A stretch of 32,313 bases of DNA, taken from Candidatus Omnitrophota bacterium. GTDB lineage: Bacteria; Omnitrophota; Gorgyraeia; Zapsychrales; Fredricksoniimonadaceae. A program made the position numbers and the translations under genes. The stretch spans positions 1-32,313 of the forward strand of contig JABDFL010000011.1 in assembly GCA_013286575.1 (NCBI GenBank). The letters run 5' to 3'. Positions 1-32,313 of the stretch are shown one piece after another (the stretch's first letter is position 1; every line of letters starts with the position of its first letter). Below the pieces are notes generated by a model that made no database searches, had not been told where the DNA came from, and saw only the letters and a program-made list of their open reading frames with translations.

Positions 1-573
1 AGTGAACGCTTTGGCTCACCTAAAGCCCTGGCCAATCTTTGGGGCGCGCCTGTCATTGAGTATGTGCAAAAAACCTTGCTGCAAAGCTCTTGTGACAGGA
101 TCATCGTGGTTTTAGGCGCCCACCAAAGCCAGGTACGGCCATCTATATTTATACACAGTAGAATTACTGTTGTCTATAATAAAGATTATAATTTGGGGCA
201 GACATCTTCTGTGCAGGCGGGATGGCGTGAGGCGGATAATGCGTCTGAAGCTGTGCTTTTTTTGCCTGTGGATTGTCCCTTAGTGCAGGCATCAACCATT
301 GATCGTATCATTGATCATTTTAAAAAATACGGGCCTGATATATTGGTCCCCACCTACAAAGATAAAAAAGGCCACCCGCCGGTTTTTCATCAGCGTTTAA
401 AATCAGAAATACTTGATCTTCCTATGACCCAGGGCCTTAACTCTTTATTTGCCGGTCATCCGCCGCAAACAATAGAAATTGATGATCAAGGGATAATTAA
501 GAGTTTTAACACGCCGGAAGAATTCGAAGAGATAAAAAGATTGCTTCGTCGCCCTACGGGCTCCTCGCAATGA
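1..573 (+). CDS. MobA/MocA-like nucleotidyltransferase (molybdenum cofactor cytidylyl/guanylyltransferase family), 5'-truncated by window edge
   Basis: Frame +1 is open from base 1 (SERFGSPKALANLWGAPVIEYVQKTLLQ...), continuous with the 64..573 ORF; contains FLPVDCPLV and GHPPVF typical of MobA-like NTP transferases; near a molybdenum hydroxylase operon. The last ~12 codons come from a palindromic repeat. Confidence 0.85.
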   Translation, partial: SERFGSPKALANLWGAPVIEYVQKTLLQSSCDRIIVVLGAHQSQVRPSIFIHSRITVVYNKDYNLGQTSSVQAGWREADNASEAVLFLPVDCPLVQASTIDRIIDHFKKYGPDILVPTYKDKKGHPPVFHQRLKSEILDLPMTQGLNSLFAGHPPQTIEIDDQGIIKSFNTPEEFEEIKRLLRRPTGSSQ

Positions 574-614
574 CACAAACCCTACGAGGTCGAAGCAATT
601 GGGCCTTTTGACAC
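538..614. repeat. palindromic element family B, copy 1
   Basis: agattgcttcgtcgccctacgggctcctcgcaatgacac...gaagcaattgggccttttgacac; shares both ends with 3516-3589 and 19421-19494. Confidence 0.8.
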
Positions 615-627
615 GCTAAATAAAGAA

Positions 628-1002
628 TTATTGCCACACAATCGCTTTGGCGGTGTAGGTCGTGCGGATATAGGCGTTGCCTAAAAGTTTTTGAGGCGCA
701 TATTTTTTCCACGTATCAGTGGCATCGCTTTGGACATCGGTGACGGCATCTGCGCCCAAATTACCGGCTTCCTGTTTTAATTTAGGCAAAACATCGTCCC
801 ATGACTGGCGGCGTTCCGTGGTGACGGACACTGTCCCGATTTCAGTGTAGGGCTTGTCTGTCGTTTGAACATAAGACACATCATCAATGTTTGTTTTAGG
901 CGCGTAATAATCCTGGGAGGTGTCTTTAGAATTGATTTGGTAGACAGTGCAGCCTGAAGCAAAAATTGTTAAAAATAAGAATGTGAATAGTGTGGGTTTC
1001 AT
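628..1002 (-). CDS. putative lipoprotein
   Basis: MKPTLFTFLFLTIFASGC lipobox signal peptide. The upstream MDPRFRGDDIFRNP extension of the 628..1044 ORF is translation of a palindromic repeat, so the start is placed at the internal ATG (1000-1002). Confidence 0.75.
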   Translation of the reverse strand: MKPTLFTFLFLTIFASGCTVYQINSKDTSQDYYAPKTNIDDVSYVQTTDKPYTEIGTVSVTTERRQSWDDVLPKLKQEAGNLGADAVTDVQSDATDTWKKYAPQKLLGNAYIRTTYTAKAIVWQ

Positions 1003-1017
1003 AGGATTCCTAAATAT

Positions 1018-1044
1018 GTCATCCCCGCGAAAGCGGGGATCCAT
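1018..1044. repeat. palindromic element family A, copy 1 (inverted relative to copy 2)
   Basis: gtcatccccgcgaaagcggggatccat. Confidence 0.85.
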
Positions 1045-1120
1045 TTAAATGTTATTAAATTATAATATCAAATTTATTAAAAACAAACCAATTAATTAAA
1101 TTTTAAAATTAATTCTATTT

Positions 1121-1146
1121 TGGATTCCCGCTTTCGCGGGAATGAC
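1121..1146. repeat. palindromic element family A, copy 2
   Basis: tggattcccgctttcgcgggaatgac; partial extra copy cgggaatgac near 1158-1167. Confidence 0.85.
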
Positions 1147-1172
1147 AGTAAACATGTCGGGAATGACAAGAC

Positions 1173-3497
1173 TCACGCTTTTTGTTCTTTTAAGGCTTTG
1201 ATGATTTTGTCCGGTGTAATGGGCAGCTCCTTGATGCGCACGCCAATGGCATCTTCCACGGCATTGGCGATCGCCGCTGCTGTCGGCAATAATGCCGCTT
1301 CCCCCATGCCTTTGGCGCCAAATGGCCCTTCCAGCTCATCGGTTTCAACTAATATGCTGTTCATTTTAGGCAGGCCGATGGAACGCGGCACGCGGTAACC
1401 TGCAAAATTAGCATTGAGCACCCGCCCGTTTTTAAACCTTAAATCCTCATAAAATGTATAGCCGATGCCCATGGCCAGTGAACCTTCGATCTGGCCTTCC
1501 ACTGACTGGGGGTTGATGGCTTTGCCGATATCGTGAGCGTCCCATAATTGCAGCACCTTGACGATGCCTGTGTCGGTGTCCACTTCCACTTCTGCAATCT
1601 GGGCCTCAAAACCATAGCTGCCGGAAACATTGCCCTCGCCGGAACGGAAATCAATGGGGGTTGTTTTGGGGTTATAGCTGCCGCGGCCGATGATTTGTTT
1701 GCCGTACTTGAATGAATAACAAAGCTCTAAGGCTTTATCAAAACTCATCAAAACCCGTCCATCTTTCTTGTAAATCACTTTTTCAGCCTTGATGTCCAAA
1801 TCATCAATATTCAAATCATTATCTTTGGCGACAATTTCTAAAACCTGCAGTTTCGCGTCACGGCCGCCTAAAAGCGCCGCGTTACCGGAAATAAAGGTCA
1901 CACGGCTGGCAAATGAGCCGGTGTCAAATGGGGTGATTTCCGTGTCCCCTGATTTACATTTGATACGGCTGAAGCTGACACCCAAGGCATGCGCGGCAAT
2001 CTGGGACAGTGCTGTGTTGGACCCTTGTCCTGTATCGGCCGCACCGGTAAATAAATAAACGGAACCGTCTTCTTCCACCTTCACAATAGCACCGGCGGAC
2101 TCGTGGGATTTATACATTTTGGAACCCATGACATCCGCGGCAATGCCGATGCCTATGCCGCGCTTGATGGCTTTTTGTTTGCCTCTTTTTTCTTTCCAAC
2201 CGGAGGCGATGACCGCCTTCTCAATGCATTCGCGCAATCCATTGGTCGTTAAAATCATTTTATTGACCGTTGTCATATTTGGTCCAGTGATATTTTTAAG
2301 ACGGAATTCCACCGCATCCATGCCTAAATCCTTGGCGATCATGTCCATGTGCGATTCAACGGCAAAACCGCTTTGAACACCGCCGAAACCGCGCATGGCG
2401 CCGCTGATGGGATTGTTCGTGTAGACACGATAGCCGGTCATGCGAAAATGCTGGAGTTTATAAACCATGAAAATACGCATCATGGCCGCTGCCAGGACAG
2501 TGGGCCCATAGCTGCAATAAGCCCCCCCGTCAGCTAAAACTTCACCGGTCATGGCAAGGATGGTGCCGTCTTTTTTGACGCCGGTCTTGATCTTATAAAT
2601 CATGCCGTGCTTGCGGCGGGTGGTGGTGAATTCTTCTTCACGGGTCAAAGAAATTTTAACAGGCAGGCCTCCCGCTTTTTTAGAAAGCAGGCAGGCGGCG
2701 AAATCCATGGGCAGCATTTCCAATTTTCCGCCGAAACCGCCCCCGACAGCCATTTTGATCACACGCACGTCGTTCAAATCCATCTTTAAAGTTTTAGCCA
2801 AAGCTTCCCGGCATTTGAACGGCGCCTGGGATGAAGACCACAGCGTGATCTTATTGGTAAAGGTTTCCCACTGCCCCACACAGACATGCGGTTCCATGGG
2901 CGACGGATGGGCCACAGGGCACCAGAATTTATCTTCGCGCACATGGTCTGCTTCTTTCATAAGGCGCTCAGGATTGCCGAAATTAACAGGTAAAATCAAG
3001 GCGATATTATTGAGGGATTCGTGGATTTGGGGAGCGCCGGGCTTGATGGCTTCTTCGATTTCAAATACCCCGGGAAGGATTTCATATTTGACGTCAATCA
3101 GGCGTAAAGCTTCGTCTGCTGTTTCTTCATCAATGGCGGCAACTGCAGCCACTTCGTCCCCGATATAACGCACCTTGTCCGCCTCCAGGGCCATTTGGTC
3201 AACCGTATGCGGAAAGAAATATTCATTGGAACCGAATTTAATTTGATGGGTGTCTTTGGCCGTCACGATGGCTTTTACGCCAGGCAAGGCCTCAGCCTTG
3301 GATGTGTCGATGCTGATGATGCGCGCGTGGGCATGGGGAGAACGCAGCATTTTTCCAACGAGCATATTGGCCATTTGCACGTCAAAAACATACTTTAGCT
3401 GGCCTGTGACAATCCCCCTGCCTTCGATACGGGGCACACTTTTTCCCACGGGATCAATATACTGGTCTTCAAATTTGGATTTTTTGGTCAGGGCCAT
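1173..3497 (-). CDS. xanthine dehydrogenase/CO dehydrogenase family protein, molybdopterin-binding large subunit
   Basis: 774 aa; motifs GGGFGGK, SGAMRGFGGVQSGFAVES and GAKGMGEAALLPTAAAIANAV of the molybdenum hydroxylase large subunit; adjacent to FAD and 2Fe-2S subunits. Confidence 0.95.
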   Translation of the reverse strand: MALTKKSKFEDQYIDPVGKSVPRIEGRGIVTGQLKYVFDVQMANMLVGKMLRSPHAHARIISIDTSKAEALPGVKAIVTAKDTHQIKFGSNEYFFPHTVDQMALEADKVRYIGDEVAAVAAIDEETADEALRLIDVKYEILPGVFEIEEAIKPGAPQIHESLNNIALILPVNFGNPERLMKEADHVREDKFWCPVAHPSPMEPHVCVGQWETFTNKITLWSSSQAPFKCREALAKTLKMDLNDVRVIKMAVGGGFGGKLEMLPMDFAACLLSKKAGGLPVKISLTREEEFTTTRRKHGMIYKIKTGVKKDGTILAMTGEVLADGGAYCSYGPTVLAAAMMRIFMVYKLQHFRMTGYRVYTNNPISGAMRGFGGVQSGFAVESHMDMIAKDLGMDAVEFRLKNITGPNMTTVNKMILTTNGLRECIEKAVIASGWKEKRGKQKAIKRGIGIGIAADVMGSKMYKSHESAGAIVKVEEDGSVYLFTGAADTGQGSNTALSQIAAHALGVSFSRIKCKSGDTEITPFDTGSFASRVTFISGNAALLGGRDAKLQVLEIVAKDNDLNIDDLDIKAEKVIYKKDGRVLMSFDKALELCYSFKYGKQIIGRGSYNPKTTPIDFRSGEGNVSGSYGFEAQIAEVEVDTDTGIVKVLQLWDAHDIGKAINPQSVEGQIEGSLAMGIGYTFYEDLRFKNGRVLNANFAGYRVPRSIGLPKMNSILVETDELEGPFGAKGMGEAALLPTAAAIANAVEDAIGVRIKELPITPDKIIKALKEQKA

Positions 3498-3515
3498 ATT
3501 TAGTTGTTCTTTTAG

Positions 3516-3589
3516 AGATTGCTTCGTCGGCTTCGCCTCCTCGGAATGACACTACCTTACGACTTGGAAGCAATTGAGCCTTTTGACAC
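3516..3589. repeat. palindromic element family B, copy 2
   Basis: agattgcttcgtcggcttcgcctcctcggaatgacac...gaagcaattgagccttttgacac; supplies the 3' end of the 2Fe-2S subunit gene. Confidence 0.8.
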
Positions 3590-4045
3590 TATATTTTTGC
3601 CGGCTTCGTGGATGGCTTCGAAAATCTTTGGATACCCGGCGCATCGGCAGATATTGCCGTCCAGCGCGTACTCAATTTCTTCCTGGGTCGGTTTAGGGTT
3701 CTTTTCCAGTAAAGCAACTGAGGACATGATCATGCCCGGTATGCAAAAACCGCATTGCACTGAACCGTAATCTATGAAAGCCTGCTGCACCGGGTGAAGC
3801 ACATCGCCTTGGGCCAGGCCTTCAATCGTTGTTATCTCCTCACCCTGGATATTGGCGGCCAATGTGATGCACGACAAGACTGCCTTGCCCTTGATCATGA
3901 CGGTACACGTACCGCATTCGGTTTCCTGGCAGGCGGTTTTAGTCCCGGTCAAAGACAAATGGTCCCGTAAAACTTCCAGCAGGGTTTCATTGCCTTTGAG
4001 ATTTAGGGTGTGCTGCTTTTTGTTGATTGTTAGATTTACGTTCAT
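3557..4045 (-). CDS. (2Fe-2S)-binding small subunit of molybdenum hydroxylase
   Basis: CQETECGTCTVMIKGKAVLSC plant-type ferredoxin cluster and CGFCIPGMIMS...GNICRCAGYPKI second cluster. C-terminal VSKGSIASKS is repeat-derived. Confidence 0.95.
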   Translation of the reverse strand: MNVNLTINKKQHTLNLKGNETLLEVLRDHLSLTGTKTACQETECGTCTVMIKGKAVLSCITLAANIQGEEITTIEGLAQGDVLHPVQQAFIDYGSVQCGFCIPGMIMSSVALLEKNPKPTQEEIEYALDGNICRCAGYPKIFEAIHEAGKNIVSKGSIASKS

Positions 4046-4061
4046 AAAATTAATATTCTTG

Positions 4062-4925
4062 TTATGGATTCCCGCTTTCGCGGGAATGACATAGTTCCTC
4101 GATAGCGGATTTCAGGCTGATTCTAAACATATGCTGCTTGTAATCAGTGGAACGGGTGTCATAAATGGTTTTCGTCAGGTGTTCCAAAGCTTCCTCGCCC
4201 AAGTTTGCTGAGGATGAGCTGTTATTTAGAAATTCTTCTAAAATAGGGTCCCTTTGGGCAAAAGCCACTCCATTATTGATACCGACCCTCGTATTATACC
4301 ATTTTTTCCCCTTTATTTCAGTTTTTACGCATATCGCCAATAAAGGAATGTCCACATGGATGGTTTTCTTGACACGACGGTACGCGGTCCGTGCTGCTTG
4401 CCCGGTTTTAATCGTCACATGGGTGAATAATTTTTCAGAGCGGGCGGCGTTCTTGAAAAAATCTTCCGGCGCCATAATTTCCTCTTTACCATCAGGCCCC
4501 AAAAAATGCATTTTGGCATCCAAAGCAATCATCACCGCCCCCATTTCCGTCCAGGTGTAGCGGCAGGTCAAATTACCCCCGACGGTGGCCATATTACGGA
4601 TGGGGTTGGTGGAAATATTGCGGCAAACAGCATGCAAGATCTTTAAATGGCCGTCGGGCAAAGGGCTTTCAAAAAGCTCATTGATGCGGGTCATGGCCTT
4701 GATGGTCAAGGTGTCCCCTTGAAAAGAAACACCTTTAAGCCCATCCACATGGGCCAAACTTAAAATATTGCGGGCTGTTTTAGTCCCCTTGGTCTTCAGC
4801 AATTTCATGCTGTTGAGCAAAAAGGTGCCGCCGGCCAGGACCTTGGAATCTTCCAATTCCTTATAAAGCCGGGCGGCTTCAAGGGGGGTTTTGGGCAAAT
4901 GCAGCGTCAATGGGTTCAATAACAT
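4062..4925 (-). CDS. FAD-binding middle subunit of molybdenum hydroxylase
   Basis: AGGTFLLNSMKLL, NPIRNMATVGGNL motifs of the CoxM/XdhB FAD_binding_5 family. C-terminal CHSRESGNP and stop codon lie in a palindromic repeat. Confidence 0.92.
   Translation of the reverse strand: MLLNPLTLHLPKTPLEAARLYKELEDSKVLAGGTFLLNSMKLLKTKGTKTARNILSLAHVDGLKGVSFQGDTLTIKAMTRINELFESPLPDGHLKILHAVCRNISTNPIRNMATVGGNLTCRYTWTEMGAVMIALDAKMHFLGPDGKEEIMAPEDFFKNAARSEKLFTHVTIKTGQAARTAYRRVKKTIHVDIPLLAICVKTEIKGKKWYNTRVGINNGVAFAQRDPILEEFLNNSSSSANLGEEALEHLTKTIYDTRSTDYKQHMFRISLKSAIEELCHSRESGNP
4064..4090. repeat. palindromic element family A, copy 3
   Basis: atggattcccgctttcgcgggaatgac; supplies the 3' end of the FAD subunit gene. 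Confidence 0.85.
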
Positions 4926-4931
4926 TCAAGC

Positions 4932-4960
4932 AGTATAGCACTATTTATCTTCTACTTCAA
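4932..4960 (-). promoter_or_regulatory. candidate sigma70-type promoter of the molybdenum hydroxylase operon
   Basis: Minus strand: TTGAAG (4955-4960), 17 nt spacer, TATACT (4932-4937); the A of the ATG at 4925 is the 7th base after the -10, so the transcript may be leaderless. Confidence 0.5.
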
Positions 4961-4989
4961 ACTCTATGCCGCCAAAACGTTAATGTCCC

Positions 4990-7900
4990 TTAATTCAAAT
5001 AACCCTCCCCTAACATGGCCCGGAGCATGTCAGGGGTGACTGTTACAATTTGGGAAACTTTAGGGACAACGCCATTGATGACAGGTTCTGAGGTAAGATT
5101 TTTATCCATTTCAATCCTATTTTGGAGGTCTCCGGTGATTTTTAATCGCATCAGCCGGCTGTTCATGTTAATGCCTCCCGGATTATGATCATTGCTTAAA
5201 GAACCCATTGCATTATCGCCGGCAAGCCTTAACGGAACAATCGTTTCATCCGTTATTTCCGCTACAGTCTTTTCTCTTCCTGAATCCAATATCATCCTTG
5301 CTTCTTCACTAATTGGATTAAGTCGTGTGGTGTAGACACCCGCGCTTGATATCGTAAATGCAGTATCGAAAAACCTGCCATTCCAGCTGGCTATCCTGGA
5401 CATCTCCACTCCGATTGTTTTAGCAGCGATCATTTCTCCTAAAACACCGACAGTATTGTCCATGAGCCTGATCTCATCTTTGCCGGCACCCTCCTCATGA
5501 GGGACTTTAATTTCAACGTTTAAAATTTGTGCTTTGCCTTTGATCGTCGGGCCAAATACTTCTGTTTTAGGATAAACCGTCTGGTTGACCCCCATGCTTC
5601 CTTCATTTTCTTTGTGCGCCAAAAAGAACCTTAAAATAATATCACCGGCTTTCACGGCAGAGGCATAATTGGCTGTAAAATCAATCTCGGGATCTCCCCC
5701 TAAAGGTTCTGTAGGGCCCATTAAACTAAACTTATTTGTCATGATCCGTGAAAAGAAATTCCGCTGCGTCTTATGGATGATTGCTTTAGCGGCAATAAAC
5801 AGCTGAAAAGTCCCGTATCCGCCATTTTTAGGACGGCCAATCCTTTTGCGATAAAAATTTGCCGCTAAAACAGGGACCAGGACGCTGATCCAAAAAACAT
5901 TGATCGCTACATTAAGAAGAATCCCCCAACCAAGATAATGCCCCAGTAACAAGGCCGGAGACAGTAAAACACCGGCAACAAAAAATCTCATAAACCAGGT
6001 CTTTATAAACGGCTCTAAAGCCACTTTTCCCAAATAAGTGCCCATGGCCTTGATCTTTTTGTCGGCATTTTTATATGCCTTGCCACTAATGTCATAGCCG
6101 GTCAATTCCTGTGCCATTTTAAGCGAGCCGGCTGTAATTTTGGGAGCAATGCGCTCCAGGTCTTGTGTTGGGAATTTTAAACCTATCGAATTTCGGGCAT
6201 CGTTCCTCTTTTCCAGCCGGCGCGCAAGATTAACAGCCAGCTGCTGCAGCTGAAACATCAATAAAACTTCGGATACAACGGGAGTTTCTGCGGGATAGAA
6301 TTCCCCGGTAACAAAGACGCGTTTCGTAAACTTGTCTTTTCCCGGACGCAGCCCCTGTCCGATCATGGTATTGAGGACTGAGTCGATACGGGCACCCATA
6401 CAAAAAATGTTCTTCGGATTGACCAGGGTTTTAATGATCCTCAGGGCAAGCTTGGTTGAAAATGTGGCGCCTGATTTACTGACCATCAAAATAATATCAT
6501 CCGGCTGAATATTAAATGCTGAAGGGGATTTATCAAATTCATTCGCATCAACCGGTTCAAAACTCACCTTAGAAGTATCAATCAAATCGTTCCCAATCTC
6601 TTTGAATTGTTTTGTGAGGGTATGGGAATTGTCAAAACCGATAAGCACAACGCGGGCACGCCCATTCTTTTTTATGTTGTCAGCGATACGTTCACTTAAA
6701 TAGTCTGTTGATTGCATATTAAAAGAACCGGAATCATTCCACTCTGCCCGGGCCTGGGCCAGGACCTTGGATGTATTGCGAAGGTCTTCCTGCACTATCT
6801 GGCGGGGATTATCATATTGAACGCCGGGAGGCGCATAGTAAGGGTTTATTTTTTTTACACCGTCGGCATCCACATATTCCCGGGCGGTGGGATAAAATCT
6901 TTTTTCCAGTTCTTCTTTGGTGCTTTCTTTCCATTCCCCGCTTACCCTGATCCAGGAGCGTACGATGATTTCATTCGACGGTGAAAAAGACAGCCTAACA
7001 ATTTCCCCGTCTTTTAAGTGCATGACTTCTTCAAATTCCTGCTGTCCGTCAGGGCCGATGGATTTAAGCACGCGGGGGTCTGATGCAGCGCCATAATACC
7101 CTTTTTTACGGTTTAGCCCGATAATAACGTCCTGATTGTCCTGGTAAAAAGTAATACTGTCATCCAGCGAAGAATTCATATAAAGGCCGTATGTCCCGTC
7201 AGAGCTTTCAGCAAATTCCTTGGTTGCCGCCGTATTATCGGCTGTAAAGAATTTTTCCACAGCCACATCAATAAACAGCCGGCGCATATGTTCCAAATCC
7301 ATCCCCTGCCTTTTCCATTTTTTTTCCCATTGCCTGAAAATTTTTCCGGCCAGGGTCTGCTGCCCGGCTTCTTGGGCCATTCTTTTATCCAGCATGTCCT
7401 TAAAAATTTCAATCATCCGGAACTGGTATTCTAACCCAAGTTTTCTTGCGGTTTTTTCATCCTTAACGTACAAATCATTTAAAGTCCTTACTAATTCAGG
7501 ATCGGAAGGATTATACCCGCGCCGGGAAATAAACGGCTCTACCTGATCGTACACCTCACTAAAGACACGGCCAATCATCCGGCCCTGTTTTTCAAATAAA
7601 ATATCATTTTTAGCCTCCTGCAGATCATGATGGTTGGCCATCACATGGGCATAGCGTACAGATGCAAACCAGCTGCCCTGGGTCAAATCCAGGTGCTGTT
7701 CCAAAGGAGGAATGGTGCCGTCCCCGGGGGCCATGCCGAATAAAGCATCATTGATTTGATTAAAGATTTTTTCATTATACGCAGGAAACCAGCTTTTAAA
7801 TTCTTCATCGACCCCTTTGAATTCCCGATTGACATACCCCCAGAAATTTATATATCTTTTTTTACGCAAGGCCCGCAAGACAGCCCCATAATTTGGTTTA

Positions 7901-10900
7901 AATTCTGCTTCGCTGAATCCTTTCTTAAGATACCTTATGGTGACCCTTCCGTTATAATAGGAATGCACTGCTGCGGAATAGAAACTACGCATGTCCTCAG
8001 GTTTTAACATACGTTCTTTTAAAAGCAATCTATAGGGAACCCCTATTTTGCTGCCGTCATGGTCCCCGTTAAAAGCGAAAGTTATCCGGAAATATCTGAC
8101 CACTTTTCTAAATTTATTCTGGGCTGTATCGAAAACCCAGACTTCCCTTTTTTCGTTGGGACTTGTAAACGGCTGGGCTGCTTCAGGAACCATGTCCCCG
8201 CCTGTTGCAAAACGCACATGAAACAGGAATTTTATTACCCCTGATTTGGCATAATTGTAAACAGGGACCAGCTTACGGGGCAGGGCTTTATAAAAACGGG
8301 CGTGAAGATCATCGATCATATTGCGATAAAAAACCGGATCATGCAATCTCAGCCAAAAATACCAGTTACGCAACTGTTTTGTTATTTTGATAAGCAAGGG
8401 TTTATCAGCGAGGTTTGTCGCACCGCCTGCCTGCTGTCCGCCCCGGACAGTCAGGGATTTTACATTACGAAAAAATGTATTCAGTACCGGCTTGATTTCT
8501 TTTTTTGTGATCCCCTGAGAAGCAATGCTTTTAACAAGAACGATGATGCCGCAGCCGAATTTTCCCTGGTCCGTGTCCGATGAACCTAATAAATCACCTG
8601 ATTGAACACTGCCTTTTAAAACTGCCGCAGAACTTAAAATTAATGAAGCTAAAAACGGGACTAAAAAAGGAGTTAAAAGCATCATATGTCCTGCGTATGC
8701 AGCTACGGCCATTGATCCGAATAAACCTGACCATCCAACAAGTCTATTTCTCAATTTATCCCACCAGTTCCCTTCTGCGTTAGCAAAAGGTAAATTGACA
8801 TAAGAACGGGCCACGCGCGTACCCGGCAAGAGCGATTTAAACCATTGGCCTAAACTATTATGACCCTTTAAATTGTTTCCACTCCATGCAGCGCTGATCC
8901 GGTCAGGATATAAAACGCTGGCAGCTGCAGGGTGAAATATTTCATGCAGCCATTTTTGTAACACATATAGACCGCGGGTAACAAAAGGCATGGCCAGCAG
9001 CATCCATGAAACCCCTCCATCCAAAAATATACTAAGACCAAAGCCCCCTAAACCACCTAATAAAGCGCTTATATCCATCCACCGTAAACTTTGACTGCCT
9101 AATAATGCGTCTTGAGGATCTTCCTCTGCAGGTATCGGTGGCGGCGGAGCAACTTTTCCGCTGGCCACATCACGTAATTTAGCCAAATCTTCCGCTAATA
9201 TCTGTTCTTCCCCGGATGATGCTGCCGGAGGCGGCAGAGCAACATCAAGAAGGACTTTTTGATCTGTTGGATCAGGAAAAACAGGTGGAATCCCCGAAAG
9301 CTGTGGAGATAACGGTGCCGGGCCTGCTGTATTATTGCTGGTTTTATGCGTCGATAAACCGTTTAATGTATAACCTCTTGTTCTCAAGCCTAATAGTCCC
9401 AATCCTACAGCAGTTAATACAATAGTGACCGTTCCCCATGACAGATAATTTTCATGATTCTGTTGCGCATCTTCTACTATAGGCATACTCACTGTCTGTA
9501 AATATGCCGGATGAGATAAAGCAGCTTCCTTTTCTCTTTGTTGGCGGTTACGTTTGAAGACATCTTCAGGATCCATACTATCACCTGTAGCCAGCGGGGC
9601 TGAAGGAGTAGTTATGGTTGATGTTACATTAGGACCAGGAGCATTTTCCGGCGGTAATGTTTGCCGTAATAATGCCGCCATTTCCGGGGTTGCGTGGGCA
9701 ATTCTATCTTGTCTAATTCTCCTAAAAACCGCTTCAGGATCCATTGATGCGGCCCCTGCCTCTGTTGCAGTAGAGTCAGCAGGTTGATTGTTCGGAATTA
9801 TTGGCGGTGCCACAGGTGCAGACGATGCTACAGCATTTGCAACAGGCGCGGATAATGTATGAAAAATATCAGCTTCGGGTTTAGGAGGCGGTGGCGGTGG
9901 TGATGATGCCGGAGCTGCTGCCGGCGGTGCCGGCGGAATTGGTAATGCTGCCAACGGTGCTGTTGAAACCGGCTTCACCGCCGTTGGTGTCGGTGAAACA
10001 GGTCTTGCTTGTGCTACTGGTGTCGGTAAAAACGACCTTACAGCCACTGGTGGTGCCGGTGAAACAGGCACTGCTGACGGCAACTGCTGCTGCATTTGCC
10101 GGGACACGGAAGCAGGTTTAGGAAAACGGATGGTTTGGCCGACATATATTTTATTAATATCTGTCACATTAGGATTGGAGTTTTTCATCACATAAAGAGC
10201 ATCTTTCAGGACAACGCCGTGTTCTCCAAATAAAGGATTGATCTTGTCAAATTTTTGAATGATATGCCCTAAATCAAGGTCCCCCTTTTCTACAATTCCT
10301 GCTATTTCCTCAGGATTGGAACCGGGAATTTGCTGAAAAGCATGGGCTAAAGGAGCTGCTGCAGCGAAAGCTGTTAAAACAGAAAACGAGAGAAGTATTC
10401 CGCGTGCGAATGCCCCTATTTTTTTAGAAAGCGTGATTTCATCCTGTCGGCCCTGCTGTGAAAATTTGAATATCTCCCCATCCTTACCTGTAGCTGTCAG
10501 GTCAACAGTGGCCATGGCCAAATCAGTCCCTAGCTTGATCCCGTCAGGATCAGGGGTCTCCATATACTTGGCCGAATCCGGACCAAAACCGGCAAAATAC
10601 ATCCCGCCTGATGCATATTTATGGGGTACTGTTTGCTGGGTAATGGGATCGTAATCTTCTTTAATATAGTTATAGACGCATTTTTTATAAGCTTTCAGAT
10701 ATTGCCGGAATATTTTTTCTTTTGCATCCTTATCAGCAATGTCTACTCCGGTTACTTTATTTCTCCCCACATATATCCTTCCAAGTAAGCTGTCTTTTAA
10801 ATGGCGCTTATACCAGGTCGCCAAAATCATGGCATTATAAACCTGCCTGACAACGGCAAAATTCTTTCCCTCATTGACCTCCTGGCGCAATTCAGGAAGG

Positions 10901-11631
10901 ATAACATCACGCAAAACCTCCGAATACGCCCCGGCATCCTCATAGACATGCCGGTGGTATATAAATGCTTTATAATCAGCTTCCAACATAACATCCAACC
11001 GGCTTTTGACAACAAAGGCACTGCTGCCCTGGACATATACTTCTGCGGATTCAGGGAGTATCCAGACTTTATTAAAAGTGTTGATAGGGACAGATGTCGT
11101 GCCGTAAAGTTCGTAAGCCCTGCGGTAAATTTTTTGCCAAAACCGTTTTCCTAATTCATTTCCAGGATAGCTTAAGGAAGCCATTACCTGTTTGAGCAGA
11201 TAATCCTGTTCCAGCAGATCTTTTCCCATCAGGGTAATCCCGAAATTACCAGGCACAATACGGTCTTTTTCATAGGGTGAAAGATTGACCCATAAATCCT
11301 CTTCAGGGACGGCAAGGCAGGTCAGGAAATATTTTGCCAAACGGGTAATGCCGTCTTTTAAAAACGGTCCCTGAAGACCGGAACCCCCCTTATCTACTAA
11401 AAAATCAAAACGAAGGGGATTTTTGCTGTTGACCATGATCCCTTTTAACTGTAAGGGTTCAAAAGAAGGGCTGGTGGTGACCATGGTCCCCGCAGCAGGC
11501 AATCCCATGAAGGTCTGCGCTTGGGCCACATCCCAAATGCCGGAAGAACTTAGCACAAAAGCGCTCAACAGGAAAATGATCCCGAGACGGAACAAAAGGA
11601 AATCCTTAAATGAGGAAAAACGTAAGATCAT
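4990..11631 (-). CDS. giant secreted/membrane protein (2213 aa): conserved head, internal signal-like segment, LysM-like region, Pro-rich linker, TM/HEXXH segment, GATase-II-like domain, SIS-like domain, TM pair, conserved tail
   Basis: Single uninterrupted ORF. N-terminal signal peptide; NPNVTDINKIYVGQTIRFPKP LysM-like; LHEIFHP (HEXXH); FGCGIIV...RGGQQAGGA...HVRFATGGDMVPEAAQPFTSP...FAFNGDHDG resembling GlmS-type GATase II motifs; DDIILMVSKSGATFSTKLALR resembling a SIS domain. Confidence 0.85.
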   Translation of the reverse strand: MILRFSSFKDFLLFRLGIIFLLSAFVLSSSGIWDVAQAQTFMGLPAAGTMVTTSPSFEPLQLKGIMVNSKNPLRFDFLVDKGGSGLQGPFLKDGITRLAKYFLTCLAVPEEDLWVNLSPYEKDRIVPGNFGITLMGKDLLEQDYLLKQVMASLSYPGNELGKRFWQKIYRRAYELYGTTSVPINTFNKVWILPESAEVYVQGSSAFVVKSRLDVMLEADYKAFIYHRHVYEDAGAYSEVLRDVILPELRQEVNEGKNFAVVRQVYNAMILATWYKRHLKDSLLGRIYVGRNKVTGVDIADKDAKEKIFRQYLKAYKKCVYNYIKEDYDPITQQTVPHKYASGGMYFAGFGPDSAKYMETPDPDGIKLGTDLAMATVDLTATGKDGEIFKFSQQGRQDEITLSKKIGAFARGILLSFSVLTAFAAAAPLAHAFQQIPGSNPEEIAGIVEKGDLDLGHIIQKFDKINPLFGEHGVVLKDALYVMKNSNPNVTDINKIYVGQTIRFPKPASVSRQMQQQLPSAVPVSPAPPVAVRSFLPTPVAQARPVSPTPTAVKPVSTAPLAALPIPPAPPAAAPASSPPPPPPKPEADIFHTLSAPVANAVASSAPVAPPIIPNNQPADSTATEAGAASMDPEAVFRRIRQDRIAHATPEMAALLRQTLPPENAPGPNVTSTITTPSAPLATGDSMDPEDVFKRNRQQREKEAALSHPAYLQTVSMPIVEDAQQNHENYLSWGTVTIVLTAVGLGLLGLRTRGYTLNGLSTHKTSNNTAGPAPLSPQLSGIPPVFPDPTDQKVLLDVALPPPAASSGEEQILAEDLAKLRDVASGKVAPPPPIPAEEDPQDALLGSQSLRWMDISALLGGLGGFGLSIFLDGGVSWMLLAMPFVTRGLYVLQKWLHEIFHPAAASVLYPDRISAAWSGNNLKGHNSLGQWFKSLLPGTRVARSYVNLPFANAEGNWWDKLRNRLVGWSGLFGSMAVAAYAGHMMLLTPFLVPFLASLILSSAAVLKGSVQSGDLLGSSDTDQGKFGCGIIVLVKSIASQGITKKEIKPVLNTFFRNVKSLTVRGGQQAGGATNLADKPLLIKITKQLRNWYFWLRLHDPVFYRNMIDDLHARFYKALPRKLVPVYNYAKSGVIKFLFHVRFATGGDMVPEAAQPFTSPNEKREVWVFDTAQNKFRKVVRYFRITFAFNGDHDGSKIGVPYRLLLKERMLKPEDMRSFYSAAVHSYYNGRVTIRYLKKGFSEAEFKPNYGAVLRALRKKRYINFWGYVNREFKGVDEEFKSWFPAYNEKIFNQINDALFGMAPGDGTIPPLEQHLDLTQGSWFASVRYAHVMANHHDLQEAKNDILFEKQGRMIGRVFSEVYDQVEPFISRRGYNPSDPELVRTLNDLYVKDEKTARKLGLEYQFRMIEIFKDMLDKRMAQEAGQQTLAGKIFRQWEKKWKRQGMDLEHMRRLFIDVAVEKFFTADNTAATKEFAESSDGTYGLYMNSSLDDSITFYQDNQDVIIGLNRKKGYYGAASDPRVLKSIGPDGQQEFEEVMHLKDGEIVRLSFSPSNEIIVRSWIRVSGEWKESTKEELEKRFYPTAREYVDADGVKKINPYYAPPGVQYDNPRQIVQEDLRNTSKVLAQARAEWNDSGSFNMQSTDYLSERIADNIKKNGRARVVLIGFDNSHTLTKQFKEIGNDLIDTSKVSFEPVDANEFDKSPSAFNIQPDDIILMVSKSGATFSTKLALRIIKTLVNPKNIFCMGARIDSVLNTMIGQGLRPGKDKFTKRVFVTGEFYPAETPVVSEVLLMFQLQQLAVNLARRLEKRNDARNSIGLKFPTQDLERIAPKITAGSLKMAQELTGYDISGKAYKNADKKIKAMGTYLGKVALEPFIKTWFMRFFVAGVLLSPALLLGHYLGWGILLNVAINVFWISVLVPVLAANFYRKRIGRPKNGGYGTFQLFIAAKAIIHKTQRNFFSRIMTNKFSLMGPTEPLGGDPEIDFTANYASAVKAGDIILRFFLAHKENEGSMGVNQTVYPKTEVFGPTIKGKAQILNVEIKVPHEEGAGKDEIRLMDNTVGVLGEMIAAKTIGVEMSRIASWNGRFFDTAFTISSAGVYTTRLNPISEEARMILDSGREKTVAEITDETIVPLRLAGDNAMGSLSNDHNPGGINMNSRLMRLKITGDLQNRIEMDKNLTSEPVINGVVPKVSQIVTVTPDMLRAMLGEGYLN

Positions 11632-14600
11632 ATTGATCCCAAAAGATGGTTGATCGCTGTTTGTGTCAATGGCTTGACATTTTCAATAACAGGAACCAGT
11701 CCTTCAGATTTTAATAAAACATCCAGCTGCGCCTTGTCATCAAAAGCTGTCTTTATCTCCCCTGTCCCTTTAGACTGGAGCACAACATTTTCCAAATCAA
11801 TACCGCCGTTAGGTATGGCTGCCATTGCATTATCCGGCCGGGAGATTTCTTTGATTAAATTTTTAAAGACAGGTATAAAAACAACATTGTTTTTGAAGCC
11901 GGGGTCCATGGCATTAATAAATGAATTAATTTTAGCAATCACTTCTTCCTGATGGCCAGGGGCCCTGCCTATGCGGACTATATTTTTTTCAATGGTGGTG
12001 CCGACATAGCTGCCTCGAAAACCAACCCCGTAAACCGTATAACCGTCCAATTCATTATCCACATAAGCATGCAACAACGGCCAAACCATGTCTGTCTCTT
12101 TTTTATTGCCAATGGCATTGACAAGCTCATTAAAAGCCTCCGGATGATGCGCTATAAAATCCTTGTCCTGCAAATAATGCAGGGCCTGGCGCCAGGCATC
12201 GGCCCCTCTTTTTGACAGCTGGGCCATGTACAAAATCCAGTCCTGGTTTGTGAAACCTTCCGTGTTTGTCAGCATCATTTGGGAATTCTCTCCAAGGACC
12301 TGGTACTGATCGCCATGATAGAGCAAAAATGTCCGCACTTCAGGCCCTGCACAGTGAATATCATTTTGGAACAATAATGTCACTGCCCGCAAGCGTGCGA
12401 TGGCAGCCATCTGCCTCACGGCATTTGTAGGATCGAGCAAATCTTCAAGGTCTTTTAAAGGGTCTTCATCGGCCGGCACAGCAGATATTTTCTGAGGGAC
12501 CATATTTAATGTACTGGCCAATTCCGCATATACACCGGGAATGCTATGGCCTCCCTCAACCCAAATGGGCATCTGCGGGGGAACATTCAAGAAATGAGTA
12601 TCCGTTGATGGATTGATTTCCATATTTATTCCGGCCACCAACTGCGGGTCAATGGATTTAAGAAAGACATATTGCACTCCGTCCTCAAATCTCTTGGACC
12701 TTATCTGATGTTCGAGATTTCCCCTTAAATGGTTTACGATGACATTATATTTGACGGCATCTGTCTTTTTTAAATCTTGGATAAGGTCTCTCATGCTTCG
12801 TAAAACATCCATGAAATCAGAAAGCTGCAAAGGATCGTTGGTAAAATTGGGATACATTATCCGTTGTTTTTTTGCCTCTATCGTTGGGCGCTGGGCAAGA
12901 ACATTAACGCCTTCCCAAAATAAATTGGCCGCCATTTCAGGAGGGGCATTCAAAAACAATCTCAATGCATCACTTTGCGTGACTGCACCGGGCGCATTCC
13001 TGAATTCGTCTAAATATTGCATTTCAACTTCCTTATTTTTCACTTCATTTAAAATAACCCCTCCAAGCTGTTTTTCAGCCGATGCAATGACCCTTTGAAG
13101 AAGGACCCTGTGCCCCTGATCTTCAAAATTCGGTGAATTTTTTAATATAAAATGAAGATCATATAAAGCCATGCCTGGAAAACGCAGATGCATTGAGGCC
13201 AGGCGGGTCAATACCTCTGTTAATTTTGGGTCAAATATATTAGGATTTGTAATAGCTATAATGTAATCCGTATATTCCGGTGATGAGGCTTCTTTGCCTA
13301 AATCCTGCAAAGCTAAGCGCTCCGGCTCAGAAATATCAACTGATGAAAGCTTGTCATCAATAGCTGCCTGTAACGCATCAATCCCCAATGACCTTAATGA
13401 CGACCCCATCTGATATTCATTTTTTAATGATACGGGATTTTGAAGATTTCGGTTTTTCACATAAGACAAATACGTTTCAACGATCCTGGGGGCGGCTTTT
13501 AATGTCTGGTCCTTGGTGACACCTTTTTGCTGGTCTGATCCTATAAAGCTTTTTATAACGATCTCATCCACCTTCATGGAATTTCTATTTAAAAGCCCGC
13601 TTAATAGTTCGAAGGCCAGTTTTTTGTTGCTTAATTTAAGGAACACATCGGCCATTCTGATTAAATATGCAGGGTTGCTGTATTGCTCAATGTATTTATT
13701 CATGATTGCCTCCCCTGATCCGGTATCGGAAGGTCTTTTGTAAACACTGTCAGCTTCATCAATGGCCCTGGCCGCGCTTTCAGCCGTAATACTGCCTTCG
13801 CCGCGCAAATAACCTAGAAATGTCTTTTCTGCAGATTCCCAACTGCCACCGCCACTGATGGCTGGACCTCCGGAAACAGCGGCCCTCGGACGGGCTGTAT
13901 ATCCTATAGAAGGGGCAGTACCGCCTCCTGAATTATCGGGTCTTGCAGCAACAGGGACATTTCGCGGAGCATTATTGATGGCTGCCATGAATTGGCCCTG
14001 GGTAAACCCTGTAGAGTCATTGAAGCCCGCCACCATCTCACGCCAATCGCCTTGATACTTGGCCACTAAACGGGCATCAAAATTAAGTTCGCTCCAGTAA
14101 GTAGAGGATACATTTAAAGAATTTCCTGCCGGATTAGGCATGCTAAAGACATGGGCAATGATGTCATTGACCAATGGTCTTAGCTGCACAGCGATGACAG
14201 GCAAAGCAGCAAGGGCTTTTTTCTCTAGACCATAATCACCTTTTAATTTGCTGTTCATTAAACTGTACCATTTATTGACATTATTATTGACCCCCATGGC
14301 CAGAATCACCGGTAAGTTTGCGGCAATCGCCCCGATAACCTGGGGGTCTTCATTATCGCGGATGGCATCATATAAAAATGGCAAATAAAAAGGGCCTCCT
14401 TCACTGAGGATCCTTTGAACATTGCCCTGAGGGTCCTCGCTGTTTTGTAATTGCTGCAGATAAACTTTTAAATCCCCGCTTAAAGGCATGATCCTGACCG
14501 GTGTGGAAGGCAAGCCTGTGTAAGCCTGTCTAAATTGGGCAAGTACATTATTAAAATCAGCTTCTGTGAGCGCTCCCTGCTGGACAGCAAAAAATACCAT

Positions 14601-16745
14601 CCCGAGTTTATAGTAATTCAAGACATCTGTCTGATTTCCGGCGCATTCTTTGGCCATCAGATCGATATTGTCAAAAAGATTTCCCCTATTACCGCCTGAT
14701 AAAGCAATAATGCCTTCCATGGCATGACGGACCTGCTCAATCCAATTTTGTGAGCCGACAGTGTCGGTGGGCCTGTTTTTCTGGATGAAGTCCTGGATGC
14801 TTTGGCTGACACTGGCAGCAACAGGCATATTTTGATTCCTGGCTGCTGAAAGCATGGTGTTATAAACAGTCAGATCATTGGGCTGGGGAGTTTCAGACAA
14901 ATATTTGCTGATCATATCTTGATGGTACCCGCTTGATTTGGGAATGGCTAAAAACACCAAAGCCGCTGCCCTGGCAACAATTCTTCTTGGATCATGTAAT
15001 TTGTCCTGAACATGGGCAAGCCCGGAAATGTTATGGCTTGATAAAAAACCGCCGGATGCCCCGCCTTTTTGGACCATTAATGCAACGACCATCAGCCTGG
15101 CCGCTTCCACGGAAGCGTTAGGGTCATCTGTATTAATCAACCGTTCAAAAATCCCGGTTTGAAAAAATCTCTGCATGAGCGTCGAGGACGGGACCTGATT
15201 GGAAAGCGTGTATTTGGTCAATAAATACTTCGCAGCTGCCAAGCGCAATTCCTGGGAAGTAACATTATTGGCGTTTTTCAGATCTAAAACAAAGTTACCG
15301 ATAAGATTGAGAATGCTTACCGGGACAGCCGCTGATATATTGGGAAAAGACATTGTCGTATTGGTCAATATGTCCAGGGCCTTATCGTAAGACCCTCCTT
15401 TACTTAAACTCAAACACAGGGCAGCATATTCATCCAGGCTGTCGTCACTAAAATACCTTTCATCAGTCAGTCTGTTAAAAGCTTGCGCGGCTGCTGTTGG
15501 GTCCCCGCTTCCGTAAGCTGCCCCCCGGATAATGCTTAAATCCTGCGGGGCAACAGACTGTTGATAAATTTGCTGTGCCTGTGCCAGCACGGGTTGGGCT
15601 GTAGAAATAAGAGTTAGGGCCAAAAAAACCCTGGCAATTAAAAAATTCTTTTTTCTAAAACCAGCCGCGGCCATGGCTTTATTAGTAGTAGTGACTTCAT
15701 GAAGGGCGCCTCCGAAAAAACCGCCGGAGAAATATTTTCGCGGGACAATGCTTTGGCTGGCTTCATCAAAATCTTCTTTAATAAAATTAAAAACGCCTTT
15801 TTTGTAGGCCCTTAAGTATTGATCGTAAATTTCAGAGACCCGTTGTTTATCACGGCTGTCAATGCCCTTGATCTTATTGCGGTCAATGTATCCTTTGGCA
15901 ATAATGTTATTTCTTAAATGGTCTTTGTACCATTTGGCCAAGATCAGGGAATTGTACACCTGGCGCAAGGGCGCAAAATTCTTTCCCTCATTGACTTCTT
16001 TTTCCAGGGCAGGGATCACCAGTTCTTTTATTACGGCCGCAGACAAAGTGCCTGTGCCGGTTTCTGTGACCGCAGCTGTATTAAAACGAAATTTATTTTT
16101 ATTTGCGGCCAAATAATCTTTTTCCAGCATTACCTTCAAAGAACTGTCTGCCACAAAAACCGCATTCATTTTTGTATTTTCATACACCACTGCCTTGTCA
16201 GGAACGATCCATACCTTATTAAAAGTGTTAAATGGGATATTGGTGGTGCCGAATTTTATCAACGCTTGCTTGTAAATTTTTTGCCAGAATTCACGGCCCA
16301 GTTGGCGCTCAGGATAAAGGGCCGTGGCCATGATCTGCTTGAGCATATAATCCTGGGCCAGCAAATTTTGCCCCATCAGCGTTTTCCCAAAAAATTCCGG
16401 AACGATCCTGTTTTTTTCAAATGGGGATAAATTGACCCAGATCTCTTTTTCAGGGGTGGTCAATGATGCCAGGAAATAAGCGGCTATCTTTTGGCTTTGT
16501 GCCTTTGCCTGCCCTTTGTTTAAATGAGCATCCCCTTCATCCAGAATAAAATCAAATTTAAACGGATTTTCAGGATGAAAAATAATCCCTTTAAGGGTTG
16601 CCTTGTTGAATTTAGGGCTGAAATCAACCATGTGTCCGGGGGCAGGCAAATCAATAATGCTTTGGGCAGAGGCATCAGGAAGCGGACCTACGGAGGTAAA
16701 TAAAAAAACTGTCAGGATCAAGCGGGCGATAAGTTTAGTAAACAT
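11628..16745 (-). CDS. giant secreted protein (about 1705 aa) with the same head and tail modules and an alpha-helical, HEAT/TPR-like middle
   Basis: The track starts at a TTG (16757); the ATG at 16743-16745 follows GAGG with 6 nt spacing and fits better. N-terminal signal peptide, head closely matching the downstream giant protein; stop overlaps the next start as ATGA. Confidence 0.85.
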   Translation of the reverse strand: MFTKLIARLILTVFLFTSVGPLPDASAQSIIDLPAPGHMVDFSPKFNKATLKGIIFHPENPFKFDFILDEGDAHLNKGQAKAQSQKIAAYFLASLTTPEKEIWVNLSPFEKNRIVPEFFGKTLMGQNLLAQDYMLKQIMATALYPERQLGREFWQKIYKQALIKFGTTNIPFNTFNKVWIVPDKAVVYENTKMNAVFVADSSLKVMLEKDYLAANKNKFRFNTAAVTETGTGTLSAAVIKELVIPALEKEVNEGKNFAPLRQVYNSLILAKWYKDHLRNNIIAKGYIDRNKIKGIDSRDKQRVSEIYDQYLRAYKKGVFNFIKEDFDEASQSIVPRKYFSGGFFGGALHEVTTTNKAMAAAGFRKKNFLIARVFLALTLISTAQPVLAQAQQIYQQSVAPQDLSIIRGAAYGSGDPTAAAQAFNRLTDERYFSDDSLDEYAALCLSLSKGGSYDKALDILTNTTMSFPNISAAVPVSILNLIGNFVLDLKNANNVTSQELRLAAAKYLLTKYTLSNQVPSSTLMQRFFQTGIFERLINTDDPNASVEAARLMVVALMVQKGGASGGFLSSHNISGLAHVQDKLHDPRRIVARAAALVFLAIPKSSGYHQDMISKYLSETPQPNDLTVYNTMLSAARNQNMPVAASVSQSIQDFIQKNRPTDTVGSQNWIEQVRHAMEGIIALSGGNRGNLFDNIDLMAKECAGNQTDVLNYYKLGMVFFAVQQGALTEADFNNVLAQFRQAYTGLPSTPVRIMPLSGDLKVYLQQLQNSEDPQGNVQRILSEGGPFYLPFLYDAIRDNEDPQVIGAIAANLPVILAMGVNNNVNKWYSLMNSKLKGDYGLEKKALAALPVIAVQLRPLVNDIIAHVFSMPNPAGNSLNVSSTYWSELNFDARLVAKYQGDWREMVAGFNDSTGFTQGQFMAAINNAPRNVPVAARPDNSGGGTAPSIGYTARPRAAVSGGPAISGGGSWESAEKTFLGYLRGEGSITAESAARAIDEADSVYKRPSDTGSGEAIMNKYIEQYSNPAYLIRMADVFLKLSNKKLAFELLSGLLNRNSMKVDEIVIKSFIGSDQQKGVTKDQTLKAAPRIVETYLSYVKNRNLQNPVSLKNEYQMGSSLRSLGIDALQAAIDDKLSSVDISEPERLALQDLGKEASSPEYTDYIIAITNPNIFDPKLTEVLTRLASMHLRFPGMALYDLHFILKNSPNFEDQGHRVLLQRVIASAEKQLGGVILNEVKNKEVEMQYLDEFRNAPGAVTQSDALRLFLNAPPEMAANLFWEGVNVLAQRPTIEAKKQRIMYPNFTNDPLQLSDFMDVLRSMRDLIQDLKKTDAVKYNVIVNHLRGNLEHQIRSKRFEDGVQYVFLKSIDPQLVAGINMEINPSTDTHFLNVPPQMPIWVEGGHSIPGVYAELASTLNMVPQKISAVPADEDPLKDLEDLLDPTNAVRQMAAIARLRAVTLLFQNDIHCAGPEVRTFLLYHGDQYQVLGENSQMMLTNTEGFTNQDWILYMAQLSKRGADAWRQALHYLQDKDFIAHHPEAFNELVNAIGNKKETDMVWPLLHAYVDNELDGYTVYGVGFRGSYVGTTIEKNIVRIGRAPGHQEEVIAKINSFINAMDPGFKNNVVFIPVFKNLIKEISRPDNAMAAIPNGGIDLENVVLQSKGTGEIKTAFDDKAQLDVLLKSEGLVPVIENVKPLTQTAINHLLGSI

Positions 16746-16759
16746 AAGCAGCCTCAAAT

Positions 16760-16801
16760 AAAAAACCCAATAATCTTCCCTGGCCGGGAAAAATTATTGG
16801 G
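16760..16801 (-). terminator. terminator-like hairpin 2 with U-tract, directly upstream of the RBS of the 1705 aa gene
   Basis: Minus-strand RNA: CCCAATAATTTTTCCC-ggcca-GGGAAGATTATTGGG followed by TTTTTTATTT then GAGGCTGCTTATG. Confidence 0.65.
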
Positions 16802-16851
16802 CTGCAGCGTCCAATATATTTACGCGCTTCTGTGTGCGTAATTACTTAAAT

Positions 16852-16886
16852 AAAAAACCCAATGTCTCTGATTTCGAGTCATTGGG
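16852..16886 (-). terminator. terminator-like hairpin 1 with U-tract in the same leader
   Basis: Minus-strand RNA: CCCAATGaCTC-gaaatca-GAGaCATTGGG followed by TTTTTTATTT. Confidence 0.6.
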
Positions 16887-16954
16887 CACCATTGTCCAAG
16901 ATTGTTTTTCTGACATCCTTGCCAGAAATCCATTACTATTTATCGAACATTGGA

Positions 16955-16983
16955 AGTATATACTATAATAAAGGCTTTGTCAA
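16955..16983 (-). promoter_or_regulatory. strong sigma70-type promoter for the giant-gene operon
   Basis: Minus strand: TTGACA (16978-16983), 17 nt spacer, TATACT (16955-16960). Confidence 0.75.
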
Positions 16984-17030
16984 GATGACCGCCTCAAGAA
17001 AAATTTTAATAATCGGATATTTTTCATAAG

Positions 17031-18587
17031 TTATAGCAGATTAATGACTTCGGAAGGCAGGCGTTTGAGTTCCTGGGTGCCTAAAATCCGGATGGACCAG
17101 CGCATAAGATCCAGTTTTTGCTGTAGTTTCAAATCCGGGGTTGTGATGTTCTGCAGGCGGTTGCGGGACAGGAAAAAGATCTTACGCAGGGTCTCAAAAA
17201 CAATCCTGGCCTCTCTGGGATAAAGGCTGTCTTTAGTGATCTCTAAAAGATCATCATAAGCCATGGTGCTGACCACCGGATTATAATGGTCCATTTTTTG
17301 GATCAATATGGGGACCATGCTTTCAAAATAATCGTAACGGTCTAAAACGACCAGGGTATGCATGATCTCAACCTGGACAAAGGGAGAATCACTGCGGTTA
17401 AGCCGCCGGATCAAGATCCTAAGGATATTGGATTTTTCATTGCTCAAAACCTCATCAGCATATTTTTCTTTAAAGACCCGCACCGCGGCTGTGCATTTAT
17501 ATTCCCCCAGAGAATCATCCGCGATCATGGCCAACAAAATGTCCATGGGTTCATTGGCGTATTTTTGAGTATAGCCTTCCAAAAGGGCCCTATCATCAAA
17601 AATGGCCCCTGAAGAAATATTCGCCTGGTTGATATCATCCTGGTCCTGGGCCCATAGGGGGCTGATGAACAGCAATGTAAAAAATAAAAATAAAAAATGG
17701 ATTCCCGCTTTCGCGGGAATGACGGGAATGACTGGGAAAGTTGAGGTCTGTATAAACTCCATGGAAATATCCAATGCCCGATGCGAATGGGTCAGGGCCC
17801 CGACTGAAATACGGTCAACTCCGGCGGCCGCGTATTGCCTGATATTTTTTATGGTAATGCCTCCGGAAGCTTCCAGCAAAACACGGGATTTGGCTTTTTG
17901 ACGTAAATAAACTGCCTGCGCCACTTGTTTGGGCGTCATGTTGTCCAATAAAATAATGTCCACCTTGGAATCCAGAATTTCTTTTAATTGGTTGAGATCA
18001 TCGACTTCAACTTCGATTTTTTCCTTGGTCCTTTTTCTTAAAGTGCTGATGGCCTCGTTCATGTGGCGCGCACCGCAGGCAACGCGATGATTATCTTTGA
18101 CCAGGGCCATGTCATTAAGATTAAAGCGGTGATTGACGCCTCCCCCTGTCCGGACGGCATAACGCTGCAGCTGGCGCAATAAAGGGGTGGTCTTGCGGGT
18201 GTCCATAATAGCGGCTTTATACGGTTTAATTTTCTTAACAAATAAGCGGGTTTGAGTGGCAATGCCTGATAAAAAAGACAGCAGATTAAGGGCCACCCGT
18301 TCCCCTGAGAGCAAGGCCCTGGTGGGGCCGGAAATTTCCGCAATGATGCTGCCCTTGTGAACCGCTTGGCCGTCTTTGATCAAAGGGCGAAATATGATTT
18401 TAGAATTGAGGGCCTTAAAAACTTCACGGGCGAGATTAACGCCGCAGATGATCCCGTCGGATTTTGAGATCAGGCGTGCCTTGCTGCGTGAATTTGAAGG
18501 GACCAAATTATCAGTCGTAATGTCCCCTTCGCCGATGTCTTCGGCAAGGGCCAGTTGAATGATGGTTTTGACATATTCTGGTTTCAT
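17031..18587 (-). CDS. nadC: nicotinate-nucleotide pyrophosphorylase (carboxylating) fused in frame to an exported HEAT-like protein
   Basis: Residues ~1-280 are NadC (DTRKTTPLLRQLQRYAVRTGGGVNHR, LLDNM, EASGGI...GVDRISVGALTHS). Then repeat-derived PVIPVIPAKAGIH, a signal-peptide-like FLFLFFTLLFISPLWAQ and a HEAT-like region. Confidence 0.9.
   Translation of the reverse strand: MKPEYVKTIIQLALAEDIGEGDITTDNLVPSNSRSKARLISKSDGIICGVNLAREVFKALNSKIIFRPLIKDGQAVHKGSIIAEISGPTRALLSGERVALNLLSFLSGIATQTRLFVKKIKPYKAAIMDTRKTTPLLRQLQRYAVRTGGGVNHRFNLNDMALVKDNHRVACGARHMNEAISTLRKRTKEKIEVEVDDLNQLKEILDSKVDIILLDNMTPKQVAQAVYLRQKAKSRVLLEASGGITIKNIRQYAAAGVDRISVGALTHSHRALDISMEFIQTSTFPVIPVIPAKAGIHFLFLFFTLLFISPLWAQDQDDINQANISSGAIFDDRALLEGYTQKYANEPMDILLAMIADDSLGEYKCTAAVRVFKEKYADEVLSNEKSNILRILIRRLNRSDSPFVQVEIMHTLVVLDRYDYFESMVPILIQKMDHYNPVVSTMAYDDLLEITKDSLYPREARIVFETLRKIFFLSRNRLQNITTPDLKLQQKLDLMRWSIRILGTQELKRLPSEVINLL
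17697..17732. repeat. palindromic element family A, copy 4, with tandem gggaatgac
   Basis: atggattcccgctttcgcgggaatgacgggaatgac at the nadC/HEAT junction. Confidence 0.85.
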
Positions 18588-21274
18588 GACAAATTAGATA
18601 AAACATTTTTAAGCTCGTTGACTTCCTTGGTCAAAGTGCTGAGACGTTCTTTTTCTTTGGTAATGATTTCTTCCGGCGCCTTGCTGACAAAAGCCTCATT
18701 ACTTAAACGCGATTGTAAGCCATCGATGGATTTTTGTTTTTGGGCTATTTCTTCCCTTTTCCGTTTCTTTTCCACCTCAAGATCAATGATGCCTTTTAAT
18801 GGCATGCAGATCTTGACTGTACCAACCAGGTCAAAAACCGCATCTTTGGATGTCGAGAATTCAGAAGAAATACTTAATGCTACCTTGGCCAAATGCGTAA
18901 TATAGGCGCTATTGATCTTGAATAATCCTGCCTGTACTTCGTTATCAGGGATTATTTCCACCATGACTTCCTGATTGGGCTTTATGTCCCATTGGATGCG
19001 TATTTTACGAATCGTGGAAATCACATCGATAATAGCCTGCATTTGCTTAGATGCTTCCTGATCGATTAAAGTTCCCTCTTTTTCAGGCCATGCAGCCAAT
19101 GAAAGGCATTGGTCCTTTGTGTTCATTTTGCTATAAATCTCTTCCGTTACAAACGGGATGAAAGGATGCATCATTTTCAAAGAATTTTTTAGGACAAAAA
19201 GGGCGGTTTTCTGAATGTTGGGATCATTGAGTTTAGTTTTAATCAATTCCAAGTACCAGTCGCAATAGCTGCCCCAAAAGAAATCCTGGATCAGGATCTC
19301 AGCTTCGGAATAACGGAATTCTTCAATGGCGCGGCTGACTTTTTCCATGGTTTCATAAAACCGGGCAATGATCCAGCGGGAAGGAAGGTCGAGATTGTTG
19401 ATATCCAGGTCATCGGAAAAAGATTGCTTCGCTACGCTCGCAATGACACCCCCCTCATGAGACCCCAGAGAGTGCGGATCAAGCCTTTTGACACCATATT
19501 CACAATTCATGAAAACCAGGCGGGAGGCGTTCCAGATTTTGTTGGCGAAGTTGCGGCCGATCTCGAATTTTTCTTTGGAGATGAAAATATCCTGGCCTGA
19601 GTTGATGATGAGGCTAAAGCGCAGGGCATCGGCGCCGTATTCATCTATGATTTCCAGGGGATCAATGGCATTGCCTAAGGATTTGGACATCTTGCGGCCC
19701 TTGGCATCACGCACTGTCCCATGGATCAGCACATCGGAAAAAGGCTTCTCCCCCATGAATTCATAACCTGCCATGATCATGCGCGCTACCCAGAAAAACA
19801 GGATTTCAGAGGCTGTCATCAAGGTATTGGTGGGATAAAAGTATTTTAAATCATTGTTTTGTTTGGGCCAGCCAAGCGTGGCAAAGGGCCAAAGCCAGGA
19901 TGAAAACCAGGTATCAAGGACGTCCTCATCCTGTTTTAACTCAACAGGCTTGCCGTGTTTGGCTTGCGCCTGGGCCTTGGCTTCCTGTTCAGATTTTGCA
20001 ACAAAATGATTCCCCTCTTTGTCATACCATACAGGAATGCGGTGGCCCCACCAAATCTGACGGGAAATACACCAATCGTGAATGTCTTGCATCCAATTGG
20101 TGTAGACCTTGGACCAATGCATTGGGTGGATCCTGATCTCTCCTTTTTGCACCGCTTGCGAGGCCGGCTTGGCCAATGGTTTCATGGAGACAAACCATTG
20201 CTTGGACAAATAGGGCTCCACCACTGTATCGCAGCGGTAGCAGTGGCCGACGGAGTTTTTGTGATCTTCGATTTTTTCAAGCAATCCCAAGGCTTCTAAA
20301 TCAGCTAAAATCTGTTTACGGGCCGTGAAACGATCCAGGCCCTTATATTTGCCGCCCTGCTCATTGATAGTGGCATCCGGATTCATCACATTGATCACAG
20401 GCAGATGATGACGCTGGCCCATCATAAAGTCATTGGGATCATGCGCCGGGGTCACCTTGACGGCACCTGTACCGAATTCTGCGGCCACTAAATCATCCTT
20501 GATAATTTTGATTTCACGGTCCATTAAAGGAAGGACCAAGGTTTTACCGATTAATTTCGTGTATCGTCCATCTTTGGGGTTAACGGCAACAGCTGTGTCA
20601 CCCAACATAGTTTCAGGGCGGGTTGTCGCTACTACGACATGCTGATCAGGGTCATCTTTGAGAGGATATTTCAAATGATAAAGCTTGCCGCTTTTCTCTT
20701 TATGCTCGGCCTCTTCATCTGAAAGGGCTGTCTGGCAGCGCGGGCACCAGTTGATGATGCGTTCTCCGCGGTAAATCAGGCCTTTCTTGTGCAGATGGAT
20801 GAAGGCCTCTTTGACGGCTTCACTATATTCATCGTCCATGGTAAAGCGGGTGCGTTCCCAGTCACAGGAAGAACCTAATTTTTCCAATTGGCTGATAATG
20901 GTGTCGCCGTATTCCTGTTTCCAAGTCCAGAGGCGTTTGAGAAATTCGTCACGGCCCAAATCCTGGCGGGTCTTGCCCTCCTTGGCCAATTGTTTCTCCA
21001 CCACATTCTGGGTGGCAATGCCTGCATGGTCCGTGCCAGGCATCCAAAGGGCCTCAAAGCCGTTCATGCGTTTGTAACGCACCATGATGTCCTGTAAGGT
21101 GTTATTCAGAGCATGGCCCATGTGCAGGATACCTGTCACGTTGGGCGGCGGGATGACAATGGTAAACGGCTTTTTAGTTAAGTCAGTTTTAGCATGAAAG
21201 ACATTATTGTCTTTCCAAAACTTGAGCCATTTGTCCTGTGTTTCTTTAGGATTATATTTTGAAGATAGTTCCAC
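18584..21274 (-). CDS. valS: valyl-tRNA synthetase
   Basis: PPPNVTGILHMGHALNNTL (HIGH) and GRKMSKSLGNAIDP (KMSKS); GTG start; ~25-codon repeat-derived insertion at 19421-19494; ATGA overlap with nadC. Confidence 0.97.
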   Translation of the reverse strand: MELSSKYNPKETQDKWLKFWKDNNVFHAKTDLTKKPFTIVIPPPNVTGILHMGHALNNTLQDIMVRYKRMNGFEALWMPGTDHAGIATQNVVEKQLAKEGKTRQDLGRDEFLKRLWTWKQEYGDTIISQLEKLGSSCDWERTRFTMDDEYSEAVKEAFIHLHKKGLIYRGERIINWCPRCQTALSDEEAEHKEKSGKLYHLKYPLKDDPDQHVVVATTRPETMLGDTAVAVNPKDGRYTKLIGKTLVLPLMDREIKIIKDDLVAAEFGTGAVKVTPAHDPNDFMMGQRHHLPVINVMNPDATINEQGGKYKGLDRFTARKQILADLEALGLLEKIEDHKNSVGHCYRCDTVVEPYLSKQWFVSMKPLAKPASQAVQKGEIRIHPMHWSKVYTNWMQDIHDWCISRQIWWGHRIPVWYDKEGNHFVAKSEQEAKAQAQAKHGKPVELKQDEDVLDTWFSSWLWPFATLGWPKQNNDLKYFYPTNTLMTASEILFFWVARMIMAGYEFMGEKPFSDVLIHGTVRDAKGRKMSKSLGNAIDPLEIIDEYGADALRFSLIINSGQDIFISKEKFEIGRNFANKIWNASRLVFMNCEYGVKRLDPHSLGSHEGGVIASVAKQSFSDDLDINNLDLPSRWIIARFYETMEKVSRAIEEFRYSEAEILIQDFFWGSYCDWYLELIKTKLNDPNIQKTALFVLKNSLKMMHPFIPFVTEEIYSKMNTKDQCLSLAAWPEKEGTLIDQEASKQMQAIIDVISTIRKIRIQWDIKPNQEVMVEIIPDNEVQAGLFKINSAYITHLAKVALSISSEFSTSKDAVFDLVGTVKICMPLKGIIDLEVEKKRKREEIAQKQKSIDGLQSRLSNEAFVSKAPEEIITKEKERLSTLTKEVNELKNVLSNLS
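19421..19494. repeat. palindromic element family B, copy 3, inside valS
   Basis: agattgcttcgctacgctcgcaatgacac...aagccttttgacac, read in frame on the minus strand as GVKRLDPHSLGSHEGGVIASVAKQSF. Confidence 0.8.
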
Positions 21275-21277
21275 AAT

Positions 21278-22843
21278 TTATTTTTTATCCTTCAACAATT
21301 TGTATTCAATGCTATCAACGAGTGCTTCCCAGCTGGCCTCGATCACGTTTTCATGGACCCCGACCGTTGTCCAGCTGTCATGCTGGTCCTGGGACTCGAT
21401 TAATACGCGTACTTTGGCCCCGGTACCTTCCTTAGTATCCAGCACACGGACCTTATAATCAGACAAATGCATGTCCGCGACCCCCGGATAGAATTTCTTT
21501 AAGGCTGTGCGCAAGGCACGGTCCAGGACTTCCACAGGCCCATGGCCTTCAATCGTTGCCATCTCATCATGGCCGTCGACTTTAAGCCTTACGGTGGCCC
21601 CTGCCAAAACAGATCCGTCGGGTTTTCGTTCGGTGAATACTTTAAAACCTTCCAGCTGATAAAAAGGCTGATACATTTTCAAACGGCGCTTCATGAACAA
21701 TTCAAAAGAAGCATCTGCCCCTTCGAATTGATAGCCCTGATGTTCTTTTTCCTGCAGCTCCTTCATGATCTCACGGGCTTCAGGGGAATTTTTATCCAGA
21801 TGGATATTTAATTTTTGCGCTTTAAGGATGATGGGCATTTTGCCGGCCAGCTCGGAAGTCAACAGGCGGCGGTGATTGCCCACGATTTCCGGTTCGATAT
21901 GCTCGTAAGCCAATGGGTTTTTAAGCATGGCATCTATATGGACACCGCCCTTATGCGCAAAAGCCGAATGCCCGATAAAGGGTTGGTTATTGGCCAGGGT
22001 GTAATTGCTGACATCGCTGATGTAATAGGAAGCATCCATCAGCATTTTGATCTTGTTATCGGGGATGGATTTTTTCTTCATTTTTGCATATAAGATGCAC
22101 ATGATCGTGCACAAATCCGCATTGCCGCAGCGCTCACCCATGCCGTTAAAAGTCCCCTGCACTTGTGTGCAGCCGGCATTGACGGCAACCAGGGAATTGG
22201 CCACCGCTAAGCCTTGGTCATTGTGGGTATGGATGCCCAAAGGCTTTTTGATCTTCTTTTTAACGTCTTTGACGATCTTGACAACTTCTTCAGGCAAGGT
22301 GCCGCCGTTGGTATCACATAAGATGATGCAGTCAGCACCGCCTGCCTGGGCCGCCAAGATGGAGTTTAAAGCGTATTTGGGATTGTTTTTATAGCCGTCA
22401 AAAAAATGCTCGGCATCATAAAAGACTTCCCGTTTATTCTTCTTTAAAAAAGCCACGGATTCCCGGATCATCTTTAAATTCTCTTCCAGGGTCGTTCTGA
22501 TCACATCAGTGACATGAAGGTCCCAGCTTTTGCCGAAAATGGTCACCGTCGGTGTTTGGCTGGCTATCAATTCCTTGAGATTAGCGTCATCTTCAGGCTT
22601 GATATTGGCCCGGCGGGTGGAACCAAATGCCGCTAATTTGGAATTCTGGAGTTTTTGGGCCTTCATCATCTCGAAAAATTCTTTGTCCTTGGGATTGGAC
22701 CCGGGCCAGCCGCCTTCAATATAATGAACACCCAGCTCATCGAGCTTATGGGTGATCTTGACCTTATCATTGACGGTATACGAGACCCCTTCGGTCTGAG
22801 AGCCGTCCCTGAGGGTCGTGTCGTAGATTATTATTTTATTCAT
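21278..22843 (-). CDS. cimA: (R)-citramalate synthase
   Basis: [60 protein letters not shown]-terminal LeuA-type regulatory domain; CimA family. Confidence 0.93.
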
Positions 22844-22844
22844 A

Positions 22845-24068
22845 TTAAGGTTGTTCCAATTTGAATGCCTTGTGTAATGATCTTACGGCTTTATCCGCTG
22901 AATCCTGGGCAATGATACAAGAAACAGAGATCTCAGAGGTGGAAATCATTTCGATATTGATATGATTGTCCGCCAGGGTTGAAAACATTTTGGCTGCAAT
23001 ACCGCTGTGGGAACGCATGCCGGAACCGACCAGGGACACCCTTGCGATATTCCTGTCTTCCAGGATCTCACCAGCCTTGATCCTATTTCCGATGGCTGTT
23101 GTGGCCTTGATGGCTTTATTGAAATCACCTTTAGGCACCGTGAATGAAATATCGGACAATTTATCATGCGGCACATTCTGGACGATCGTATCCACATTAA
23201 TGCCCTGCTTGGAAATTTCTTCAAAAATTTTGGCCGCAATGCCCGGCTTGTCCGGTACGGAACAAATGGTGATTTTGGCTTCGTTTTTATTGCAGGTAAT
23301 GCCGCGCACTGCGATTTCTTCTAATTTTTCATTCTCTTTAGTGATCATGGTCCCTTCCTCCTTGGAGAAGCTTGAACGAACATGTAACGGTATATTAAAA
23401 CGTTTGGCGACCTCGATGGAACGCGCCTGCATCACCTGGGCGCCTAAAGAGGCCATTTCCAGCATTTCTTCAAAAGTGATGGTCTTTATTTTACGGGCTT
23501 CTTTAACGATGCGCGGATCTGTCGTATAGATGCCGTCGACATCCGTATAAATTTCACATACTTTTGCTTTTAGCGCCTGGGCCAATGCCACGGCTGTCAA
23601 ATCAGATCCGCCGCGGCCTAAGGTCGTGATCTCATCATTGGCAGTGACCCCCTGATAACCCGCCACGATGACGATTTTATTTTCTTTAAAAGCCCTGTTG
23701 ATGCGTTTGCCGTCTATGGTCATAATACGCGCCTTGGTATGGGTCTTGTCGGTTTTAATGCCTACCTGGCTTCCGGTAAATGAAATGGCATCATAGCCCA
23801 ATTCCTTGATGGCAATGGCCAAAAGCGCGCAGGAAATTTGCTCGCCGGTGGATAAAAGCATGTCCATTTCACGCTCAGGCGGGGTCTTGCTTAAGCCTAA
23901 GGCCAATGCTTCCAGCTCATCGGTGGTGTCCCCAAGCGCTGAAACAACCACCGCGATGTCGGTGTGTTTGTTTTTATAAGCGACCACGCGCTGGGCCACA
24001 TTTTTGATGCGGTCGATATTAGCCACTGAGGAGCCGCCGAATTTTTGTACAATGATCTCTTTTTCCAT
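22845..24068 (-). CDS. lysC: aspartate kinase
   Basis: VQKFGGSSVANIDRIK, GRGGSDLTAVALAQAL, C-terminal tandem ACT domains; GGAG upstream of the ATG. Confidence 0.95.
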   Translation of the reverse strand: MEKEIIVQKFGGSSVANIDRIKNVAQRVVAYKNKHTDIAVVVSALGDTTDELEALALGLSKTPPEREMDMLLSTGEQISCALLAIAIKELGYDAISFTGSQVGIKTDKTHTKARIMTIDGKRINRAFKENKIVIVAGYQGVTANDEITTLGRGGSDLTAVALAQALKAKVCEIYTDVDGIYTTDPRIVKEARKIKTITFEEMLEMASLGAQVMQARSIEVAKRFNIPLHVRSSFSKEEGTMITKENEKLEEIAVRGITCNKNEAKITICSVPDKPGIAAKIFEEISKQGINVDTIVQNVPHDKLSDISFTVPKGDFNKAIKATTAIGNRIKAGEILEDRNIARVSLVGSGMRSHSGIAAKMFSTLADNHINIEMISTSEISVSCIIAQDSADKAVRSLHKAFKLEQP

Positions 24069-24092
24069 CTATTGTAAACTCCTTCTGTTAAA

Positions 24093-24145
24093 AGATTGCT
24101 TCGTCGCCCTTCGGGTTGTGCTAACTGCGCTCCTCGCAATGACAC
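24093..24145. repeat. palindromic element family B, copy 4 (half element)
   Basis: agattgcttcgtcgcccttcgggttgtgctaactgcgctcctcgcaatgacac; lacks the gccttttgacac tail. Confidence 0.75.
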
Positions 24146-24153
24146 GATACGCA

Positions 24154-25350
24154 CTATTTTAAAAAAAATTGGACCATCTCTTGGCCACTTTTAAATTTTA
24201 GGCCTTCTTTTGATGCTGCTTTTTCAGAATAACTTTTGACGCCATTGGATCCAATGCTTTCTCCCCACATCACAAAAGGCACCGGTGAGCGGTCGTGGGC
24301 GCGTTTGGCCACGGGTGTGGGATGGTCAGGAGAAATCAGTATCCTGACGCCCTCAGGTTTTTTAAAAGATTTCAAAATAGTGCCGACAACGTCCTGGTCA
24401 AATTTCTCACAGCACTCGAGCTTTGCCTTCCAATCACCGTTATGGCCGGCTTCGTCGGTGGCTTCCACATGGACGTATACAAAATCATGTTTTTTTAAGG
24501 CATTCAACGCATATTCGGCTTTGCCTTTATAATTGGTATCGTAGTAACCATTGGCTCCCGGGACACTAATGACATCTAAACCAGCTAAACGGCCTATGCC
24601 GTTGACTAAATCCACTGCTGAAATCACTGCCCCGCTTAATCCATAGGTGTCTTTAAATGAGGGCAGATTGGGAGATGCTCCCTGCCCCCACAACCAAACC
24701 ATATTGGCCGGATTTTCGCCTGAATCCTCACGCATTTTATTGATCTGGTGGCTGCCTAAAATCTCTTTAGACCTTTCCATGATCTTTAACAAATGATCGC
24801 TCTGCGGCCCTGCCGGCAAATATGATTTTACCGGCTGATCAATAATGTTATGCGGCGGCGTTGTTTTAAGGCCCAGCATGCCGGAAACATTAATGGTTTT
24901 CATGACCATTAAATGGCGATAGCTGTTACCCGGATAAAAACTCAGGTCCGGCCAATCCATCGAACGCTCCAGATCTTTTATCAAATTCCTGGCTTCATCC
25001 GTAGATATATGCCCGGCACTGTAATCAACCATGATGCCGTCTTTAACAGTGACCAGATTGCAACGGAATACCACTTCATCATCCTTGATCTTGATGCCTA
25101 AATTGGCCGCTTCCAAAGAAGCCCTTCCCGAAAGGTTCTTTTTAGGGTCGTAACCCATTAAAGCCAGGTTTCCGACGTCAGAACCCGGCGGCATGCCATC
25201 GGGGATGGTCTGCACCAGGGCAGAAAATCCATGCTGCACCAGATAATCCATGTTGGGCGTTTTGGCCGCCTCCATAGGGGTCTTTCCGTCCAATTCTTTT
25301 AAAGGCTCATCAGCCAGGCCGTCTGGGACTAAAATAATGTATTTCGTCAT
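24154..25350 (-). CDS. cofactor-independent phosphoglycerate mutase-like protein (archaeal-type ApgM; proposed homoserine kinase by context)
   Basis: MTKYIILVPDGLADEPLKELDGKTPMEAAKTPNMD, VHVEATDEAGHNGDW, SPDHPTP: alkaline-phosphatase-superfamily PGM. The track's TTG start (25362) is less likely than the ATG at 25350. Confidence 0.9.
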   Translation of the reverse strand: MTKYIILVPDGLADEPLKELDGKTPMEAAKTPNMDYLVQHGFSALVQTIPDGMPPGSDVGNLALMGYDPKKNLSGRASLEAANLGIKIKDDEVVFRCNLVTVKDGIMVDYSAGHISTDEARNLIKDLERSMDWPDLSFYPGNSYRHLMVMKTINVSGMLGLKTTPPHNIIDQPVKSYLPAGPQSDHLLKIMERSKEILGSHQINKMREDSGENPANMVWLWGQGASPNLPSFKDTYGLSGAVISAVDLVNGIGRLAGLDVISVPGANGYYDTNYKGKAEYALNALKKHDFVYVHVEATDEAGHNGDWKAKLECCEKFDQDVVGTILKSFKKPEGVRILISPDHPTPVAKRAHDRSPVPFVMWGESIGSNGVKSYSEKAASKEGLKFKSGQEMVQFFLK

Positions 25351-25379
25351 ATTATTGATCAAATCATTGGGGCCTGTCT

Positions 25380-25497
25380 CGGATTTGGTATTAAGGTGCT
25401 CCTGATTGAAACGCCTACGTCACAGCCTTATAGTACAGTGGTTTCCCTGTAACTAGCCCTGAGAACCGTCACCGTCCGCCCCTTAACACCAACTCCG
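25380..25497. repeat. inverted-repeat element family C (about 118 bp) between apgM and coaB
   Basis: cggatttggtattaaggtgc (25380-25399) matches the reverse complement of the other end, cggagttggtgttaaggggc (25478-25497), at 17 of 20 positions. Confidence 0.6.
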
Positions 25498-26119
25498 AGC
25501 CACCCAATGATACGAATTTAACTAAGTTTTTAGCAAGAGACTGTTTATCGGCTGCTTTAGCCAGAATTTTTCCATCTGCGTTAACAATGAAACCCTTATA
25601 GCCACCTTTCAAGGTATTAGCTACTACCAAATCACAGCCTGCCGACGTAAATAATGATCCGACTGTTTTTAAAATGTTCCCGGCGTTTAGATTTGATTCT
25701 AATTTAAATCCTACTAAAAAACTCTTCGGACTTAGACGCTTAATGTCATTTATAAGTTTCTTAGTCGGGGCTAAATTTAAGGTCAAAACTTTATCAGATG
25801 ATATTTTGTTTTTAGCTGCCCCTAAAACTTTAAAATCCGATACTGCTGCGGCATGAATGATAATATCGTATTTTTTAAGAAGCTCCTGGCTTAAGGCACG
25901 GGCCAATTCATCAAAAAAACGGTATTTAATGACCTTTATTTTTTTATCTGCCAGAGCGTGTGTCACCGGGCCTTCAATAATGGTGACTTGCGCATTCTTT
26001 TGGTTAAAAGCCCGGGCTATTAAATGCCCCATTTCCCCGCTGGAAACATTGCTGATGACACGCACATCATCAATAGGGGCCCATGTAGCCCCGCAAGTGA
26101 CAAGCACTTTTTTTTTCAT
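25469..26119 (-). CDS. CoaB-type phosphopantothenate--cysteine ligase (no CoaC domain in this ORF)
   Basis: [34 protein letters not shown] and [10 protein letters not shown]; the C-terminal residues and stop lie in an inverted-repeat element. Confidence 0.85.
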
Positions 26120-27171
26120 AAACCGATCAGCTTCAAAATATCTTTTTTGTCTGCCTTAAGGACCTCTGGTTCATTCAAATCCTTCATCGCGGTTTTAGGG
26201 TCTTTAAGGCCGTGACCTGTGACTGTGCATACCAGGCGTTCGCCCTGGTGAGTTTTAAAATATCCCGCCTTTGAAAGTTTGATGATCCCTGCCACCGACG
26301 CTGCAGACGCCGGTTCCACAAAGACCCCTGAAAAGGCCGCTAATTGATGATACGCTGACAATATTTCTTCATCCGTGACTGAATCAATCAAACCGCTGGA
26401 TTGGTCACGGGCTTCCACCGCGGATTTCCAGCTGGCTGGGTTCCCGATACGGATGGCCGTGGCAATGGTCTCAGGGTTTTCAATCACACGGTTATGCACG
26501 ATCGGCGCTGAACCCGCTGCCTGAAAACCCAGCATCCTGGGCAAGGCCTTTGATTTGCCGGCTGAGCGGTATTCTTTATATCCCTTCCAATACGCTGTTA
26601 TATTACCGGCGTTTCCGACGGGAATGGCGTGAAATTCCGGCGCTTCCCCTAAAAAATCAACAATTTCAAAAGCCGCTGTTTTCTGCCCTTCAATGCGAAA
26701 CGGGTTTAAAGAATTGACCAATTCCACAGGATATTGGGCCGCGATCCCTTTGACCAGCTCAAGGGCTTCATCAAAATTACCTTCAATGGCAATCACCTGG
26801 GCTTGATGGATCATCGCCTGGGCCAATTTACCCATGGCAATATTGCCGTAAGGAATAAGCACCACACATTTGATCCCCGCACGGGCGGCGTAAGCTGCCG
26901 CTGAGGCTGATGTATTGCCGGTTGATGCGCACATGACAATCTCCGCCCCTTTTTCACGGGCTTTAGAGATGGCCATGGTCATGCCGCGGTCTTTAAATGA
27001 ACCTGTCGGATTCAACCCTTCATACTTTAAAAAAACCTGAAGGCCTGTGATCTTGTTTAAAAACTCCGCCGGAATGAGCGGCGTATTACCCTCGTATAAA
27101 GTAATCACCGGCGTCTTTTCAGAAACCGGTAAATATTCACGGTAATGATTAATTAAGCCGGTCCAACGCAT
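26116..27171 (-). CDS. thrC: threonine synthase
   Basis: [24 protein letters not shown]-lysine motif, [20 protein letters not shown]; next to hom. Confidence 0.96.
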
Positions 27172-28466
27172 TATAATTTCTCCATGCGTATAGCCACGGG
27201 TTTGCCTTTGACAACGGCAAGCTTGTTGATCTCTTCCAATGCCTGCTTGACCTGAAGCTCATTGGCTTGATGGGTCAAGATGACAACCGGAACTGTGGAG
27301 CCTTTGTTCTCCTGCTTTTGGCTGACCGACGCAATGGAAATATTATGCTGACCCAATACAGTCGTGATCGAGGCCAAAACCCCAGGTTTGTCAATGACCA
27401 TGAAACGGATATAAAATCTGGTATCCACCTCTTCTATTTTACGTAAGGTGATGTTCTCGACCTCATCCGCAGGATTAAAAGCCCAAATGACTGCCGGAGC
27501 ATCGACACGGATGCCTAAATTAATAAGATCAGCAACAACACCCATGGCCGCGGTCATCTGCCCTGCGCCATGGCCTTCAATATACACATCCCCCAAAGGG
27601 TCAGAATCCAGGAAAATAGCATTGTCCACACCGTTGACGGTTGCCAGGCCATGGTCCTTGGGGATCATGGTGGGATGCACGCGCACATCCAATTTATTGC
27701 CGGTCTTCTTGGCAATGGCTAAAAGACAAATGCTTAAATCCAGGCTCTCGGCAAATTCAATGTCATCATGGGAGATATGATTGATCCCCTCGACATAAAT
27801 ATCTTTGACGTTGACAAATTTACCCATTGTGACAAATACCAAAATAGCCAATTTATAGGCCGCATCCATACCGCTGATATCAAGCGTGGGATTGCTTTCC
27901 GCGTAGCCTTTTTCCTGGGCTTCCTTGAGCGCCTGGGCAAAGGTCAATTTATTCTTGGACATCGCTGTCAGGATATAATTGCAGGTGCCGTTGATGATGC
28001 CGTAAACACCGTTGAATTTATTGCCGGCCATGCCTTCGGTGATGGTACGGATAATGGGAATGCCTGCCCCCACTGATGATTCGAAAAGAATGCTGCGGCC
28101 CTGGGCATCGGCTTCTTTAAACAATTCCAGACCGCATTCGGCAATCAGGGCCTTGTTGGCGGTAACTACATGTTTTTTGGCCTTAAGCGCTCCCATGACT
28201 ATCTCTTTGGCCGGTGATAAACCGCCGATCAATTCGACGACGACGTGGATGTCAGGGTCTTTGAGAATGGCATGGTAATCACCGGTCAGGAGTGTGTGGT
28301 CTAAGCCGGGACTCGGTTTCTTGGACAGGCTGCGGTCACAGATGGTCTTGATGACAAAATCCGTTTCATATTTTTCACGCAGGAATTTCCTGCGGCTTTT
28401 AAGGGCCTTGACCACCCCCTGGCCCACCACCCCGTAACCGACCAAACCGATATTAAGACAATCCAT
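27171..28466 (-). CDS. hom: homoserine dehydrogenase
   Basis: [20 protein letters not shown]-binding motif, [46 protein letters not shown]-terminal ACT domain. Confidence 0.97.
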
Positions 28467-28482
28467 AACAAAGCCCTCTAAT

Positions 28483-28842
28483 TTATTCTTCCTGAGTCTT
28501 GCTGTAAGTTTCGATTTTTTCCAGCACCGTCAATACTTCCTGTGAAATTTCTTTAAATTGCAGGCGGACTACATAGATCATTTCCGGGATCTTTTCCATG
28601 GACTGCAGAACAACCCCTTCCAAATGAATGGTATCGGCCAGAAAAGGTGTTTTTAGTTCGATGGCTAAAACAGTGCCTTCGGCCAAGGCCTGCGTTGAGG
28701 AGAAATTTAATCCCCCTTTGCTGACATTGTTCACCTGGGAAATATCATGCTTATCCGCTGATTTACCTTTTTCATGATATGACATAATGAAATTACGGTA
28801 AATGCGCAAATGTTTACGGCGTTCATCATGAGGATTATTCAT
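28483..28842 (-). CDS. PilZ domain protein (likely c-di-GMP binding)
   Basis: RRKHLRIYR and DISQVNNVSKGGLNFSS fit RxxxR and [DN]xSxxG. Start moved to the ATG at 28840-28842 because the upstream ORF extension overlaps the tRNA. Confidence 0.8.
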   Translation of the reverse strand: MNNPHDERRKHLRIYRNFIMSYHEKGKSADKHDISQVNNVSKGGLNFSSTQALAEGTVLAIELKTPFLADTIHLEGVVLQSMEKIPEMIYVVRLQFKEISQEVLTVLEKIETYSKTQEE

Positions 28843-28860
28843 AAAAAATACCTGAAAAAA

Positions 28861-28938
28861 TGGTCGGGACGGTGGGGCTTGAACCCACGACCTCTTGTAC
28901 CCCATACAAGTGCGCTAATCCAACTGCGCTACGTCCCG
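28861..28938 (-). tRNA. tRNA-Pro (anticodon GGG), CCA encoded
   Basis: Minus strand CGGGACG TA GCGC AGTTGGATTA GCGC A CTTGT ATGGGGT ACAAG AGGTC GTGGG TTCAAGC CCCAC CGTCCCG A CCA; all four stems pair. Confidence 0.95.
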
Positions 28939-28964
28939 CCAGAATTAGGACCAAAAGATTAAAG

Positions 28965-28970
28965 ATTATA
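28965..28970 (-). promoter_or_regulatory. candidate -10 element for the tRNA-Pro transcript
   Basis: TATAAT on the minus strand about 27 nt upstream of the tRNA 5' end; no convincing -35. Confidence 0.35.
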
Positions 28971-29061
28971 CACGAAGAAGACCTAACGGAGAAGGGAAAA
29001 TTGGTGGATTACCAAATCAGATAAAAGACGCCGGGCCGGCCCTTGGAGAGGATTTCAATAA

Positions 29062-29508
29062 TTACTTCTCTGGGGGATGCAGGCGATACCAATGCACAGG
29101 ATCCTCAATATTGACCGGTTTGCCCAGCCTGAAATGGTCGGCTAACTGGCAGACAGCATCCTTGAACTCGTCTTCCAGAAGGTCGGTTTTCATCGTATTG
29201 ATAAGTGCTGAAGTAAGAACGATCTTATGAGGATCACCGGGAATGTAGTGATCAAAAACCAGATAACGGAAGCTTTTGGGGTTGTCCAGATCCAGCTTCA
29301 TTTGTGTATAATTGCAGATAAAATCATACTTGTAGATATAATCCCAGATACCTTGGACAGCCTCTGGCGGATATCCTTTATTGCGCATGCGCCGGTATAC
29401 TTTGGAACACTCCCGGCAGTACTTTGATTTCTCGCTCCATCGCGGCCGCCTGCCGCAACCGAGGCAGTTTTTTTCTTTTGGGGGTGGAGTTTTGGGGGCT
29501 TTGGGCAT
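29062..29508 (-). CDS. zinc-ribbon protein with HNH-like C-terminal region, function unknown
   Basis: CLGCGRRPRWSEKSKYCREC zinc-binding pairs; CNYTQMKLDLDNP..YLVFDHYIPGDPHKIVLTSALINTMKTDL resembles an HNH arrangement (DH ... N..K). Confidence 0.5.
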   Translation of the reverse strand: MPKAPKTPPPKEKNCLGCGRRPRWSEKSKYCRECSKVYRRMRNKGYPPEAVQGIWDYIYKYDFICNYTQMKLDLDNPKSFRYLVFDHYIPGDPHKIVLTSALINTMKTDLLEDEFKDAVCQLADHFRLGKPVNIEDPVHWYRLHPPEK

Positions 29509-29524
29509 GGGGAAATTATACTAC

Positions 29525-31924
29525 CTATTCTCTGGGAAGGCACTCTAATTCCGCGATCAAAGGCAGATGATCTGAAGCGATTTTCTCCAAATCCGTGCGC
29601 GGAACTGTAATGGAGTAGACCTGAAATTGGGCATTGACAAAAACGTAATCAATACGGCCTACGGGATACTGCCCAGACCACGTTCTGCGGGGATGATGGC
29701 CAGCCAAGGAAGTCTGGCTATCATAAAGCTCGTGGCAGATTTTTCGGTACACTGTCGAGCGGGGAAGAGAATTAAAATCTCCACAGAGAATAACAGGGCC
29801 TTGGCAGTCAGGATGTTGCAGCCATTCTTCGCTTAATAATGCATCAGCCTGAAGCGTTCTTTCCTGCGGCCAAATACTTAAATGAGTATTAAAAACCTGG
29901 ATTTTTTTCCCCGCAAACTCCACAGATACCCACATAACGCCCCGCGGTTCATGCGGCCGTCTTTTATTTGCCAATACCGGCAAAGAACCTGATTTGATCA
30001 AAGCCATCGGATACCGGCTTAAAATAGCATTGCCGTATTGTTCATCCTTCCAGCGAAAAGCCGGATGGAAATAGAACTTCATTTCTAATTTCCTGGCAAT
30101 CATCTCCGCCTGGTCGATCCTCCCCGAACGTAAACGTCCGACATCCAGCTCCTGCAAAGCAATGATATCGGGATTAAACCGTGCAACTACCCGGGCAATC
30201 CGCTCGGTTGAAATATAACCATCCATGCCGGCACATCCGTGAACATTGTAGCTCATCAAAGTCAATTTTTTTGAAGAAACATCCCGGACAGGCGCAGATA
30301 CCGGCCCCAAAGGTTCTTTATTTAAAAAACGTTGTGCCGTATGCCGTAAATCCAAGGGACGCATATAATCTTTGTTGTTTTCAATTTCTACCGGGGCATC
30401 CATGGGAAGAAGTGTAAATGCGTGTGTCTCTTCGGGCCCCATCGAGGCATGGGCCCCGTATTCCAGCGGAAAACTGATGGCTTGCTCGCCCACACACCAC
30501 CCGGCTATAATAAATTCCCCTGCATCCGGATGGAGACACACCCTCATCAAATCTTCTTTAATTTCTTCCAAAAAACGGTGTTCCTGGCCAAATACTTTCT
30601 GTGCTTCATCCGGAAAAATAAAACACCCCTTTGAAGTCCAGGCAAGAATCCTGGCCCCCTCCTTGGTCAAGACCAGCGGGATTTTAATTTGTGAAACTAA
30701 TTTTTTAGCGTAAAAATGGATGTCAGCCGGGCTTAAAGCCTTATTCACATATATATGTCCCAGCGGTCCCATGGCTGTCACGAGGACTGAAGGCTGCGTA
30801 ATGCCAACTGTTGGGGGCCCTTGACCACTAAAGAACGATTTATTTCTTTTCTGATTCAGGAGAGAAGCCCTGCTTTGGGTGACTTCGCGGTGGGCCCGGA
30901 GAGAATACCCTGCTTGCGCGGATTCGACGCCGAAGATTTCCTGCACCGCTTCTTCAATAGTACGGCCGTATTTTACAAAATAAGGCGTTGTTTTGGCCTG
31001 TCCATGATCTGAATAGACCCATAAATCATAATGACGGTACGGGGATTCTTTGATGACATTATAAATACGTTTAATCGCATCATCAATGCCGCGCAAGGAC
31101 CAATGGGCGAAGGCCGAGGAAGGCCCCCGGCCATGGGCCTGCTCATCATATCCTAAAAAATTCAAATGAACCACCGGTACTGCGCGCATAATATCTATAC
31201 AGACACCGGCTGTTATAAACTCCCGCAAAAAAACACAAACCAACGAACGCTGCCATACCAGTTCCAGTTCTTTGAAAAACAATCTTCCTTTTAGCGTCCC
31301 ACGCATGCATTCAAAAACAGCGAGAAAGAATTCTATAAAGACTAAAACCAGCGTGCGGACAAAAATATCGATGTATAATATGGCCAAAAAAGGAAAAACC
31401 AGAGGATTTACCGCCCATAAAATCCCTTCCCAGCCCATGTGTGACCAACAGCAATGGGACTCTTTGGCCGAACCGGTAAAAATGTCGGAATATGAACTTC
31501 CCCCTTCCAATAGGCCAGGCCCTTTAGCTTTCAAACGTTTTTCAAATTCTTCAACAAACGCCATGTCCAGCATTTTGACAGGACGGCCGCTTTGACGGTC
31601 GAGAAAACAAAAAGCAGGGACACAGCCTTTGACCCCATAGAACAACTCTGCCTGTACAGCAGGTGTATTGGAAGGCAGGCCGGAATAAAACGAACGCAGC
31701 ATGTAGCGTTCTTTAGACAACAATTTTTGTAAAAAAGGCAGGTTTCCTTTTTGCAGGGCCCGGTTAAATTGAGTCATGGACAACCCGTCAATCTGGACCA
31801 TCACCAGACCGGGTTCAGAGGCGGGTTGTTTCAATTTCGACAGCCGTAGTAAACGTATTGCCCATTCGCTGCGGCTGAAGATGCGCTTAAGGCGTCTCAA
31901 AGAAACTTCTATCCGGCTGATCAT
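29525..31924 (-). CDS. AP-superfamily type I phosphodiesterase-like domain fused to endonuclease/exonuclease/phosphatase (EEP) domain
   Basis: N-terminal half: VMVQIDGLS, SNTPAVQAELFYG, YDEQAHGRGPSS, VYSDHGQ. C-terminal half: LMSYNVHGCAG, IIALQELD, VFNTHLS, ILCGDFNS, GRIDYVFV, ASDHLPLIAEL. ATG at 31924 preceded by GAGG preferred over the GTG at 31930. Confidence 0.85.
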   Translation of the reverse strand: MISRIEVSLRRLKRIFSRSEWAIRLLRLSKLKQPASEPGLVMVQIDGLSMTQFNRALQKGNLPFLQKLLSKERYMLRSFYSGLPSNTPAVQAELFYGVKGCVPAFCFLDRQSGRPVKMLDMAFVEEFEKRLKAKGPGLLEGGSSYSDIFTGSAKESHCCWSHMGWEGILWAVNPLVFPFLAILYIDIFVRTLVLVFIEFFLAVFECMRGTLKGRLFFKELELVWQRSLVCVFLREFITAGVCIDIMRAVPVVHLNFLGYDEQAHGRGPSSAFAHWSLRGIDDAIKRIYNVIKESPYRHYDLWVYSDHGQAKTTPYFVKYGRTIEEAVQEIFGVESAQAGYSLRAHREVTQSRASLLNQKRNKSFFSGQGPPTVGITQPSVLVTAMGPLGHIYVNKALSPADIHFYAKKLVSQIKIPLVLTKEGARILAWTSKGCFIFPDEAQKVFGQEHRFLEEIKEDLMRVCLHPDAGEFIIAGWCVGEQAISFPLEYGAHASMGPEETHAFTLLPMDAPVEIENNKDYMRPLDLRHTAQRFLNKEPLGPVSAPVRDVSSKKLTLMSYNVHGCAGMDGYISTERIARVVARFNPDIIALQELDVGRLRSGRIDQAEMIARKLEMKFYFHPAFRWKDEQYGNAILSRYPMALIKSGSLPVLANKRRPHEPRGVMWVSVEFAGKKIQVFNTHLSIWPQERTLQADALLSEEWLQHPDCQGPVILCGDFNSLPRSTVYRKICHELYDSQTSLAGHHPRRTWSGQYPVGRIDYVFVNAQFQVYSITVPRTDLEKIASDHLPLIAELECLPRE

Positions 31925-31932
31925 GTTCACCT

Positions 31933-32283
31933 CTATCGGGGGGCGGCCTCTTCATTTTCTTTGGGGATAGGGGAAGCCTCCTGGTTGAGGTGGGCCATGA
32001 TGTTCTTGGCATGAAAAATCTCCAGCCATTTCTCAGATGCAAAGATTTGGGAAAATAAGGCGAGACTCGCCAGCAAATAGGCGGCTGAACTCAATAATCC
32101 TACCAGCATTTTAGTCTCCATGCTCCACGGGGCATAGAGAAACAATGAAAGATAAAAAAGAACAAGGCCTGCCAATAAAAGCACCAGGCATACCCCCATG
32201 CTTAAAAGGCTCATGAACAGCAATCGGAAAGTTTTAATGGACCGCACGTACATTAAAGATATTTTAAGGCGGGTCAATTCCAT
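31933..32283 (-). CDS. small membrane protein (two predicted TM helices); may extend past the window edge
   Basis: Two long hydrophobic segments; the frame stays open upstream from 32284 to 32313, so the true start is uncertain. Confidence 0.55.
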   Translation of the reverse strand: MELTRLKISLMYVRSIKTFRLLFMSLLSMGVCLVLLLAGLVLFYLSLFLYAPWSMETKMLVGLLSSAAYLLASLALFSQIFASEKWLEIFHAKNIMAHLNQEASPIPKENEEAAPR

Positions 32284-32313
32284 ATGGCCGCCATTATTAG
32301 CTTGCAGCCCTTT

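What the first reader, a model, noticed from the sequence alone, without database searches (positions are those of the whole stretch)
4990..16745. Two adjacent giant proteins share a head and a tail around unrelated payloads (modular 'bookend' architecture)
Seen directly: the proteins at 4990-11631 and 11628-16745 share ~340 N-terminal residues (e.g. DLWVNLSPYEKDRIVPGNFGITLMGKDLLEQDYLLKQVMASLSYP / EIWVNLSPFEKNRIVPEFFGKTLMGQNLLAQDYMLKQIMATALYP; GTTSVPINTFNKVWILP / GTTNIPFNTFNKVWIVP; EVNEGKNFAVVRQVYNAMILATWYKRHLKDSL / EVNEGKNFAPLRQVYNSLILAKWYKDHLRNNI; KYASGG / KYFSGG). They also share a short C-terminal motif (PGGINMNSRLMRLKITGDLQ...GVVPKVSQIVTVTPDMLRAMLG / NGGIDLENVVLQSKGTGEIK...GLVPVIENVKPLTQTAINHLLG). 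The middles look unrelated: LysM/HEXXH/GATase/SIS versus an alpha-helical solenoid. The genes overlap by ATGA and are probably co-expressed. Inference: head and tail form a common export, anchoring or assembly module carrying different cargo, which I cannot match to a named family.
Basis: partly seen in the sequence, partly recalled or inferred. Interest (0 to 1): 0.85.

Follow-up and report, generated by a model that had tools for sequence, protein, structure and literature searches.

The report
Omnitrophota bookend proteins with swappable payloads
These bacteria carry dozens of very large proteins that share the same front and back ends but hold almost completely different middles, and a short four-amino-acid signature marks the joints where the middles are swapped and probably cut, which suggests a previously undescribed bacterial polyprotein-like system.

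Summary
The two window proteins share a ~315-aa head (48% identity) and a ~60-aa tail around unrelated middles. The same incomplete 1.32-Mb genome has 26 heads and at least 24 tails; these genes make up about 10% of the assembly. The head has no Pfam, NCBIfam or PDB sequence match. Its AlphaFold model (pTM 0.82) has no PDB or viral fold match. Head and tail are confined to Omnitrophota (75 of 243 sampled genomes), with up to ~78 candidate copies per genome.

An unbiased k-mer search finds SSP[VIL] or ASPL in its place in related lineages. Payload similarity between same-genus species starts and stops at these motifs. About 19% of heads are followed, near the motif, by a second signal peptide.

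Best explanation: an exported, modular, polyprotein-like family whose units are exchanged at the motif (well supported) and released by cleavage there (inferred). Function in host interaction is speculative. I found no description of it in the paper library.

The parts
11628..16745 (-). Bookend protein 2 (P0002): head, solenoid-like payload, tail; ATG start at 16745 (TTG possible at 16757)
16665..16745 (-). N-terminal Sec-type signal peptide of P0002 (..SVGPLPDASAQ)
   Evidence: sequence; hydropathy
15717..16655 (-). Head domain of P0002, ending in the invariant Y..GG (KYFSGG)
   Evidence: AlphaFold
15672..15683 (-). Junction motif NKAM between head and payload
15564..15656 (-). Second signal-peptide-like segment directly after the junction motif (RKKNFLIARVFLALTLISTAQPVLAQA)
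   Evidence: sequence; hydropathy
11835..15671 (-). Payload of P0002; no match in 57 other genomes of the order
11823..11834 (-). Junction motif DNAM between payload and tail
11631..11819 (-). Tail of P0002 (GGIDL...GLVPVIENVKPLT...LLG)
4990..11631 (-). Bookend protein 1 (P0001): head, GlmS-like payload, tail; overlaps P0002 by ATGA
11515..11631 (-). N-terminal Sec-type signal peptide of P0001 (..WDVAQAQ)
   Evidence: sequence; hydropathy
10600..11508 (-). Head domain of P0001
10513..10524 (-). Junction motif DLAM
10348..10449 (-). Second signal-peptide-like segment (KKIGAFARGILLSFSVLTAFAAAAPLAHA); an equivalent segment is present in five orthologues
5284..8625 (-). Conserved GlmS-like part of the payload: CGI (Cys1027), RGGQ, HxRxATGG, NGD, SKSGAT
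5206..5217 (-). Junction motif DNAM between payload and tail
4993..5190 (-). Tail of P0001 (GGINMN...GVVPKVSQIVTVTPDMLRAMLG)

Best explanation
This is an Omnitrophota-specific, highly amplified family of exported, modular, polyprotein-like proteins. Each has a Sec signal peptide, a head of unmatched fold, one or several payload units, and a short C-terminal tail. A tetrapeptide ([D/N]xAM here; SSP[VIL] or ASPL in other lineages) marks the unit borders. SHOWN: shared head and tail, unrelated payloads, motif enrichment, motif at payload exchange points, protein-level constraint on the motif. INFERRED: a protease cleaves at the motif, so that head, payload units (some with their own signal peptide) and tail become separate chains; head and tail act as a common export or assembly module; the payload repertoire turns over quickly, plausibly for interaction with other cells.
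For: 26 heads and 24 tails in one genome. Complete head genes nearly always carry a tail: 12 of 14 here and 68 of 83 in related loci; many exceptions are split frames followed by a tail ORF, or divergent tails. DxAM 94 observed vs 3.8 expected in middles, about background in other ORFs. Unbiased k-mer search ranks D.AM first, and SSPV or ASPL first in lineages lacking it. Codons of SSP vary freely, so the constraint is on protein. Payload similarity between proteins ends at the motif in both partners far more often than chance: 4 of 59 ends within 6 aa vs 0.0005. L305/L317: heads 80% identical, then unrelated immediately after [D/N]AAM. Motif lies within 75 aa after the head in 18/22, 11/15 and 16/19 genes vs 0.11-0.16 in control windows. 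Second signal peptide after the head 26/139 vs 2.3%; Tat signals right after motifs, e.g. DQAM-MGRRDFLK. P0001-type GATase carries its catalytic Cys internally, which by established class-II GATase chemistry needs a freed N-terminus.
Against: No cleavage data exist. No protease was identified: peptidase S8 does not track with the family. The Cys of the GATase is not next to a DxAM motif. Not every tail has a motif just before it (15/25 here). The second signal-like segments could be membrane anchors. The tail model is low-confidence. The GCG codon excess at the motif in this genome is not explained by a purely protein-level role. Boundary coincidence rests on few pairs because payloads are rarely shared.
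Confidence: 0.5

Rival explanations
1. The motif is only a flexible-linker or recombination joint: units are shuffled there but the proteins stay intact, as large multidomain surface or periplasmic proteins.
For: Alignment ends fall at the motif; GCG codon excess in this genome, e.g. GATGCGGCGATG 21/21 in frame; flanks are less hydrophobic than payload average.
Against: Strong amino-acid specificity that changes by lineage, free codon choice at SSP, and signal peptides directly after the motif are not needed for a passive linker.
Confidence: 0.3
2. Motif Met codons are internal translation starts, giving separate proteins from one frame.
For: Met is invariant in DxAM lineages and is sometimes followed by a signal peptide.
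Against: No Shine-Dalgarno-like enrichment upstream; SSP[VIL] and ASPL lineages have no start codon of the usual kind conserved there.
Confidence: 0.05
3. Polymorphic-toxin-like or injected effector family: head is the trafficking module, payloads are host-directed effectors. This can hold with or without cleavage.
For: Conserved N-terminus with hypervariable cargo; enzyme domains such as PLD, GNAT, methyltransferase, phosphoribosyltransferase; fast payload turnover within a genus.
Against: Variable part is internal, not C-terminal; no candidate immunity genes next to the window pair; many payloads look like ordinary enzymes or HTH proteins.
Confidence: 0.15

Closest known systems
Giant ORFs of Omnitrophota (PMC10066038)
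   Same: Same phylum; long proteins, few annotated domains, poorly conserved, proposed for host interaction
   Different: The window genes are 5-7 kb, not >20 kb. A term search of that paper's text found no mention of polyproteins or paralogous families. Here a defined head, tail and junction motif unify the genes.
Polymorphic toxin systems
   Same: Constant N-terminal module with exchangeable cargo
   Different: Cargo is internal and multi-unit, a constant tail follows it, and no immunity gene was seen beside the window pair
Viral polyproteins
   Same: Several units joined by short recurrent sites; works like a polyprotein if cleaved
   Different: No viral fold match for the head; cleavage unproven; units are mostly unrelated between copies
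GlyGly-CTERM / rhombosortase sorting (PMC3237569)
   Same: Short C-terminal signal with an invariant GG shared by many different proteins
   Different: Tail lacks the transmembrane helix of that signal and is paired with a specific head

Membership tests
Polymorphic toxin systems | Variable toxin domain at the C-terminus | tested here: not met
   C-terminus is the conserved tail; the variable part is internal
Polymorphic toxin systems | Immunity gene next to the toxin gene | tested here: not met
   Window neighbours are a molybdopterin hydroxylase gene set and nadC/valS; other loci not surveyed
GlyGly-CTERM or PEP-CTERM sorting proteins | C-terminal motif, TM helix, basic cluster | tested here: not met
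   GG present, but no TM helix in nearly all tails and no NCBIfam hit
Type IX secretion CTD proteins | Match to a T9SS C-terminal domain profile | tested here: not met
   No NCBIfam or Pfam hit to the tail
Polyprotein (functional class) | Multiple units joined by recurrent short sites | tested here: met
Polyprotein (functional class) | Proteolytic release of units | not testable with these tools
   No proteomic data; inference only
Omnitrophota giant ORFs (PMC10066038) | ORF longer than 20 kb | tested here: not met
   Window genes 6.6 and 5.1 kb
GlmS-type GATase/SIS enzyme (P0001 payload only) | Catalytic GATase-II and SIS motifs | tested here: met
   CGI, RGGQ, HxRxATGG, NGD, SKSGAT conserved across P0001 and its orthologues
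GlmS-type GATase/SIS enzyme (P0001 payload only) | Family profile match over the curated cut-off | tested here: not met
   SIS 16.2 bits vs cut-off 25; no GATase hit

The most novel reading that the evidence does not exclude
Omnitrophota run a cellular polyprotein system. Dozens of exported precursor chains with a common head and tail are cut at a lineage-specific tetrapeptide by a dedicated, co-evolving protease, releasing a quickly reshuffled set of payload proteins used against or on other cells.
Probability: 0.35. Interest if true: 0.93.

Novelty: categorically new. Interest (0 to 1): 0.83.

Why it matters
About a tenth of this assembly belongs to one family that no searched database or paper describes. 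If the motif is a cleavage site, it would be a cellular counterpart of viral polyproteins, with payload exchange at defined joints. It would also give a handle on the poorly annotated large proteins of Omnitrophota, a phylum thought to include epibiotic predators: payload units could be cut at the motif in silico and folded one by one.

Tried and rejected
Head fold search against PDB and viral models: nothing credible (best PDB E 0.06, prob 0.21). PDB sequence search with the head profile: none. Tail AlphaFold: low confidence, pLDDT 62.7, so no fold claimed. Internal translation initiation: no Shine-Dalgarno signal, and no Met in other lineages. Peptidase S8 as the universal processing enzyme: absent from 5 of 10 head-rich genomes. 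A second, divergent S41 paralogue occurs in 9 of 10 head-rich vs 1 of 10 head-less genomes, but the two groups also differ in phylogeny, so this is only a lead. PDB search with the P0001 payload, alone and as a profile: no credible hit. A PHROGs scan of head and tail failed on a coordinate error and was not repeated.

Full report
CHECK OF THE OBSERVATION. BLASTP gives 48% identity over 339 aa for the head (E=4e-95) and 28% over 74 aa for the tail (E=0.001). The tail match is weak alone, but the same tail occurs about 20-24 times in the genome, and an HMM built by iteration scores nearly all of these at E<1e-7 or better (the model was trained on them). The middles show no significant similarity to each other.

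SCALE. The head occurs 26 times in the 1.32-Mb, 52%-complete genome (29 matches, three of them the second half of a split match). The family ORFs total about 44,400 aa, or about 133 kb (10%) of the assembly. Heads are 48-64% identical to that of P0002, while of 31 middles only two pairs are detectably similar at E<1e-5. Of complete head genes, 12 of 14 here and 68 of 83 in related loci carry a tail. Many of the rest are followed within about 20 bases (or with overlapping ends) by a headless ORF with a tail, or have a divergent tail just below threshold. So head nearly always implies tail.

DISTRIBUTION. In a sample of 243 genomes of the phylum, 75 have the head; nearly all members of the same order do, and a divergent form occurs in other families of the class. 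First-look candidates reach 78 per genome. A scan of 85,488 species found at least 577 relatives. The 80 best are all titled Omnitrophota/Omnitrophica except one titled only 'bacterium' and one labelled Elulimicrobium. Tail-positive genomes (9 of 118) are all head-positive. No Pfam, NCBIfam or PDB sequence family matches head or tail (the PDB sequence search used the head only). AlphaFold models the head well (pLDDT 79.6, pTM 0.82), with no credible PDB or viral fold match. The tail is modelled poorly.

THE JUNCTION MOTIF. Just after the head and just before the tail there is a [D/N]xAM tetrapeptide: in P0002 NKAM (359) and DNAM (1642), in P0001 DLAM (370) and DNAM (2139). In the family middles of this genome DxAM occurs 94 times against 3.8 expected from composition, plus 27 NxAM. 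Among other ORFs it is at background: 2 vs 5.8 and, in a cleaner non-overlapping set, 5 vs 6.4, where some of the five lie in probable family fragments. It is always in frame and sense; GATGCGGCGATG occurs 21 times in the family genes, all in frame, and nowhere else in the 320 kb examined. A genome-wide pattern search found 31 GATGSGGCGATG and no reversed control. Multi-unit proteins have extra copies (up to 18 in L060), with a median spacing of 278 aa.

In related loci an unbiased k-mer search ranks D.AM first (140 vs 7.2) in proteins selected for having it, and SSPV first (18 vs 0.33) in those selected for lacking it. In another family of the class ASPL ranks first (17 vs 0.27), with no selection. 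Ser codons at SSP are unbiased, so the constraint there is on the protein. In this genome Ala codons at DxAM show an unexplained GCG excess. As inference only: the three motifs share a small residue or Pro at the third position and Met, Val, Ile or Leu at the fourth, which resembles the P2-P1 preference of elastase-like serine proteases.

PAYLOAD EXCHANGE. P0002's payload has no match in 57 other genomes of the order, including two of the same genus. P0001's payload has matches in seven, four of them over about 1,100 aa of the GlmS-like part at 33-39% identity. Those four and one shorter match (L290) carry the head and a recognisable, often divergent tail. Between same-genus species, and between paralogues, shared payload segments sit in different frames and often end at motifs. 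L060 1064-1370 and L062 1222-1524 are one homologous Tat-signal unit running from motif to motif. L313/L302 match up to NPAM and then diverge. L305/L317 have heads 80% identical and a linker 62% identical up to [D/N]AAM, then 22%. Over all pairs, 4 of 59 alignment ends lie within 6 aa of a motif in both partners, against 0.05% for random positions. Shared units have dN well below the near-saturated dS (0.20 vs 1.9 in L310/L320), so they are real proteins under purifying selection.

SECOND SIGNAL PEPTIDES. 26 of 139 heads are followed within 130 aa by a signal-peptide-like segment, against 2.3% of random payload windows, and all five P0001 orthologues have one. The rule is a simple home-made one, not SignalP. 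Tat signals follow motifs directly: DAAM-VTRRKLLRG, DQAM-MGRRDFLKAMG. Two successive signal peptides, both with basic n-regions, do not fit one continuous exported chain by the positive-inside rule (established knowledge). Cleavage between them would solve this. The P0001-type payload is GATase-II/SIS-like by invariant motifs, and class-II GATases need Cys as the free N-terminal residue (established knowledge), but the Cys is internal (residue 1027). Both points favour processing. Neither proves it, and that Cys is not at a DxAM.

PAYLOADS. Pfam hits are few: HTH_3, Crp-type HTH, GNAT, methyltransferase, PLD, phosphoribosyltransferase, UDP-sugar pyrophosphorylase, a SAM-like domain. Most units are orphans. 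Family genes are poorer in GC than other genes (rest of gene 0.417, GC3 0.38, vs 0.477, GC3 0.54).

PRIOR WORK. The main genomic survey of the phylum notes giant ORFs that are poorly conserved and of unclear function (PMC10066038). Searches of the held library found no description of this family or motif. Most subscription papers, and preprints, are not covered.

VERDICT. The bookend architecture is real and large in scale. Exchange at a lineage-specific motif is well supported. Cleavage is the best mechanism but unproven (about 0.5). A role towards other cells is speculation.

Noticed in passing
Own-genome loci, e.g. window 24133, 19437, 564 (-); L050:8025, 7535 (-): Dispersed repeat GTCATTGCGAG...GAAGCAATCT (40 and 36 copies of the two halves in 320 kb) is read through inside head genes as VIASxAKQS; a second repeat (TTCCCGCGAAAGCGGG) is also dispersed, and peptides of the type VIPAKAGIQ occur in heads. 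The first also sits inside the window's valyl-tRNA synthetase gene.
   Followed up: partly
window 17031-18587 (-): Quinolinate phosphoribosyltransferase (residues 22-277) has about 240 extra C-terminal residues without a Pfam hit of their own.
   Followed up: no
L147 (DYOU01000075): Head and tail gene in a MAG titled Candidatus Elulimicrobium (Patescibacteria group by NCBI taxonomy): mislabelled or misbinned Omnitrophota, or a transfer.
   Followed up: no
Genomes G116, G089, G118, G134, G117, G131, G146, G226, G241: A divergent S41 (C-terminal processing peptidase) accompanies head-rich genomes, 9 of 10 vs 1 of 10 head-less; confounded by phylogeny.
   Followed up: partly
L225-L227 (G074): Divergent heads, two of which have N-termini with LLAC or LLLC before the head: possible lipoprotein signals instead of a Sec AxA site.
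   Followed up: no
own-genome tails (A2): Tails fall into at least two sequence types, IKFHIDPAML..FVPVIINIQPM and MTIKRDGNGVPI..LDPVIISIKPA, in one genome.
   Followed up: no

Follow-up and report, generated by a model that had tools for sequence, protein, structure and literature searches.

GlmS is a textbook soluble enzyme. The protein described here shares with the GlmS/GFAT family (TIGR01135) the order GATase II-SIS-SIS, the glutaminase residues, the S-x-SG-x-T motif of the first SIS domain (SIS1) and the overall fold. In contrast to that family, it forms part of a 2213-aa membrane protein with its nucleophilic cysteine internal, has a large helical insert in the GATase and a transmembrane (TM) hairpin separating the two SIS domains, has not retained the isomerase residues and lies below detection by the family model. 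Both the family model and the isomerase residues were tested with this outcome, and for that reason we do not file it as GlmS. A second close comparison is with the giant ORFs of the same phylum, described in the available part of Seymour et al. 2023 (PMC10066038) as large TM-containing proteins with few annotated domains and poorly understood roles; that part of the paper makes no mention of the GATase/SIS unit, the N-terminal domain, the GGIDL domain or the [D/N]xAM motif reported below.

The window, the whole stretch of 32,313 nucleotides analyzed, is contig C11 of an Omnitrophota genome that is 52% complete, and the homologous records of the contig are Candidatus Omnitrophota MAGs. The giant ORF and its parts are as follows.

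4990..11631, minus strand: giant ORF, 2213 aa, with homologues in 12 or more further genomes of the order
11512..11631, minus strand: N-terminal signal peptide, residues 1-40 (charge/topology analysis and sequence)
10597..11514, minus strand: N-domain, residues 40-345, also present in 21 or more further large ORFs of the genome
10513..10524, minus strand: DLAM, the [D/N]xAM linker motif joining the N-domain to the passenger
10336..10419, minus strand: second signal-peptide-like segment, residues 405-432, N-in/C-out by charge
10117..10329, minus strand: LysM-like stretch, residues 435-505 (sequence pattern only)
9385..9444, minus strand: TM segment 730-749, N-out/C-in by charge
8587..9084, minus strand: membrane M50-like HExxH domain (H896, E897, H900, N920, D1013)
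6952..8553, minus strand: GATase II domain, residues 1027-1560, with Cys1027 (profile, hhalign, fold, conservation)
6142..6714, minus strand: SIS1, residues 1640-1830, S1718-K-S1720-G-A-T1723 (Pfam, sub-threshold; fold, hhalign, conservation)
5851..5985, minus strand: TM hairpin, residues 1883-1927, joining SIS1 and SIS2 (charge/topology analysis)
5302..5829, minus strand: SIS2-like fold, residues 1935-2110 (fold only; sequence alignment not significant)
5206..5217, minus strand: DNAM, second [D/N]xAM motif (motif count)
4993..5178, minus strand: GGIDL-type C-terminal domain, residues 2152-2213

Residues 1027-2110 are a GlmS/GFAT-type unit, made of a class-II glutaminase, a SIS domain, a TM hairpin and a second SIS fold. 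An earlier, sequence-only reading of this DNA had proposed GlmS-type GATase II and SIS motifs here, and they lie where it placed them, within the giant ORF, with the codon of Cys1027 at 8551-8553 (minus strand) and SIS1 ending near 6142. Single-sequence searches recover little of this: Pfam reports only SIS at a sub-threshold E of 0.0097, phmmer of the ORF against the PDB found nothing, and NCBIfam gave no match at E<=1, the TIGR01135 cut-off not being reached. Among relatives, several genera have full-length counterparts, and further genera have more distant ones. In the PDB, a profile built from a 14-row alignment of homologues (A1) picks up human GFAT1 at E 1.3e-6, and the GATase and SIS segments align in the correct order. 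A search for related loci using those 14 rows showed no conserved stretch. Aligned by hhalign with 31 Omnitrophota GlmS sequences, two GATase segments score E 5.6e-6 and 6.4e-6 and SIS1 2e-4; SIS2 is not significant at 0.45. Run over 392 genomes of the phylum, A1 retrieved some ten further giant ORFs of 1230-10142 aa and, unprompted at E<1e-3, dozens of ordinary GlmS ORFs of ~610 aa.

The structural comparison agrees. An AlphaFold (AF2) model of residues 1015-2112, built from nine sequences (pLDDT 76, pTM 0.72), has as its best PDB match full-length GFAT1 (E 8.8e-14, TM-score 0.61 on the target), followed by E. coli GlmS (E 3.6e-11), each over about 1100 columns, and then by many double-SIS enzymes. 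The motif matches to GlmS exceed chance. Together, the profile, hhalign and AF2 fold matches establish the homology, including the second SIS fold, whose assignment rests on the predicted structure. That second fold, reaching to ~5302, was not part of the sequence-only reading, nor were the membrane HExxH domain at 8587-9084, the shared N- and C-terminal domains or the leader RNA. The family is patchy, with matches in 18 of 86 genomes of the order, two of them solely through ordinary GlmS. We also considered the giant protein as a replacement for GlmS; this is ruled out, canonical GlmS being encoded in the same genome and matched in all relatives searched.

The glutaminase site is complete. 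Cys1027, Gly1028, Arg1063, Gly1064, Gly1069, His1138, Arg1140, Thr1143, Asn1188, Gly1189, Asp1190 and Asp1304 show no variation among the aligned homologues (13/13), and the Cys, Arg, His, Asn-Gly and Asp of a GATase II fold are all present. By motif, we take these to correspond to E. coli GlmS C1, G2, R26, G27, G32, H71, R73, T76, N98, G99 and D123, with Asp1190 an extra Asp beyond the GlmS set. The same residues are close to invariant in those distant giants that span this part; these giants were added to the alignment at fixed length, so that weak rows need care. The nucleophile is preceded by 1026 residues of the ORF, and a helical insert of >100 aa separates the two halves of the domain. 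In SIS1, 13/14 or 14/14 rows retain S1718, S1720, G1721 and T1723, and the sugar-phosphate motif S-x-SG-x-T is present in 13/14. The conservation expected by the sequence-only reading is thus borne out for both domains. SIS2 differs. Aligned by fold rather than sequence, it does not show the GlmS isomerase residues, which we take to be E488, H504 and K603 of the E. coli enzyme; its conserved set consists of Arg, Gly, Ser, Gln, Ala, Val, Thr and Pro, with no invariant Glu, Lys or His. A conserved C-terminal V-x-T-T motif has no Lys, and the SIS2 helix expected to carry E488 has no Glu. Judged on the modeled fold, the ring-opening and isomerization residues of GlmS have probably gone from SIS2, and GlmS-type isomerase chemistry is doubtful because no invariant Glu, Lys or His is found there.

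The sequence-only reading had called the protein both membrane-embedded and exported. Its membrane segments support the former. In most homologues, 3-6 positive charges precede segment 413-432 and few follow it, as for an N-in/C-out segment, and the pattern is reversed at TM 730-749. The membrane domain ahead of the GATase adds a hairpin in this protein and several homologues, and the pair 1883-1902/1908-1927 has charges outside both ends. This bias predicts residues 433-729 to be external, with the GATase and the two SIS domains cytoplasmic, so "exported" is not supported for the catalytic part: from charge pattern, the catalytic domains would be membrane-anchored on the cytoplasmic side, and the LysM-like and Pro-rich region after the second signal-like segment would be the only part outside. 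The LysM-like stretch (residues 435-505) has no Pfam match, and the structure predicted for the N-terminal half is of low confidence overall, with no PDB match. The signal peptide and N-domain are followed by another N-in segment with no membrane exit between them. These two signal-like segments in a row are in real conflict and make the topology uncertain; the conflict would be lifted if the N-domain were split off or if the second segment inserted in the orientation opposite to that set by its charge.

The domain ahead of the GATase resembles Site-2 protease/M50 enzymes in having an HExxH beside a membrane helix and a conserved Asp downstream. Within residues 850-1015, which contain HEIFH, H896, E897, H900, N920 and D1013 are invariant across eleven homologues; five homologues of the close set carry HExxxH in place of HExxH. 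Unlike those proteases, the domain is fused to an amidotransferase, and its Pfam support is weak, coming from one homologue (1/11) that matches Peptidase_M50B at E 1.1e-4. It has no PDB relative. Its loss in L093-L096 means that it cannot be generally required. Cys1027 follows D1013 by 14 residues. In class-II amidotransferases, a few residues before the Cys are removed autocatalytically (PMC9140057), and by that precedent processing ahead of Cys1027 would be expected.

The giant gene is translationally coupled, through an ATGA overlap, to a gene upstream, and the operon is preceded by a structured leader.

11628..16757, minus strand: upstream gene of the operon, 1709 aa, with ATGA stop/start overlap with the giant ORF
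16848..16939, minus strand: leader RNA unit 1 (R1 match 53.2 bits, E 2.9e-9; a training member)
16753..16817, minus strand: leader RNA unit 2, second P2/terminator (direct and inverted repeats, hexaloop count)

The upstream protein has an N-domain, a second signal-like segment, an alpha-helical, repeat-like middle and a GGIDL C-domain. Leader unit 1 has a P1 hexaloop AAGGAU and a P2 hexaloop (UUGGAC-AAUGGU-GCCCAA) that overlaps the terminator, the 3' arm of P2 serving as the 5' arm of the terminator; the fold z for 16752-16920 is -3.55. Ten other genomes have similar leaders ahead of their GlmS-like gene. Among P2 hexaloops, G4 occurs in 21/21 units and A1 in 16/21, a minority having G1; among P1 hexaloops, G4 occurs in 9/9 and A1 in 8/9. 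The published rule for ANTAR targets, which mostly serve nitrogen genes, is a hexaloop with A1 and G4 (PMC3369931). As in the targets of EutV, NasR and AmiR, the leader has two such hairpins, the second overlapping an intrinsic terminator, and nitrogen genes are involved. It differs from those targets in that the GlmS-like operon is apparently a new regulon member, the ANTAR protein is of GAF-GAF-ANTAR type and the operon leader has no match in Rfam.

A covariance model (R1) built from nine GlmS-like leaders only finds the untrained GlmS-like leaders L096 and L172. Across 33 genomes it matches seven places other than GlmS-like leaders: before amtB-glnK-GSIII (glutamine synthetase) in G037; before nirB/nirD/nitrate-transport (nirB-type) operons in G006, G043, G038 and G045, the last with two units, one of them before a PAS-type gene adjoining nirB; and at one place in G018. 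Gene names at these matches come from sequence reading, and from Pfam for the cluster in the host's own genome. There, a GAF-GAF-ANTAR gene (G000:C6) precedes amtB-glnK-GSIII, and the leaders of this cluster show, by eye, AnnGnn hexaloops with terminators; the own amtB leader is not matched by R1. ANTAR genes occur in 33/39 relatives. The matches before amtB-glnK-GSIII and nirB operons imply nitrogen control, and from these sequence features the giant operon appears to be under ANTAR-type regulation. The leader was also considered as a general trait of N-domain genes and rejected, as it is not seen upstream of paralogues.

On balance, and with considerable reserve, we think the protein is probably a membrane-anchored, nitrogen-regulated glutamine amidotransferase descended from GlmS. 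We propose a model where the inner membrane holds the GATase and the two SIS folds on its cytoplasmic side, and the LysM-like/Pro-rich loop tethers the protein to the periplasm or wall. A cut ahead of Cys1027 would free the N-terminal nucleophile; the chain could make this cut itself, by Ntn autoprocessing, or the neighboring M50-like domain could assist. The GATase would then hydrolyze glutamine and hand ammonia to the SIS module, which would bind a sugar phosphate and aminate it at the membrane for an envelope glycan; alternatively, ligand binding by the SIS module may gate the glutaminase. ANTAR antitermination would control transcription jointly with ammonium and nitrite assimilation, and this shared control would make the enzyme part of nitrogen management. 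We infer both the product and the step that exposes the Cys, and consider GlmS-type isomerization by the giant protein unlikely. The amino-sugar role suggested by the sequence-only reading is possible, but the GlmS isomerase residues are not kept, and the leader points to nitrogen or glutamine management.

It is also conceivable, if rather unlikely, that the protein is a sensor of glutamine and sugar phosphate, in which glutamine hydrolysis, together with ligand binding by the SIS part, would signal nutrient status to the other side of the membrane; we would give similarly limited credence to the product being beside the point and the M50-like domain signaling via proteolysis. A SIS2 without invariant catalytic candidates would suit such a role, as would a membrane metalloprotease-like domain, a LysM-like/Pro-rich loop that is periplasmic by predicted topology and a nitrogen-type leader. 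However, strict conservation of the full glutaminase site favors turnover, some members have lost the M50-like domain, and neither a gene neighborhood nor a partner gene is conserved across genera. The identical domain order and fold could instead indicate a true second GlmS, a membrane-bound glucosamine-6-phosphate synthase for envelope synthesis in which the SIS2 residues were replaced by unrecognized equivalents, and canonical glmS does adjoin the giant gene in three genomes, all of one genus. We regard this as improbable, given the Lys-less V-x-T-T motif, the absence of Glu from the E488-equivalent helix and the presence of canonical GlmS in the same genomes. Highly improbable, in our judgment, is a cargo for predation or host interaction, in which case the enzyme would be one among many passengers that the shared N-domain displays or delivers. 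The N-domain and signal peptide do occur on tens of proteins whose passengers vary, and Omnitrophota giant proteins have been proposed to act in predation (PMC12419801 and the available part of PMC10066038), but the catalytic part is cytoplasmic by charge topology, the leader is of nitrogen type and several passengers (HTH, UDPGP) look cytosolic.

Under the amidotransferase reading, an uncultured Omnitrophota bacterium would appear to have transferred a textbook soluble enzyme to its envelope for a new use. This would be a testable case of enzyme repurposing, GlmS having been rebuilt as a membrane giant that keeps the glutaminase, drops the isomerase residues and answers to nitrogen antitermination. 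It would also provide a first function for a class of giant proteins whose roles are poorly understood, according to the portion of PMC10066038 available. The shared N- and C-domains and linker motif in turn offer a way into the tens of proteins per genome that lack annotation.

The N-domain copies (residues 40-345) in the other large ORFs of the genome have a mean identity of 54%, and two relatives have 44 and 60 matches, some partial; the domain has no PDB relative. Passengers in N-domain ORFs include PLD and phosphoribosyltransferase-like, UDPGP, HTH and HEAT domains, and the GGIDL domain, with 28 matches in the genome, ends most of them. In 22 ORFs, the pattern [D/N/S]xAM is found 98 times where 10.5 would be expected; D-x-A-M itself has 70 occurrences, with 0 in 5778 aa of the window's housekeeping proteins, and D-x-[AS]-[MQ] is the top-enriched pattern in another genus. 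In the giant ORF, [D/N]xAM at 370 and 2139 flanks the whole passenger. It is tempting, though decidedly speculative, to see here a polyprotein-like system of tens of genes per genome, each with an exported N-domain, one or more unrelated passengers and a GGIDL C-domain, cut at joints that carry [D/N]-x-A-M or, in another genus, D-x-[AS]-[MQ]. Passengers might then have their own targeting signals or none, with cuts releasing each of them with a new N-terminus, a prospect we hold just as loosely. The GlmS-like enzyme could, equally tentatively, be one passenger of this undescribed Omnitrophota system. The N- and C-domains are not detectable in the distant giants of other lineages, and the GlmS-like core therefore seems independent of them. 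We rejected a DNA-level role for [D/N]xAM, as flanking bases are not conserved and the D and x codons are free. The Ala codon of the motif is biased toward GCG and against GCT.

The N-terminal domain of the giant GlmS-like ORF recurs in at least 21 more large ORFs of the same genome, where the passengers that it is joined to are unrelated; most N-domain ORFs end with a GGIDL-type domain. Two relatives hold 44-60 N-domain matches, and the domain has a relative in neither Pfam nor the PDB.

10597-11514 and 15720-16661, also at loci L174-L192: N-domain with signal peptide, ~305 aa
4993-5178 and 11631-11807, in 28 places in this genome: C-terminal GGIDL...GFxPVIINIxP domain, ~60 aa
10513-10524 and 5206-5217, also at L174-L192: [D/N]xAM tetrapeptides

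At the joints of N-domain ORFs, [D/N]xAM is enriched approximately ninefold, with GCG favoured as the Ala codon, and in another genus the counterpart pattern is D-x-[AS]-[MQ]. The tetrapeptide is a candidate processing site. Signal-peptide-like segments also lie inside the chain, C-terminal to the N-domain, at L185, L186, L187, L188 and L177 and in the upstream operon gene (11628-16757, minus strand); one such internal segment is Tat-like (TRREALGLAAATIATTAFLPTPVKA).

A c-di-GMP-I riboswitch (L177, 2972-3062, minus strand, 59.8 bits) sits immediately 5' of an N-domain gene. ANTAR-like leaders accompany this genome's cluster of GAF-GAF-ANTAR, amtB, PII, type III glutamine synthetase and class-I GATase (L221, 1273-7933); in other members of the phylum they stand before operons of the nirB type and of amtB (L238, L240-L243).

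In giant-ORF homologues (L097-L101), HExxxH (e.g. HEVLGH) replaces HExxH as the membrane zincin-like motif. SIS-like matches occur within an 18668-aa ORF (G045:C43, 35668-36156) and a 10142-aa ORF (G078:C30). Downstream of the giant ORF, three genes (1173-4925) encode a xanthine-dehydrogenase-type molybdoenzyme, and a tRNA lies at 28864-28938.
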